Positions 1-64,000 of a DNA stretch of 64,000 bases are shown here, piece by piece (positions within the stretch are counted from its first letter, which is position 1; each line of letters opens with the position of its first letter). Below the pieces are notes generated by a model, which had not been told where the DNA came from, searched no databases, and was given only the letters and a program-made list of their open reading frames with translations. Position numbers and translations under genes: made by a program. The stretch is from Methanobrevibacter thaueri (GTDB taxonomy: Archaea; Methanobacteriota; Methanobacteria; Methanobacteriales; Methanobacteriaceae): assembly GCF_015062915.1 (NCBI RefSeq), contig NZ_SUTJ01000001.1, positions 192,045 to 256,044 on the forward strand. Direction: 5' to 3'.

Positions 1-3000
1 TTGTAAGCGCCGTCACCAGCAAATTTGACTGTTGCGGTGAATTTACCTTTTTTAGTCACTTTAACCTTAATGGTTGCAACACCTTTAGCATTGGTTTTAG
101 CCTTGAAAGTTTTCTTGTTAACTTTAATGGTCACAACTTTCTTAGCTAAAGCTTTACCTTCAGATTTTAAGGTAACTTTAACTTTTTTAGCCTTTTTAAC
201 TTTTAAGGTTGCTTTTTTAGCAGTTAAAGTGGTAGCCTTTTTAACAACAGTGATTTTAACAGTCTCTAAAGAAGACAAGTACTTACCGGTAGTGTCAACA
301 TATGAAATGTAAGCGAATTTAGTTGTAGCGCTTGCATATTTAACAGGCACGTTCACAACACCATTAGCATCGGTAGGACCGATGAACAATGGTTCACCAT
401 CAACTTGAACAACAATCAAATCATTAGCAATAGGATTACCATTTTGATCTTTCAAGGTGATTTTCAAATTACCATTATTACCCGCTTTAATTGTAATAGG
501 ACTTGCAGTAATTGCAGTACCAATCAATTCAACAGGAGTTTCAACATCAAAGACTTTATCACCAGTAGTTTCAACAACAGCAGCTTTAACATTATCAGCT
601 AAAACATTACCTGAAACATTGATAGGAGCGGAAAGGTTTAAATCACCATTTCTGCAGTAGATGCTGAATAAAACAATATTATATGCTTTGGAAGCACCGT
701 TAGCCAAAGTAACATTGTTACCAGTCACATTGATGTTACCTAATGAAGATGGGAAACCGTGAGCTTCATTACCTTGCTCAGCAGCAATCAATACACTATT
801 ATCAAGAGCAACGAAATCATTGTCCACAATGGAAATGTCGTTAGCAGCTTTTTGAATACTGATTACAGGCAATTCAGTCCAAACAATAGTTCCTTCTTCA
901 AAGTAACCACAGTTAATGAACTTGTTGTTTCTAATTACAGAGTTTTTAGTTGAAGATCCACCGAAGTAAATAGAGTAAGTGTTACCAATGAAAGTGTTGT
1001 TTTCCACAATGTTGGATCCACTACCTTGAGCAATGGAAACACCATCAAGAATAGGGCCTTCAAAGGTATTGTTCCTTACAGTAATCTTGGAAGATTGTCT
1101 GTAAATGTTAAGAGACTTGGAACCTTTTTCAACATTAACAGTAGGATCATTAGCAATCACAGTAGTATAACCACCAGTAAACTTGTTGTTTTCAATAACA
1201 ACATCAGTGGAACCTTGAACCACAACCGCACTACCGAAATTGGTAAATGTACAGTCAGAGATTAATCCACCGGTTACACCTCTCATGTTAACTCCCCAAC
1301 CGTTTACAGAACCACCATAAACAAAGATGTTGCTAGGGTTAACATCAACAAAGTCAAATCCTTGGATAGTTACATTGGAACCGGTAATATAGAATAAACC
1401 ATTTCCAACACCGTTACCGATAATACGGGTGTTGTCACCTTTTAATGTAATGTTGTCTTTAGCGATTGTGATACCGTCATCACCAAAGTCAAAACTAGGA
1501 ACAGCAGTTAAATCAATTACAGCACCAGGGTTAGCAGCATCAATAGCAGCTTGAATATCAGCAGCAGTGTTATTTAAAACAGCCACTTCTTCACCCCAAG
1601 CAGTGTACCAAACCACATATTCACGAACACCACTAGCTAAAGTGTTATCATCAACTTTTAATGGTGCAAATAAGTTCAATTCAGTATCATCTCTGCATAA
1701 AACATGGAACAATACAACGGACCTACCATCTACATCAGCAGCCAAATCAACTTGGTTACCTGTTACGTTGATGTTACCTAATGATGATGGGAAACCGTGA
1801 GCTTCGTTACCTTGCTCAGCAGCAATTAAAACACTATTAGTGAGAGCTGTGAAATTATTGTTTTCAATAGCAATATCATTGGAAGCCTTTTGAATGCTGA
1901 TAACAGGCAATTTGTCCCATTCAACATCCCCTTCCTTGAAGTAACCACAATTAATGAACTTATTGTTCCTAATTATAGAGTTTTTAGTGGATGAACCACC
2001 GAAGTAAATAGAGTAAGTGTTACCGATGAAAGTGTTGTTTTCCACAATGTTGGAACCACTACCTTGAGCAATGGAAACACCATCAAGAATAGGGCCTTCA
2101 AAGGTGTTGCCTCTAACAGTGATTTTTGAAGATTGTCTGTAAATGTTAAGAGATTTGGAACCTTTTTCAACATTAACAGTAGGATCATTAGCAATCACAG
2201 TAGTGTAACCACCATTAAAGAAGTTGTCTTCAATTACAACATCAGTGGAACCTTGAACAACAACAGCACTGTTGAAATCAGTGAAATTACAATCTTTAAC
2301 TAAACCGCCTTCAACACTTCTAAAGTTAACACCCCAACCATTAGTGGAACCACCGTAAGTGAAATTATTATTAGGATTGGTGTCAACAAAGTGAATTCCT
2401 TGAATAGTCACATTAGAACCAGTAATATAGAATAAACCATTACCCACACCATGACCCTTAATAACAGTATCACCATTACCTTTCAAAGTAATGTTACTCT
2501 TAGCAATAGTCAAAGAACCATCAACAAAATCATAAACATCATAATCACTTAAATCAATAACATCACCATCACCAGCAGCATCAACCTTAGAAGCAACATC
2601 ATCAATGCCTGGAATAACAGGTTCAGGTTCGTTGATGGTTAAAGTATAAGTTGCAGATAAGATGGTTGAACTACCACTATACATTGAAGCAGTACCTGAT
2701 GAGTCATCAGTAGCGGAAATAGTCAAGGAATAAGGAGTATCCCTACCACTTAATCCAATGAAAGTAGAAGTATCAAAAGTAAATTTACCATTGGTTGTGG
2801 TGGTAGTGGAGTAAGTTTGAATATCTCCGCTTGCATCCTCATAAGTGCATGTTACTGGGAAGTTTCCACCAGTTATTACATCGCTGCCTCCTGCACCATA
2901 TCCATAACGAATCTCACCAGAGATTGTTACACCTGTTCCATCATCGATAGTGGCGCTATCAGTGCCCATATAGACAAATGCACCATTATCAGGCACGGGA

Positions 3001-3188
3001 GTGCTGCCTAATTCGTTTTCAGAATCAACATCTGAAATTTGATCAATATCATCAGTTACAGAAATAATGTCACTATCATCATCAACAGCAAGTTGGTCAT
3101 CAACATCACTAGCAAATGACATTGGTATAGCAATAAGAACAATCATTGCCATCAATAGCAATAGTGACTTCTTTTTGAGACTTGACAT
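1..3188 (-). CDS. Adhesin-like beta-helix surface protein, C-terminus cut by window edge
   Basis: Open reading frame running off the left edge; about 1,062 codons are present. By alignment with its paralogue at 10916-14116 only about 13 C-terminal codons plus the stop are missing. The start is the ATG at 3188 with GGAGG a few bases upstream. An N-terminal signal peptide (MSSLKKKSLLLLMAMIVLIA, ending near SFA) is followed by an acidic Asp/Ser-rich linker, an approximately 130-residue beta-sandwich region, two tandem right-handed beta-helix units rich in NNTF/NNKF turns, an Ig-like domain and the start of a Lys-rich C-terminal Ig-like module. Presumed secreted and cell-wall associated. The N-terminal region differs from the paralogue, while about 930 bp in the middle is identical by eye. 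Function is inferred from family resemblance to methanogen adhesin-like proteins; no ligand can be named. Confidence 0.9.
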   Translation of the reverse strand, partial: MSSLKKKSLLLLMAMIVLIAIPMSFASDVDDQLAVDDDSDIISVTDDIDQISDVDSENELGSTPVPDNGAFVYMGTDSATIDDGTGVTISGEIRYGYGAGGSDVITGGNFPVTCTYEDASGDIQTYSTTTTTNGKFTFDTSTFIGLSGRDTPYSLTISATDDSSGTASMYSGSSTILSATYTLTINEPEPVIPGIDDVASKVDAAGDGDVIDLSDYDVYDFVDGSLTIAKSNITLKGNGDTVIKGHGVGNGLFYITGSNVTIQGIHFVDTNPNNNFTYGGSTNGWGVNFRSVEGGLVKDCNFTDFNSAVVVQGSTDVVIEDNFFNGGYTTVIANDPTVNVEKGSKSLNIYRQSSKITVRGNTFEGPILDGVSIAQGSGSNIVENNTFIGNTYSIYFGGSSTKNSIIRNNKFINCGYFKEGDVEWDKLPVISIQKASNDIAIENNNFTALTNSVLIAAEQGNEAHGFPSSLGNINVTGNQVDLAADVDGRSVVLFHVLCRDDTELNLFAPLKVDDNTLASGVREYVVWYTAWGEEVAVLNNTAADIQAAIDAANPGAVIDLTAVPSFDFGDDGITIAKDNITLKGDNTRIIGNGVGNGLFYITGSNVTIQGFDFVDVNPSNIFVYGGSVNGWGVNMRGVTGGLISDCTFTNFGSAVVVQGSTDVVIENNKFTGGYTTVIANDPTVNVEKGSKSLNIYRQSSKITVRNNTFEGPILDGVSIAQGSGSNIVENNTFIGNTYSIYFGGSSTKNSVIRNNKFINCGYFEEGTIVWTELPVISIQKAANDISIVDNDFVALDNSVLIAAEQGNEAHGFPSSLGNINVTGNNVTLANGASKAYNIVLFSIYCRNGDLNLSAPINVSGNVLADNVKAAVVETTGDKVFDVETPVELIGTAITASPITIKAGNNGNLKITLKDQNGNPIANDLIVVQVDGEPLFIGPTDANGVVNVPVKYASATTKFAYISYVDTTGKYLSSLETVKITVVKKATTLTAKKATLKVKKAKKVKVTLKSEGKALAKKVVTIKVNKKTFKAKTNAKGVATIKVKVTKKGKFTATVKFAGDGAY
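1017..1949 (-). repeat. Copy 1 of ~930-bp identical block shared by two adhesin genes
   Basis: Read by eye, this stretch matches 11972-12904 base for base at a constant offset of 10955; differences begin just outside (near 1016 and at 1950). Both copies are in the same orientation and the same reading frame. Flanking homologous sequence is clearly more diverged, which suggests recent gene conversion or unequal recombination rather than simple descent. Confidence 0.85.
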
Positions 3189-3235
3189 TTATTTTTTCCT
3201 CCTTAATTAATAAATATTAAACTATTATGAGTATG

Positions 3236-3287
3236 AATTCATAACGATAATAATTATATTGCATATAATATATAATTATTACTAAAA
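3236..3287 (-). promoter_or_regulatory. Promoter of the 1-3188 adhesin gene
   Basis: On the minus strand an A/T-rich BRE/TATA-like stretch (TTTTAGTAATAATTATATA) lies at about 3269-3287, followed by TATCGTTATGAAT at 3235-3247. The same two elements occur upstream of the paralogue at 14151-14202. Predicted transcription start is near 3245, giving a 5' leader of about 55 nt. No other feature is seen in the gap up to 3481. Confidence 0.55.
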
Positions 3288-3481
3288 TATTTTATAGATA
3301 TATAATCAATTAAATAACAAATTAAACAATTTTAAAAGATTATTTTTAAAATTAAATATTATTTATTTAGAAAAATTAAAAATAAGTGAAAATAAATTAT
3401 AATAAAAGAAAATTAGGATTATCGAATTATAAATTACTATCATCACGTGAAATAAAAAAAAATATTGGAGTTAATGTTAAA

Positions 3482-6400
3482 CTATTTTTTAACAATAACT
3501 CTTTTTTGAACAGTGTTTTTAATATAAGTAACTTTGAATGCGTACTTTTTACCTGCTTTAAGTTTTTTAATCACATTCTTTTTAATCATAAAGGTAGCTA
3601 TTCCTTTTTTATTGGTTTTAGCCTTGTATGTTTTTCCCTTAAATTTCAAAGTGATTTTTTTACTTTTAATTGCCTTTCCCTTAGAAGTTTTTAAAGTTAC
3701 TTTTATTTTAAAGGTTTTTGCAGACTTTTTCACTTTAACATTGGATGTCTTGATAACCTGTTTTACTGTTAGTTTATTGGTCGTCTTATATCCTTTGTAT
3801 TCGGCAGTTATAGTGTATGTTTTTGGAACAGAAACAATTTTTAATGATGCATATCCATTCTTATCAGTTTTGGAAGTGTATTTCACTTTATTGATATAGA
3901 ATGTTACAGTTTGTCCGGCTCCAACATAACGACCATCATCACCTATGATGCGAACTTTAAAGCTTGACCCATCGGCGTAATCCATTACCAGATTTTTATT
4001 ATCAACTATTCTTTTTGAAATTGTGAATTTTTTGGTGATTGATTCATTGCTGATTGGATTTGTCAATTCGATTGAGTATGTGCCCACTGCCAATTTTTTA
4101 TTAAGCTTAACAATTCCATTTGCATCACTAATTAGTGAATATTCTTTTCCATTCACTTTAAATATTATAATAGAATCGTTTAAAGGCTTACTGTCAACAT
4201 TCAATAATCCAAATTCATAATCGCATCCACTGTTATATCCTCTGGTCATGTCGTTTGCATGAATGGTTGACAATACTTTAATTATTGCACTTGATTGAGC
4301 GGCAAGATAATTTTCATTCCCATCAAACCTGACCACTGCGCTGTAACTTCCTAACGGCAGACAATACTCAATGGAGGCAGCACCATTATCATCAGTTGTC
4401 AGCTGATGGTTTTCATTGTTTAAAGTGATTATAATACCAGCATTTTTAAGGACATTACCTTCACAGTCTTTCAGTAAAACTGTGAAATTATCTATAACGG
4501 AGTAATATACATATTTATCGGAAACCTCAAGAACTGTTGATTTTTTAACCACATTTAATGTGGCTTTTCCAACAATTACCACATATCTCCTGCTTCCAGT
4601 ATAATTGGCGCCGATTTCATATGTGCCTTCCTTATCAAACACATAATCAATGCTTGCAATTCCTTCAAGGGATGTTGCATGAATCTCCTCACCATTTACT
4701 TTAAACACGACCTCTCCACCGGTGATTGGGTTTGCCATATCATCGCTTACAAAAGCAGAGATTGTTGTCAAGTCATTCTTATAAACGGTGTGTGTAGTGT
4801 TATTTAAAATGTTTATATAGATATTCCCCGCCCTATTATCATTATAGATATAAGAACCGTTTGATGCTGTTCCGTTTGACATTATATTGTAGAATAAAGA
4901 GGTTATTCCCTTATTATAGATTACTCCTCCGATATTTGCAGCACTGTTTGAGAATATATTGTATTGTATATCAATATAATCATCTGTTCCTTCTGTATAA
5001 ATGGATCCGCCCTTGTCGGTTGCAGAGTTGTTATAGAACTCACAATGCTCAACCAATAAAGAAGCATAATAATTGTAGATTGCACCACCGTTTACCGCAT
5101 GATTTCCCTCAAAATAACAGTTGCTTATGACAGAACCTGCTTGAGCTAAAGAAATGGCACCACCAGTAGTGGCAGTGTTGTTGATAAATCTGGAATTATA
5201 AACATTTATCTCATTATCATTCAGATATGACATTGAAATTCCAATTGCCCCTGCAGTATTGTTTATGAATGTGCAGTTGTCAACGTTAAATCCTGATCCC
5301 CTGCTTGTTACATAAAGACAAGGCAATCCCCCATTATCCTTAAAACTGCAATCCTTAAAGTTCATTTTTGCGTAATCATAAATCATTACTGGCTTTGAAC
5401 TATTTTCAAACCTGCATTTTTCAAAATCAACTTTCGCTTGTTGACATCTGACTGCAGATTCGGTATTACCAAATTTATAAACCTCCACTCCATCAATTAC
5501 AGTTTTGTAGTATCCATTATTTGCAAAGTAACAATTATACAAGTAAGCATATGCATTGTATCCTGAAATGTGTATTGCTCCATTGGTATATTGCGGACCA
5601 ACAACACCTATATTTGTAAAGTTTGAATCGTAAACATACAGTTTTCCAGGATTTGAAATGCCAATGAACTCCGCAAAGTTATTTCCTTTAGGAACATTAG
5701 CAAATGAACAATTTCTGACTGTTAGAATTCCGGAACTTCGAATCGCTCCAAGTTCACTGCCTGAAGTGTGCAGTCCATTTTCAAAATTAATTCCAATGAG
5801 ATTAATTACTGTCTTTGACCCGAAACCAAATATCAAATATGATTTGGTCCTGTCAATCACAACTTTACCATTATAAGAAGAGATTGTTAGATTCCTATTG
5901 TTAATGTAATTCAATCCGACATAAGTGTTATTGTAAAACAGGTTCTTACAGACTACAGTGACATCATAAGTACCTTTTAGAAGATATATTGTTGCACCAG
6001 ATTCCTTTGCACGGGTTATTGCTTTTTCAATTGATAAAAATGGATTATTGATGCTTCCGTCACCGTTTTCATCATCTCCGTCCACTGCAAGGAAAATCTC
6101 TGTTAATGGAATTTCATATTCAAAGACTGTTTTCAATGTCTCATTATCCGCTGAGATCATGACTGTAGCGTTGTCGGTAATCTCTGAAATTCTATTTACA
6201 ATTGAATAAGCATTTTGTTTGTTTAAAATAACATGATAAGCATCTAAATTACCAGTATTGGTTGTTATTTGAAGCACCAATTCAGGTAGATACTCATTTA
6301 CAGTGTTGTTAAGGTTATCAGTTAACCAGACACTGAATGCTGATTGCCATTCTGTTCTTAAAACCTGTTTTTCCTGGCTTTGGGATAAAATAAACCAGGA

Positions 6401-8206
6401 GTCGCTTACTATTTCATTACCTAATGATAAGTAATCAGTATATGAACTTCCTTTATTGGATCCCCACCAGTTATTGTTTGCAACAACAGTGCCTAAATTA
6501 TTAAATAAATATCCATATTCATCTATGGATTTGATTAATGCGTCATTATTGACAATATGTGAATATTCAATGTTTAAACTTGCATCCATTCCCACATTCG
6601 CAATGACTGCACCTGTTTCGAGCAGTGTGTTGTTTCTTAATATGAGATTTTTCAGAGTTAAGTTTGAATTTGAACCAACATCAAATAATGGGTTGTGTTG
6701 AGAGTGAGAGTTTAGTATTGTTAAATTAGTGATGTTTACATTAATATTATCATTAAGCACTAAAAAACCATTATTTGAAGTGATTGACACATAATCTGTT
6801 TTGTATGGAGTTGCATATGCTGAAACGGACATGTCACATGCCAATGTGTATGACTGTGGAAATGCATAATCCCCTTCAAACAGAACTATTTTGTTTACTG
6901 CACCATTATTGACGGCATCAATCGCGTCACTTAATGAATAAGGATTGTTAAATGACCCATCACCTTCGCCGTCCTGCGCATTAGCAGAGACGTATTGAGG
7001 GGATGGTAAAATGTTCAAAGTCACATTGACAATGAAATCACCCATTTGAGCAGTGACCAGCACTTCACCAAGTTCAGAAGTTGTAAAGACAGAACTTGCC
7101 TTATTATTGGTCAAAATGACTTTTTTATCACTTAAATTGCCTGAGGAGGATGTGAATGTTATAGGAATTTCAGGAATATAAATGCGTGATGAAAAATCCG
7201 CTCCTCCGCTGGTAATCAATTTTGCAGTCAAAATAACCTGGTCATCAACAGTTGGATTGACATTGTCAGCAACGATAACCAGTCTTGAACTTGTAACATC
7301 ATATCCATTATAGTTAACTATCTTATTTATGCCTTCATTAGTTCCCCAGAAGTTTTCAGCTATCAATCCGTCCCGGTTGCTTGTTGCATAAACTGCATAA
7401 TTGGAATTTCCAAGGGCTATGCAATATTGCATTGATAAGAAACTGAATGTATTGGACCCGCCAAAATAGATGCTCCCTTGTTTTGCAGTGTTATTCAGGA
7501 ATATGCAGCTAGTTACATATAACTTATCTGACATGGAAAACATTTTTTCGTTACGGCCTTCATAGAATACTCCACCATTATTTGTTGCAGTGTTGTTTAT
7601 GAATGTGCAGTTGTAAAATGACCCGTAATATTGATTATAATTCTGGAAGTCGACAACACCACCATTTTGAGCATTACCGTTAATGAAGGTTATGCCATTG
7701 AAACTGAATGAACAGTCCGCAGTTAATTTTAGAATTCCACAGTTATTTTGTCCGTCAATAACTGGTTTTCCACCATCATATGAAGTGAAAGTTAAATCCT
7801 TACCTAATGATAGGGTGGAAGTGATTTTAAAGGTTGCATTGGCAAGATATATTGTTTTACCATTTGTTGCAACATAAATTGCCTTGTCAATTGATTTGTA
7901 TGGGCTGTAGTAAGACCCGTCACCTAAATTACTTCCTGATGGAGAAACATATATTCCATTTGAATCCGGTTGATATTCGTCTCCAAGAGGGGAATCTCCA
8001 CCTTCACTTAATAATATATCATATTCATTTTCAACATCATCGTTTAAACTTATTGTATCATTATCAACTTCAACGCTTAACTGTACAGTCCCGTTATAAG
8101 CATTTAAGTTTGTAGAGTCGCTGTCAATTGCAAATGAACATGTCATAACGCTTGAAAGCAACAATATGCACAGCAAGCAAAAAATAATATTTTTGTTATA
8201 ATTCAT
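3482..8206 (-). CDS. Giant adhesin-like protein: three beta-helix units plus Ig-like tail
   Basis: Predicted 1,574-residue secreted protein. I place the start at the ATG at 8206 (MNYNKNIIFCLLCILLL) because GAGG lies 8-9 nt upstream; an in-frame upstream ATG at 8251 would put 15 non-hydrophobic residues before the signal peptide. After the signal peptide come three pectate-lyase-like beta-helix blocks, each opened by a header of the type VSPSGSNLGDGS, VSANAQDGEGDGS and AVDGDDENGDGS followed by a P-x-x-S/I-I-x-x-A-I segment. They are rich in FINNTA/GGAIY repeats (Asn ladders, Gly-Gly turns). The last approximately 450 residues are Ig-like domains ending in a Lys-rich module (motifs TRGYNS, NKNLVMDY, KTDKNGYAS, KTNKKGIA). 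No membrane anchor is present. Likely wall-bound through the cationic tail. The ligand is unknown. Confidence 0.92.
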   Translation of the reverse strand: MNYNKNIIFCLLCILLLSSVMTCSFAIDSDSTNLNAYNGTVQLSVEVDNDTISLNDDVENEYDILLSEGGDSPLGDEYQPDSNGIYVSPSGSNLGDGSYYSPYKSIDKAIYVATNGKTIYLANATFKITSTLSLGKDLTFTSYDGGKPVIDGQNNCGILKLTADCSFSFNGITFINGNAQNGGVVDFQNYNQYYGSFYNCTFINNTATNNGGVFYEGRNEKMFSMSDKLYVTSCIFLNNTAKQGSIYFGGSNTFSFLSMQYCIALGNSNYAVYATSNRDGLIAENFWGTNEGINKIVNYNGYDVTSSRLVIVADNVNPTVDDQVILTAKLITSGGADFSSRIYIPEIPITFTSSSGNLSDKKVILTNNKASSVFTTSELGEVLVTAQMGDFIVNVTLNILPSPQYVSANAQDGEGDGSFNNPYSLSDAIDAVNNGAVNKIVLFEGDYAFPQSYTLACDMSVSAYATPYKTDYVSITSNNGFLVLNDNINVNITNLTILNSHSQHNPLFDVGSNSNLTLKNLILRNNTLLETGAVIANVGMDASLNIEYSHIVNNDALIKSIDEYGYLFNNLGTVVANNNWWGSNKGSSYTDYLSLGNEIVSDSWFILSQSQEKQVLRTEWQSAFSVWLTDNLNNTVNEYLPELVLQITTNTGNLDAYHVILNKQNAYSIVNRISEITDNATVMISADNETLKTVFEYEIPLTEIFLAVDGDDENGDGSINNPFLSIEKAITRAKESGATIYLLKGTYDVTVVCKNLFYNNTYVGLNYINNRNLTISSYNGKVVIDRTKSYLIFGFGSKTVINLIGINFENGLHTSGSELGAIRSSGILTVRNCSFANVPKGNNFAEFIGISNPGKLYVYDSNFTNIGVVGPQYTNGAIHISGYNAYAYLYNCYFANNGYYKTVIDGVEVYKFGNTESAVRCQQAKVDFEKCRFENSSKPVMIYDYAKMNFKDCSFKDNGGLPCLYVTSRGSGFNVDNCTFINNTAGAIGISMSYLNDNEINVYNSRFINNTATTGGAISLAQAGSVISNCYFEGNHAVNGGAIYNYYASLLVEHCEFYNNSATDKGGSIYTEGTDDYIDIQYNIFSNSAANIGGVIYNKGITSLFYNIMSNGTASNGSYIYNDNRAGNIYINILNNTTHTVYKNDLTTISAFVSDDMANPITGGEVVFKVNGEEIHATSLEGIASIDYVFDKEGTYEIGANYTGSRRYVVIVGKATLNVVKKSTVLEVSDKYVYYSVIDNFTVLLKDCEGNVLKNAGIIITLNNENHQLTTDDNGAASIEYCLPLGSYSAVVRFDGNENYLAAQSSAIIKVLSTIHANDMTRGYNSGCDYEFGLLNVDSKPLNDSIIIFKVNGKEYSLISDANGIVKLNKKLAVGTYSIELTNPISNESITKKFTISKRIVDNKNLVMDYADGSSFKVRIIGDDGRYVGAGQTVTFYINKVKYTSKTDKNGYASLKIVSVPKTYTITAEYKGYKTTNKLTVKQVIKTSNVKVKKSAKTFKIKVTLKTSKGKAIKSKKITLKFKGKTYKAKTNKKGIATFMIKKNVIKKLKAGKKYAFKVTYIKNTVQKRVIVKK

Positions 8207-8421
8207 CACTTTAAACCTCACTATTATATCGATATAACATTGATTACACATATTTTTTAAAATAAGTTTTTATATATTTTTTTATTATAACTATTGCTAT
8301 AAATTCATATATATTTGAATAATATTCCTCCAAATACAATTTAAACAATAATAATATAAAATATAAAATTTATAAAGTATTATATGATTAATTTTCAATA
8401 ATTAATTTGTTATAAATCGGA

Positions 8422-10698
8422 TTGAAAGGAGGTGAAAATATAAATAAACGATGGTTAAATATTGCTTTTATTTTAATACTTTTCATATCATGCATTAATG
8501 TAATCCATGCCGAAGAAAATTGCACAAATCAAACGGACGGTAACCTGCTTTCCCAAATCGATAATCAAAGTGTTTATGAACGAAGTTCAGATGATTTGCT
8601 AACTGCAAAGCAAGGCACATATATTGATGCTCCTGATGAAGTTGAATATGATGTAATCGGGAAGAATTTTGACGTCACATTGCTAAGCAAGGAAAATAAA
8701 GCTATCCCCAATGCCAAAATCATCATTTCAATAGATGGCGAAAGCCATGAATTGAAAACAGATTCAAACGGTAAAGCATCCCTGCAAATTCGATTGGATG
8801 ATGGGCAATACAAGGTTACAACACAGTTTCAAGGAAATTCTCAGTACAACCCATGCTCAAAACAGACCTTGCTTTATCTGAACAACACAAAAGTCATTGG
8901 TGAAAACTTAACCAACGATGAAATCCAGGCAATCCTGGACAATGCAAAAGCAAACAATGTAATATTATTCAAGGGAGATTTGTATGAGAATGTGAACTTG
9001 ATAATTGATAAGAGATTAACATTGATAGGCAATGGCAACACTGTCATTAAATCCAACATTAAAGAGGCAATTTTTGAAATAAATGGCAAGAACAGTTCAC
9101 TGTCTTCAATTTCAGGTTTTAATCTGGATTCAGATGGCGATGCAATAAAAGTTAAAAATTCCGATTACGTTACCATAAACAACAATAAGATTGCTTCAAA
9201 AGGAAATGGAATTGTTGCCGAAAATGTGAGATACCTTGAGATTGACAGCAATGAAATCAACAACAATGCAGCTAACGGAATCGTGCTTGCATTTGCAGAT
9301 GATTGCAATGTCATCAATAACAAAATTTATTCAAATCAAGAAAATGGAATTGCACTTTCCAAATCTAATAACATTTACATCTATTACAATAACATCAACA
9401 AGAACAAAAAGAATGGTATTTACGCTTCAGACGAAATTGATGGTGTTTATTACGGAGATGTTGCAACTAATTTACATATTGGAAACAATGAAATCAACAA
9501 CAATGCCAAAAATGGAGTAGAATTTGAAAAAGTTGGCCAAAATGTAGTGATTGACTCAAATACAATCAACAGCAATTCATTTGACGGGATATACATATCA
9601 AAAGCATCAAATAATGTTACCATAACCTCAAATATCATCAACACCAATCTTGAAAATGGAATTTCCATATCAGATATTGGAAGCAACAGCATATTCTATA
9701 ATCTTATTTCCTATAATTCAGGCAGTGGAATTAAGTTTAATTATGACTATGTTCTTCCAAAAGGTCAGGACATTCGCTTTAACGTAATCATACACAATCC
9801 TCAAAACGAGATTGATGCAAGTGAAACCATATATGACCATGTGATTAACAGGTTGGATATCGGTGAAAACTGGTACGGAGGAGTTTTGAATTTATGTCCA
9901 AAGGTCAGAACCAGCAATATCAACATCACTATCAAGCAAATGGATGTTTATTTATTTAATGTGACTTTTTACAATTCAGACGACGAAATTGTTAGTCAAC
10001 TCCCATCAAGAATCGTTACTCATAAGGTTAATAATGGAAGATCAAAAAGCTTTGTGCTGTACAACGGAACCGGAACTTTTGAAAGGGATGCCTCTGATGG
10101 AAATATCATCTATGTTTCAGTTGACATGTCCACATATTCCATTGTCTACAAGTCAGATGATCCGAGTTTCCTGCATCTGGAATATCCTCCATACAGCCCT
10201 TATATAAGGCCTATTGAGGATGTCGGAAAACCTTATCCTAATCTGCCAAGACCGGGACTTCTAGAAGATATCACAGATGATAAACCTGGTGACGGAGGAA
10301 ATGATGATAATACTGGAGGCAACGGCGGATTAATTCCTGGAAATGGAAATGGTGGAACATCCAATGGCAATGGAATTTCTGGCAATGGAAATGGCAACGG
10401 TCAAGGAGCTACAACACAATCTGGAAATACCCATCAAAAGACAACATCTGGAAATGGAACCTCAATGCAGGAATCAGGTTCAAACAGCAATCCATCAAAT
10501 AATGTTGGACCAACTTCAAATGCTCCAAGTGCAGGTGAAGGTCAAGCCGCTGGAAATCCAAGTGTTGTTAAAAAAATTATTATTGATGAAGAAGATATCA
10601 TAAGAGTTACTGGAATATCATTGATATTGCTATTGATTCTTTTAACAATTGCATTTTATTATCGTGATGATATTAAGGAAATGCAATCAAAAATATAA
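8422..10698 (+). CDS. Membrane-anchored beta-helix adhesin-like protein
   Basis: About 750 residues. The signal peptide (NIAFILILFISCINVIHA) is followed by an Ig-like/carboxypeptidase-regulatory-like domain (about 50-150, motif DSNGKASLQIRLDDG), then a NosD-type parallel beta-helix with repeated N-x-I-x-x-N-x-x-NGI units (about 165-460), a Gly/Asn/Ser-rich low-complexity spacer (about 610-710), and one C-terminal transmembrane helix ISLILLLILLTIAFYY with a short charged tail. It would be anchored in the membrane and project through the wall. Its paralogue at 29107-31224 has the same plan. Start: the only conventional in-frame start is TTG at 8422, but the strong Shine-Dalgarno lies after it (8428-8435) and points to ATA at 8440, which aligns with the ATG of the paralogue. 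I give the TTG coordinate conservatively. Confidence 0.88.
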   Translation: MKGGENINKRWLNIAFILILFISCINVIHAEENCTNQTDGNLLSQIDNQSVYERSSDDLLTAKQGTYIDAPDEVEYDVIGKNFDVTLLSKENKAIPNAKIIISIDGESHELKTDSNGKASLQIRLDDGQYKVTTQFQGNSQYNPCSKQTLLYLNNTKVIGENLTNDEIQAILDNAKANNVILFKGDLYENVNLIIDKRLTLIGNGNTVIKSNIKEAIFEINGKNSSLSSISGFNLDSDGDAIKVKNSDYVTINNNKIASKGNGIVAENVRYLEIDSNEINNNAANGIVLAFADDCNVINNKIYSNQENGIALSKSNNIYIYYNNINKNKKNGIYASDEIDGVYYGDVATNLHIGNNEINNNAKNGVEFEKVGQNVVIDSNTINSNSFDGIYISKASNNVTITSNIINTNLENGISISDIGSNSIFYNLISYNSGSGIKFNYDYVLPKGQDIRFNVIIHNPQNEIDASETIYDHVINRLDIGENWYGGVLNLCPKVRTSNINITIKQMDVYLFNVTFYNSDDEIVSQLPSRIVTHKVNNGRSKSFVLYNGTGTFERDASDGNIIYVSVDMSTYSIVYKSDDPSFLHLEYPPYSPYIRPIEDVGKPYPNLPRPGLLEDITDDKPGDGGNDDNTGGNGGLIPGNGNGGTSNGNGISGNGNGNGQGATTQSGNTHQKTTSGNGTSMQESGSNSNPSNNVGPTSNAPSAGEGQAAGNPSVVKKIIIDEEDIIRVTGISLILLLILLTIAFYYRDDIKEMQSKI
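8428..8442 (+). promoter_or_regulatory. Ribosome binding site positioned on an ATA codon
   Basis: GGAGGTGA at 8428-8435 is followed by AAAT and then ATA at 8440-8442. The paralogue at 31224 has GGAGGTGA, AAC, then ATG. The spacing suggests initiation at AUA. The only ATG nearby (8451) is out of frame. Confidence 0.55.
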
Positions 10699-10865
10699 TT
10701 TCTTCTTTATTTCTCTTTTTATAATATTGTCGATGAAGTAAATATAACTTTTAATCGATAAATATCATTTTAATAAACAATTACTTATTAATAATTAATT
10801 CATTTGTCTAACATTAGTATTCTAAAAAAAGAATGTTACAAAAAAGTTTAAAAATGAATGAAATA

Positions 10866-10912
10866 TATTAAAAAAAGAAAAAGAAAAGTAATAAAACGGG
10901 TATTATTACTTT
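10866..10912 (-). terminator. Hairpin plus poly-U terminator of the 10916-14116 gene
   Basis: A 10-bp perfect stem (10885-10894 with 10903-10912, 8-nt loop) lies just past the stop codon. On the minus strand it is followed by a T-rich run (TCTTTTTCTTTTTTT). The convergent plus-strand gene ending at 10698 has only a T-rich tract after its stop. Confidence 0.75.
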
Positions 10913-10915
10913 ATC

Positions 10916-13900
10916 TTATTTTTTTACTTTGATTTTTACTTTTTTGGTTACTGCTTTGTAAGCGCCATCACCAGCAAACTTAACTGTTGCTTTGAAAGTA
11001 CCTTTTTTAGTCACTTTAACCTTAATGGTAGCAACACCTTTAGCATTGGTTTTAGCCTTAAAGGTCTTACCGTTAACTTTAATGGTAACTTGTTTTTTAG
11101 CTAAAGCCTTGCCTTCAGATTTCAAGGTAACTTTAATCTTTTTAGCCTTCTTAACTTTTAAGGTTGCTTTTTTAGCGGTCAAAGTAGTAGCCTTTTTAAC
11201 AACAGTGATTTTAACAGTTTCCAATGAAGAAACATATTTACCTGTAGTGTCAACGTATGAAATGTAAGCGAATTTAGTTGTAGCGCTTGCATATTTAACA
11301 GGCACATTAACAACACCATTAGCATCGGTAGGACCAATGAACAATGGTTCACCATCAACCTGAACAACAATCAAATCATTAGCAATAGGATTACCATACT
11401 GATCTTTCAAGGTGATTTTCAAATTACCATTGTTACCAGCCTTAATGGTAATAGGACTAGCAGTAATTGCAGTACCAATCAATTCAACAGGAGTTTCAAC
11501 ATCAAAGACTTTATCACCAGTGGTTTCAACAGTAACAGCTTTAACATCATCAGGTAAAACATTACCAGAAACATTAATAGGAGCTGAAAGGTTTAAATCA
11601 CCATTTCTACAGTAAATACTGAATAAAACAATATTATATGCTTTGGAAGCACCGCTAGCCAAAGTAACATTGTTACCAGTCACATTAATGTTACCTAATG
11701 AGGATGGGAAACCATGAGCTTCATTACCTTGCTCAGCAGCAATCAATACACTGTTATCAAGAGCAACAAAATCATTGTCTACAATAGCAATGTCGTTAGA
11801 AGCTTTTTGAATACTGATTACAGGCAATTCAGTCCAAACAATGTCACCTTCCTTGAAGTAACCACAGTTAATGAACTTGTTGTTTCTAATTACAGAGTTT
11901 TTAGTGGATGAACCACCGAAGTAAATAGAATAAGTGTTACCGATGAAAGTGTTGTTTTCAACAATATTAGATCCACTACCTTGAGCAATGGAAACACCAT
12001 CAAGAATAGGGCCTTCAAAGGTATTGTTCCTTACAGTAATCTTGGAAGATTGTCTGTAAATGTTAAGAGACTTGGAACCTTTTTCAACATTAACAGTAGG
12101 ATCATTAGCAATCACAGTAGTATAACCACCAGTAAACTTGTTGTTTTCAATAACAACATCAGTGGAACCTTGAACCACAACCGCACTACCGAAATTGGTA
12201 AATGTACAGTCAGAGATTAATCCACCGGTTACACCTCTCATGTTAACTCCCCAACCGTTTACAGAACCACCATAAACAAAGATGTTGCTAGGGTTAACAT
12301 CAACAAAGTCAAATCCTTGGATAGTTACATTGGAACCGGTAATATAGAATAAACCATTTCCAACACCGTTACCGATAATACGGGTGTTGTCACCTTTTAA
12401 TGTAATGTTGTCTTTAGCGATTGTGATACCGTCATCACCAAAGTCAAAACTAGGAACAGCAGTTAAATCAATTACAGCACCAGGGTTAGCAGCATCAATA
12501 GCAGCTTGAATATCAGCAGCAGTGTTATTTAAAACAGCCACTTCTTCACCCCAAGCAGTGTACCAAACCACATATTCACGAACACCACTAGCTAAAGTGT
12601 TATCATCAACTTTTAATGGTGCAAATAAGTTCAATTCAGTATCATCTCTGCATAAAACATGGAACAATACAACGGACCTACCATCTACATCAGCAGCCAA
12701 ATCAACTTGGTTACCTGTTACGTTGATGTTACCTAATGATGATGGGAAACCGTGAGCTTCGTTACCTTGCTCAGCAGCAATTAAAACACTATTAGTGAGA
12801 GCTGTGAAATTATTGTTTTCAATAGCAATATCATTGGAAGCCTTTTGAATGCTGATAACAGGCAATTTGTCCCATTCAACATCCCCTTCCTTGAAGTAAC
12901 CACAGTTAATGAACTTGTTGTTTCTAATTACAGAGTTTTTAGTGGATGAACCACCGAAGTAAATAGAATAAGTGTTACCGATGAAAGTGTTGTTTTCAAC
13001 AATATTAGATCCACTACCTTGAGCAATGGAAACACCATCAAGAATAGGACCTTCAAAGGTGTTGCCTCTAACAGTGATATCAGAGGATTGTCTGTAAATG
13101 TTAAGAGATTTGGAACCTTTTTCAACATTAACAGTAGGGTCATTAGCAATCACAGTAGTGTAACCACCATTAAAGAAGTTGTCTTCAATTACAACATCAG
13201 TGGAACCTTGAACCACAACCGCACTGTTGAAATCAGTGAAGTTACAATCTTTAACTAATCCACCTTCAACACTTTTAAAGTTAACACCCCAACCATTTAC
13301 AGAACCACCATAAGTGAAATTATTATTTGGGTTAGTGTCAACAAAATGAATACCTTGAATAGTCACATTAAAACCAGTAATGTAGAATAAACCATTACCA
13401 TCACCATAACCTTTAATAACAGTATCACCATTACCCATCAAAGTAATGTTACTCTTAGCAATAGTCAAAGAACCATCAGCAAAATCATAAACATCATAAT
13501 CAGTTAAATCAATAACAGCACCATCACCAGCGGCAGCAACCTTAGAAGCAATGTCACTCACACTTCCTTCAGCCGGTGCGGTGGATTTAACGGTTATTGT
13601 TACATAATTTATTTTAGTAGGATCCATTCCGCCGCTGTAACCACAGAATGTTTCATAATCATCATCTTCAACCGGTGTGAAAGTCACAGTATATGGACTG
13701 CCACTTGCTTTTAAGCCAGTTATTGGTACAGTGAATCCCCAGTCAGCCTGCATATCTTCCATATTTTTGACGGTACCGGTTTTTGTAGCTCCAGTATCAT
13801 CATTATAGCTGTATTGGAAACTTACTTCATCCCAGCATTGATAATCTTCATACCAGTAGACATTAGCATTGATTGTAGCTGTGTCTCCTTCATCGATTTC

Positions 13901-14116
13901 AATGCTTGTTTTTTCAAAATCTATAAAACCTTCTCCATCTTCTTCAGCCAATTGATCGGAATCGTCAACCGCCTGAATGTCTGAAGAAGAATCATCTACA
14001 CCAATTACATCTGCAGTTGCATTGTTATCAACATCAGCTGCAAATGACATTGGAATTATGAATAAAATCAACATTGCCATTAAAATTAATAGCGAATGTT
14101 TTCTCAGATTTACCAT
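10916..14116 (-). CDS. Adhesin-like beta-helix surface protein, paralogue of the 1-3188 gene
   Basis: 1,066 residues, complete. Signal peptide (MVNLRKHSLLILMAMLILFI, cleavage near SFA), acidic linker, beta-sandwich domain (about 60-175), then two tandem beta-helix units (about 185-530 and 535-870). The units are near copies: both contain FNVTIQG/SNVTIQG, VVVQGSTDVVIE, TVNVEKGSKSLNIYRQSS and INCGYFKEGD. An Ig-like domain (about 880-985) and a Lys-rich Ig-like module ending KKVKIKVKK follow. There is no transmembrane anchor. The start ATG at 14116 has a GGAGG-type site upstream. It shares about 930 identical bases and promoter elements with 1-3188, so the two are recent duplicates or partners in gene conversion. 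Likely a secreted, wall-retained adhesin; target unknown. Confidence 0.93.
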   Translation of the reverse strand: MVNLRKHSLLILMAMLILFIIPMSFAADVDNNATADVIGVDDSSSDIQAVDDSDQLAEEDGEGFIDFEKTSIEIDEGDTATINANVYWYEDYQCWDEVSFQYSYNDDTGATKTGTVKNMEDMQADWGFTVPITGLKASGSPYTVTFTPVEDDDYETFCGYSGGMDPTKINYVTITVKSTAPAEGSVSDIASKVAAAGDGAVIDLTDYDVYDFADGSLTIAKSNITLMGNGDTVIKGYGDGNGLFYITGFNVTIQGIHFVDTNPNNNFTYGGSVNGWGVNFKSVEGGLVKDCNFTDFNSAVVVQGSTDVVIEDNFFNGGYTTVIANDPTVNVEKGSKSLNIYRQSSDITVRGNTFEGPILDGVSIAQGSGSNIVENNTFIGNTYSIYFGGSSTKNSVIRNNKFINCGYFKEGDVEWDKLPVISIQKASNDIAIENNNFTALTNSVLIAAEQGNEAHGFPSSLGNINVTGNQVDLAADVDGRSVVLFHVLCRDDTELNLFAPLKVDDNTLASGVREYVVWYTAWGEEVAVLNNTAADIQAAIDAANPGAVIDLTAVPSFDFGDDGITIAKDNITLKGDNTRIIGNGVGNGLFYITGSNVTIQGFDFVDVNPSNIFVYGGSVNGWGVNMRGVTGGLISDCTFTNFGSAVVVQGSTDVVIENNKFTGGYTTVIANDPTVNVEKGSKSLNIYRQSSKITVRNNTFEGPILDGVSIAQGSGSNIVENNTFIGNTYSIYFGGSSTKNSVIRNNKFINCGYFKEGDIVWTELPVISIQKASNDIAIVDNDFVALDNSVLIAAEQGNEAHGFPSSLGNINVTGNNVTLASGASKAYNIVLFSIYCRNGDLNLSAPINVSGNVLPDDVKAVTVETTGDKVFDVETPVELIGTAITASPITIKAGNNGNLKITLKDQYGNPIANDLIVVQVDGEPLFIGPTDANGVVNVPVKYASATTKFAYISYVDTTGKYVSSLETVKITVVKKATTLTAKKATLKVKKAKKIKVTLKSEGKALAKKQVTIKVNGKTFKAKTNAKGVATIKVKVTKKGTFKATVKFAGDGAYKAVTKKVKIKVKK
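11972..12904 (-). repeat. Copy 2 of ~930-bp identical block shared by two adhesin genes
   Basis: Partner of 1017-1949 (offset 10955), identical by eye, same orientation. It spans the junction between the first and second beta-helix units. In addition, a stretch of roughly 150 bp around 11881-12040 recurs nearly identically about 1,038 bp later (from about 12919), reflecting the internal two-unit duplication. Confidence 0.85.
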
Positions 14117-14438
14117 TATTCTTTTCCTCCATAAAATTGAAATGAATTATAATTCATAACGATATATATTATATAATAAATAGTATATAATTATTACTAA
14201 AAAAATCCAATATGAAAAAATAATTTACAATATATTATTTGATAAAAAGTAATTGAACAGATTTAAATCAGTAAAACTAATATTAAACTAATTTATTTCA
14301 AATATAAGCTTATAATCTATCGCTAAGAATAATTATATGGAAAACTGGACATTTATGAACTGACGAAAATAATAACATTCCTATCGAAAAGAAAAAATGA
14401 AAAAAAATAAGAAAAAATAATAGAAGTTTGGAAAACTT
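14117..14438. other. 322-bp intergenic gap: promoter and terminator only
   Basis: The right-hand two thirds is AT-rich sequence without an open frame of note. The part near 14150-14202 holds the promoter of the minus-strand gene starting at 14116. The part at 14400-14438 holds the terminator of the gene starting at 19841. Nothing else is recognisable. Confidence 0.6.
14151..14202 (-). promoter_or_regulatory. Promoter of the 10916-14116 adhesin gene
   Basis: The minus strand reads a BRE/TATA-like TTTTAGTAATAATTATATAC at about 14183-14202 and TATCGTTATGAAT near 14151-14163. These are the same elements as upstream of the 1-3188 gene, so the paralogues are probably co-regulated. Confidence 0.55.
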
Positions 14439-14442
14439 CTAT
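14400..14442 (-). terminator. Terminator hairpin overlapping the stop codon of the 14439-19841 gene
   Basis: A 10-bp perfect stem (14420-14429 with 14433-14442) with a 3-nt loop. On the minus strand it is followed by TATTTTTTCTTATTTTTTTT. The TAG stop (14439-14441) lies within the stem. Confidence 0.75.
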
Positions 14443-17400
14443 CTTTTAATTTTTATTGTCTTTTTAACTTTTGAAGATAAATATTTTATAGTGACCTTAT
14501 ATTTACCAGCCTTTAAGTTTTTAAGGGTGACTTTTGCAACACCTTTCTTGTTGGTTTTAGCCTTATATGTTTTTCCCTTAATCTTCAAGGTGACTTTTTT
14601 ACCTTTTAAAGCTTTTCCTTTTGATGTTTTTAAAGTTACCTTATATTTTATCTTTTTAGCTCTTTTCTTTGAGAGATTTTTTGCTTTAATGACGGATTTT
14701 ACTTTAATTTTATTGGACACTTTATATCCTTTATATTCAGCAGTTACCTTATAAGTTTTCGGAACTGCCTTAACGGTCAGGGAGGCATAACCGTTCTTAT
14801 CTGTTTTAACATTGTATTTTTTACCGTTAAATGTGAATTTAACTATTTCGCCTGCCCCTACAACATTTCCATCATCACCAACAACACGAACCTTAAACTT
14901 AGACCCGTCCCTGTAATCCATTACCAGGTTCTTATTATTTGTAATCCTTTTAACGATTACAACAGTATTGGTGGCCTTTTCGGAAGTTAATGGATTTACG
15001 GAAATGATACTATATGTTCCAACTGCCAATTTAGTTAATTTTATAGAACCTTGTGCATCTGTAGTGAATGCATAATCCTTACCATTGACCTTAATTGTAA
15101 CATTGGTGTCGTTTAAAGGATTACCATTTTCATCGACAAAAGTAGCAATGAAATCATATGGGCTGTTGTATCCTCTTGTTAGATCCTGTGATGCAACAGT
15201 CGGTAAAACTGTGATGGTGGAATTAGCATTTACTGCTTTATATTTACCGTCACCGTCAAATTTAACATTGACCGGATAAACTCCTGCAGATAAATCCAAA
15301 TCAATCAATATGATACCTGATATATCACTATCAACAACATACTCGCTTCCAGCAATATTCACTAAAAGTTTAATGTCTGAAACAGGATTTCCTTTAATGT
15401 CTGTTACTTTAATTTCAATTTTATCGGCTTTGTAGTACACAACCATGTCCGGAGAATCAATTACCAAATTGGATTTTCCTTCAATAGCGGCTGTCTTAAC
15501 AGTTAAATTGGACAATCCCACATCATCATAAACCGCATTGATTAAATGAATTCCTTTTTCAACTGTATAATCCGCCACATAAATGTTATTTTCAAATGTT
15601 GCGTTTATCTGAACATCATCAATCACAAATGCGAGATTATTACCTACAATGACATTGTTATTGTCATCCACGACAATAGCTTCCAATTTAATTGTATCTC
15701 CGATTTCATGAACATATGTTTGATTATCAAGGATTATGAGATAGGTTGGAGTTTTGATAGTCGCCCTATTGATAATCGGATTCACTAATGTGTTATTGCT
15801 TAATGATAAAGTTCCGGTATTGTCAATGGAATAATCGGAATCCGGATTGATTTCACGCACATTGGTTAAATTGCAAATGGACCCTTCAAAGCTGTAGAGT
15901 ATCATTCCCATATTTTCAAATACAGTATTTGTGATATTTACGGTTGAATATATTGTTGTGGTTGTGAGGAATCTTTCCGCATCATTGTTCCTGAATGTTG
16001 AATTGATTATTGTAGTGTTTGCATAAAATGATTCAGGGAAGGAATACATTCCGAAAGTGTATACTAAACTGCTTCCGGCAGTGTTCCTGTTATTTTCAGC
16101 GGTCACATTGACTAAAGTATAGAAACCGTATAAGTTTACGAATATTGCTCCATTAGCTGCGGTGTTGTTTCTTATTACAGTGTCTGTAATGTTAATGTAA
16201 TCTCTAAAGTTTTCTCCAGAATAAATCGCTCCACCGTCGCCTAGTGCAGTGTTGTTTTCGATTAAACAGTTTTCAAGAACTCCCCAATATATTGTGATAT
16301 GCCTTCCAGTCGAATCGACAACGGATGAAACTGTGTTTTCCAATTGTAACGCTCCACCGGTTCCTTCAACATAATTGTTGGTGAATTTAGTGTTTATGAA
16401 TGTGGTTGCTCCATAATGAACGTATACTGCTCCACCCATTGGAGTGTATCCTGATTCCTTGTCAATCGCCCTGTTGTTGTTGAATACACAATCAATAAAT
16501 GTTACATTTTTACCGCTAGTATATAATGCCCCTGCGCATGTTGCGTCGTTACCTTCAAAAGTGATGTTTTTAAAGACTTGCACCACACCGGTATATCCTC
16601 TGCAGTCAACAGCACCGGAGTAGGTGAATGCGGAGTTGTTGATGAACTTGACATTTTCCAGAATGAAGTCACCGTCACCGTCCTTAACGATTGCTCCTCC
16701 ATAAACTGTGGCAGTGTTATTTATGAATAGGGAATCCTTAACATATAGGTTACCGTATCCGAATATTCCTGCACCTTTTTCGGCAATATTATCCTTAAAT
16801 GTACAGTTTTCAACGACTATTGTGTTTTTACCCATTGAGTCTATTGCTCCACCCCATCCTTCAGGGTTGTTGGATCCTGTAAAGATTATGTTTTTAAATG
16901 TTACATTGGAATAATAGTCAATGAAGAATATGTGTCCCTCTGATGCGTTTAAAACTATTGGTTCATCTCCCAATGAGGTTATTGTAATGTTCTTATTTAT
17001 TACCCATGGTTCGGATGGGCGAGTTCTGTGACCTATTTGAATAACTGGCACATCATATGTTCCTGGAATGGCTTGAATGACATCATTTATCTCTGCCGCA
17101 TCAATAGCTTCCTGCAGTGTCTCATAACCTGCACCATTAATGAACCATGAATTCACAACATTAATCCTTACCAATGACTCCTTAACATCCAATGGAGGAT
17201 AAAGATCATTTGAACCGGAATATGTTCCAGAAATTACATAATTGCCTGTGCCAAGTTCTTTTAATAATGTTGCCTTACCATTGATGACATTTGCAGTTCC
17301 AATTTCATCGCCGTTGCTTGTAAATGATATTGTGCCTCCATTTATGATATTGCCCATGTCATCGGTTACAGTTGCATTTAGTGCAATTTCACCATCTTTT

Positions 17401-19841
17401 AGCTTTAATGTCTGATTTTCATTGAAAGTTATGATTATGTTGCCTATGACTCCTGAATCAATGTTGATTTGAGGGTCATCTCCTGCAATAGTGTTGTTTT
17501 CCAGGTCAACTTGTGATGATTTTACATAAATCGCATCGTCAGCGTTTCCTGAAAACATGTTGCTTGAAATGGTGTTTTGAGAACCGGTTCCATAAATGTA
17601 AATTGCACCTCCATTTGTTGCCTTATTTGAAGTGAAAGTGTTATTTTCAATAAGCACGATTGCCTGGTCATCCCCATTTACATAAATGGCTCCACCATAA
17701 GCCGCTTCATTATTGATAAATTCACTGCTTCTAATTGTTGCAGTGCCTGCTAAATAAATAGATCCTTTTGCATTGCCCATTACATTAGCTGTAAATTGGG
17801 AGTTTTCTATTAAGGTTTCAGAATCGGAATAAATCGCAGAGCCTTTTGATTCTGCTGACTGTTCATTTATTCCATTGCCATTGAATACAGTATTGTATAT
17901 CTCTAAAGTTCCAGTGGAATGGGATGCGATTGCCCCTCCATAATCACCAGCAATGTTGTAATTGAATTCACTGTCATGAATAATCAAATTACCTGAACTG
18001 TGGTAAATGGCTCCACCATAACCGTTTTCATCATCTGATTCCATGAATGCGTTAGTGAAAATAATATTGCTAATTTCGGCATCCACACCAATAATGAAAA
18101 TGCGTCCTTTCTTATCCGCATTAATGACGACACCTTCTTCACCGATTATGGTTACTGGATTGTTAATTTCCAAATTGTATTCCTCATAATCGCCTGCAGA
18201 AATTATTATGACCTTATTACCACCAATCAAGTTGTTTTTCTCAACTGCTGCACCAATAGTTTTTAGTGGGCTTGATCTGTTTCCTGAATTGGTGTCATCA
18301 CCTGTTGGTGAGACATAAATCTTATCTGATTCGGGAACATCCACATTAAAGGTCAAACTGCCTATTAATTTATGGTTGACAAAGATTGTGATGTTTTCCA
18401 ATCCTTTAGTTGTTGCGTTATAATTTACAACGGCATTGTTGTTCATAATGACTCCATTAGAATCAATTTGACCTAATGTAGATTTAAAGGTAATATTCAA
18501 ACTTGGCATTGCCGCATTCAATTTATCAATGACTGTGGAGTTGATGTACATGAATTTGGCATTTATATCATAACTGTTTCCAATAACGGCTTCCTCATCT
18601 AATTTCGGAACTATTACAATCCAAGTATCAGCTTTAAGATTATCTGCAATAATATCACTGCTTAAAGGACCCTCGTTTGTTCCCCAAAAGTTATAATTTG
18701 CATTTGTTTTAACTTCAGAATAAATTAAAGGACTTTTAGATGATAGGGTGTTTCCGATGAAGTTACAGAAATTAACTGTTAATGAGTTATCTCGAGCGCT
18801 GATTATTCCTCTGAAGAAACCGCTTGTTCCATAAGCGTTATTGTTTATGAATGTTGACTGCAGGATTGTGGTTTTTGAATAGGTGGCAATTGCACCGACA
18901 TAACCTGTATTGTCTTCAAAGGTACAGTTGATAATGTTCAATACTTTTCCAAGGTTTCCATTTCCACCGTAGGTGTTACTTCCGGAAATTGCACCGGCGG
19001 TACCTCCAATCATTGTTAAATTGTTGAATTCAATTATGTTTGTTCCTGCTGTGAAGAATATGTACCCGTCACTTGTGCCACTGTTGAATATTTCCACTTT
19101 TCCTTTTCCGGTTATCCTCACATTATTTGAGATTGCATATGAATTTGTGAAGAAATACCATCCGCTTTTTACAATGACCTCATAGTTTCCTCCCAATGCC
19201 TTATTCTGGTCCAATGCCTTTTGAATTGTGGCATATGGGCTGCTTTCAGACCCATTGTTAGAGTCGCTTCCGCTTTCCTCGACATATATTTGACCTACAG
19301 GAGTGAATGATTCATATGCTGGAAGTGTTGGTCCTAAATCAGTCACTGGATTGATAGTTAAGTTAACAGTTGCCGGAGCTATCCTGTCAATGTAGTATCC
19401 ATCCACAAACTCATCAAACAGCTCGTCTTCAACAACTGTGAAATTCAATGCGTAAGGAGTGTCTCTTGCGTTAAGCCCTTCAAATTCTCCAGTGCTGAAT
19501 ACAAATTCGCCACCGTCATAACCTGTAGTGTATGATCTTGTCATTCCGTTACTGTCCACATATTTACATTCGACATTCAATAGAAAAGGATATGAACCGT
19601 CAATGATTTCAATATAAATGTCTCCTTTAATCAATGTGCTATCATCCTGATCCACTGAATATTCTGTTTCATCAAGATTGATCCAGGCTTCATCTTCATC
19701 TTCAGATAAAACATCTGAACTGTCATCAATTGCCATTTCATTTGTTGCGTTATCCACATCAGCTGCAAATGATATTGGCACTAGAATAAAAATTAACATT
19801 ATTATTAGAATTAATAATGAATGTTTCTTTAAATTAAACAT
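14439..19841 (-). CDS. Giant adhesin-like protein (1,800 residues): beta-helix units plus Ig-like tail
   Basis: The signal peptide (MFNLKKHSLLILIIMLIF, cleavage near SFA) is followed by an approximately 140-residue beta-sandwich. Three beta-helix blocks follow, headed by VEESGSDSNNGS (about 195), VSPTGDDTNSGN (about 510) and a DAAEINDVIQAIPGTYDV segment (about 915), with many NNTA/GGAIY motifs. From about 1400 to the end come Ig-like domains and the conserved C-terminal modules (TRGYNS, NKNLVMDY, KTDKNGYAS, KTNKKGVA) ending in a strongly Lys-rich tail. There is no membrane anchor. The ATG at 19841 has GGGAGG 5-6 nt upstream and follows the stop of the protease-adhesin gene by 10 nt, so the two form a transcription unit with the protease-adhesin first. 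Likely a secreted wall-associated adhesin; its ligand cannot be told from sequence. Confidence 0.93.
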   Translation of the reverse strand: MFNLKKHSLLILIIMLIFILVPISFAADVDNATNEMAIDDSSDVLSEDEDEAWINLDETEYSVDQDDSTLIKGDIYIEIIDGSYPFLLNVECKYVDSNGMTRSYTTGYDGGEFVFSTGEFEGLNARDTPYALNFTVVEDELFDEFVDGYYIDRIAPATVNLTINPVTDLGPTLPAYESFTPVGQIYVEESGSDSNNGSESSPYATIQKALDQNKALGGNYEVIVKSGWYFFTNSYAISNNVRITGKGKVEIFNSGTSDGYIFFTAGTNIIEFNNLTMIGGTAGAISGSNTYGGNGNLGKVLNIINCTFEDNTGYVGAIATYSKTTILQSTFINNNAYGTSGFFRGIISARDNSLTVNFCNFIGNTLSSKSPLIYSEVKTNANYNFWGTNEGPLSSDIIADNLKADTWIVIVPKLDEEAVIGNSYDINAKFMYINSTVIDKLNAAMPSLNITFKSTLGQIDSNGVIMNNNAVVNYNATTKGLENITIFVNHKLIGSLTFNVDVPESDKIYVSPTGDDTNSGNRSSPLKTIGAAVEKNNLIGGNKVIIISAGDYEEYNLEINNPVTIIGEEGVVINADKKGRIFIIGVDAEISNIIFTNAFMESDDENGYGGAIYHSSGNLIIHDSEFNYNIAGDYGGAIASHSTGTLEIYNTVFNGNGINEQSAESKGSAIYSDSETLIENSQFTANVMGNAKGSIYLAGTATIRSSEFINNEAAYGGAIYVNGDDQAIVLIENNTFTSNKATNGGAIYIYGTGSQNTISSNMFSGNADDAIYVKSSQVDLENNTIAGDDPQINIDSGVIGNIIITFNENQTLKLKDGEIALNATVTDDMGNIINGGTISFTSNGDEIGTANVINGKATLLKELGTGNYVISGTYSGSNDLYPPLDVKESLVRINVVNSWFINGAGYETLQEAIDAAEINDVIQAIPGTYDVPVIQIGHRTRPSEPWVINKNITITSLGDEPIVLNASEGHIFFIDYYSNVTFKNIIFTGSNNPEGWGGAIDSMGKNTIVVENCTFKDNIAEKGAGIFGYGNLYVKDSLFINNTATVYGGAIVKDGDGDFILENVKFINNSAFTYSGAVDCRGYTGVVQVFKNITFEGNDATCAGALYTSGKNVTFIDCVFNNNRAIDKESGYTPMGGAVYVHYGATTFINTKFTNNYVEGTGGALQLENTVSSVVDSTGRHITIYWGVLENCLIENNTALGDGGAIYSGENFRDYINITDTVIRNNTAANGAIFVNLYGFYTLVNVTAENNRNTAGSSLVYTFGMYSFPESFYANTTIINSTFRNNDAERFLTTTTIYSTVNITNTVFENMGMILYSFEGSICNLTNVREINPDSDYSIDNTGTLSLSNNTLVNPIINRATIKTPTYLIILDNQTYVHEIGDTIKLEAIVVDDNNNVIVGNNLAFVIDDVQINATFENNIYVADYTVEKGIHLINAVYDDVGLSNLTVKTAAIEGKSNLVIDSPDMVVYYKADKIEIKVTDIKGNPVSDIKLLVNIAGSEYVVDSDISGIILIDLDLSAGVYPVNVKFDGDGKYKAVNANSTITVLPTVASQDLTRGYNSPYDFIATFVDENGNPLNDTNVTIKVNGKDYAFTTDAQGSIKLTKLAVGTYSIISVNPLTSEKATNTVVIVKRITNNKNLVMDYRDGSKFKVRVVGDDGNVVGAGEIVKFTFNGKKYNVKTDKNGYASLTVKAVPKTYKVTAEYKGYKVSNKIKVKSVIKAKNLSKKRAKKIKYKVTLKTSKGKALKGKKVTLKIKGKTYKAKTNKKGVAKVTLKNLKAGKYKVTIKYLSSKVKKTIKIKR

Positions 19842-19851
19842 TTTTCCTCCC

Positions 19852-22800
19852 TTATTTTTTAATTTTGATAGTATTCTTTATAGTTGATTTTCCATATTTG
19901 GTTGTAATCTTATATTTTCCGACTTTTAAATTCTTTAAGGTTAATTTCGCAACTCCCTTCTTGTTGGTTTTCACTTTATAAGTTTTTCCTTTGATTTTGA
20001 AAGTAATTTTTTTGCCTTTTAAAGGTTTGCCTTTTCCATTGACAAGCTTTGCTGTGAACTTGATTTTCTTAGCTTTTTTCTTGGAAATGTTCTTTGCAGT
20101 CAGTACTGGCTTGACTGTGATTTTATTTGAAACGGTGAAACCTTTATATTCGGCTGTTATAGTGTATGTTTTCGCTTTCAAGGTTATCTTGTATGATGCG
20201 TATCCGTTCTTATCGGTTTTGACCTTGTAAGTTTTTCCATTGATTTTCACATTGACTGTTTCGCCGACCCCTACAGGATTTCCATCATCATCAAAAGCGC
20301 GAACCTTATAGCTTGCCCCATTAAGGAAATACATTACCACATTTTTATTTTCAGTTATTCTAGGAATTACATTAATCATATCAGTCAGTTTTTCACCATT
20401 AATCGGATTTATAACATAAATGTCATAATTTCCAGGTTTTAAATTAATATTAAAATCAATTGAACCGTTTGAATCTGTTGTTGCCTCATGATTGATTCCA
20501 TCTATATTCACTGTAATTTGAGTATTGTTTAATGGATTTCCATTCTTATCCAGCAACATCACACTGTATTTAGTGTTCAATAGATAATTTTTACTTTCAG
20601 GTTGGATTATTGTGGTTTTAACTGTGACATTTTTTGTATTTGAGGAATTGATATAGTTATTGTCCCCATTGAATATGATGTCAATCGCATATTCCCCGAC
20701 AGGTAGAGTGATGCTGATAGATGCAATTCCATTGTCATCTGTGGTTTTCTTGAATGTTCTGTTGTTTATCTTGAATAAAACGTCACGATTTGCTACTGCA
20801 TTTCCATTAACATCCAGCAATGTGACTGAAAATTCATTTCCTCCATTGTAATATGCGATGAGATTATCCGCAATTATCTGTGATGCTATGACATTAATTG
20901 TGAAGTTACTTTCAGCTAAATTGGTGACATAAGTCTCATTCAGCAGTTTGACATGTACTGTGTAATCTCCACATTCGAGATCTGTTAATGTTAATGTGTA
21001 CTTTCCGTTTTCAAGATTAACGATAGTGCTTTGGTTGTTAATGGTAATGTTGATTGCTTCATTGATGTCCCTTGAAACATCAATATTTACAATTGCTTTT
21101 GTAATATTTTTAATGACATCAATGTTTATTTGTGCGTATAACTTATCAATGTTGACTGAATCAGTATTTGAAGAGTTGATATATCCTATTGCAGAGTATG
21201 CTGCATTAATTGTGGTTGTTGCCATTTCTTTCAGGTCAACTGTCAATTTAGCAATGCCGTTATATACGGGAACTGTATAATTCTCACCGTCAATGGTGAA
21301 TGTGACATTTCCACAGCTGACAAGATTTCCATATTGATTAAAGACACTTGCAACAATGTCTACAGGATTATATCCCTTGTTTGAAATATTCAATGTCATG
21401 TATGATGCTATTTCATCATAAAAAGTGAATGCTTTAATGCATGCCACCTGTGAATCGTAAGTGTGTGATGAATAAGTGGTTGAATAATCGCATAGATCTA
21501 TCCATTTTTTACCGTCAGTACTGAAAAATGAAATGCCATCGGAATATAATACCTTATTTGATCTTATCTTTTCACTGATTGGGAAACTTGCATCGTTAGC
21601 GATTATTTTAAAAGTGACCTTGAATATGTCCCCAGGATTCAATCTGATATAATTTCCCAGGTCAATGGTGTAATATCCACACTCGCCGATTCCGCTTTTG
21701 GTGAGTTTTAAAACATCATTGACATGAACTGTCAAGTCCCACTTGCATGCTTTTTCAAAGTATGTGGAAACAGCTGATAAGAATTCATTGCCTGTTGCAG
21801 TGAATACATTTTGATACCAAATGTTCTTATAGCCTGTTATGAAGTAATCTGTCATGCCGATAATGTCATATTGATAATTCTTATCGTATTTGACAGTATC
21901 ATTTAATATGAATGTATATGCCGCATCTTCCTGGTTTAATGGTACGAATGAGGTATCATAATAAGAAACATAGAAATACCCATTGTCTCCCCAATCGGAA
22001 TTCCAACTGTTTTTAACTATCCATGCTCCATCACCACTCGGTCTTGAATTAAAATTCTCACGTGAATAGGTGTCATTCCATCCGACTATTGCAACGGCAT
22101 GATTTGAATAGGATGTTGCTGAGGTGTAATATGCGTAGGTTTGGCTATTGTAATAAGATGAGTCGTAATAAAATCCGGTTCCGACTGCCCCATAAGTCAG
22201 GATTGCTTTTTTTATCTCATCATTATCAGTGAATGAATTTCTTTTGAAGAATTTGACATTTTGAACATGCATTACACTGTCCAATAATGGGGACAATGTT
22301 GAATAATCATCATTTAAATCATCATCCTCAAAAACAGGACCCATCCAGCTCAATAAATATGCAAGGCCCATCACGTCATATCCTCCGTCATTGGTATTCA
22401 TGCTCCATCCATAATCAGAATAGAATGAAATTAGATTTTTCATGTTTTCTTCGGATAAATCAAGGTCATCACCTGATGCCTTTAGAATACATGACTCCAA
22501 AACAGCTATTGCAGCAAAAGCCCAACAGTTTCCTCCGCTTTGCTGGTCTTTTACGCTTGTGACATAACCGTCATCCAATAGGCTGTAATAGCTTGGAAGA
22601 ATGCCTATGAATGTTGAATTATTCTTATACATCACATAATTTCCGTCACCTATATCCAGGCTTATGCTTGATGTTTCATATAAGTCATTTTCATTTAAAG
22701 CGACATTATTATAATATTCATTTAAATTGATTCTTGACTTGGCATTTAAAAGAGAATAAATCGCCCCACCACTATTGAAAGCTGTGTTGTTGGTGAATAC

Positions 22801-23868
22801 ATTCTGATATTGTATCATGTTTGTGGTATTGTCAATGAATAATGCTCCACCGTTAGATGCTGAATTATTGATAAAATTGGAGTTTCTTATTGTAATGGTG
22901 CCATACATTTGGTAAATTGCTCCCCCTTCATATTGGGCAGAGTTGTTCTCAGCAAATAACTCCTCTAATGAAACTGTTGAACTTAAGGCAGTGATTGCTC
23001 CGCCAAAAGTAGCCTGAGAGCCAGTTATATTAATATGATCTGCTGTCAATTTTGATGATTTTGCATATATTGCACCTCCAGCATCATTTAATGATGTTGA
23101 ATTAATGAACTTGGACTTGGAGATGGTTATCTGTGAATTATATTCGCAAGCAATTGCTCCACCATAATTATAAGCATAGTTATCCATGAATGTTGAGTTT
23201 ATAATTTCCAGATAGCCTCCGTCCATATAGATTGCTCCACCATATTCCCCACTGTTGTTTATGAACATACAATTGTTCAAGTATGCATAAGCGGAATAAT
23301 AAGCAGAGTAAGGACAGTAGATTGCGCCTCCAAACGAATTTGAAGCAGCATTCACAACGATGTCTGTAGATGTTGAATATGTTGAATAAGCTACAGCATC
23401 TCTAAAAATAGTATTTTCAGCGTTTAATGTTCCATAATTAATTACAGTCGCACTTTTTAATGTGACATTCTTAAGCGTAAAGCTTCCATATGAAGTAAGA
23501 ATACAATTGTTATCCTTAAGCTTTATGATAGCATTTTGAGAACTCTCTCCAATGATAGAAAGAGAATTGAAATATTTACCATCTTCCAATTCATATTCCC
23601 CATTTGCCAAATGGATAACGGAACCGTCAACAATCCGTTCTGTTGTCAGATATTTATATGGGCTTGCTGAAGTACCTATTCCATCCTCGTCTGCAGATGC
23701 GTTGAAATAATAATCACTATCGCTAGACAATACTTCTTCAGCCAAATTGGAAGTTTCCAATACTGGAGAATCATTATCTGAAGTTTCATTATTATCTAAT
23801 GCAAAACTAGACGGCAAAATAATGAAGAATAGAAAAATACAGATTATAGTCAAAATTTTTTTATCCAC
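19852..23868 (-). CDS. Adhesin-like protein with an embedded papain-family (C1A) cysteine protease
   Basis: 1,338 residues. Signal peptide (about 1-23), beta-helix with GGAIY/FINNS repeats (about 60-400), then a papain-fold domain (about 420-645). The visible catalytic set is Gln442 and Cys448 in DQQSGGNCWAFA, His590 in SNHAVAIVGW and Asn620 in VKNSW. The Q-to-C spacing of six equals that of papain (Q19/C25). A lectin-like beta-sandwich linker (about 660-800) and Ig-like domains to the C-terminal Lys-rich module follow (TRGYNS is replaced by NYLLNTKYS here; NKNVVMYF and KTDKNGYAS are present). There is no pro-domain of the usual kind, and the beta-helix takes its place. The start is GTG at 23868, with AGGAGG 8-9 nt upstream. 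First gene of a two-gene unit with 14439-19841. It probably acts outside the cell; substrate unknown. Confidence 0.93.
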   Translation of the reverse strand: MDKKILTIICIFLFFIILPSSFALDNNETSDNDSPVLETSNLAEEVLSSDSDYYFNASADEDGIGTSASPYKYLTTERIVDGSVIHLANGEYELEDGKYFNSLSIIGESSQNAIIKLKDNNCILTSYGSFTLKNVTLKSATVINYGTLNAENTIFRDAVAYSTYSTSTDIVVNAASNSFGGAIYCPYSAYYSAYAYLNNCMFINNSGEYGGAIYMDGGYLEIINSTFMDNYAYNYGGAIACEYNSQITISKSKFINSTSLNDAGGAIYAKSSKLTADHINITGSQATFGGAITALSSTVSLEELFAENNSAQYEGGAIYQMYGTITIRNSNFINNSASNGGALFIDNTTNMIQYQNVFTNNTAFNSGGAIYSLLNAKSRINLNEYYNNVALNENDLYETSSISLDIGDGNYVMYKNNSTFIGILPSYYSLLDDGYVTSVKDQQSGGNCWAFAAIAVLESCILKASGDDLDLSEENMKNLISFYSDYGWSMNTNDGGYDVMGLAYLLSWMGPVFEDDDLNDDYSTLSPLLDSVMHVQNVKFFKRNSFTDNDEIKKAILTYGAVGTGFYYDSSYYNSQTYAYYTSATSYSNHAVAIVGWNDTYSRENFNSRPSGDGAWIVKNSWNSDWGDNGYFYVSYYDTSFVPLNQEDAAYTFILNDTVKYDKNYQYDIIGMTDYFITGYKNIWYQNVFTATGNEFLSAVSTYFEKACKWDLTVHVNDVLKLTKSGIGECGYYTIDLGNYIRLNPGDIFKVTFKIIANDASFPISEKIRSNKVLYSDGISFFSTDGKKWIDLCDYSTTYSSHTYDSQVACIKAFTFYDEIASYMTLNISNKGYNPVDIVASVFNQYGNLVSCGNVTFTIDGENYTVPVYNGIAKLTVDLKEMATTTINAAYSAIGYINSSNTDSVNIDKLYAQINIDVIKNITKAIVNIDVSRDINEAINITINNQSTIVNLENGKYTLTLTDLECGDYTVHVKLLNETYVTNLAESNFTINVIASQIIADNLIAYYNGGNEFSVTLLDVNGNAVANRDVLFKINNRTFKKTTDDNGIASISITLPVGEYAIDIIFNGDNNYINSSNTKNVTVKTTIIQPESKNYLLNTKYSVMLLDKNGNPLNNTQITVNIDGINHEATTDSNGSIDFNINLKPGNYDIYVINPINGEKLTDMINVIPRITENKNVVMYFLNGASYKVRAFDDDGNPVGVGETVNVKINGKTYKVKTDKNGYASYKITLKAKTYTITAEYKGFTVSNKITVKPVLTAKNISKKKAKKIKFTAKLVNGKGKPLKGKKITFKIKGKTYKVKTNKKGVAKLTLKNLKVGKYKITTKYGKSTIKNTIKIKK

Positions 23869-23894
23869 AATTACCCTCCTGAAGTTATCGTTGT

Positions 23895-23931
23895 TAATTA
23901 TATTTATTATCGCTGTGGGATATAAACTTTA
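23895..23931 (-). promoter_or_regulatory. Promoter of the protease-adhesin operon
   Basis: On the minus strand AAAATAAAGTTTATATCC (about 23918-23935) is a good BRE/TATA match. Transcription would start near 23895, leaving a leader of about 27 nt that contains the AGGAGG site. Confidence 0.55.
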
Positions 23932-24210
23932 TTTTAGAAAATAAATCAGCGAAAGATAAATTTAACAAAGAAAAATTGCATGTTACAAGTTAATTTTAAA
24001 AAAATACTAAAAATCAATGCAAACAATAACCTGAATGATAAAATCATGCATTTTGAAAAATAATCGAATATTACGCGAAAAAACTGTTAAAAATAAATTG
24101 AAATAGTTTAAAAATACAAATTCAAAATATTAACATGATACAAAAAATTATATGGTAATCTGACAGAATTAAAGGAAAAATAGAAAAACATTAGAAATAT
24201 CGATATGTAG

Positions 24211-24224
24211 ACACTTATATATTA
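24211..24224 (+). promoter_or_regulatory. TATA-like box upstream of the 24260-25900 gene
   Basis: ACACTTATATATTA at 24211-24224. A start site some 25 nt downstream falls near 24247, which leaves only about 13 nt before the TTG at 24260 but about 40 nt before the ATA at 24287. Confidence 0.45.
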
Positions 24225-24259
24225 ATAAGATACATAAATTATAATTAGCAACTTTATCG

Positions 24260-25900
24260 TTGAACAACGAAAGGGAGGTGAAAGAAATAAAAATCAAAAA
24301 CATTATTGCAATAATGAGCATATTCCTCATTCTGATTTCAATCACAGCAATTTCAGCACATGACAATGAAAATGCAACGGATGAATTGCAGAATAGCGAA
24401 ATTGACAATATTGTAGAAATTACAGATAATGAAAGCCTATCTTCCGATGATTCAAGTGATTTGGAGACTAGAATCAATACTGCCAATGATGGTGATGAGA
24501 TAATAATCGAGCCTGGAACCTATAAGATTCATAACATCCAGCTCACCAAAAGCATCACACTTCAGGGAAACGGAAATGCAAGGGACATCATCATTGACGG
24601 TGAGGAAAAATCCAGCATTTTTCTGATAAGCAACCCGAATGTTAGAGTGACATTCAAAAACATCACATTCATCAACGGTTTGACAAACAATTTCGGAGGA
24701 GCCATCTGTATTGAAACCGGAGGAGCAATTGTCGACAACTGCATTTTCATAAACAACACCGCATTAGATGACACCAATGCGGGCGGAATTTCAAATTACG
24801 GTACCAAGAAGAATAGAGGATACTTGTTGGTGAACAATTCCATCTTCATAAATAATCATGCAGACCATGACGGTGGAGCTATAACCACATGTTATGCCGA
24901 TTCATACATCTACAACTGTGTATTTATTAATAACAGTGCAGTGCGTGACGGCGGAGCAATAAGGGTCAGCGTATTTGGATATGGGGATGTTCAGGACTGC
25001 ATATTCATGTTCAATCATGCCGATGAATGGGGTGGAGCATACTATAGCTGGTCCGGCGAATCCAATATTGAAAGATGCATCTTCATGAACAATACCGCTG
25101 GAACAAACGGTGGAGCAGTCATGGTTTCCGGAAACATCAATATTGAGGATTCAATTATTGTCAATAATGATGGTGGAGAAACCGGAGGATCATTCTACAT
25201 TCAACAACCAATGTATGATACAAAAACTGTCATAAATGTTCACAATAACATTATCACAAACAACACTTCCCCTTACGGTAAGGAAATATTCATTAAATGG
25301 TGGGATTCATATAACCTCTACACCCAGTTCGACAATAACGATTGGGGAGATGAGGACCCTAATGACCCGTCAATCAATGACCCCAACAACGTAACTCCAA
25401 GAAGTAAGGTATCAAAAACAATAAAATCTGATTTGTTCGGTCATTTGAATGTTGATTTATTAGATAAGTATAGTGATTTGCTTAAAGATTTTTTCACTGA
25501 AGATTCAATGAACAATCTTAAAAACCAGTTTTATAAGATTGAAAACAATGAAACTGATGATGCTCATCACAGGACTAATAATCATGAAAATGTTTCTGAA
25601 AACGTCATAAGAAGCAAGATAACCAAGGATGCTAAAAGTATTGATAAAAACATACCAACCCCTCCTCAAAGTGAGGATAAGGATTCCAGATTGGTGAATT
25701 TCACTTCCAACAGTCAAATAGCAATTGGAAACTCCACATCTCATGGTGAAGATAATAAAGCGTATGAGTTGAATGAAACCGAAGGAGGATCAGTTGCAAA
25801 ACAGGCTAATTTGAATATTGGAGTATTCATTGCAATTATTGCAATCGTTTTAATACTATTGGCTATAGGTTATAGAAGAGAAAAAAAGAACAGTAAATAG
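24260..25900 (+). CDS. Membrane-anchored beta-helix adhesin-like protein
   Basis: About 540 residues. Signal peptide (KNIIAIMSIFLILISITAISA), then a beta-helix of Pmp-like repeats (about 75-370) with FINNTA, NNHADHDGGAI, NNSAVRDGGAI and NNTAGTNGGAV units, a hydrophilic charged stalk (about 375-515), and a C-terminal transmembrane helix (VFIAIIAIVLILLAIG) followed by RREKKNSK. Predicted to be anchored in the membrane with the helix outside. The conventional start is TTG at 24260, but the Shine-Dalgarno (GGGAGGTGA, 24273-24281) lies downstream of it and points at ATA 24287. An in-frame GTG at 24278 overlaps the site itself. Divergent from the protease-adhesin operon. Ligand unknown. Confidence 0.88.
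   Translation: MNNEREVKEIKIKNIIAIMSIFLILISITAISAHDNENATDELQNSEIDNIVEITDNESLSSDDSSDLETRINTANDGDEIIIEPGTYKIHNIQLTKSITLQGNGNARDIIIDGEEKSSIFLISNPNVRVTFKNITFINGLTNNFGGAICIETGGAIVDNCIFINNTALDDTNAGGISNYGTKKNRGYLLVNNSIFINNHADHDGGAITTCYADSYIYNCVFINNSAVRDGGAIRVSVFGYGDVQDCIFMFNHADEWGGAYYSWSGESNIERCIFMNNTAGTNGGAVMVSGNINIEDSIIVNNDGGETGGSFYIQQPMYDTKTVINVHNNIITNNTSPYGKEIFIKWWDSYNLYTQFDNNDWGDEDPNDPSINDPNNVTPRSKVSKTIKSDLFGHLNVDLLDKYSDLLKDFFTEDSMNNLKNQFYKIENNETDDAHHRTNNHENVSENVIRSKITKDAKSIDKNIPTPPQSEDKDSRLVNFTSNSQIAIGNSTSHGEDNKAYELNETEGGSVAKQANLNIGVFIAIIAIVLILLAIGYRREKKNSK
24273..24289 (+). promoter_or_regulatory. Ribosome binding site positioned on an ATA codon
   Basis: GGGAGGTGA at 24273-24281, then AAGAA, then ATA at 24287-24289, followed by the basic n-region of the signal peptide. 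This is the second gene in the window with this arrangement. Confidence 0.5.
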
Positions 25901-25933
25901 ATTTAATCTATTTACTTAATTACTTATTTTTTT
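25892..25933. terminator. Bidirectional terminator between convergent genes
   Basis: An 11-bp perfect stem (25892-25902 with 25906-25916) with a TTA loop. T-rich runs follow on both strands: TAATTACTTATTTTTTTATT on plus and a 7-T run on minus. The stem contains the TAG stop of the plus gene and abuts the stop of the minus gene. Confidence 0.8.
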
Positions 25934-26344
25934 ATTAATATTGCGTGCAAGCAGGCAATCGTAAACGTAAAAACCACACCAGAATACAACTGCAAATACG
26001 CATGCAATGGCAATCCATGTGATTATCGGTCCGATTCCCAGGTCAATCGGCATCCATTTCAAGTATGCTGCAATCAAAAACAGCACAGTCATTCCGATGC
26101 CCATCTGGAATATTATCTGGAACGGCAATGGCAAGTCTTCCCTTTCATATATCAATCCTGTCAATGAGAATCCCCAACCAGCCACAATGCATCCGAAGAA
26201 TAGATTGACTATATCTGTTCCTGAAAAGCTGATGTTTTGAGGACCTGCCTGATATGAAATTAAAACTGCAACAAGCAATCCAATAAAACAACCCACAAAA
26301 GCGCCTAATGCCAAACTTTCTATTATATCTGTTAACTTCATCAT
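25916..26344 (-). CDS. DUF3021-type four-helix membrane protein
   Basis: 142 residues with four predicted transmembrane segments (about 12-34, 45-65, 78-98, 104-130). It lies 5 bp downstream of a LytTR regulator gene. In Firmicutes, small four-helix proteins of the DUF3021 family are typically encoded next to LytTR regulators, and the length and topology fit. The proposed role is a membrane partner that modulates the LytTR protein. Family assignment comes from context and topology more than from a diagnostic motif. Confidence 0.75.
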   Translation of the reverse strand: MMKLTDIIESLALGAFVGCFIGLLVAVLISYQAGPQNISFSGTDIVNLFFGCIVAGWGFSLTGLIYEREDLPLPFQIIFQMGIGMTVLFLIAAYLKWMPIDLGIGPIITWIAIACVFAVVFWCGFYVYDCLLARNINKKISN

Positions 26345-26349
26345 AACAC

Positions 26350-26790
26350 CTACAAATCCAATGCCTTTTTGAAATCCGGCAAGTATTTTCTTGAGATATT
26401 GTCCTTCAATCCATTCTTAAGCTCAATGAACATCATTCCCTTAAGAGAGGGGGCAACCCTTTTAATCTTTTTGAGATTGACGATTGTGGTTTTTGAAATT
26501 CTTACAAAATCACTATTTAACCCCTCTTCAACCTGGTATAAAGGCTTTTTAATCAGATAATCATTATTTTCAGCGTATACCATGACCTTCTTGTCCTCAA
26601 CGCGTACCATGTAGATATCCTTCAGCTCCAGAAGAGTGATGTCGGAACCGCTCTTGACCGCCAGCATCTCGCTTTGATCCTCGCTTTCCAGAATATTTAT
26701 GGCCTTTGAGATGTTTTCTGTCAACTCATTTGTGTGAATGTCGGCATGAGGATTTTCAATATCTCTTGAAACGAATAAATTTACCTTCAT
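26350..26790 (-). CDS. LytTR-family DNA-binding transcriptional regulator
   Basis: 146 residues. The C-terminal LytTR domain occupies about 45-146, with the typical pattern of an initial strand (LLELKDIYMVRVEDKKVMVYAE), the FVRISKTTIVNLKKIKRV core and the KYLPDFKKAL terminal helix. The N-terminal about 45 residues are short and there is no receiver domain, as in the one-component LytTR/DUF3021 type. Middle gene of a three-gene unit (3 bp after the 2TM gene, 5 bp before DUF3021). Such regulators often control their own operon or surface/export functions; targets here are not known. This is a bacterial-type regulator, so acquisition from gut Firmicutes is plausible. Confidence 0.88.
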   Translation of the reverse strand: MKVNLFVSRDIENPHADIHTNELTENISKAINILESEDQSEMLAVKSGSDITLLELKDIYMVRVEDKKVMVYAENNDYLIKKPLYQVEEGLNSDFVRISKTTIVNLKKIKRVAPSLKGMMFIELKNGLKDNISRKYLPDFKKALDL

Positions 26791-26793
26791 TGT

Positions 26794-27069
26794 TTAATTC
26801 CTTAACCTTTCCATTTCTTCCTGAATCTTGCGTTCCCTGTAGCTTTCACTGTCAAAATCATCAACAAAAACATATGCCTTTAAAAAGTCGGCGATGACTC
26901 CGATTCCCCAGAAAACTATCGGAAACATTACCCACCAAAAGCTTGGTGAAAACAGCCAGTTTATAATAAATAATATTGCATTAACAATTATATATGCTTT
27001 TAAGTTTCTATAAAATTTTATTTTGAGATTAACACGTTCTTCTGCTCTTGCCCTTAAGTTATCTGTCAC
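26794..27069 (-). CDS. 2TM-domain small membrane protein
   Basis: 91 residues. A basic N-terminus (NLRARAEERVNLKIKFYRNL) is followed by two transmembrane helices (about 27-41 and 46-65) and a charged C-terminus (RERKIQEEMERLRN). This matches the 2TM-domain family, which is common as a stand-alone protein or fused to histidine kinases and LytTR proteins. The start is GTG at 27069 with AAGGTGAT 4-5 nt upstream. First gene of the trio with LytTR and DUF3021, presumably part of the same sensing unit. Confidence 0.82.
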   Translation of the reverse strand: MTDNLRARAEERVNLKIKFYRNLKAYIIVNAILFIINWLFSPSFWWVMFPIVFWGIGVIADFLKAYVFVDDFDSESYRERKIQEEMERLRN

Positions 27070-27164
27070 ATTATCACCTTTAAATCGATAATAATACTTA
27101 GTTTAAGCATATATAAAGGGCTAATTGTCAAGTTGGCTGAGATGCAGAAAATGATGATTAAAAT

Positions 27165-27209
27165 GCAATAAAAGAGAATTGAAATTAGTGGCTATAATAC
27201 AGCCACTAA
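27165..27209 (-). terminator. Terminator hairpin at the end of the kinase-like gene
   Basis: A 9-bp stem (27185-27193 with 27201-27209) with a 7-nt loop. It overlaps the TAG stop at 27192-27194 and is followed on the minus strand by TTTCAATTCTCTTTTATT. Confidence 0.7.
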
Positions 27210-27890
27210 GTAATATAATATTGATGTTATTGCCGGAACTGTCAGGTTGTCAATTCCACCGTAACTGAAGGCTTCACATAATGTTGCGACAGCTGAAATC
27301 ATTATGATGTAGACAATGTTGAATTCAGGCATTGTGCATCCGATTGATGTGAAAACCATCCAGACAAATACACTCATGACGGTTGTAACCACAAACATTG
27401 TAAGTGAACCTTCGAGGGATTTTGTACCGCCGAAGACTGTGTATTTGACCTTACCGAATTTCTGACCGATTAATGCTGCAAATCCGTCACCGTATACCAT
27501 TGGAACAATGGCCAGTGCCACAATCCATATGAAGAATTTAGGATCGTTTGCAGGTGAAAGCATTGAATACACTGCAATCAGTATTGTCCATATTCCCGCA
27601 TAGAAAAATAAACCTAAAGCATGGCCGGATTCGGTTACGCTGTTTTCTATTTTGACAGGTGAATATTCTGTCAGGAAGAACAGTGCTATTGTGATAGGCA
27701 GTGTCAAGAACCACACCATTACCCATGGATCTGAGAAAAATGGCATGGCAAATATCATGTTACCTACCATAATGTGTAAAAATTTACGTGAAACTTCGGG
27801 TCGTGTCTTTAAAACCAATTCAGCTACAACGAAAATGACAGCAACATAAACATATACGATAATTAATGCAAGGATATCCGAGAATATCAT
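27192..27890 (-). CDS. Polyprenol/phytol/dolichol kinase-like membrane enzyme (SEC59/VTE5 family)
   Basis: 232 residues, with about seven transmembrane helices. Family-type motifs are RPEVSRKFLHI near the N-terminus, YGDGFAALIGQKFGK (about 133-147) and GGTKSLEGSLTMF (about 154-166). These match the CTP-dependent lipid kinase group that contains plant phytol kinase VTE5, yeast dolichol kinase and diacylglycerol kinase DGK1. It would phosphorylate an isoprenoid alcohol (or diradylglycerol) with CTP in the membrane; the substrate is not known. It overlaps the upstream tocopherol-cyclase-like gene by 1 bp (TAATG), so the two are translationally coupled and probably act in one pathway. Confidence 0.85.
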   Translation of the reverse strand: MIFSDILALIIVYVYVAVIFVVAELVLKTRPEVSRKFLHIMVGNMIFAMPFFSDPWVMVWFLTLPITIALFFLTEYSPVKIENSVTESGHALGLFFYAGIWTILIAVYSMLSPANDPKFFIWIVALAIVPMVYGDGFAALIGQKFGKVKYTVFGGTKSLEGSLTMFVVTTVMSVFVWMVFTSIGCTMPEFNIVYIIMISAVATLCEAFSYGGIDNLTVPAITSILYYLVAVL

Positions 27891-29008
27891 TAGTCATCAT
27901 ACTCCCCGTATTCGCAACCTGCATTTTCGATTTTAACATGGTCAATTAGGGTTCCGTCTTTCTTGTATAATTTTATTTCACCCCAACCGTTTCCACCGTT
28001 CCATAGGCGGTTGTGTCTTTTGGTTCCGTTAGGTGCTTCATAGTTGAAAAGCATCATTTCATCACGTTTGCAGTACAATACCAGTTCCATTTTGGAGTTC
28101 TTATTGCTTGCATTGATGTGCCATGTGTTTACGTCTTCGCCTTCCTCAAAGTCAAAGTCTATTTTTACGAGGTTCCAGAATCTTGCGAAGTTGTATTCGT
28201 ACATGGTTCCCTCATAATAGAATCCAATCAATAGCTTACGTGGAATTTCAATACCGAAAGCCTTTGGCCTTCCTCCACCAGCTTCAAATGCGGAGTTGTT
28301 CAGTTTCTTACCGGTTATTAAACTTGTAATGTTACATGAGGAAATCCAAAGCCATGGTGAAGTAAAGTCTCCTCCCCAATTTTTATCCGCATAACCATAT
28401 GATTTTTCAGGAATGACCTCATATTCCTCTCCATCCAGCCAGATGGTTCCGCTGTATTCTGTCTTGATTCCTTCAGCATGCCAGAACATTTCAAATGCGT
28501 TTAATTTCCTGAAAAATGAGTTAGCACCATATCCCACATTAAAAGTGATTTTCTTGTCAATGTCCAAGTCCCACATCATGTCTCCAGCATCGGACATGTA
28601 TTCAGGGTGGTTTGCAGCATCCTCTTCAGACACTCTTGAAAAACCGCTCATGTGTGTTTCTGTAAGGCTGCAGTCCCCGACTTGGATGTTGAGCTCGTCA
28701 TCAGGGCAGTTGAAGTATTTCATTGAGTAAAAATTGTGAATCTGTTTTGGATTTTTACCCCATGTTCCTGCCTTGATCATACAGTATGATGGTCTTTTGC
28801 CTGCCTTTTGGTTTTCAGGCAATTGTCCAAGTGTAGGTTCTTCTTCAGCTAAATCCGGATTGCATACGAAGTATTCAATGAAGAATGGTTTAGGTTCACC
28901 TGTCTTTTTATTATATGCTGTTAATGAATGCCACCACCAGTCATATCCCTTTTTGGCAAGTGGTCCCTTGAGCATGTAATAGTCTCTTTTCAAATCACTT
29001 TTATTCAT
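27890..29008 (-). CDS. Tocopherol-cyclase-like (AttH/CrtC-type lipocalin fold) protein
   Basis: 372 residues. Features resemble the tocopherol cyclase family: N-terminal GPLAKKGYDWWWHSL, a central SYGYADKNWGGDFTSPWLW segment (about 214-232) and the C-terminal AGCEYGEYDD. There is no signal peptide or membrane segment, so it is probably cytosolic or membrane-peripheral. Plant tocopherol cyclase VTE1 closes the chromanol ring of prenylated quinols; methanogens are not known to make tocopherol, so the natural substrate must be something else or the protein may only bind a lipid. ATG at 29008 with GGAGGG 5-6 nt upstream. Translationally coupled to the phytol/polyprenol-kinase-like gene. Assignment is by motif recognition without a database search. 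Confidence 0.72.
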   Translation of the reverse strand: MNKSDLKRDYYMLKGPLAKKGYDWWWHSLTAYNKKTGEPKPFFIEYFVCNPDLAEEEPTLGQLPENQKAGKRPSYCMIKAGTWGKNPKQIHNFYSMKYFNCPDDELNIQVGDCSLTETHMSGFSRVSEEDAANHPEYMSDAGDMMWDLDIDKKITFNVGYGANSFFRKLNAFEMFWHAEGIKTEYSGTIWLDGEEYEVIPEKSYGYADKNWGGDFTSPWLWISSCNITSLITGKKLNNSAFEAGGGRPKAFGIEIPRKLLIGFYYEGTMYEYNFARFWNLVKIDFDFEEGEDVNTWHINASNKNSKMELVLYCKRDEMMLFNYEAPNGTKRHNRLWNGGNGWGEIKLYKKDGTLIDHVKIENAGCEYGEYDD

Positions 29009-29106
29009 ATTATCCCTCCAAAGGTAAGATAATATTTAATATATTTAAAATGTATTAAATAATTTATTATTTAAATTAGCAAAAAAAGAAGAAAAATAGA
29101 TGAATT

Positions 29107-31224
29107 TTACATTTTAGATTTCATTTCAGATATATCCTCACGATAATACCATGCGACTGTTAAAATTATTAACAAGATAATAAATGAAATGCCAGTTACT
29201 TTAAAAAATTCATCTTCATCGATTAAAATTTGTTTAACTACAGATTGTGAACCAGGACTTCCACTATCACCGGAACTTGGTTCGGACGCTCCAGCCTGAG
29301 AAACAGCATCAGGAACATCGGCGCTTTGTGAAACATCATTTACTGGATTGCTTGCACTGCTTGAAGGGTCTGCCCTTTGACTTTGGGTGGCATTACCGTT
29401 GGAACTGCTGTCCTGTGATGATTTACCATTTCCACGAGTTGCGTCTCCGCCGGATCCGTCACCTGAACCGTCTCCGTTTCCGTTTCCTCCACCTGTTCCA
29501 ATGTCTTCATACAATTGGTAATTTGGAATGGAAGGATAATCGTATGTTGGAGATTGTCCATTGAGCGGTTTTGTGGATTTTGTGTTGGAGTCATAGGTAT
29601 TGTCCCTATTTGAGTAGTCAACAGTGGCTCTAATTTTGTCCCCATCAGCAGCATCAACAGTGAACACTCCAGAACCACCTTTAATAGTGATACTATAAGT
29701 CTGACCGTTGCTGGCCTTATATGTTAATGTTCTGTCAGGCAATAAACTTGCAATATTGCCGTTTGAATCTAAAAATGTTGCCTGGAATTGGTTTGGACCA
29801 ATTTGCTTAACAACAAACTTGATATTGTTAGAACGGATTTTAGGACAGATTCCTGCATGGTCAGTGTACCAGTTGTCACCTAATTCCAATCTGGACCCAG
29901 TTTCCTGATAATAGGTTTCCTTTGCCTCTACATCCATATGGGTATTGAAGTATATTGCATTATAACTGATGTCCTGGCTTTTAGGTTTTACATAGTTATC
30001 AAAGAATTTTATCCCATTAACATAGTTTTCAGTAATCACATTGGATTTTATGACATTATTTCCAATGTGGGCTAATGAAATACCGTTGCCCTTATTTGAA
30101 CTTATCTCATTGGATTGGATTTTGATATTGTCACCAGCATGCTGCACTAAAATACCATCATTCGTATTTTTAGTGATAGTATTCTTATTTATTTGAATAT
30201 TGCTTGGTTCCTCACCATAATCGATACCATTTACCTTCTTATCCATATAAACACCATTCTTGTTGCCTGAAATGATGTTGCCATGAATGTAAACATTCTT
30301 TGATTTGGCTATTTCAATACCGTTACCACCATTGCTTTTAATATCATTGTCAAATATGTAGGCATATGTTGAATCGGCCAGGGATATTCCGCTTTTGGAG
30401 TTCTTGGAGATATCGTTTTTTGTAATGTTGAGGTATTTTGTTCCGGTTGCAACAATACCGTTGCCGCTGCCGGAGATGTCATTGTTGTAGATTTTCACAT
30501 AATCTGCATCCTCAACGACGATTCCATCTCCTCCACTTTGGATATTGAATCCCTTGACTGTTGTCAGTGAAGCGGCTTTGCCCTTGATTGTAATGACTGG
30601 TCCTGAACTTGATTTTAAAACAGTATTCACATTACTTTGCAGTGTCAATGATTTTGTTATTACCAAGTTGATGTTTAAATAGCTTGATCCCTTGAACAGT
30701 ATCACATTGTTCGGCTTGGCATTGTCTATTATGCTTTGAATCTCAGAGTTGCTCAATCCACTGTCAACCACACGAGTGTTGGTCATTTTGATAGTTGTTG
30801 TTAGGCTGGAAGCCTTATAATTTGCGTTTCCCGCAAATTTTGTAACTATCTTGTATGTCCCGTCATTCAGCCTGATTTGAAGTGAAGCGATACCTGATGA
30901 ATCGGTATTTTGAGTATATGTCTTGCCGTTGACTGTGAAAGTCATCTTAGTGTTTTTAAGGGTGTTGTTGTTCTCATCTGAGAGTTTCACCTTAAAGTAA
31001 TCGCCAATCACATCGAATTCAGTGTCGCTTTCAACATCAATGTGTGTGGCAACTCCCGCCGCCTGCAATGTTTCTGTTGCATTGGACACTTGAAGAGTTG
31101 GAACATCATCACTGGCAATTTCCATAACGTCTGCTGTGGAATTATCCGATTCTTGAGCTGCACAAGCATTCATCGTTAGTAAAGCAAATACAGTTAATAT
31201 GATTATCAGTGTTTTTTTATCCAT
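29107..31224 (-). CDS. Membrane-anchored NosD-type beta-helix adhesin-like protein
   Basis: 705 residues, with the same plan as the protein at 8422-10698. Signal peptide (MDKKTLIIILTVFALLTMNA), Ig-like domain (about 45-145, motif DSSGIASLQIRLNDG), PbH1 beta-helix with N-x-I-x-x-N-x-x-NGI units (about 165-430), a domain of about 90 residues (KQIGPNQFQATFLDSNGN), a Gly/Ser/Asp-rich spacer (about 570-660) and a C-terminal transmembrane helix (GISFIILLIILTVAWYY) with the charged tail REDISEMKSKM. The ATG at 31224 has GGAGGTGA three bases upstream. Predicted to be anchored in the membrane and to span the pseudomurein wall. Function is inferred as adhesin-like; no ligand is evident. Confidence 0.92.
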   Translation of the reverse strand: MDKKTLIIILTVFALLTMNACAAQESDNSTADVMEIASDDVPTLQVSNATETLQAAGVATHIDVESDTEFDVIGDYFKVKLSDENNNTLKNTKMTFTVNGKTYTQNTDSSGIASLQIRLNDGTYKIVTKFAGNANYKASSLTTTIKMTNTRVVDSGLSNSEIQSIIDNAKPNNVILFKGSSYLNINLVITKSLTLQSNVNTVLKSSSGPVITIKGKAASLTTVKGFNIQSGGDGIVVEDADYVKIYNNDISGSGNGIVATGTKYLNITKNDISKNSKSGISLADSTYAYIFDNDIKSNGGNGIEIAKSKNVYIHGNIISGNKNGVYMDKKVNGIDYGEEPSNIQINKNTITKNTNDGILVQHAGDNIKIQSNEISSNKGNGISLAHIGNNVIKSNVITENYVNGIKFFDNYVKPKSQDISYNAIYFNTHMDVEAKETYYQETGSRLELGDNWYTDHAGICPKIRSNNIKFVVKQIGPNQFQATFLDSNGNIASLLPDRTLTYKASNGQTYSITIKGGSGVFTVDAADGDKIRATVDYSNRDNTYDSNTKSTKPLNGQSPTYDYPSIPNYQLYEDIGTGGGNGNGDGSGDGSGGDATRGNGKSSQDSSSNGNATQSQRADPSSSASNPVNDVSQSADVPDAVSQAGASEPSSGDSGSPGSQSVVKQILIDEDEFFKVTGISFIILLIILTVAWYYREDISEMKSKM

Positions 31225-31440
31225 GTTTCACCTCCTTTATGCTCAATTTGTAAGAGATAATTATTGTAAAATAATCCTCATAATATACTATATAATATTT
31301 AATAGTATATATTATTGACTTTTTTAACTTAAAATAAGAATTTCTGAAAAACAACAAAATATAGTTTGTTTATGATTAAAATAATGAAAATTATTAGAAA
31401 AGTAAAAATTGAATTATAAATTAATTTATATCGATTGATT

Positions 31441-31482
31441 AAAAAAAATAAAAATGAATTCACATTAAATCGTGAATTTCAT
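31441..31482 (-). terminator. Probable terminator of the MFS gene
   Basis: An imperfect hairpin (31454-31463 with 31472-31482, one bulged base) contains the TGA stop at 31460. It is followed on the minus strand by ATTTTTATTTTTTTT. Confidence 0.6.
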
Positions 31483-32872
31483 CCTTAATGTACAATACAA
31501 CAATCACAGCAGAAATGATAGCCAAAACAGACATTACAAGAGAGGTCTGTGCGAATGCAGATACTGAAAGATGGTTGTGACCCACATTTCCTCCTGCAAA
31601 GGCAGCCATCAATACAACCGCAACAGCTGAACCGATTGCACCTATGATTTGCCTTACGGTATTGTTGATTGCTGTTGCATCCTCAACATCCCCTGATACA
31701 ACTGCAATTGTCCATGTTACTGCAGGCATCAGTCCTAATCCTGCACCGATTGCACGGATCACTTGAGTAACGATCATGTATTCCACGGTTGTTGTTCTTG
31801 TATAGGTCATCATCAGAAGATATCCCACAACGGTGAAAAGACATGATAAGAGCAATACCTTGCGGACACCGAACTTGTTGGCCATTAAAGGACCAATAAA
31901 GTTAAAGACAATCATTACGAGAGTTGCCGGAAGCAGAATGATTCCAGCAGTTGTTGCGTCATGATTTGCTATGCTTTGGGCAAACAATGGCATGATAACA
32001 TTCAATCCACACATTGTAAAGTACAATATTGCTGAGAATAATGTTCCGAAGAAGAAATACTTGTTTTTAAGGGCATGCAAGTCAACAAGTGGTGTGTCAA
32101 TGCCGAACTGTCTTTTAACAAATACGACCAAGGACACAGCACCGATTACAATAGGCAATATGACCCAAATCAAATCGAATCCGTTTTGTGCAATGTTTGA
32201 AAATCCAAACATTATTCCGACACATGCAAGCACACAAAGCACCAGTGAACTGATGTCCAATGGATAATGTCCTGTTTCGAATTCCAGTTTAACAACAACG
32301 GATGCAACCAGTATCAGTACTGCAACCATTATTGCAAATATAAGAAAGATTGATCTCCATCCTACGGAATCTATTATGAATCCTCCGGCTGTTGGTGCCA
32401 ATGCAGGTGCGATTCCTATGATGAAACCGAAAAGTCCCATATAAACCTGCCATTTTTCCTCAGGAATAACCTTGAACAAGACAATTTGAGTTATTGGGAG
32501 CAATATTCCAGATCCACAAGCCTGAATCACCCTTGCTATAATCAGCACCTCAATGTTAGGGGCGAAATATGCTATAATGCACCCTATTAAAAATAATGAT
32601 AATGAAGCCAATAGTATTGTTTTCACTTTAAATCTACGGGTAAAGAATGCAGATAATGGTATCATAACACCCAATACAAGCAGAAATGAAGAGTAAACCC
32701 ATTGTGCTGTTGTTGAGTGAATATGAAAATCAGCCATTATGCCGGCAATACCTGTTGTCACTACACTCTGAGCGGCACTTAAAATGGCCGCTGCAATGAT
32801 AAAAATAATTAATGTTGACATTCCTCTGTCTATGTTCTCATTCATAATACACACTCTGATAATTCTAGACAT
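31460..32872 (-). CDS. MFS transporter, DHA2 (EmrB/QacA-type) drug-export family
   Basis: 470 residues with about 14 transmembrane helices. Family motifs include AQWVYSSFLLVLGVMIPLSA (motif typical of TM2), RFKVKTILL and ARVIQACGSGILLPI (motif C region of DHA2 exporters). Likely a proton-coupled exporter of toxic amphipathic compounds such as bile-derived or antimicrobial molecules; substrate not known. The start may be 32872 (no clear ribosome site, possibly leaderless) or the ATG at 32845 (MNENIDRG), which has a weak GAGTG upstream. Single gene with its own terminator. Confidence 0.9.
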   Translation of the reverse strand: MSRIIRVCIMNENIDRGMSTLIIFIIAAAILSAAQSVVTTGIAGIMADFHIHSTTAQWVYSSFLLVLGVMIPLSAFFTRRFKVKTILLASLSLFLIGCIIAYFAPNIEVLIIARVIQACGSGILLPITQIVLFKVIPEEKWQVYMGLFGFIIGIAPALAPTAGGFIIDSVGWRSIFLIFAIMVAVLILVASVVVKLEFETGHYPLDISSLVLCVLACVGIMFGFSNIAQNGFDLIWVILPIVIGAVSLVVFVKRQFGIDTPLVDLHALKNKYFFFGTLFSAILYFTMCGLNVIMPLFAQSIANHDATTAGIILLPATLVMIVFNFIGPLMANKFGVRKVLLLSCLFTVVGYLLMMTYTRTTTVEYMIVTQVIRAIGAGLGLMPAVTWTIAVVSGDVEDATAINNTVRQIIGAIGSAVAVVLMAAFAGGNVGHNHLSVSAFAQTSLVMSVLAIISAVIVVLYIKDEIHDLM

Positions 32873-33056
32873 ATATTAATCAAAAATATTATATAAATTT
32901 AATTTATAAAACAAATTAATAATAAAATAAGATAATAAATGAACAATAAAACAATTAATTAATGCTCAACTAGAAATATCATATAGCAAAATATGTTTTA
33001 GTGAAAAAAAATTATTAAAAAAGAAGTATAGGACATAAAAAAGTATATGTAAATCA

Positions 33057-33494
33057 TCACTTTATCTTATTAGAATTGATAATATCCAAAAGACCCAAAT
33101 CAAAAATCAGCCTGCGAAGGTGCCTTTCCGAATAAGTGACACCAAACTCGTTTTGAATCTCATTTTTAATATCTGAAATGCTTGACAATCCCTTAACGGT
33201 AATGTTATTCTTTAGAATCTCCAACTGATAATCTGACAATTTGGAAATTCTTCCGGAACCCTCCTTTCTAAACAGGCCGTCAAAACCCTCATCATTCCAT
33301 GTTTTCAGCCATTTGTAACCAGTCTGAGGAGTCTTGCCCCTACGCTCCATTGCAGACTTGACAGTTTCATCACAGTATAACTCTTCAATAAAGGTTACTT
33401 TTTCATATAAATCCACAAATTTCTGCAAATCACGCTTTACCCTACGGATTTCCGTTATTGGAATGTCCTTGTTAACATAGGCCCGCCTACTCAT
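33057..33494 (-). CDS. Orphan winged helix-turn-helix protein related to IS630-type transposase N-termini
   Basis: 145 residues. Two HTH units are visible: an N-terminal homeodomain-like HTH (about 40-80, SAMERRGKTPQTGYKWLKTW) and a C-terminal winged HTH (about 95-140, EFGVTYSERHLRRLIFDLG), the arrangement found in the DNA-binding half of IS630-like transposases. No DDE catalytic domain follows in any frame downstream (32873-33056 is AT-rich non-coding). It is therefore either a domesticated DNA-binding protein or a transposase remnant. ATG at 33494 has no obvious ribosome site and may be leaderless. Regulatory targets are not known. Confidence 0.75.
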   Translation of the reverse strand: MSRRAYVNKDIPITEIRRVKRDLQKFVDLYEKVTFIEELYCDETVKSAMERRGKTPQTGYKWLKTWNDEGFDGLFRKEGSGRISKLSDYQLEILKNNITVKGLSSISDIKNEIQNEFGVTYSERHLRRLIFDLGLLDIINSNKIK

Positions 33495-33535
33495 ATGTTT
33501 ATTTAATAAAAAAATACTATAAAAATTTTATGTCA

Positions 33536-33643
33536 TTACCAGTCATCATCTTCTTCTTCATCATCGTCAGAACCGTCATATCCGCATCCAGGACAGTATG
33601 GCTCTCCTGCATCAATCCAAGATCCACATCTAGGACAAATCAT
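33536..33643 (-). CDS. Tiny zinc-ribbon protein with acidic tail (35 residues)
   Basis: The sequence begins MICPRCGSW, continues with EPYCPGCGY and ends in an Asp/Glu-rich tail (DDDEEEDDDW). Two CPxCG knuckles spaced 11 residues apart predict one structural zinc site. ATG at 33643 with GAGGTGAT 3-4 nt upstream, 9 bp downstream of the transporter gene's stop, so co-transcribed with it. Too short for automatic gene calls, but the ribosome site and the cysteines support it. Function unknown. Confidence 0.75.
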   Translation of the reverse strand: MICPRCGSWIDAGEPYCPGCGYDGSDDDEEEDDDW

Positions 33644-33652
33644 TTCATCACC

Positions 33653-34078
33653 TCACAAATTTATTAAAATCAAACCTGCCATGCAGACAAAAATCCCTAA
33701 AATCTGCTGCATGGAAACGTTTTCCTTATATAAAAAGTATCCAACCACCAATAGAACACATGCCAGACCAATATTTGCAACTACACTTGCAGTGCTTACA
33801 GACCAGCCAGCGCGATAAACAAACACATATCCAACTTCAAGACCAACTATGACCAATGCCAATACCACTGATGTCCAATTGACCTTTGACAATTCAAAAG
33901 CGACATTGGCTGGCTTTGCCATGAAAACAAATATCCCTGCCGTGATAATTGCCGCTCCAATATATGTAACCATCAGTGCAGCGAACGGATTGACATCCGA
34001 AGGCATTGACTTCATGCAAATGTTATAGACCGTATTTGACAATATCACTATCAAAATTGGCCAAAGCAAGTTCCACAC
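33653..34078 (-). CDS. EamA/DMT-superfamily half-size membrane transporter
   Basis: 141 residues with about five transmembrane helices, half the length of the usual ten-helix DMT transporters, so it probably dimerises. The segment VNPFAALMVTYIGAA followed by GWSVSTASVVANIGLACVLLVVG and YKENVSMQQILGIFVCMAG fits one EamA repeat. Start: GTG at 34078 (MWNLLWPIL), with AGGTGATT upstream; a TTG at 34084 is the alternative. It begins 2 bp after the stop of one zinc-ribbon gene and is followed after 9 bp by another, making a three-gene unit. Substrate unknown. Confidence 0.85.
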   Translation of the reverse strand: MWNLLWPILIVILSNTVYNICMKSMPSDVNPFAALMVTYIGAAIITAGIFVFMAKPANVAFELSKVNWTSVVLALVIVGLEVGYVFVYRAGWSVSTASVVANIGLACVLLVVGYFLYKENVSMQQILGIFVCMAGLILINL

Positions 34079-34080
34079 AG

Positions 34081-34182
34081 TCAATCACCTGATTCGGGGT
34101 CTAATGGGATGAAACCACAATTTGGACAATGGGCTTCAAAAACATCACAAGGATATCCGCACATGGGACATTCATCCAACAC
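34081..34182 (-). CDS. Tiny zinc-ribbon protein (33 residues)
   Basis: Reads MLDECPMCGYPC, then AHCPNCGFIPLDPESGD. The two CPxCG knuckles (CPMCG and CPNCG) predict a zinc ribbon. The start is GTG at 34182 with AGGTGAT 3-5 nt upstream; the TGA stop (34081-34083) overlaps the possible TTG start of the transporter gene. First gene of the zinc-ribbon/transporter/zinc-ribbon unit, just after the upp terminator. Function unknown. Confidence 0.72.
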   Translation of the reverse strand: MLDECPMCGYPCDVFEAHCPNCGFIPLDPESGD

Positions 34183-34190
34183 AATATCAC

Positions 34191-34228
34191 CTAAAAAAAG
34201 AAAAGAGTAGTGAAGTCATGCTTCACTA
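34191..34228 (-). terminator. Terminator hairpin at the end of upp
   Basis: An 8-bp perfect stem (34208-34215 with 34221-34228, loop of 5) overlaps the upp TAG stop. On the minus strand it is followed by CTCTTTTCTTTTTTT. Confidence 0.72.
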
Positions 34229-34852
34229 TTTTGTACCGTATACCCTGTCACCGGCATCTCCAAGACCAGGTAGGATGTATGCGTTTTCGTTGAGTTCACG
34301 GTCAACGGTTGCACAGAAGATTTTAACATCAGGATGGTCTTCCTCAATGCATTTGATACCATCTGGGGCGGCCACGATACATAATAATTTTACTTTTGTC
34401 ACTCCATCCTGCTTGAGCCTTGAAATGGTTGCTGATGCGCTTCCACCTGTTGCAAGCATAGGATCCACTACAAGAACTTCCCTCTTGTCGATTCCCTCTG
34501 GCATCTTATAGTAGTATTCGACCGGCTGGAATGTTTCCTCGTCACGGTAAAGTCCTATATGACCTATTTTTGCGTTTGGAATCACATTCAGGACTCCGTC
34601 AACCATACCCATACCTGCCCTTAGGATTGGCACGATTGCATATTTGTCCTCATTGAGCATTCCTGTATCCAGCTTTTCCAATGGAGTTTCAATTGTTGTT
34701 TCTTCAAGTTTTGCATCCCACATTGCCTCATAAACAAGAATTGTTGAAATTTCCGTTACCAATTCTCTGAATTCTTTTGTTCCTGTGTTTACATCTCTCA
34801 ATATTGCAAGTTTATGAGTGATTAATGGATGATTCAACACATATTCATTCAT
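34226..34852 (-). CDS. upp: Uracil phosphoribosyltransferase
   Basis: 208 residues, the usual length. Makes UMP from uracil and PRPP in pyrimidine salvage. The PRPP-binding loop is seen as [14 protein letters not shown] (about 125-138), and the uracil-binding region near the C-terminus as [19 protein letters not shown] at 34852 with GGAGG 6 nt upstream. It overlaps the end of the uracil permease gene by 8 bp, forming a classical uracil uptake and salvage operon, permease first. Confidence 0.97.
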
Positions 34853-36134
34853 GTTTTTCCTCCGGCACGCAAAGGTTTAAAATTACACCAATAATGGCTG
34901 CAAGAGACATTCCTGAAATGGAAATGGATAAGTCTCCGTAAACTAAGGATAATGCTGCTCCACCTAATCCTAAAACAAGCATTGTTGCAGCGACAACCAC
35001 ATTCTTATTGTTGGTGAAGTCCACTTGGTTGTGGATGAGTATTTTCAAACCGTTAACACTGATGAATCCGTATAACAGTACGGAAATACCTCCTAAAACA
35101 GGACCTGGAATTGCGGTTAAAAGTGCTGTCAAGTGTCCTGAGAATGCAAATATTATTGCAATGACTGCTGCAAGACCTATTACATAGGTTGATGCTACAC
35201 GTGTCATACCGACAACGGAAGTGTTCTCACCGTATGTTGTGTTTGCAGGACCACCAAGCACTGCTGCAATGAATGTTGCAAGACCGTCACCGAGAAGGGT
35301 TCTTTGAAGACCAGGGTCTTCAATCAGGTCACGTCCGATGATTTCACTTAACACCTTGTGGTCTCCAACGTGTTCCACCATTGTAACAAGTGCAATTGGA
35401 ACAATTGTAAGTACCGCAGCAAAGTTTAAGTTGTAGTTCATGAACGGCAGGTAGAATTTAGGAACTTCCACCACATTTGCAGCCAAAGCAGGTGCAAAAT
35501 CAACCATACCCAGAGCTGCAGCAACTATATAACCTGCAATGATACCTACCAGGAATGGAATGACCTGAAGGATTCCCTTTCCGCGAACTGCAACCAGTGC
35601 AGTTACTAAAAATGCCACAAATGCAATCACGAGGTTTTGCCATGGCACTGTTGCCATATCCAATCCGATTGATGAAATTGCTGTTGGAGCAAGGGACAAA
35701 CCGATAACCATAATCATTGGACCCACAACAACTGGAGGGAGCAACCGGTTAATCCATCCAGGGCCGGTCATACGGATAATCATTGAGATGATTACATATA
35801 CAATACCCACAATCATTAATGCTGTGAATACGCTTCCAGTACCCCCAATTGCATAACCTGCAACCATAGGAGCAATGAAAGCAAAGGAACTTCCCAGATA
35901 TACTGGGCTTCTATTACGGGTACAGATCAGATAGATGATTGTACCTATACCTGATGAAACTAATGCAACCGGGATTGACAAGATGTCTGCACCAGCAGTG
36001 GTGTTTACAACGATAGGAACCAGAATTGTAGCTCCAAACATTGCACATACGTGCTGGATTGCAAGCAGAATCCACCTGAGAGTGGTTGGCTTATCGCCAG
36101 TGCCTAGCATCATATTACTATTCTCTTCCACCAT
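34845..36134 (-). CDS. uraA: Uracil permease, NCS2 family
   Basis: 429 residues from the ATG at 36134 (an in-frame GTG at 36143 is possible but lies in the GTGAT-type ribosome site). About 12-14 transmembrane segments. NCS2 features include [17 protein letters not shown] near the N-terminus, the [14 protein letters not shown] segment with the conserved Glu and His region, and [16 protein letters not shown], typical of bacterial and archaeal uracil transporters. Imports uracil with protons; overlaps upp. Confidence 0.95.
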
Positions 36135-36328
36135 ATATATCACAAATATTTTCCTATATTCTCATAAATTGATTAATTATTTTAAAAATTATTTTGAACA
36201 ATTAAATAATAACCTTTAAAATATCTAAATAATGTTAAATGTCCTTTAAAATTACTTATACCAATTTCTGATTAATATTATATATCTGAATAAAAGTATA
36301 AAATAGTTTCTCATTTGAAAATTTATTT

Positions 36329-36361
36329 GAAAATAAAAAAAAGTTGGGAAAAAATTTCCCA
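36329..36361 (-). terminator. Terminator of the queuosine-precursor-type transporter gene
   Basis: A 7-bp stem (TGGGAAA at 36345-36351 with TTTCCCA at 36355-36361, 3-nt loop) is followed on the minus strand by ACTTTTTTTTATTTTC. Confidence 0.72.
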
Positions 36362-36369
36362 TGAAAATT

Positions 36370-37011
36370 TTAAGCTTCTGCAGGTTTTCCTTTCTCAGCC
36401 CATCTTACAGTCATACCTGTGAACGGTTGAGCGATTGCACTCCAGATTAAACTTAATATCCAGTGAGAAATGATCATCACTAAGATTTCCCATACAGGGA
36501 ACACTCCAATGAATGCTAAACCAATGAAAACAAAGTTGTCGATTAATTCAGAGAATGCGATTACAGCTAAGTTTTTAACAGCTGAATAATCGTTTCCTTT
36601 GTTAACGATAGTTGTGATTCTTGCGTTTACAAAGTTACCGATTAAGTAACTAATGTATGATGCAACAAGGATTCTTGGAGTTTGTGTGAATACAAATGCA
36701 AGGCTTGAGTCTCCGGTGTATGTTGCAGGAGAAGGCAAGAACAATATCAAGGTTGTCATGAACACAAACAACACGTCAACACATAAACCTAAGATAATGG
36801 TTCTGCGCGCAGTTCTTTCACCATAAACATCAGCAATAACATTTGTAAGGATGTATACTAAAGGATAGATTAGCACTCCAGCAGGAGTTTCCATTCCTAA
36901 AAATCCTATGTTAATAATTTTAACAGTAATTAAGTTTGCTATGGTAAATGCCATACAGAAAAATGCAGTAATTATTACTCTTTTTTCAGTAAAGTCAAAA
37001 TTTAAATCCAT
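36370..37011 (-). CDS. Queuosine-precursor transporter family (YhhQ/QPTR) membrane protein
   Basis: 213 residues with about six transmembrane helices. Family signatures include FLGMETPAGVLIYPLVYILTN-type sequence (about 33-53) followed by VIADVYGERTARRTI, then ISYLIGNFVNARI and a C-terminal SHWILSLIWSAIAQP. Bacterial members import preQ0/preQ1; in an archaeon the product would feed archaeosine or queuosine-type tRNA modification, which is an inference. Monocistronic with its own terminator; the start is ATG 37011 with a weak upstream AGGG. Confidence 0.88.
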   Translation of the reverse strand: MDLNFDFTEKRVIITAFFCMAFTIANLITVKIINIGFLGMETPAGVLIYPLVYILTNVIADVYGERTARRTIILGLCVDVLFVFMTTLILFLPSPATYTGDSSLAFVFTQTPRILVASYISYLIGNFVNARITTIVNKGNDYSAVKNLAVIAFSELIDNFVFIGLAFIGVFPVWEILVMIISHWILSLIWSAIAQPFTGMTVRWAEKGKPAEA

Positions 37012-37113
37012 AAAGAATTATTTAACCCTTAAAGTATATAAAACTAATTATAAAGCTTATTTGAGTTAAGTAAAATAAAAATGAGAAAAGAATAAAATTA
37101 AATTTAAAAAGGA

Positions 37114-38988
37114 TTATATTCTTCCGATACTCTGGGAAGTGCTGTGCTTATGCCAACCAGTGCCAAAACTGTGGTAATAGCTGCTTATGCTGTTTTTAGC
37201 AGAATCTGAAAGCTTATAATTTAACCTGACAATAAGGCTTTCATCCCATTTCGGAGAGAATTTCTTTTTCATGAAACTGACCTTGACCCACTTGGTCGGG
37301 ATGTTGTCATATGCCCCATATGAATTGCTCACCAATACCTTCTTGCCGTTGCTGCTGATGTCTAAGATGCTGACATAATGATTATTAGCATGGAATATCA
37401 AAGCGCAACCACCATTTTTAAGCTCATTTAACGCATAACTGAATGTGGACTTGTAGAAGTATTCACAGATGAAATTGTTCTTCTTCAATGCGCTGATCAT
37501 GTCGCTGCAGCTTGTTCCCTCGCCACGCTTTGACCCTGCAAGCTTGGCCAGATACTTCTCGCAGACATAATTCTTGAGAACCTGGCTGCACATGCTAGCT
37601 GAAGTCGGACCGCAAGTGTAGGCGGTTCCCTGAACATCCCGGACATATGGATAGGTATAGGATTTTCCCTTAAGGGAAACTGTGACCTTTCCAGGCCAGT
37701 AACCTTTCTTATTCTTTTTAACAAGCTTTTCATTGATGGCTCTTTCAATCACGTTCCACTTTTCACGCTTGATAATGTGATTGAGTTTAGGATGTGATTT
37801 TGTCTTGAAGAATGTGAATTTGGTCAGCTTACCATTTAAAAACAGACAATAGCTGTCCCTTTTCAACACTTCACGGTATTGTGATTTCTTAAGGGTGTAT
37901 TTACCGTTGTCATCACCCATGACATAGCTTCCAGGCATCAAGTCAACATCCGGAAGGCCGTTTTTTAATGGAACGCTTTCCTTGAGGGGGTCCTTGACAT
38001 TGCCATCATAGCACTTGATGTTCTTTTTGGAGTAATACTTGCCGACCTGTGCCTTGACGGTATAATGACCTGCCTTGACTTTAGGCTTTATGATGACTAT
38101 TCCTTCTGAATTTGCCTTTTTGGCTATTTTCTTACCGCCAATTGTCAATGTGACCTTCTTTTTAACGGCCTTTCCTGAAACCTTCAGATAGATTCTCATA
38201 TATCCATTGGTCAGCAATTTTGAATTGGATATCTTGATTGACCTTGAGGAGGTCACATAAAACTTAAGGTTCCTGTAGGATCCCTTGTACTGCTTGTCTG
38301 ATTTGAACTTGGCCTTGATTGAGTATTTTGATTTAGACCCCTTTATCTTGATTTTGGCAGTGCCATACTTATTTGTCTTTTTGGTGTATGTCTTTCCATT
38401 GTATTTGATGGTCATCTTCTTGCCTGAAACACCGTTTCCATTGCTGTCGGTGAGATAGAAGTAGAGATAGTTTCCCCTGACCACAAAATTTGCTGATTCG
38501 GTAATCTTTGTTTTGAGCTTGACCACCTTAATGCTGAATGCCTTTGAAAATGAAGTGTAATTATCATCACCATCAAATGAAATGGTGAGCTTATATGTTT
38601 TTGCGTCCAGATTGATGTTCAATTTGGCTATGCCCTTTGAGTTGGTTGTAAGTGAATATTTCTTGTTGTTAATCTCGGCAACTATCTTTTTGGATTTCAA
38701 TGGACTGCCTGAGGAGTTTGTCAGATATATCTCCAAGGTATCCTTACTGTCAACCGTTTTTGACCCCAAGGCAATTTCAGGAGCAGTCTTTTCAACAGCA
38801 GTGTCGTTGCCTGTTGAATTTGTTTCATCAACATTAACGGCAGAGTTTTCAACTTCGCTGACTTCAAATGTATTGTTATCCGCCAATTCAATTTCTTGTG
38901 TTGAATTCACATCTTCAGCGGAAACAACTGCAATGTTAATGAAGATAAAAACTATTAAAATAATAAAAAGTCTTTTGTAAAAATGCAT
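37114..38988 (-). CDS. Secreted Ig-like protein with C-terminal C39-like cysteine peptidase domain
   Basis: 624 residues. Signal peptide (FYKRLFIILIVFIFINIAVVSA), acidic linker, three Lys-rich Ig-like domains (about 68-155, 160-245, 248-325), an approximately 110-residue linker that may contain a divergent pseudomurein-binding-like repeat (about 362-395, tentative), and a papain-fold domain of C39/C39-like type (about 445-570). Likely catalytic residues are Gln453 and Cys459 in DVQGTAYTCGPTS, His537 in ANNHYVSI and Asn555 in SNSYG (an Asp in many relatives). No membrane anchor. ATG at 38988 with AGGTGA 5 nt upstream. Could cleave peptide cross-links of pseudomurein or surface proteins; this is not shown by the sequence. 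Confidence 0.85.
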   Translation of the reverse strand: MHFYKRLFIILIVFIFINIAVVSAEDVNSTQEIELADNNTFEVSEVENSAVNVDETNSTGNDTAVEKTAPEIALGSKTVDSKDTLEIYLTNSSGSPLKSKKIVAEINNKKYSLTTNSKGIAKLNINLDAKTYKLTISFDGDDNYTSFSKAFSIKVVKLKTKITESANFVVRGNYLYFYLTDSNGNGVSGKKMTIKYNGKTYTKKTNKYGTAKIKIKGSKSKYSIKAKFKSDKQYKGSYRNLKFYVTSSRSIKISNSKLLTNGYMRIYLKVSGKAVKKKVTLTIGGKKIAKKANSEGIVIIKPKVKAGHYTVKAQVGKYYSKKNIKCYDGNVKDPLKESVPLKNGLPDVDLMPGSYVMGDDNGKYTLKKSQYREVLKRDSYCLFLNGKLTKFTFFKTKSHPKLNHIIKREKWNVIERAINEKLVKKNKKGYWPGKVTVSLKGKSYTYPYVRDVQGTAYTCGPTSASMCSQVLKNYVCEKYLAKLAGSKRGEGTSCSDMISALKKNNFICEYFYKSTFSYALNELKNGGCALIFHANNHYVSILDISSNGKKVLVSNSYGAYDNIPTKWVKVSFMKKKFSPKWDESLIVRLNYKLSDSAKNSISSYYHSFGTGWHKHSTSQSIGRI

Positions 38989-39096
38989 ATATTCACCTAA
39001 TCAATAATAGAATTTTGTTTAGGTTCATATAAATAATTAATGAAAAAATAGGAAAGTGTTTAAAATCTTATGAATATGTAGTAATAATGGGGTTAG

Positions 39097-39132
39097 ATGA
39101 GTTTAAAACTCAAAGCCTTGTTTTAAACTCAT
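39097..39132. repeat. Perfect 13-bp inverted repeat, possible operator
   Basis: ATGAGTTTAAAAC (39097-39109) and its exact complement GTTTTAAACTCAT (39120-39132) around a 10-nt spacer. No poly-U follows on either strand, so it does not look like the other terminators here. It lies about 110 bp upstream of the 37114-38988 gene and about 47 bp past the end of the eha-operon CBS gene. Confidence 0.7.
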
Positions 39133-39178
39133 ATTCAATGAATTTTCGATATGTTCACGTTTTTCCATATTCACAAGA

Positions 39179-39814
39179 TTATTTCTTTGCCCTTCCGACT
39201 CTACGGGCAATAACCATTTCACCCACAGAAATCAGACCTGCAAAGAATTTTTCAAGACCACCGGTTGCCCAAATGGCTTCCCCAAATGTTGAGTCCTTAA
39301 TGTTTGCTTCATATTCCTCAGGGGAAATCTTTTTACCGGTTGTTTTCTTGGATACCAAAGCAGATGCTGACATCAGCTCTTCCCATGTTACGCCCTTGAG
39401 CTGATTTTGCATTGCTTTGTATAATTTAACGACTTTAATATCATAAAGCTCAGACAACAATTCCACAATGTCACATGCGCGAACCATACCTATTACTTGA
39501 TTATCGTCATTTACAACAGGCACGGTAACGAACTTGTTGTTTGCGGTCAAGATTACCGCTTTTCTTGCTGGATCGTTTTCATGAACTGTTGATACCTCTT
39601 CGGCACTGCTCATGATTTCGGAAATCTTATCGTTTCCTTCCCTTAATCCTTTTGTTATATCGAAGGCTGTAATCCACCCAACCAATTGTTTTTTCTCATT
39701 TACAACCGGGCAAGTGAAACGCCTAACATCTTCCATCGCTTTTGAAGCGTCAATAATACTGTCATCACAGTTTAAATATACGAAACTTTTATCCATCAAT
39801 TCTTTTGCTTTCAT
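39179..39814 (-). CDS. CBS-domain pair protein, last gene of the extended eha operon
   Basis: 211 residues from the ATG at 39814 (GGGGT upstream); the frame extends further upstream into the polyferredoxin gene but without a better start. Two CBS motifs form a Bateman module: AKELMDKSFVYLNCDDSI through VGWITAFDITKGL (about 2-60) and ISEIMSSAEEVSTV through IGMVRACDIVELL (about 65-125). A C-terminal part of about 80 residues ends in basic GRAKK. CBS pairs commonly bind adenine nucleotides and act as energy sensors. An IMPDH-related CBS protein follows the same genes in Methanothermobacter, as I recall it. Role in regulating Eha is inferred only. Confidence 0.85.
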   Translation of the reverse strand: MKAKELMDKSFVYLNCDDSIIDASKAMEDVRRFTCPVVNEKKQLVGWITAFDITKGLREGNDKISEIMSSAEEVSTVHENDPARKAVILTANNKFVTVPVVNDDNQVIGMVRACDIVELLSELYDIKVVKLYKAMQNQLKGVTWEELMSASALVSKKTTGKKISPEEYEANIKDSTFGEAIWATGGLEKFFAGLISVGEMVIARRVGRAKK

Positions 39815-39831
39815 AAACAGACCCCATTTTA

Positions 39832-40659
39832 TTATTTCATATCTATTCTCTTTAGTGCTCCTACAGGACAATGGTTTGTGCATTCAACGCATCTTATGCA
39901 TTTGTCATTGTCTAGAACAACTTCACCGTCAACTAACTCTATTGCACCTGTCGGGCAATTTTCCTCACATAAAAAACAATTCACACATGAATCATAGTTA
40001 ACATCAATGAACCTTGAATGATGAATCGGTCCAATGTATCTGTCCAATTCAATTGCGAAGTTATTTAGTGATATTTCTCTACAAGCACCGCATCCTATGC
40101 ACATCTTTTCATTGACATATGGATACAATTCATCCTCTATCAATTCAATTCCCAAATCCATGTTTCTTTGCTCAAAGAACTCCTTGAATTCGAGAGTGAA
40201 TGCATTTGTCGGACACAGGTTTGCACAATCATCCCAATTATTGTCATTTGAATAATCAATTGAAATACTATTCATACGAACTACTCTATGAGGATATCTG
40301 ATGTTTGCCAAGTCATACTCAACTACTTCACGCTCATCCTCATCATTGTAAACGACTGAATTACTGATCAGTTTGATTGCTGAAACAGGACATGTCTGGA
40401 CACATATCTCACATTTAACGCACTTGTCAGTAATTTTAGCCATTCTGAAAATATTAGCTGGTTCGATTGCATTAACTGGACATTCACCAACACAGGTATT
40501 GCATCTTACGCATCTAGGCGCCACGGCGATGATTTCCTCTTCTGTGCTGAAATTATCCAGTTCAAATTGGAAATCGTCACCATCATCATCTAATTCAACA
40601 GATTTCAAAAGAACTTCACGTTCCAGGTTTTTCATCTGTTTTATAAAGGACACATTCAT
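39832..40659 (-). CDS. Polyferredoxin, Eha-associated
   Basis: 275 residues. Four complete CxxCxxCxxxCP [4Fe-4S] motifs: CVRCNTCVGECP and CVKCEICVQTCP near the N-terminal third, CVNCFLCEENCP and CIRCVECTNHCP at the C-terminus. Two further degenerate cysteine clusters lie between them (DDCANLCP and CIGCGACREIS). Likely an electron carrier or electron-transfer subunit linked to Eha. Stop at 39832, with 17 bp to the CBS gene; the PfkB gene lies upstream with a 41-bp gap. Confidence 0.88.
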   Translation of the reverse strand: MNVSFIKQMKNLEREVLLKSVELDDDGDDFQFELDNFSTEEEIIAVAPRCVRCNTCVGECPVNAIEPANIFRMAKITDKCVKCEICVQTCPVSAIKLISNSVVYNDEDEREVVEYDLANIRYPHRVVRMNSISIDYSNDNNWDDCANLCPTNAFTLEFKEFFEQRNMDLGIELIEDELYPYVNEKMCIGCGACREISLNNFAIELDRYIGPIHHSRFIDVNYDSCVNCFLCEENCPTGAIELVDGEVVLDNDKCIRCVECTNHCPVGALKRIDMK

Positions 40660-40700
40660 TTTAATACCAACTAAATAATTTTTTTAATATAAATATTATC

Positions 40701-41633
40701 TTAGAAAAAATCCTCCAAGTCTTTCAGGGAAGGGAATTTTTCCATGCCGAATCCTTCAATGGCCTTGCTGGCCACCCAATTTCCGATTTGACATGATTTT
40801 TCCAAATCATAACCTTTCAGATAGGAGTATAAGAATCCGCTGTTGAAACTGTCACCGGCACCTGTAGTGTCAACAACGTCACACTTGTAGGATTCCACTT
40901 CGCAGGTTTCATGATTGTTCATTGCAAACACTCCTTTTGAGCCCTGCTTTATAACAACGGTTTCAATTCCCATATCCAAAAATCCAATAGCCAATTCCTT
41001 TAGGGAGGATTCATTATTATTACATAATAATCTTAATTCTGCTTCATTTATCAATAGTATATTGGTTCTTTCAAGTATCGGTCTTAGCTCGTCCAATCCC
41101 TTTTGGACATACAGCATTCCAGGATCGAAACTCAATACACAATCCTTGTTGAGCAATTCCAATAATTCAATTTGGGTTTTGAATGAATCACCTACAAATG
41201 AGGTGTAATGCATTATCTTGCATCTCATGATGTTCAGCGGATTGATTTCATCGAGCCTGATTTCATCATTGACCCCTGGGTCGATGTAAAGACATCTTTC
41301 ACCATCCTTATCGACAAATCCCAGGCATTTGCCTGTAGAACCTGTTTCTGAGTAAATCAAATTATTAGTGTAAATTCCATTGATTGCCAGATTGTATTCT
41401 ATAAGGTCTCCGTCCTCATCTTCTGCAATCTTTCCAATTATTGATGTGGAGCAACCTAGTCTTGACAATCCAACCATAGTATTAGCTGCAGAGCCTCCTG
41501 GAGTGTCGGTTTCATCCTTGATGAAGCTTTCCTCATCCTTGGAAACAATATTTTCCACAGAGTAGAGCTTGTCAACGTTCAATGCTCCGAACCCTATGAC
41601 TTCTGCATTCAAATCACTGTCAAATATTTCCAT
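40701..41633 (-). CDS. PfkB/ribokinase-family sugar or nucleoside kinase
   Basis: 310 residues. N-terminal motif DTPGGSAANTMVGLSRLG (about 41-58) and the C-terminal anion-hole/catalytic motif DTTGAGDSF (255-263; Asp261 the catalytic base). Phosphorylates a sugar or nucleoside with ATP; the substrate is not determinable from sequence. Sits between the ftr paralogue (9 bp upstream) and the polyferredoxin gene, as in the Methanothermobacter eha region where a ribokinase-like gene follows. The start ATG has AAGG upstream. Confidence 0.9.
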   Translation of the reverse strand: MEIFDSDLNAEVIGFGALNVDKLYSVENIVSKDEESFIKDETDTPGGSAANTMVGLSRLGCSTSIIGKIAEDEDGDLIEYNLAINGIYTNNLIYSETGSTGKCLGFVDKDGERCLYIDPGVNDEIRLDEINPLNIMRCKIMHYTSFVGDSFKTQIELLELLNKDCVLSFDPGMLYVQKGLDELRPILERTNILLINEAELRLLCNNNESSLKELAIGFLDMGIETVVIKQGSKGVFAMNNHETCEVESYKCDVVDTTGAGDSFNSGFLYSYLKGYDLEKSCQIGNWVASKAIEGFGMEKFPSLKDLEDFF

Positions 41634-41642
41634 GTTAAAACC

Positions 41643-42533
41643 TTACTTTAAGATATCCAATAAATTAATGTTCTTTTCTCCAAGCTTTCCATCGAAATTG
41701 CCTGCAGATATTTTCACAACACCGTCAAATTCCAATGCTGCATCAATTCCGGCTTTCACTGCCTCGTTCATTGATTTCTCGTCAATTGCATTTATCACCA
41801 CTTCAGGAATGTAATTGACACCTTCAGGAACCTTGGACTCATCTCCTAGCCTTTCCTTTAGGGAAGGGCAGTAGACATGATTGGTGGTCGGTCCGATTTC
41901 CGGATAGTTTGTCTCAGGCTTTGATGCCGCTGAACAGATATCGAATGGTGCAGTGGCACCTTCAACATTCATGATTGCCTCGATAATGGCATCTCCAGCT
42001 TCAAGCACTGCTTCTGGGGTTTCGCATAGATACCAGAAGTTTCCACCCATGGTTCCATCGTTTATCTTGAATTTTTCCTCAATCTGGAAGTCAGGCACTG
42101 CAATTGGGACGTTGATCATTTTTCTGCCGTATTCTTCAACAATCCACTCATATCCGTCACCGCAGTGACCTACAATGTCCATCATTTCAATGTACTCGTC
42201 ACTGCCCTTGTCTGACCAGTCGAATATGCGTGTGAACGGCTTGACCAGAACATCCTGCCTTAACCTGTAGGATAGTTCAAATGCGAATTTCTCAACATCG
42301 TCGCCACCTAACCAGTATTGCACGATTGCACCGAATCTTCCGTCCGGTGTTTCGGATTCATCCAAGAATCCTTCAATTCCTCCTTCAACTCTTCCTATAA
42401 CTGCACTTGGAGTTGAGGTTGAATCGTATGCAGCCCTTTTAACTATTTTTTCTGTAGGGCCTGTGATTAATGCTCTTACATATTTTCCTTGAAATGCTTC
42501 AAAGAATGTGTCTTCCACCTTATCATAATTCAT
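41643..42533 (-). CDS. Divergent formylmethanofuran:tetrahydromethanopterin formyltransferase homologue
   Basis: 296 residues, the standard Ftr length. The N-terminus [20 protein letters not shown] and the C-terminus [18 protein letters not shown] are clear Ftr signatures, as are [11 protein letters not shown] and [17 protein letters not shown]. Ftr moves the formyl group from formylmethanofuran to tetrahydromethanopterin in CO2 reduction. Some core segments differ from the canonical enzyme (for example KPFTRIFDW where typical Ftr has TAPT-type sequence), so this looks like the Eha-linked paralogue rather than the housekeeping copy. Activity is uncertain. It lies 7 bp after ehaR in the eha operon. 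Confidence 0.88.
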
Positions 42534-42540
42534 ATTAACA

Positions 42541-43584
42541 CTATCCTAATCCACCTATGTCCTGACCACGAATATCGTTTCTCATTTGCTTGCTTACTGT
42601 CAGTATGTCATCATAGTTCTCATCTGTGATGACCTGTATTAATGGATAATCTTGCTTAAAGACTGAGAAAAACTTATCTTTTACGTTTTCATCGATATTG
42701 TAGTCATCCAATAGTTTTTTGTAATCTTTTGAATTGTTATAATCATCAATAAATTTCAATACTTTATCCTTATCATTTTCAGCATAGACATTGGTCACGA
42801 CCGCTGTTGCTATTGCACTTGGAGATACGATTGCAATTTCAGCAACCTTTAAAGGGTACTCATTGCCGTTGAATGATATGCTCACTCCATCGTTTTCACG
42901 TGCAAACGCCAGTGGCTCGACATCGGTTATGCTGTCTCCAATGTAGAGAATCTCGTTTACGTTAATGTCATCCCTTTCGATGATCTTGTCAATGGCGAGT
43001 TTCTTGCCTTGGCCTCCAACGACTTCCACATCCTTGATTTTGGCATAGATTCCCATTTGTGTGATTTGCTTGAAGAATATGTCATCGAAAAGCTCATAGT
43101 CCTCTGTGTTTTCAAGTATCATTGCCTTGAATTCCATGATTTTTTCACGTTCCTCACCAGTAAGTTCCAGTTCATCTACATTGACATTTGTGTAAAAGGT
43201 GTTCTCAAATGGAACTTCCATATAATTTGATACAGCTTCAATATATTGGCCGTAACTGGTACTTACTATGTAAGTATTCATGGCTTCCTTCAAGTATTCC
43301 AATAGTAATTTTGAATCGCTGACTGAGTAGATATGTTTTCTGGAAAACTCAACCATATCATCATTGCTGATGCCTTCAGCCACAAAGAACGGCAAGATCA
43401 ATTTCAATGTATTTCCTGCCTTGTAATTTTCCTTATGAACAACATCCACAAGATAATCATCATACAAACTGAGAGTCTTGAACAGTTCCCCTCCATCCTC
43501 GATGAAATGGTCTGCCAATTCATATGCATTGTCATTAAGGGTTAATGGCCCTTCGCAGTCTGTAATGTATGACTTTTCAAACAC
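42541..43584 (-). CDS. ehaR: Energy-converting hydrogenase A subunit R, HAD-like
   Basis: 347 residues from the GTG at 43584, chosen because AGGTGA precedes it by about 6 nt; another GTG at 43593 lies in that site. HAD-like features are [10 protein letters not shown] at the N-terminus (Asp nucleophile context), and [20 protein letters not shown] (about 220-240), a typical HAD motif IV. Soluble, hydrophilic protein of the eha operon; its role in the hydrogenase is unknown. Located just after ehaQ, as in other Methanobacteriales. Confidence 0.85.
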
Positions 43585-43589
43585 TTGAC

Positions 43590-44960
43590 TCACCTAAAAT
43601 TGACTATTCTGATTGCATCCAATGGGCATATTGCCTCACAGTTTCTGCAGTAGATGCATTTTTCACTGTCATACTCAATCTTGTCATCATCTGTCAGGGA
43701 CAATGCCTCAACAGGACAGTTTTTAACACAGATTGCGCATGCTTGACATTTTTCATCGGAAAGTGAAAAGTCCCCAAGCCTTTGCTGGTAGAGATATGAC
43801 CTTGCATAGTACAAATCACTGTCCTTGCTGTAGAAGTAATCGTCATAAGCGCCGATTGCATCAAATTGACATGCTTCCACACATTTACCACAGTATACAC
43901 AATTGTCGTTGATTGTGATTGGATTTGGGCCGTTGACTTCAATTGCATCGACCGGACAGACGTTGTAGCACTCGCCACAGGCGATACATTTCTTGTCATA
44001 TACTTCAATGTTCCTGTCCATCAGGTATGATCCGAATAGCTTTGTGAACTTGTCTATTTCAATGCTTGAATCGAGACTTATCTTCAACTCCCTCTCCATC
44101 ATGTCGTTGACCTTGCATTCGATGAAGTTTTCAAAGTTCTGGTCATTGAATTCCAATGCAATGGATTTGCCCACTTTCTCTAAAACCTTGTTCAAACTGA
44201 TTAAATCAAGTGATAATCTTTTAACGTCATGGTCTATGATGCTTGACACTATATCGAATGAGCGGATTTCACTGTACATCTTATATGCTTTTTTACGTGA
44301 AGAGTATCTTATTGCTCCTGAAGGACAGGAATGCATACATTCTTCACATCTTGCACAGTATCCTGGGTTGATATACGGCAGCTTGTTGGTTCTTCCAACG
44401 TTTATTGCTCCCATTGACGGACACACTCTTGTACATGTCATACAGCCTATACAGTTTTTCTGGTTGACGACAATTGCCTTACCTCCCTTGACTGTCTTAG
44501 GAAGCAGTTCGCCGTATTTGATTGCATCGGTAGGACATACTCTGAAACAGTACCCGCATCTCACACATGTGTCCTTGTCTATTTGGCTGTGAGGTTCCTC
44601 ATTGCCGTTTGCAACAATATGAATTGAACCATTCTTACAGGCCTGCACACATGCACCGCATGCCTTACATAGCTTGGTGTTGATGTTTGGAACGTTTTCC
44701 TTTAAAGGAGGGTCCATCTTGACATCAAGTGATATTGCATCCAACGGACAGGCGTTGCGGCATAATACGCAACCGAAGCAAGTGCTTTTCAATTTAATGA
44801 GTCCATCAGTTTCATCAATGTATATTGCATCAATCGGACATGACTCGAGACATGGCTTGTCGCTACATTCGGCACATTTGGTCTGGTCGACAAGATAGTC
44901 GACATCCACATGCCTTAACGGTCTTGGTGTTTTAGTATAACTGTCAATCATAACACTCAC
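43590..44960 (-). CDS. ehaQ: Polyferredoxin subunit EhaQ, ten [4Fe-4S] motifs
   Basis: 456 residues with ten CxxCxxCxxxC-type clusters counted by eye: six in the first about 225 residues and four after a roughly 100-residue cluster-free helical insert (about 232-325). This agrees with the published description of a 10[4Fe-4S] polyferredoxin in the eha operon. Carries electrons between the hydrogenase and its ferredoxin partners. The ATG overlaps the ehaP stop (ATGA). Confidence 0.93.
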   Translation of the reverse strand: MSVMIDSYTKTPRPLRHVDVDYLVDQTKCAECSDKPCLESCPIDAIYIDETDGLIKLKSTCFGCVLCRNACPLDAISLDVKMDPPLKENVPNINTKLCKACGACVQACKNGSIHIVANGNEEPHSQIDKDTCVRCGYCFRVCPTDAIKYGELLPKTVKGGKAIVVNQKNCIGCMTCTRVCPSMGAINVGRTNKLPYINPGYCARCEECMHSCPSGAIRYSSRKKAYKMYSEIRSFDIVSSIIDHDVKRLSLDLISLNKVLEKVGKSIALEFNDQNFENFIECKVNDMMERELKISLDSSIEIDKFTKLFGSYLMDRNIEVYDKKCIACGECYNVCPVDAIEVNGPNPITINDNCVYCGKCVEACQFDAIGAYDDYFYSKDSDLYYARSYLYQQRLGDFSLSDEKCQACAICVKNCPVEALSLTDDDKIEYDSEKCIYCRNCEAICPLDAIRIVNFR

Positions 44961-45985
44961 TCCATAAACAAATCATCGTTCAGATTAGATGCCTTTACAG
45001 TAACGTGAATGTTTTCACCGTCATCAAGTGAAAACTTGGATATGAAGTATTTGATTACTGAAAACGGACATGTCTGGTAACAAATACTGCAACGTAAACA
45101 TCTATCCTTATCTCTTACGATAGTATCGTTCTTCTCGTCAAATGAAATGCATCCGGTTGGACAATCAGGAATACATAACTGGCATTTCTTACATTTGTCC
45201 TTGTCCCAGTCGATTATCCTGACCTTAAGCCTGTTGACCGCATTGGTAATGATTTCCCGTGCAATTTCCTCATCAGGAATGATTTTTAAAGCCTTGTCCC
45301 ATATCGCTGATAGGGAAACGTCATACTGCAACAGACCATTTTTCTCCAATGACCTCAAATCATCCTCCTTGGAGTTGATGTATTCCTCAAGGTAATCAAC
45401 ACACAAAACAATGAGGTCCTTTTGGTCCTGGAGATTGTCAACAAACACTGCCTTCATTGCACCGTTTACCGGACAGACGTCAAGGCATTCACCACAGGAA
45501 ATACAGGTGAGCTGGTCTACAACCACTTTACCGTCAACTTCGCTTATTGCCTCAACAGGGCATTTCTTCAAACATTTCTTACATTTAATACATAAATAAT
45601 CGTCAACAATGTATTGCCTTTTGGATGGAATGATATTGAATTCCGGCAAGATTAAATGATTCAAACCGCATTCCAATGTTTTCGGGTCGGTCGGACAGAC
45701 TTCCGCACAGAATCCGCAGCGAATACATGCTCCCGGCTTGATTACTGGGTAAGTCAAACCGGCTCCCTCTTCAGAGTCCTCATCACGAACAAGCTTGATT
45801 GCATTTGGTGAAGGGCAAGACACTGTACATGCTCCACAGCCAATACAGTATTCCTTATTGACCTTTGGGAAATCCCTGAAACGTTCAGGCTTTTCGGATA
45901 TTTCCGGGTCGTTTTTTGCATTGGTGAAAGTGTCAACCCATGCCTTTCTTGCAAAATCGTAAATGTACCATATCAGAGATGACAC
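44957..45985 (-). CDS. ehaP: Polyferredoxin subunit EhaP, six [4Fe-4S] motifs
   Basis: 342 residues with six complete motifs (CIGCGACTVSCP, CIRCGFCAEVCP, CIKCKKCLKKCP, CISCGECLDVCP, CKKCQLCIPDCP, CLRCSICYQTCP). This matches the 6[4Fe-4S] polyferredoxin described for Eha. Starts directly after the ehaO stop. Proposed electron conduit from the [NiFe] module to soluble ferredoxin. Confidence 0.93.
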   Translation of the reverse strand: MSSLIWYIYDFARKAWVDTFTNAKNDPEISEKPERFRDFPKVNKEYCIGCGACTVSCPSPNAIKLVRDEDSEEGAGLTYPVIKPGACIRCGFCAEVCPTDPKTLECGLNHLILPEFNIIPSKRQYIVDDYLCIKCKKCLKKCPVEAISEVDGKVVVDQLTCISCGECLDVCPVNGAMKAVFVDNLQDQKDLIVLCVDYLEEYINSKEDDLRSLEKNGLLQYDVSLSAIWDKALKIIPDEEIAREIITNAVNRLKVRIIDWDKDKCKKCQLCIPDCPTGCISFDEKNDTIVRDKDRCLRCSICYQTCPFSVIKYFISKFSLDDGENIHVTVKASNLNDDLFME

Positions 45986-47110
45986 TTATATCACCTCATC
46001 AAAGCGTTTGATGGCTGTTTTTCCAGCCTCGTTTGTTATTGCCACCCTTTCTGCACATGCAACACAAGGGTCACTTGTAGCATAAGTAGCAACAGCATCT
46101 GCAACTGTCGGCACATCACGAATCATGTATTTTGCACAGGCATCCATGTTCGCAATACTTGGGGTTCTGATTGAAATGTTCTTAATCAGATGACCGTTGG
46201 TTTCAATCATATAGGTCACTTCACCACGAGGAGCCTCGTTTTGACGCATTGCATAACCAGATTTCAAATCTACAGGAGTACGTACTTCACCTTTCGGTAT
46301 GTTTTCGATTGCTTGTCTGATTATGCTTATTGATTCAGGTATTTCATCAAATCTTGTTAATGTTCTTGCGTAATTGTCTCCTTCGGTTCTTCTGATGACC
46401 TTGAAGTCAAAGTAATCATCATAAGTGTAATGGCCGTTACGGAAATCTCTTTTAATTCCTGATGCTCTTCCGATAGGTCCGACTGCTCTTCCTTTAATGG
46501 CCTCTTTTTTGGTCATTACGCCTATTCCTTTACATCTTAAGGCTAATGCTGGACCTTCTGCAAAGAGCTGACGGGTTCTTTCAAAGCCCTCTTCAATTTT
46601 ATCAAGGTTTTTAAGAATTTCATTGAAATGGCGCTCATCGGCATCCATCCGGACACCACCAACAACATTCCAACCCATATTAACCCTGTTTCCAGTTAAC
46701 AGTTCAATTGAATCCATTGCATATTCCCTTAACTCCAGAACATGCATGAACAGGGTCTCATGGTCCATTGACTTGAAGAACGTTGAGTTTCCAAGCAAGT
46801 GACTTTGAATCCTGTCCAATTCATTTGTAATTGTTCTTAAGAATTGGGCTCTAACAGGCACGTCAACATCAGAAATCTGTTCAATTGTCTCTGCAAAGGT
46901 TTGTGTGTGCTCATATGAACAGATTCCACATACCCTTTCAGACAGATAGATTCCTTTCTGCCAGGTTTTTCCTTCAATTATCTTTTCAATTCCCCTGTGA
47001 ACATAACCATATTCAATTTCAGCTTTAACAACCCTTTCTCCTTCAGTTTGAAGTCTTAATCTGATAGGTTCCTTTAAAGCAGGGTGAATTGGACCAATAG
47101 GCACTATCAT
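45986..47110 (-). CDS. ehaO: [NiFe] hydrogenase large subunit EhaO
   Basis: 374 residues. Catalytic subunit of the membrane-bound energy-converting hydrogenase. The nickel-iron ligands are present: RVCGIC at the N-terminal end (Cys61 and Cys64) and DPCVAC at the C-terminal end (Cys349 and Cys352). Related to complex I subunit NuoD (motif [13 protein letters not shown]). The C-terminal stretch after DPCVAC is 22 residues. The ATG overlaps the ehaN stop (ATGA). Confidence 0.96.
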
Positions 47111-47556
47111 TTTTGTTCCCTCCCACGATCAGCAATAGCTTGAGGACCCACTGCAAGGATAGCTTCCAATATTTCGCTAGGCCTTGGAGGGCATCCTGGA
47201 ATTTCAGCCGCAACCGGAATGAAATTTGAAGCAGGGGCATTTACATGACCACCTTCCTGTGCAAACACATCCCCTGATATTGGGCAGTTTCCAACAGCTA
47301 CAGCTATTTTTGGTTCAGGAGCTTTATCATAAATTCTCTTTAAGTTATCTTTCCATTGTTCGGTGACAGCACCGGTTAACAATAGAACATCAGCTTCACG
47401 AGGATTATTGTGAACATAAATACCGAACTGCTCCAGGTCGTATCTTGGAGATAATAGGGCAACGCATTCAACGTCACATCCATTACATCCGCCACAATTT
47501 ACGATACAGACGTGAATAGAGCTTTTCCTCACAACATCCTTAATAGCATCTAACAT
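47107..47556 (-). CDS. ehaN: Hydrogenase small subunit EhaN (NuoB-like)
   Basis: 149 residues. Carries the proximal [4Fe-4S] cluster: Cys24 and Cys27 in [11 protein letters not shown], a Cys in [10 protein letters not shown] and a Cys in [11 protein letters not shown]. NuoB/20-kDa-type fold. Passes electrons from the [NiFe] site in EhaO. A 34-bp gap separates it from ehaM. Confidence 0.95.
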
Positions 47557-47590
47557 TGTACTCCCTCTTATTTCAATAAATTTATAAACG

Positions 47591-47983
47591 TTAATATTCT
47601 GATTTTTCCTTTAATATTTCAAATAATTCCAGTTGACCTTCCTTCAATACTTCATCATAATCCCTTCCGGACAGGACCTCGTCAACTAGTTTCTTTTTCA
47701 GTTTATCTCCTTCCTCATCACTCAAGACTTCCAAATAACCGATAAACCAGCATAATCTTAAATCCGCATGGAATTTCTTCTCAAGGCATAACCTGTTGGC
47801 AACATCGAATGTTCCATGGAATGCCTCTAAAGTGTCCATACCAAATAACTTGAAAAATACTTCCTTCAATTCTTCAGGTGTGCATTCAAAATCCTTTGAA
47901 AGTGGATTTATAATGTCTCTTTGCCATGCATAACTTCCAAGTATTCTTTCCTTCATCAATTTCATTTTAGATTCATCATCCAT
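47591..47983 (-). CDS. ehaM: Energy-converting hydrogenase A subunit M
   Basis: 130 residues from the ATG at 47983 (AGGTGAT 4 nt upstream); the upstream GTG at 47992 lies in that ribosome site. Hydrophilic, helical, no membrane segment (motifs [17 protein letters not shown] and [16 protein letters not shown]). Matches the position and soluble character of EhaM (DUF1959, as I recall). Function within the complex is not known. Confidence 0.85.
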
Positions 47984-47992
47984 GCAAATCAC

Positions 47993-48292
47993 CTAAATTA
48001 TCGGCATTACCAAATACACAATCACGGATATTGCCAATCCGATTGCGGTTTCCTTTCTTCCATAACCTGGTCTTTCTCCCATTACAAATCCTGCGAGGAG
48101 AAAACCGATAGCTGATAAAATAACGTTTCCTGCATTGAATGCCAAAAACCATCCGACAATTGCAAGAACCAATGCAACGGTGTTGATTTCAGTTACGGCA
48201 ACATATGCTTCACCATGCTGCTTGTAGCTGTAAAGCAATCCTAGAATGGATCCCACAACAAATGCAAGTATGTAAATCATATAATCTAACAT
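47993..48292 (-). CDS. ehaL: Energy-converting hydrogenase A membrane subunit L
   Basis: 99 residues with three transmembrane helices (about 3-20, 33-72, 82-97) and a loop GERPGYGRKETA. GGAG 5-6 nt upstream of the ATG at 48292. Position in the operon matches EhaL. Structural membrane subunit. Confidence 0.85.
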   Translation of the reverse strand: MLDYMIYILAFVVGSILGLLYSYKQHGEAYVAVTEINTVALVLAIVGWFLAFNAGNVILSAIGFLLAGFVMGERPGYGRKETAIGLAISVIVYLVMPII

Positions 48293-48301
48293 AATAATCT
48301 C

Positions 48302-48556
48302 CTACATAGGTTTATAAAGTAATATAAATGAGCAAATAATTGCTATGAATGTAATTACAAAACATAATTTCTCGATACTTTCAATCTTGTGTGAAAAATT
48401 GCCTCTTGAAAGAAGCGCGAAAGCTGCAAGGACAATTCCGATTACAACTATCGGTGCAAGTGTTGTTGAGTGCAGGAATGTTGCAAGCAGTCCCACAATT
48501 ATCACGCCAATTGCAACCAATGCTGTGAAATAAACGATTACATCTTCACTGTTCAT
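48302..48556 (-). CDS. ehaK: Energy-converting hydrogenase A membrane subunit K
   Basis: 84 residues from the ATG at 48556, which overlaps the ehaJ stop (ATGA) and has AGGAG upstream; the longer in-frame extension into ehaJ is not supported. Three transmembrane helices ([20 protein letters not shown] and two more). Position matches EhaK. Confidence 0.83.
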
Positions 48557-49425
48557 GCTACCACTCCTGAAAATATCATTATCACTGTTCCAAAGAAGCA
48601 TATAGCTCCGATTGTAATCTGGGTCATCACTGAATGGTTCGGACTGAGTAACGGTGTTGCAGCGTTAATGAAACCTGTGATGAATGTTATTACAATCATT
48701 CCGATAAGATATCCAACGGCATTCAACGGACCGAAGAATATTGTCAGGAACACCCAAAGCATCACATACCATGCAATTGATTCTGAAAAGTGCATGAATC
48801 CTCTTAACAATCCGTAATGCTCGGTTTCAAAACCTGAAATCAAAGCCTTGTCCTTTGTGATTGCAAACGGAGAGTAAGGGGATTTTGTAATGATGAGCAT
48901 GAAGAACATCAGTGCCGCAAGCGGAATTGTGTATATCAACGGGCCATGAACTGACTGGTATGTTATGATTTCTCCAATGTTCATGGTGCCGGTCACCAGA
49001 TAGACGAATATTATTGCCGCAAACAATGGCAATTCGGTGGCCGCAGACAATACTGCCCTTACGCAGCTCAGCTTACCGTAAGGTGAACCTGAGCTTGATC
49101 CAGAGTTGTGCTCAACAATCTTGTAGACAGCATAAACACCGAACAATATCAGTAGGGAATCATGAGCCACAGGACCTGCAATTACCCCCACAATCCAAAT
49201 CAATGCCAATATGAATGTGATTCCAATATAAAACGGTTTGGATACAGTTTTTGGAAATCCTGTTTCCTTAAAGAAGAATTTCAATGAATGCAACAGATGC
49301 TGAATGATAGGTGGTCCAGGACGTCTCTGTACACGGGCCATGACCTTCCTGTGCAAACCTAAAAGAAGGCTTCCTGCCAAAAATGCTATAACAACTTGAA
49401 TTAAAATTTCTGCCATTAAATTCAT
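48553..49425 (-). CDS. ehaJ: NuoH-like membrane subunit EhaJ
   Basis: 290 residues with about eight transmembrane helices. Homologue of complex I subunit 1/Hyf[21 protein letters not shown] (about 34-53) is the conserved quinone-site-like segment and [12 protein letters not shown] follows later. Couples electron transfer in the peripheral arm to ion movement. GGGTGGT upstream of the ATG. Confidence 0.95.
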
Positions 49426-49434
49426 AATACCACC

Positions 49435-49650
49435 CTAATATCCAGTAAATGGCTCCTTTAACCTTCCTTCTTCGTCTTCAGGTTTCGGTTTGGCCATAGT
49501 CAATAAACCTAAAGATAAAACCCATGCCGGAATTGCGAACATTGCAACTGTGTAGACAATCCATGCATCGAAGTTTATTACCAAACATGCTAAAATGGCT
49601 ATTGTTGATAAAACCAATACTATAATACTTATAATCTTTTGACTAACCAT
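49435..49650 (-). CDS. ehaI: Energy-converting hydrogenase A membrane subunit I
   Basis: 71 residues from ATG 49650 (a GTG at 49659 is the alternative). Two transmembrane helices and a hydrophilic C-terminus (KPEDEEGRLKEPFTGY). Lies between ehaH and ehaJ as expected for EhaI. Confidence 0.82.
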   Translation of the reverse strand: MVSQKIISIIVLVLSTIAILACLVINFDAWIVYTVAMFAIPAWVLSLGLLTMAKPKPEDEEGRLKEPFTGY

Positions 49651-49659
49651 ACAAACCAC

Positions 49660-50334
49660 TTACCACAGTACCAATAATAAAATTTCAACAGCTCTTACAA
49701 TAATAAACAGTGAGCTTAAGTGAATAATGACGATGAATGGAGAACCAGGGGTTCTGAACATTTCCGCCTTGCTTGCAAAGAACGGTGCCACTCCACTTTC
49801 ACCCAATATACCGATAAGCATCAATATTGCACCGAACACTACCATCGGACTTGCAGGCATTTGGGACAATACCGCAAGGGACAGTGTACCGGTTGCCGCA
49901 AGGATGATTGCAGCTCCACCAAACAACGGAAGACTGCACATCATGGCGATAAGACCATAATTGAACGCTGAGTTTAAAACGCTAGTCTGTTTAACGGCAG
50001 ATACAATACCAATATTTAATATTCCCACCAAAGCCATGAACAATGTGAAATTGAATAAATCTCCAGTAATCATTGCTCCAGCGGAAGCTATTCCACAGAT
50101 TACAGATAAAAATCTTCTCTGTTTAAATTCTTTTTCATCAACTTTAACTTCGGCAACACCTAATGTATTGAATTTTGATGCTTCAACTTGAGTTTCAGGT
50201 TTACTGATAGCAATCAACGCTGTGAAACCTAATAAAACTGCAAAAAGGAACAGGTTGAACGGAGTTAAGTATAATACGATGTCTCCAAGCGGAATTGTTC
50301 CAAGTAAATTTCCTCCAAGTGTAACGAAATCCAT
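49660..50334 (-). CDS. ehaH: Membrane subunit EhaH, related to NuoL/M/N-type antiporter subunits
   Basis: 224 residues with about six transmembrane helices. The segment [20 protein letters not shown] and the later [19 protein letters not shown] resemble cores of antiporter-like complex I subunits, but it is much shorter than NuoN. Presumed part of the ion-translocating channel of Eha. Five bp downstream of ehaG. Confidence 0.88.
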
Positions 50335-50339
50335 ATTAT

Positions 50340-51023
50340 CTACTCCTTATCAATGTCCTCTCTCATAAGCAGGCCGATAAGACCTACTTTGGAAGCTACT
50401 TTTAGTAATAATCCACATGCTGCCAAGAATAAACTTAATAACCAGTATTGAGGTGCCACAAAGAATAATAGGAAACCGATTATCCATATGCACCATGCAA
50501 TTCCGGAAACTCCTGCAATGCCGTCAAGCATCAATACAGGTAGTCCTCTTGCCTTTTTAGAAATTGCATACAAAACGATTCCTCCACCAGCTACTGCTCC
50601 TCCAGTAAAACCAGTGAGGAATATACCGTAAGCTATCAATACCAATGCTATGAAATTAGGTGCGGTAGTCATTATCTCCATGTCAAGTGAGAATGCCTGA
50701 GGGAACATTGAGCTTGATTTGGTTAAGTTAGCTCTTGGATCCTGTTCAATCTTGCGCATTTCACGAGTAATCAGTATTTCTGAAATGGCCAAGGTTTCGG
50801 CCAGCTCGACTACCAGACCTGGTAAGATTAACGCTTCTGCAAGGTCTGTACCAACTGCAGAAACGACGAATATCATTGCAAGACCAACAATGTCAGTCAA
50901 TATGAGGATATGTATCTCTTCCCTTTTCATTGCAATTGCCATGGTTCCAATGAAACCGATAATCAATCCCGCATAGATTGCAGGAAGATACATGCTGATG
51001 AACTCTTGAGGAACGTAAAGCAT
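50340..51023 (-). CDS. ehaG: Energy-converting hydrogenase A membrane subunit G
   Basis: 227 residues with about six transmembrane helices; motif [23 protein letters not shown] (about 61-83) in the middle of the membrane part. Overlaps ehaF by one base (TAATG). Matches EhaG by length and place (a DUF2105-type protein, as I recall). Confidence 0.87.
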
Positions 51024-51616
51024 CAGTTATCCCTCCTCAATTGTTTTGATCTTGCCTTTGCGTCATTTGCCTTGACTTCATTAGCCACATGAGTTGAATC
51101 TGTTATGGCTTTTTTGAAGTCCTTTTTAATTTCTTCCTCATCATTTTTTCTATTCATTGTATAATTAATGGATAACCATGATGCGATGATGAATGACATC
51201 ATCAGAATGCTAGATTCAAGTATTGTATCGAATCCTCTTGTATAATAGAGTATCTCATCAATCAAACCACCAGGGGATGAGTAGATTGATGTACCGAAGT
51301 ACGGTGATATTGATGATATCCATTGGGCCAGAGGTGACATATAACCTGTAATCATTCCTAGGCTTGCCGCATTATCAGGGTATTGCGGGTCAATCTCACC
51401 AGGTGAAACCAGAACCTCACCGCCCCTGTCGTAAGGTGCGATTGCAAGTCCCTCATCGATTTGCTCCTGTGGAGCAGGTCTAGGATACAATTGGTCAGGA
51501 TTCAATGCCATCGGCACAATCAAACCAACAATCAATATGATTCCAAGGCTGAATGCGAACAGGCGTGGAATGTTTTTAGGGTCAGCCAGTTTGTTCCATA
51601 AAACTCCAATCCTCAT
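51023..51616 (-). CDS. ehaF: Energy-converting hydrogenase A subunit F
   Basis: 197 residues. One N-terminal transmembrane helix, a soluble loop of about 60-70 residues (rich in Pro and Gly), a second membrane segment ([19 protein letters not shown]) and a charged C-terminal tail. Starts with ATG overlapping the ehaE stop (ATGA). Matches EhaF by place and size. Confidence 0.86.
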
Positions 51617-51873
51617 ACGTCAGCCCCCATTTCTTCTAAACGAATAATAGCTCTAAATAAGATTAAACTGATAATAACGGTTGTTGCAAGCAAAGTCAAC
51701 AATGCTAAAACATGATTGTAGCATAACAATACCAGACAAACACCGATTGATGCAACTTCCGTATTGAAGGTCCTTACGATTGGGTCATTGACTCCAGGAC
51801 CCCAAGCTGTAGCGATGCTTCCGACAATCGCCAGGATAATACCGAAATAGAAAAACAATGTAACGTCGATCAT
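51613..51873 (-). CDS. ehaE: Energy-converting hydrogenase A membrane subunit E
   Basis: 86 residues with three transmembrane helices (motif [20 protein letters not shown] between the first and second). Resembles MrpG/F-like small membrane subunits. Overlaps ehaD and ehaF by 4 bp each. Confidence 0.87.
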
Positions 51874-52136
51874 TCCACATCACCACTTGCGATTTTCCTT
51901 GTTCTGATTTCCTTAATCTTAACAATGGATAAAATAAATACTAATGTTGATAATGGGCCGGCTAGAGCTGCAAACAGTGCAACATCCAAATATTTAAATA
52001 ATACAACAGTTAAAACAAATCCTGCATCAAGTATGGAAAACATTATGACCTTATCCAACGGCCTTTTTAAAAATATTATACCGAATGCACCGATAACCAT
52101 CAATGCTATTGCAATAATTGATACGAAAAACTCCAT
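51870..52136 (-). CDS. ehaD: Energy-converting hydrogenase A membrane subunit D
   Basis: 88 residues with three transmembrane helices; [19 protein letters not shown] connects the first two. GGAGTGAT 3-4 nt upstream of the ATG. Five bp downstream of ehaC. Confidence 0.86.
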
Positions 52137-52141
52137 TCAAA

Positions 52142-52390
52142 TCACTCCAGCAGTATTTCCTCATCAAGTCTTTTCAATGTATAGGCAATAGCGTTTGCAC
52201 TTATTGTTGAGCAAATGAAGAATGCTGCTGCAACTATAAGAGCAAATGGAGTATTGATTACCAATGCAATGATTGCAGAAACTCCAAACCCAATAACATT
52301 CAAATATAATAATTTTTCAGCTCTATTTTGAGTTATCAAAGCTCTTAATGCTACGAATATGACTATAACTCCAATAATTTCAACATACAT
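52142..52390 (-). CDS. ehaC: Energy-converting hydrogenase A membrane subunit C
   Basis: 82 residues from the ATG at 52390 (AGTGAT 4 nt upstream); the frame extends upstream into ehaB but without a ribosome site. Three transmembrane helices (YVEIIGVIVIFVALRALI and two more). MrpF/MnhC-like small subunit by topology. Confidence 0.84.
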   Translation of the reverse strand: MYVEIIGVIVIFVALRALITQNRAEKLLYLNVIGFGVSAIIALVINTPFALIVAAAFFICSTISANAIAYTLKRLDEEILLE

Positions 52391-52394
52391 ATAA

Positions 52395-52892
52395 TCACTC
52401 TCTAGCATGCCTATTGAACTTTTCGGCAATTTTACCTAAAACTATTGAAGCTTTGGTCTGGTCAATGCCCATAATGGTCAATATAGCTATAACCATACCC
52501 ACAATGAACATTTCCGGTGTCAAACCGATGAATGATGCTATGAATATGATTGCTGTTGCAGTCAAACTTCCAACAGTTCCGGCATACCCAGGATCAGCGC
52601 ATAACCTGTTTCCTATAAATACAAGGAATGCTGCGATGATTCCACCTGGAATTCCTAAAAGCAAGTATCCAATAGAAGCTAATAAAGTACCAGCAGATGC
52701 GTCAGGAGAACATAAGACGTTTCCCTGGAAGTATCCACCAGCAATATCTCCCCCTCTTTTCTCAATATCTTTACCAATAATGCTGGCTCCTCTTACGCCA
52801 GGCTGCTCGGGAAGTCCGAAATATGTATCCACAATTACAAAATTCAACCAACAAAGAATTGCGGCAATTATTATTCCAATTACCTCATTCAT
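52395..52892 (-). CDS. ehaB: Energy-converting hydrogenase A membrane subunit B
   Basis: 165 residues from the ATG at 52892 (MNEVIGIII), preceded by GAGAGG; the ATG at 52916 lacks a site. About four transmembrane helices; a soluble loop with [19 protein letters not shown]. Overlaps ehaA by 8 bp. Position matches EhaB. Confidence 0.86.
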
Positions 52893-53274
52893 CAATATCC
52901 TCTCCCGCAGTTTCATCCAGAGGCTTTGGAAATACGAAATCGAACAGGTATTTCACAAACAATGCAGATAAAACACCAATGACAATAGCTAAAACCAAAC
53001 CGTTATACATGAAAGTATAATTTAAAACAAAAAATAATGATAAAACACCAATAGCTATTATTGGAGTCGGATATAGTGCACTAACATCAAAAGAATACCT
53101 ATATGGTTTGCTTGGTAATAATGGGATTCTTAAAACTAATGCAACTGCTATTGCGCAGATGATAGTTACAATATAAGCTAATACCAGGTCAAATGAACTG
53201 ATTGTTATATTGCTAAGCCCTAGAAAATTACCATAGGAAGCAAAGAATATGGTACTATCCATCAAATCAAACAT
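52885..53274 (-). CDS. ehaA: Energy-converting hydrogenase A membrane subunit A, first gene of the eha operon
   Basis: 129 residues with about three or four transmembrane helices; motif [20 protein letters not shown] between the first and second. ATG at 53274 with AGAGGAG 7-8 nt upstream. First gene of an uninterrupted minus-strand run reaching 39179. All gaps up to ehaR are short or overlapping, so one long transcript is likely. Confidence 0.86.
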
Positions 53275-53305
53275 ATTATTAGACTCCTCTTAATAATATA
53301 ATTAT

Positions 53306-53326
53306 TTATATAAAAATATATAAATA
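53306..53326 (-). promoter_or_regulatory. Promoter of the eha operon
   Basis: On the minus strand ATTTATATA (53317-53325) sits in a long A/T stretch 43-50 bp upstream of the ehaA start; the predicted transcription start is near 53293. The divergent galE-like gene starts at 53389, so both promoters share this 114-bp gap. Confidence 0.5.
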
Positions 53327-53388
53327 TTGTTACTTAAAAATAATATATAATTGTTCAATAATAACTTAACATTGACATAAGTGGTTTA

Positions 53389-54321
53389 ATGAAAAATAAA
53401 AAGATTTTAATAACTGGAGGACTTGGTTTTATCGGATCTCACATCGTTAATGAGTTAATTAACGATAATAAGATTATTATTGTTGATAATTTGTCCACTG
53501 GAAATATTAAAAATTTAAATGATTCTACTCACCCAAATTTAAAAATAGTGATAGAAGACATTTGCAAAGTTAATTTTGACAAGTTAACCGTGGATATTGA
53601 TTATATTTTCCACCTTGCAGCCATGGCAAATGTTCCGTTAAGTATTGGAAACCCTGTCAGATGCAATGAGGTGAACCTTGATGCGACTGTAAGGCTTCTC
53701 AGCTCAGCGGTGAAAAACAATGTTAAGAAGGTAATTTTCTCATCATCATGCTCAGTTTACGGAAACAATGAAAACATTCCATTGAAGGAAACAGAAGCAC
53801 TGATGCCTGCTTCCCCGTATGCAGCATCCAAGGCAGGATGTGAACAATACTTAGATGCATTTCATGAAGATTATGGGTTAAGCTATGTAGCATTGAGATA
53901 TTTCAATGTGTTTGGAATCAAACAGGACAAGAACTCCGAGTATGGTGCGGTGATTCCCAATTTCATCTCAGCAATTCTTGATGGTGAAAAGCCAATAATT
54001 TACGGTGACGGTGAACAGACAAGGGACTTTGTTTATGTTGATGACGTTGTTCGTGCAAACATTGCCGCATGCAAATCCGATTACAATGGCCCGTTAAATG
54101 TTGCCTCCGGCAAGAAATTGACAATCAACCAGCTATATGAAATCATCAAAACCACACTTGGAAGTGACATGGAACCTGATTATCAGCCGGAACGTCCGGG
54201 AGACATAAAACACTCACAGGCAGACATCAGCAATCTTGAAAAGATTAATTTAAAAATCAATTCAGATGACTTTGAAAAACAGATAATTGAAACTGTTGAA
54301 TGGTTCAGGATAATACTTTAG
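53389..54321 (+). CDS. NAD-dependent sugar-nucleotide epimerase, UDP-glucose 4-epimerase-like
   Basis: 310 residues. Short-chain dehydrogenase fold: GGLGFIGSH nucleotide-binding motif (about 10-18), FSSSCSVYG with the catalytic Ser, and Tyr144-x-x-x-Lys148 (YAASK). RDFVYVDDVVRA and the tail RPGDIKHSQADISN are typical of GalE/WbpP-like enzymes. Would interconvert UDP-hexoses for surface glycans or pseudomurein precursors; exact substrate not fixed. Its stop overlaps the ribosome site of the CPBP gene, suggesting co-transcription. Confidence 0.92.
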   Translation: MKNKKILITGGLGFIGSHIVNELINDNKIIIVDNLSTGNIKNLNDSTHPNLKIVIEDICKVNFDKLTVDIDYIFHLAAMANVPLSIGNPVRCNEVNLDATVRLLSSAVKNNVKKVIFSSSCSVYGNNENIPLKETEALMPASPYAASKAGCEQYLDAFHEDYGLSYVALRYFNVFGIKQDKNSEYGAVIPNFISAILDGEKPIIYGDGEQTRDFVYVDDVVRANIAACKSDYNGPLNVASGKKLTINQLYEIIKTTLGSDMEPDYQPERPGDIKHSQADISNLEKINLKINSDDFEKQIIETVEWFRIIL

Positions 54322-54329
54322 GTGATAAT

Positions 54330-55136
54330 ATGGATAAGAGCGTTACTGATTTCAATGTTCGCTTAAGGACAATAAGAATCAGGGATTTAATCATTGGAGT
54401 CATAATCTCCATCATACTAACCGGCGTTTTGATAATTCCATTCCCATTTTTAGATGAAGATGACATGTTCATGATTCTATTTTTATTAATTGCAGTTCTG
54501 CTTTACGCATGGGCATTGAGAGGCACAAAAGGACTTGGAAGCAATTTTGAAGGATTATTTAAAGATGACGTTAAAAAGGAGATACTTTATATATTCATAA
54601 TCAATTTCCTGTTTGCATGCCTTTTTATGTTTCTGATTTCCGCGCTGGATATCATCATAGGATTTGGAGATCCCAACTGGATTTCAATGTGGGACATCGA
54701 TACAGTGGACATTGATTCAGGGGCACTAATCCTTGACTCAGTTGCAGCAATAATCTTCGCACCTATTGTTGAGGAATTGACATTCAGAGGCGTGTTGTTC
54801 AACAGGCTTAAAATAAGAACCGGAATCGTGCCTGCAATGATTATATCATCATTCCTGTTTGCAATCGGACATGATTTCGGAGGCATCACAAGCGCGTTTC
54901 TTTTCGGAATCTGCATGTGTATCCTATACCTGAAAACAGATAATATCCTGATTCCAATGGCAGTTCATTTCCTAAACAATGTCTTTGCAACAGTCGTTGA
55001 GACAAGTGGAATAGACATTGCAATGGCACAACTTCCTTGGATTGTCCCTTCATTAGTCATTACACTAATCGGAACATACCTGTTGGCAAAATATATTATC
55101 AAGGAAACAGGAAATCTTAAAAAGCAGTATAGTTAA
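54330..55136 (+). CDS. CPBP-family intramembrane metalloprotease (Abi/Rce1-like)
   Basis: 268 residues with about seven to eight transmembrane helices. I chose the ATG at 54330 because AGGTGAT lies 3-4 nt upstream; an in-frame ATG at 54300 lies inside the previous gene. Conserved catalytic motifs are VEELTFRG (Glu148, Glu149, Arg153), FAIGHD (His181) and HFLNN (His213, Asn217). Relatives include CAAX proteases and bacteriocin-immunity proteins. The substrate in archaea is unknown. Confidence 0.92.
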   Translation: MDKSVTDFNVRLRTIRIRDLIIGVIISIILTGVLIIPFPFLDEDDMFMILFLLIAVLLYAWALRGTKGLGSNFEGLFKDDVKKEILYIFIINFLFACLFMFLISALDIIIGFGDPNWISMWDIDTVDIDSGALILDSVAAIIFAPIVEELTFRGVLFNRLKIRTGIVPAMIISSFLFAIGHDFGGITSAFLFGICMCILYLKTDNILIPMAVHFLNNVFATVVETSGIDIAMAQLPWIVPSLVITLIGTYLLAKYIIKETGNLKKQYS

Positions 55137-55150
55137 AAAAAAGTTAAAAG

Positions 55151-55522
55151 TTAGTGGAATCCGCATCCACTACAAGTTTCACATTTCTCTTCTTCTAAAG
55201 GATCATATTGTTTATCTTCCTGCAAAGTGGCTGAGATAAAGTATTGGTCAAATTCATCCTTATTTTTAAGTATCGGTGAAATGCCTTTGAAATCACATTT
55301 GATATCTCCAGTACCGCCAATATCCACAAGGATCGGTTCACCTAATTTGAATCTTTTAAAGTAAGCTTCAATTTCATTGATTAACGCTCCAGGCACTCTG
55401 AAATTGAAAGATAAAATGTTATTTTCCTTCATTTTTAAACCAACGTATTTTTGGTCTATTTCATAGTTAAGGCCTAATTGTTTTTTGAAAATTACATTAG
55501 TACCGATATCATTAGATGACAT
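55151..55522 (-). CDS. Conserved-looking hypothetical protein with a C-terminal CxxCxxC tail
   Basis: 123 residues, no membrane segment. I do not recognise the family. Predicted mostly beta structure; the tail CETCSGCGFH has three closely spaced Cys plus a terminal His, which could bind a metal or Fe-S cluster. ATG at 55522 with GGAG 7 nt upstream. Convergent with the CPBP gene (15-bp gap) and divergent from the XRE-cupin gene. Confidence 0.7.
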   Translation of the reverse strand: MSSNDIGTNVIFKKQLGLNYEIDQKYVGLKMKENNILSFNFRVPGALINEIEAYFKRFKLGEPILVDIGGTGDIKCDFKGISPILKNKDEFDQYFISATLQEDKQYDPLEEEKCETCSGCGFH

Positions 55523-55748
55523 TTTATAATCTCCTTAATATTATTAAATTAGAATTATTGTTTGAACTATATAAAACTTTCCAAAAATGTCACAAATTTA
55601 TGCAATTAAAAAAAGTTTTGTTCAATGATTTTAGGCGGAATTTTAATGATTTTTACTAAGATTTAAATATTTACAAAATCAAAAGTTACTATATGTTATA
55701 ATATTTATTATAATATAAAAAATCAATTAGAAAAATAGGTGTATATAA

Positions 55749-56300
55749 ATGAATGAATACAACAAAGATATTGGAAATAGAATTAGAGAGTTGAGAGAAC
55801 TATCAGACATTACTATTAAAGAAATTGCAGATGACTTGAACATTACAGAAGAAACTTACATCCAATATGAAAACGCTGAAGTAGACATTCCAGCAAGTTT
55901 CTTATATGAACTTGCACACATTTTCAAAGTTGATTTAGGATTATTATTAACCGGTGAAGAAAGCAGAATGAGCATCTTTGACGTAACCCGTGCAGATAAG
56001 GGTGTTTCAGTTGACAGAAGAAAAGAATATACTCACCAAAACCTATGTTCTAATTTCATTCACAAAAAGGCTGAAACCTTTATCGTAGTGGTTGATCCGG
56101 AAAAGAACCCTGTGCCTTCACTGAATTCACACCCTGGACAGGAATTCAACTATGTCCTGGAAGGTTCCTTAAAAATATATATCCACAATAACGAAATCGT
56201 GCTTAACGAAGGAGATTCAATATTCTTTGATTCCGCACATAGACACGCAATGGTTGCGCTAAACGACAAACCCGCTAAATTTTTAGCAGTAATAATATAA
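55749..56300 (+). CDS. XRE-family transcriptional regulator with C-terminal cupin domain
   Basis: 183 residues. N-terminal HTH_3 (about 8-65: [20 protein letters not shown] then [17 protein letters not shown]) and C-terminal cupin (about 110-180: [35 protein letters not shown]). Such regulators sense a small ligand through the cupin and control adjacent metabolic genes. It precedes an acyl-CoA ligase by 20 bp and the vor genes after it, so it probably regulates that operon. ATG at 55749 with AGGTG upstream and a TATA-rich stretch near 55690-55720. Confidence 0.92.
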
Positions 56301-56320
56301 TATTTATAGGAGATAATTAA

Positions 56321-57985
56321 ATGACCTCAGTTATAGGAGATTTTGTAGAGAGAGTTGACTTTGACTCTTACGAAGACTTTTTTAAAAATTTCAAACTTAC
56401 TTACGAAGATGACTACAACTTCGGATTTGATGTAGTCGACAAATACGCTGAAATCGACCCGGAAAAGATTGCATTAATCTGGGTGAATGACCACGACGAG
56501 GAACACACTTTCACATTTAAGGACATGAAAGAATATTCCAACAGAACAGCAAACCTCTTTAAAAAATTAGGAATTAAGAAGGGAGACTGTGTAATGCTCA
56601 CCCTTAAAAACAGGTATGAATGGTGGTTCTGTATGGTTGCACTCCACAAGATCGGTGCTATACCAATCCCGGGAACACACATGCTTAAGCTTCATGACCT
56701 TGACTTCAGGCTAAAAGAGGCAAATGTGAAAATGGTTGTCTCAATTGAAGAGGACACATTACTGCCAGATTATGAAGAAGCGGAAAAATCTCTGGGCATT
56801 GACATACCTAAATTGGTTATCGAAACCGAAAGGGACGGATGGATCAATTTCAACAAGGCAATGATGGAAGAAAGCCCAGTGTTTGAAAGACCTACCGGAG
56901 AAGACAAAACCTATGCGGAAGAAATCTTTTTAATCTACTTTACATCCGGAACAAGTGGACTTCCAAAAATGGTATCCCATAAGCATACCTACTCATTAGG
57001 ACACATTCCAACTGCAAAATATTGGCATAATGTTGTAGAGGACGGAATCCACCATACCGCTGCTGATACCGGTTGGGGAAAAGCTGTTTGGGGAAACCTT
57101 TATGGTCAATGGATTGCTGGAACCTCAATATTCATTTACGATTACGACAGATTCAATGGAATAAAATTATTGGAGAATGTTATTAAATACAAGGTGAACA
57201 CTTTCTGTGCACCGCCAACAGTATACAGATTCCTGATTAAGGAAAATATCCAAGGATATGACTTTTCAAACATGACCTATGTAACCACTGCAGGGGAACC
57301 ACTTCCTCCAGAGGTTTCAGAAAGATTCTATGACATCTCAGGCTTGAGAATTAAGGAAGGATTCGGTCAGACAGAAACCACATTATCAATTGGAACATTC
57401 ATATGGTTGGATGCAAAAGTCGGATCCATTGGAAAACCTTCCCCATTATTTGATTTAAGACTGCTTGATGAAAATCATGAAAGAGTAGAAATCGGTGATG
57501 AAGGAGAACTTTGTTTCAAATTAGAAGACGGACCTAATCCAGGATTGTTTAAGGATTATGTAAATGATGATGAAAAATACAAAAAGCAAATCCATCACGG
57601 ATACTACCACTGTGGAGACACCGCATGGATAGATGAAGACGGTTATGTCCACTTTGTTGGAAGAAACGACGACATCATCAAATCCTCAGGTTACCGTATC
57701 GGACCGTACGAAGTAGAAAGTGCAGTCCTATCACACGAGGCAGTTTCAAACTGTGCTATTACCGCTTATCCTGATGAAGTTAGAGGCCAAATCGTAAAGG
57801 CAACAATCATATTGCAGCCTGGCTTCGAGCCATCAGAACAACTTACAAAAGACATACAAAATCATGTTAAAAGAGTTACAGCTCCTTATAAATACCCAAG
57901 AATGATTGAATACACAGATGAAATTCCAGAAACAATCAGTGGTAAAATAAGAAGAGTTGAAATAAGAGAAAACGATAATCAATGA
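56321..57985 (+). CDS. AMP-forming acyl-CoA synthetase
   Basis: 554 residues. ANL superfamily: YFTSGTSGLPKMVSHKHTY P-loop (about 206-224), EGFGQTETT (about 346-354), YHCGDTAWIDEDG (about 428-440), FVGRNDDIIKSSGYRIGP hinge (about 444-461) and the C-terminal SGKIRRVEIRE with the catalytic Lys. Medium/branched-chain acyl-CoA synthetase type. Joins a carboxylic acid to CoA with ATP. Next to vorCBA it likely makes isobutyryl-CoA or related branched-chain acyl-CoA for reductive carboxylation; this is inferred from context. The stop overlaps vorC by 4 bp. Confidence 0.93.
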   Translation: MTSVIGDFVERVDFDSYEDFFKNFKLTYEDDYNFGFDVVDKYAEIDPEKIALIWVNDHDEEHTFTFKDMKEYSNRTANLFKKLGIKKGDCVMLTLKNRYEWWFCMVALHKIGAIPIPGTHMLKLHDLDFRLKEANVKMVVSIEEDTLLPDYEEAEKSLGIDIPKLVIETERDGWINFNKAMMEESPVFERPTGEDKTYAEEIFLIYFTSGTSGLPKMVSHKHTYSLGHIPTAKYWHNVVEDGIHHTAADTGWGKAVWGNLYGQWIAGTSIFIYDYDRFNGIKLLENVIKYKVNTFCAPPTVYRFLIKENIQGYDFSNMTYVTTAGEPLPPEVSERFYDISGLRIKEGFGQTETTLSIGTFIWLDAKVGSIGKPSPLFDLRLLDENHERVEIGDEGELCFKLEDGPNPGLFKDYVNDDEKYKKQIHHGYYHCGDTAWIDEDGYVHFVGRNDDIIKSSGYRIGPYEVESAVLSHEAVSNCAITAYPDEVRGQIVKATIILQPGFEPSEQLTKDIQNHVKRVTAPYKYPRMIEYTDEIPETISGKIRRVEIRENDNQ

Positions 57986-58284
57986 ATTTAGATGATATAA
58001 TGATAGAGGAAATATCTTATCCAGTTATAAATAAGGAAATTTGTAAAGGATGTATGAGATGCATCACAGGATGTCCTCAAAATGCAATATTACTATCAGA
58101 AGACATGAACAACGCAGGATATCAATATGCTTATTACAGTGGCAATGGCTGTACAGGATGTAAGGACTGTTACTTTACCTGTCCAGAGCCATTAGCTCTT
58201 GAAGTACATCAGATAAAAAATATTGTTAACGATTCAGTTGCTAAAATGATTAAGGCAAAAGTTGCTAACAAGGAGGGAAACTAA
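57982..58284 (+). CDS. vorC: Ketoisovalerate:ferredoxin oxidoreductase, ferredoxin subunit
   Basis: 100 residues with two [4Fe-4S] motifs, CKGCMRCITGCP (about 21-32) and CTGCKDCYFTCP (about 56-67). Delta-type ferredoxin subunit that passes electrons to and from the TPP subunit. ATG overlaps the acyl-CoA ligase stop (ATGA) and the gene ends directly before vorB. Confidence 0.9.
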   Translation: MNLDDIMIEEISYPVINKEICKGCMRCITGCPQNAILLSEDMNNAGYQYAYYSGNGCTGCKDCYFTCPEPLALEVHQIKNIVNDSVAKMIKAKVANKEGN

Positions 58285-59397
58285 ATGAGTAATCAAATGG
58301 TGAAAGGAAACACAGCAGTTGTCATTGGTGCAATGTATGCCGGATGTGACTGTTTCTTCGGATACCCAATTACTCCTGCAAGTGAAATTTTACATGAAGC
58401 TTCAAAATACTTCCCTATGGTTGGAAGAAACTTCGTGCAAGCGGAAAGTGAAGAAGCATCAATAAACATGGTTTATGGTGCATCAGGTACTGGTCACAGG
58501 GTTATGACATCATCATCCGGACCGGGAATCAGTCTTATGCAAGAAGGATTTACTTTCCTCGCTGGTGCTGAACTTCCTGCAGTTATTGTGGATATCATGA
58601 GAGCAGGACCTGGACTTGGTAATATCGGTCCTGAACAAGGAGATTATAATCAAATTGTTCATGGAGGAGGTCATGGAAACTATAAAAACATAGTGCTTGC
58701 CCCTAACAGCGTTCAGGAAATGTGTGACTTGACCATGAAGGCATTTGAACTTGCAGACAAATGGAGAAACCCAGTTGTTGTTTTAGCAGATGGAACATTA
58801 GGTCAAATGGCTGAACCATTAGTGTTCCCTGAAAAGGCGATTGAACCTAAAAACGACAAGCCTTGGGCAGTAAAAGGAAATGCTGAAACAATGGACAATC
58901 TCATCACATCAATATTTAATGATTTCAATGAGTTAGAGGATTTCAACTACAAACTTCAGGAAAAATACGATAAAATCGATACTGAAGAAGTCATTGTTGA
59001 TGAATATCAAGTGGAAGATGCAGAAATCATTTTGGTATCATATGGTATAAGCAGCCGTATTGCAAGATCCGCTGTCGATAAAGCTCGTGAAAAAGGCGTT
59101 AAAGTTGGACTTTTAAGACCTATAACATTAAACCCATTCCCAGTTGATAGAATTAAGGAATTGTCTGATAAAGGTGTTAGTTTTATCTCAGTTGAGATGA
59201 GTAACGGTCAATTGTTAAGGGATGTTCAATATGCTGCACTCAGAAGAGAAAACACCTATCTCGTTAACAGAATGGGTGGAAACCTCATAGAACTTAAACA
59301 TGTCCTCGCTAAGATTTATGAAATCGCAGGACTCGATGAAGAAATTGACACTTCAAAAAGAAGTGAAGAGAAAGCTAGTCCAAATATTATAGATTAA
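58285..59397 (+). CDS. vorB: Ketoisovalerate:ferredoxin oxidoreductase, alpha subunit
   Basis: 370 residues. Pyrimidine-binding/transketolase-like alpha subunit of 2-oxoacid oxidoreductases: [20 protein letters not shown] (about 22-41), [20 protein letters not shown] (about 54-73) and [14 protein letters not shown] (about 109-122). Size near that of Methanothermobacter VorB. Works with VorA and VorC to interconvert branched-chain 2-oxo acids and acyl-CoA plus CO2 using ferredoxin. Confidence 0.92.
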
Positions 59398-59409
59398 GGA
59401 TGTGGAAAA

Positions 59410-60849
59410 ATGAGTGAAAAAATAAATAAAGATTATGAAGAGCAAATACGTAGAAATCCACAATCCCTTTTAGAAGAGTATCCTAGAAAAGGAACCAACA
59501 TTAAATCTACTCACTACTGTGCTGGTTGTGGACACGGTATCTTACATAAATTAATAGCAGAATGTATGGATGAACTTGGAATACAGGAAAGATGTGTTAT
59601 GATTTCCCCTGTAGGATGTTCCGTATATGCTTATTTCTACTTTAACTGTGGAAACTTCCAAACTGCTCACGGAAGAGCTCCAGCAGTGGCAACAGGTATT
59701 TCAAGAGCTGAAGACAATGCCATTGTAATGAGTTATCAAGGAGATGGAGATTTAGCTTCAATTGGTTTGAATGAAACATTACAGGCTGCAAACAGAGGAG
59801 AAAAAATTGCAGTATTCTTCGTAAACAACACCGTTTACGGTATGACCGGTGGACAAATGGCTCCAACCACATTGATTGGTGAAAAAACAGTTACATGTCA
59901 AACTGGAAGAGACCCAGACTATGCAGGACACCCTACACATATGTGTGAGTTAATCAACACTCTTAAAGCACCGGTATTTATCGAAAGGGTTTCACTTGCT
60001 AATCCTTTAAAAATCAGACTTGCAAAATACGCAATTAAACAGGCATTGACTGTTCAAAAAGAAGGAAAAGGTTATTCATTCGTTGAAGTTCTCTCACCTT
60101 GCCCAACCAACTTAAAACAGGATGTTGTAAGTGCACAGAAATTCATTGAAGAACAAATGGAAAAAGAATTCCCTGTTAAAAACTTCAGAAATAATCTATA
60201 CACTAAACAACCTGTTCAAAGGCCTGCCAGTGATTTTTCAACTGAATCATTGGATAAAATCTTTAATGTGAATAGGGGCGATGATGTAGGATATGTCGAT
60301 GAGGATATTGAACCTGTAAGCATCAAGGTTTCCGGATTCGGTGGTCAGGGAGTTTTAAGTGCAGGTTTAACAATAGCTCAAGCAGCATGTGCTGAAGGAA
60401 AGCATGTTTCATGGTATCCAAGTTACGGGCCTGAACAAAGGGGAGGAAAATCCAACTGTTCAGTAGTTATCTCAAATGAAACCATCGGTACACCTGTTGT
60501 TGATGACATTGACATTCTTATCGCTTTAAACAAACCTTCACTTGAACAGTTCTCACAAGATGTCAAGGAAGGAGGAGTTATACTTTACGACGCTAAAATC
60601 GGCAATTTTGAAACTGATCGTGACGTTAAGGTTATTGCAATGCCTTGTGTTGATATTGCAGAAGAACATGGAAACGCTAGAACAGCAAACACAGCACTTT
60701 TAGGAGCTTTAACTGAATTAGGCGATGTTTTAAAACGTGAATCCTATGAAAATGCTATTCGTGAAATGTTTGCATCCAAACCAAAAGTCATTGATGTAAA
60801 CATTGACGTATTGAAAGCAGGAGCAGAATGGATTAAAAACAATTCATAG
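59410..60849 (+). CDS. vorA: Ketoisovalerate:ferredoxin oxidoreductase, fused TPP (beta) and gamma subunit
   Basis: 479 residues, close to the 478 I recall for Methanothermobacter VorA. N-terminal TPP-binding domain (about 30-270): [22 protein letters not shown] and [17 protein letters not shown]-terminal gamma domain (about 300-479): [18 protein letters not shown] and [15 protein letters not shown]. The beta and gamma subunits, separate in some archaea, are fused here. Runs close on vorB (12-bp gap) and is followed after 9 bp by gatD. Confidence 0.93.
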
Positions 60850-60858
60850 TGTGATTTA

Positions 60859-62169
60859 ATGACATATAAAGAAAATGCTGAAAAATATATAGAAAATTAC
60901 GGTTTAAGTATAGGAGATACCGTTAAGGTCAATAAGGAAGACATCTCCTATAAGGGTATCCTACTTGACAGGCCGGAAGATGCGGATGACGGATATCTGG
61001 TCATCAAGCTCTCAAGCGGATACAACATAGGTGTGGCCATTGAAGGCACTACTGCAGAACTCATTGAAAAGGGTGACAAGCCTAAAATCGGTTATGATGA
61101 AACTGAAATTCCTCATGACGAATCCAAACAGAACATTTCCATCATATCCACCGGTGGAACAGTATCCTCTGTTATTGATTATCGTACAGGAGCGGTTCAC
61201 CCTAAATTTACCGCATCAGATCTTGTTAAAGCCAACCCTGAACTGTTGGATTATGCAAACTACAACGTTAAGGCATTATACAATATCTTAAGTGAAGATA
61301 TGAAACCTGAATACTGGGTAAAAGCGGCAGAAGAAATAGCTAACGACATTTCCGACGGTGCGGATGGTGTTGTAATAGCTCATGGTACTGATACAATGCA
61401 CTACACTTCAGCCGCATTGAGCTTCATGTTAAAAACACCAGTTCCTATTGTGGTTACCGGTGCACAGAGAAGTTCCGACAGGCCTTCAAGTGACGCAAAC
61501 ATCAATTTAATCGATTCAGTTATTGCTGCAAAATCAGACATTGCAGAGGTCAGCGTCTGTATGCATGGAAGCCTTAATGACAAGTACAATTACCTTCACA
61601 AGGGAACCAAGGTAAGGAAAATGCACACTTCAAGAAGGGACACTTTCAGAAGCATCAACGCTCAGCCAATAGCTAAAATCGAAAATAAGAAAGTTAACAT
61701 TAATCCTGATTACAATTATACCAAACGTGGAGCTAATGAACTTGAATTGAACACCTCCATTGAAGACAAGGTAGGATTCATCAAAAGCTTCCCTGGAATA
61801 TCTGAAGAGTTTATTGAATATCATATTGATAAGGGATACAAAGGTCTTGTCATTGAAGGAACCGGTCTTGGACATGTTCCAAATGACCTTATTGACTCAT
61901 TCAGAAGAGCTCAAGATGAAAACATTCCAGTCATCATGACATCCCAGTGCCTTTACGGCAGAGTCAACATGAACGTTTACTCAACCGGACGTAACATCTT
62001 GGATGCAGGAGTAATCTCCGGTCGTGACATGACTCCTGAAACCACTTATGTCAAGTTATGCTGGGCATTAGGTCAAAGTGACGATTACAGTGAAGTTAAA
62101 GAGATTATGCAAACCAATATTGCAGGTGAATTTTCAGAAAAATCCTCAATCAAGGATTTCTTAAACTAG
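60859..62169 (+). CDS. gatD: Glutamyl-tRNA(Gln) amidotransferase subunit D
   Basis: 436 residues. Archaeal GatD, the asparaginase-like glutaminase that releases ammonia for GatE. Nucleophile region [11 protein letters not shown] (Thr98, Thr101) and [15 protein letters not shown] (Thr177, Asp178) are present, along with the N-terminal GatD-specific beta-barrel (about 15-75). GatDE converts Glu-tRNA(Gln) to Gln-tRNA(Gln) because archaea lack a direct glutaminyl-tRNA synthetase. Followed after 9 bp by gatE. Confidence 0.97.
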
Positions 62170-62178
62170 GGTGATAGC

Positions 62179-64000
62179 ATGGATTTTGATTATGAAAAAT
62201 TAGGATTGAAAATGGGACTTGAAATTCACCAACAATTGAACAGTCAACACAAATTGTTCTGCCCATGTAAAACAGAGCTTGTTGACGATGAGTTCACAGA
62301 ACTTGTTCAAAGAAAATTAAGACCAACACAATCAGAGCTTGGTGAAATTGACCGTGCAGCATTACAGGAATCCCTAAGAGGATTGAATTTCAAGTATGAG
62401 AACTTTGAAAAACACACTTGTCTTGTTGAAAACGATGATGAACCACCTCACAGCTTAAACGAAGAAGCATTGGATATTTGTATTACCATCGCATGCCTTA
62501 TGAACATGCACATTGTTGATGAATTCCATACAATGCGTAAACAGGTTATTGATGGAAGTAACACTGGTGGTTTCCAAAGAACCGGTATGGTTGCAACCGA
62601 CGGTTACCTTGACACCCCTTACGGCAAAGTAATCATTGAAAGCCTTGGCCTTGAGGAGGATGCAGCAAGAAGAGTTGAAACCAAGGACGGATTTACCGAG
62701 TTCAGACTGGACAGGTTAGGTATTCCTTTAGCTGAAATCACAACAGACCCTTCAATGCACCACCCAGATCAGGTAAGGGAAGTCGCATACATGCTTGGTC
62801 AAATATTGAGAAGTACCAACGTTAAAAGAGGATTAGGTACAATCAGACAGGACCTGAACATTTCCATTGCAGAAGGTGCACGTGTGGAAATCAAAGGGGT
62901 TCAGGACTTGGATTTAATGGCTGAAATCGTTAACCGTGAAGTTCAAAGGCAATTGGAATTGATTGACATCAAAAAACAGCTCGAAGAAAGAAACGCTGAA
63001 GTGCTTGAAGAGATTCATGATCTTGATGAGTTATTCACTGATACAGAATCAAAAATATTGAAATCAGCTGAAACAATCAAGGCAGTTGTGCTTAAAGGTT
63101 TTGATGGACAAATCGGCCGTGAAGTTCAACCTGGTAGAAGATTCGGTACTGAAATCGCAAGTTATGCTAAAAAACGTGGAGTTTCAGGAATATTCCACTC
63201 CGACGAATTGCCTGCTTACGGAATAACCCAAGAAGAAGTTGACAAGGTCAATGACTTCCTAGACATTGGTGAAGAGGATGCATTCATCATTGTGGCTCAC
63301 GATGAGGACATTGCAGTTTCCGCATTGGAAGAAGTTAAAAGAAGAGCTGTTTTAGGTCTTGAAGGTGTTGTTGAAGAGACAAGAAAAGCTCTTGATGACG
63401 GTAACACAGAATACATGAGACCACTTCCTACCGCAAACAGGATGTACCTTGAAACAGACATTCCACTATTCAAGATTACCAATGATAGAATTGAACCAAT
63501 AGCTAACAATTTACCTGAATTGCCTGATGTTAAACAGGCCAGAATCATTGAAGAGTACAAGTTAAGTGAGGACTTAGCAACCCAATTGGTCAAAAGGCAA
63601 GAGGCGGACATGTTCGAGGCCATTTTGGCTGATGTCGATGTTGATGCAACACCTGTCGCTTCACTTCTCGCATATGATTTAAGGGAAATCAAAAGGGAAG
63701 GCCATGACATTAACGTTTTAACACTTGATCACTTCAAAGGCATTTTCACTTTATTGGCTGACGGCAAGATTGCTAAGGACAGTGTTCGTAAGTTAGCTGT
63801 TGAAACCATCAAGGTTCCTGATATGGACATCTCTGAAATCGCTGAGAAAAACAACTTGACAATGCTCAGTGAGGATGATGTTGTAAGCATCATTTCTGAA
63901 ATTGTGGCTAACAATGAGGGAATGGTTAAGGAACGTCAAATGGGTGCTATGGGTCCTTTGATGGGAATGTGCATGAAACAACTTAAGGGAAAGGCTGACG
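62179..64000 (+). CDS. gatE: Glutamyl-tRNA(Gln) amidotransferase subunit E, truncated by window edge
   Basis: The ATG at 62179 has GGTGAT 3-4 nt upstream. About 607 codons are present without a stop; relatives have about 620-630 residues, so only some 15-25 C-terminal residues are missing. GatB/GatE signatures: [11 protein letters not shown] (about 11-21), [10 protein letters not shown] (about 131-140), [12 protein letters not shown] and [14 protein letters not shown]. The GAD-like insertion and tail domain (YqeY) are present. Activates Glu-tRNA(Gln) with ATP and amidates it using ammonia from GatD. Confidence 0.96.

Follow-up and report, generated by a model that had tools for sequence, protein, structure and literature searches.

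A cyclase-like gene and a prenol-kinase-like gene form a conserved, repeatedly assembled pair in Methanobrevibacter

Results

The window, which here means the whole stretch of 64,000 nucleotides that was analysed, comes from Methanobrevibacter thaueri, a member of the family Methanobacteriaceae, and contains two adjacent genes on the minus strand. Reading the sequence, we found an ORF for a cyclase-like protein of 372 amino acids at positions 27890-29008, with a Shine-Dalgarno-like GGAGGG (29014-29019, minus strand) 5 nucleotides upstream of its ATG, followed by an ORF for a kinase-like protein of 232 amino acids at positions 27192-27890. The two frames are coupled by a stop-start overlap, TAATG (27888-27892, minus strand), in which base 27890 is common to the stop codon of the cyclase-like gene and the start codon of the kinase gene. 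A second Shine-Dalgarno-like element, GGGGAG (27902-27907, minus strand), sits 11 nucleotides upstream of the kinase ATG, within the 3′ end of the cyclase-like gene. An earlier note on this DNA had described both frames, their one-base overlap and a set of motifs (GPLAKKGYDWWWHSL, KNWGGDFTSPWLW, SRKFLHI, YGDGFAALIGQKFGK and KSLEG), and every one of these was found again; its title had also called the genes fused, which is wrong, since they are two separate reading frames for which 'coupled' is the right word.

Both ORFs are real genes, with orthologues of 75-99% identity in most Methanobrevibacter genomes, the homologues being those of Methanobrevibacter MAGs. The arrangement is kept in 60 distinct Methanobrevibacter gene pairs. 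An overlap of 1-14 bases was seen in 47 of the 60, all of them from the window's genus or from MAGs titled Methanobrevibacter, and the other 13, from the M. ruminantium-type genus, have a gap of 40-208 bases. When plasmid records were searched with both proteins there was no match. Directly downstream of the kinase gene (25916-27069, minus strand), three consecutive genes of the window encode a 2TM protein, a DNA-binding protein of the LytTR type and a DUF3021 protein; this LytTR regulator set is of Firmicute style and is also kept in the relatives L076, L077 and L080.

We then considered the family and fold of the cyclase-like protein. It matched the Pfam family Tocopherol_cycl (PF14249) with 45.1 bits against a curated cut-off of 26.6, the match spanning only profile positions 148-334 of 335, that is, the C-terminal half, and an NCBIfam search gave nothing useful. 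The nearest sequence match in the PDB was 7a0q (E about 0.02-0.03), which Foldseek names kievitone hydratase. The earlier note had proposed looking for an AttH/CrtC barrel by structure prediction, and such a two-barrel fold was found: an AlphaFold2 model built from methanogen homologues (pLDDT 82.9) gave 12 Foldseek matches in the PDB with E<=0.001, all 12 of the AttH/CrtC two-barrel type, with TM values of 0.42-0.51, which is a moderate similarity. Named among them were AttH NE1406, kievitone hydratase, Fsa2-type decalin-forming pericyclases and 25-phosphosteroid lyase; the superfamily also includes proteins with other chemistry.

The family-invariant residues of the protein are Y22-D-W-W-W-H27, Y206, D208-K-N-W-G212 and W219-x-W221, the blocks YDWWWH, YxDKNWG and WxW being unchanged in 122 of 122 homologues compared (49 bacterial and 73 archaeal sequences). 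In an alignment with kievitone hydratase, D208 and W219-x-W221 fall on its DRQWG...WTW segment, and D208, W219 and W221 match the CrtC-type catalytic aspartate and WxW pair (D268, W283 and W285). In a carotenoid 1,2-hydratase, D268, W110, W283 and W285 are essential by mutagenesis, the aspartate protonating a prenyl C=C bond and the tryptophans stabilising the cation (PMC12402844); the tryptophans of YDWWWH are likely to be the equivalent of W110. The protein thus resembles CrtC and kievitone hydratase in its two-barrel fold (Foldseek matches kievitone hydratase with an E of about 1e-8 to 1e-7), in a catalytic-type Asp followed by a WxW pair and in having no cofactor motif, but it differs from them in an identity of about 13%, in its own N-terminal YDWWWH and in that the DWWWH members are soluble proteins of anaerobic Bacillota and methanogens.

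Comparison with VTE1 and canonical PF14249 proteins revealed a [DE]K[ND]WG...W block common to both sides, over the C-terminal half in which the DWWWH protein passes the Pfam cut-off. The N-terminus is different. Canonical proteins, from Methanobacterium-like genomes and Fusibacter, carry YFEGWY there, and their YFEGWYxK block is replaced by YDWWWH in all 122 members compared; conversely, a DWWWH profile gives canonical PF14249 proteins only 13-21 bits. On sequence grounds, the cyclase-like protein is to be classed in a separate, large Bacillota subfamily (DWWWH) and not with the canonical YFEGWY type, which makes 'tocopherol cyclase' an unsuitable name. The assignment made from the letters alone holds in outline for the superfamily, with the Pfam cut-off passed and an AttH/CrtC fold. 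A genuine plant-like tocopherol or phytol pathway (VTE5, VTE6 and VTE1) could draw on the family-level similarity of all three proteins, but with YFEGWY replaced by YDWWWH, with the homologous enzyme spread over non-photosynthetic anaerobes and with, to our knowledge, no tocopherol known from methanogens, we regard it as extremely unlikely.

Neither Pfam nor NCBIfam has a model whose cut-off the kinase-like protein reached. Pfam CTP_transf_1 (PF01148) did not match the window's kinase and was reached weakly by 2 of 14 relatives (best E 0.003); a PDB sequence search gave chance matches only, and the best fold match of the kinase model was the CDP-diacylglycerol synthase CdsA, with a probability of 0.99 and an E of only 0.04. 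The polytopic protein of 232 residues carries a motif close to the CTP site, D135xxA138xxxG142xxxG146-x10-K157SxEG161, and, towards the C-terminus, G212-x-DN, and both RKFxH and GxDN are conserved. The CTP-site motif of dolichol kinase is DxxAxxxGxxxGx8KKTxEG (PMC5853391), against which the window's kinase reads D135xxAxxxGxxxG followed by KSxEG, being one residue longer and having S in place of T. The nature of a polytopic membrane protein, the presence of bacterial relatives beside DUF92 and, in near form, the CTP-site motif are shared with VTE5 and dolichol kinase (COG0170 type), whereas the extra residue, the Ser for Thr, a score below the PF01148 cut-off and the DWWWH partner set the window's kinase apart.

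The strongest clue to its role is the gene context of its bacterial relatives. In Clostridia these adjoin or are fused with DUF92, the family of the phytyl-phosphate kinase VTE6, and some stand beside squalene/phytoene synthase (SQS_PSY; loci with DUF92 context L207, L218, L219, L221, L241, L242, L244 and L245). The window's genome has one DUF92 gene, located elsewhere. Because DUF92 occurs both beside the bacterial relatives and in the window's genome, a route from a prenol to a prenyl diphosphate is plausible; geranylgeraniol and its phosphate are likewise accepted as substrates by VTE5 and VTE6 (PMC13415981). The protein looks like an isoprenoid-alcohol kinase of the VTE5/dolichol-kinase-like kind and may work like the members of that family, although we do not claim Pfam membership for it. 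Hence the phytol/dolichol kinase proposed in the earlier note is backed by the CTP-site-like motif and by the DUF92/SQS_PSY operons of relatives, and not by any Pfam or NCBIfam model at its cut-off. The Clostridia loci are of two kinds: operons of SQS_PSY, VTE5-like kinase and DUF92 (L218:681-3061, L219 and L221) and VTE5-VTE6-type fusion proteins (L207, L241 and L244), which together make up an apparent complete prenol salvage module.

A scan of genome contigs yielded at least 592 stretches encoding the DWWWH family among the matches listed, mostly from Bacillota, many of these being rumen MAGs, with a few from Chloroflexota, Spirochaetota and Myxococcota. In the cyclase tree the methanogen sequences split into two groups, each among bacteria. 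The main group, which contains the window, the M. ruminantium type, Methanosphaera and G007, adjoins Lachnospiraceae and relatives with a support of 100/99, and the second (G025, G060 and G065) lies within another Bacillota group, a placement supported by only 82/83. Since the two groups are each placed among bacteria, the cyclase entered the family in at least two independent imports, and the 100/99 placement points to Lachnospiraceae-like Bacillota as the source from which the window's gene was acquired.

We sought a shared operon in the bacterial DWWWH neighbourhoods and found nothing general, as neighbours vary. Minor recurring neighbours of the cyclase were DUF362, a small membrane protein and, within one clade of rumen Ruminococcaceae, an SDR with a BaiCD/OYE-like enzyme. 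At L156, L184 and L190 (around 8000-12100 or 5288-9472), which belong to Ruminococcaceae-like MAGs from the rumen, a BaiCD/bilirubin-reductase-like flavoenzyme comes after the DWWWH gene, and in two of these loci an SDR also stands behind it, a hint of a lipid- or steroid/terpenoid-modifying cluster. An Erysipelotrichaceae MAG has uraA-upp directly upstream of the cyclase-like gene (L159:5674-9116), and in a methanogen (L080:4195-7267) the order is uraA-upp-cyclase remnant-kinase, which is either a common block or a coincidence.

To describe how the pair arose, we compared the kinase loci of the methanogens. M. smithii-type genomes have the order cofH-kinase-tmk2 without a cyclase. The window's genome and G039 have cofH-tmk2 at this site, with no kinase in between, and their sole kinase adjoins the cyclase gene, so that the kinase has been relocated and its old site is empty. 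The RpoB tree has the two genera as clades, with supports of 95/95 and 99/97. In the kinase tree, the cyclase-linked kinases of both genera stand together (100/99), apart from the tmk-linked kinases of both, and kinase monophyly was rejected for either genus (p-AU 0.0007 and 0.0025). This conflict between the kinase and RpoB trees indicates that the kinase, probably with the cyclase gene, was exchanged between the genera. As the simplest reading of the sequences, the cyclase-linked kinase, presumably accompanied by the cyclase gene, would have spread laterally and replaced the old copy, the two probably being transferred as one unit and not separately; an ancient kinase duplication with repeated loss is the alternative to lateral spread.

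Cyclase genes of the second type were found directly upstream of the old kinase-tmk2 locus in G025, where cyclase and kinase are 81 bp apart, and in G027. The G027 arrangement is read from a short repeat common to two contig ends, and the cyclase frame there is interrupted, so this gene is perhaps a pseudogene or affected by sequencing errors. Both cyclase imports ended directly upstream of the same kinase. Fusibacter presents a third, bacterial joining, in which a canonical PF14249 gene follows a VTE5-like kinase after 9 bp; this locus (L209:1441-3117, Fusibacter bizertensis) is a VTE5-VTE1-like pair in a non-photosynthetic bacterium. The recurring adjacency of kinase and cyclase-family gene argues for a functional tie, the independent events being few. 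Collectively, the trees and the 60 distinct pairs confirm that the methanogens' gene pair is real and has formed repeatedly. M. smithii-type genomes (L296:2825-4058, L293:2972-3544) also carry, next to cofH and the prenol kinase, a second, divergent thymidylate-kinase-like gene; it scores below the TIGR00041 cut-off and remains at the site after the kinase left, and its product may be a kinase of nucleotides or of prenyl phosphates.

Adjacency on the chromosome is no proof of a shared pathway. A kinase lay within about 8 kb of the bacterial DWWWH gene in 0 of 50 bacterial loci, 31 of the 40 cyclase-bearing bacterial genomes had no such kinase anywhere, and in Methanosphaera and G007 the cyclase is present and the kinase was not found even at E 0.1. 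These results contradict a VTE5-VTE1-like pair conserved across archaea and Firmicutes, for which the earlier note had proposed a neighbourhood survey: conservation side by side holds within Methanobrevibacter but fails outside it, in bacteria and in Methanosphaera. It follows that the cyclase needs no VTE5-type partner in Methanosphaera, in G007 or in the 31 bacterial genomes, since it is present there without the kinase. Co-occurrence of kinase and cyclase in bacteria was weakly raised (7/40 versus 23/341, p 0.03, kinship ignored) and, being weak and uncorrected for relatedness, carries little weight. The kinase is retained in G041 and G067, where the cyclase is lost or a remnant. The cyclase is therefore dispensable, and the persistence of the kinase without an intact cyclase suggests that the central function lies with the kinase and that the cyclase-like enzyme is an accessory to it.

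The absence of the kinase near all bacterial homologues (0/50 loci) and the frequent dispensability of the cyclase would also suit a non-catalytic lipid binder that binds or shields hydrophobic compounds, its position beside the kinase being a chance insertion followed by later spread of the kinase locus. We consider this unlikely, as the Asp and Trp cluster is invariant in the 122 sequences, as it is in characterised enzymes of the fold, and as the gene arrived twice, independently, directly upstream of this same kinase; the prior odds of any one such arrival beside a given neighbour are about 1 in 1000.

Discussion

The pair is real, well conserved and evolutionarily interesting, and in all likelihood it is not a vitamin E pathway. 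Our best explanation, which we hold tentatively and with a little less than half our confidence, is a laterally spread cassette of gut Methanobacteriaceae that combines a cofactor-free enzyme acting on prenyl C=C bonds with a prenol salvage kinase leading from prenol to GGPP. Catalysis, nucleotide, substrate and order of steps we infer as follows. If the enzyme works as CrtC and kievitone hydratase do, Asp208 would donate a proton to a trisubstituted (prenyl-type) C=C bond or, in reverse, help a hydroxyl or phosphate to leave, with the invariant tryptophans forming a cage that would hold the tertiary carbocation; the outcome would be hydration, dehydration or allylic isomerisation, not tocopherol ring closure. 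The kinase, as the archaeon's own VTE5/dolichol-kinase-like prenol kinase, would use CTP to phosphorylate the resulting or remaining isoprenoid alcohol, and the DUF92/VTE6-like kinase encoded elsewhere would complete the conversion of prenol to prenyl-PP, for example of geranylgeraniol to GGPP, the archaeal lipid precursor. The cyclase-like enzyme would either make ready the prenyl compound on which the kinase acts or get rid of it. Thus the idea of isoprenoid-alcohol salvage put forward in the earlier note survives as the best working model, while its analogy with the plant pathway falls.

More doubtful is a further-reaching proposal, namely that DWWWH may be a new enzyme type common among anaerobic Bacillota, an acid-base prenyl-alcohol isomerase/hydratase or a prenyl-phosphate lyase, imported at least twice by gut methanogens and wired to their prenol kinase for salvage or remodelling of C20 isoprenoids, which would come from the cell's own lipid breakdown products or from plant phytol. 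If true, this would give archaea a hitherto undescribed route for isoprenoid salvage.

By analogy with steroid breakdown, the order kinase-then-lyase appears to be a serious rival to the cassette reading, albeit one that we judge distinctly unlikely. Here the isoprenoid alcohol would be phosphorylated and the phosphate then eliminated by the cyclase-fold protein acting as a prenyl-phosphate lyase. Such a two-step kinase/lyase reaction is known in anaerobic cholesterol breakdown (PMC8449060, PMC11061730), 25-phosphosteroid lyase (25-PSL) is among the few significant fold matches of our model, and a kinase adjoins the cyclase-fold gene in the window. The 25-hydroxysteroid kinase and 25-phosphosteroid lyase likewise combine a kinase with a lyase of the same fold and act on a branched isoprenoid-type side chain. 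However, they differ in kinase type, in genes that are not adjacent, in a steroid substrate and in distant sequence, with about 10% identity to 25-PSL in the fold alignment, and the likeness is limited to the fold match and the kinase beside the gene. The steroid kinase is not reported as VTE5-type and its gene is not near a lyase candidate (PMC8449060), and most organisms with the DWWWH subfamily are without a kinase of this type.

A role in hydroxyarchaeol synthesis was set aside as very unlikely. The cyclase-like protein would then be a hydratase that makes 3-hydroxyarchaeol by adding water onto the Delta2 double bond of geranylgeranyl ethers, for which the chemistry of a CrtC-type hydratase is right, but no cyclase was found in two genomes that are probably those of M. 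smithii PS and M. stadtmanae DSM 3091, and both species are reported makers. Hydroxyarchaeol has been reported from this methanogen family, namely from M. smithii (2%) and M. stadtmanae (8%) (PMC5426731).

In the literature searched, which left most subscription journals outside, we met with no account of the pair or of how it evolved and with no assay, and searches on phytol/prenol kinase in archaea and on tocopherol in Methanobrevibacter gave no experimental work on the pair. The present analysis defines a large uncharacterised enzyme subfamily (the at least 592 stretches among the matches listed) that has a clear active-site signature and was joined on two occasions to a prenol kinase of archaea. 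Should the link prove functional, it would show by what means isoprenoid alcohols are recycled or modified in methanogens, among them the dominant methane producers of the rumen, and so cast light on a side of archaeal lipid metabolism about which little is known.

For mru_0432, a gene of Methanobrevibacter ruminantium M1, the name 'Tocopherol cyclase' appears in a paper on computational annotation (PMC7772410) as an automatic function label only, the pairing, evolution and mechanism lying outside that paper. This gene is presumably the orthologue of the window's cyclase-like gene, and the subfamily described above corrects the misleading label in the literature. G019, which we take to be M. 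ruminantium M1, carries the pair, and the cyclase frame there (L064:7055-8122) breaks near the C-terminus, leaving 355 amino acids with the rest in another frame; because of this break, the annotated 'tocopherol cyclase' of M1 may be inactive, or the sequence in error.
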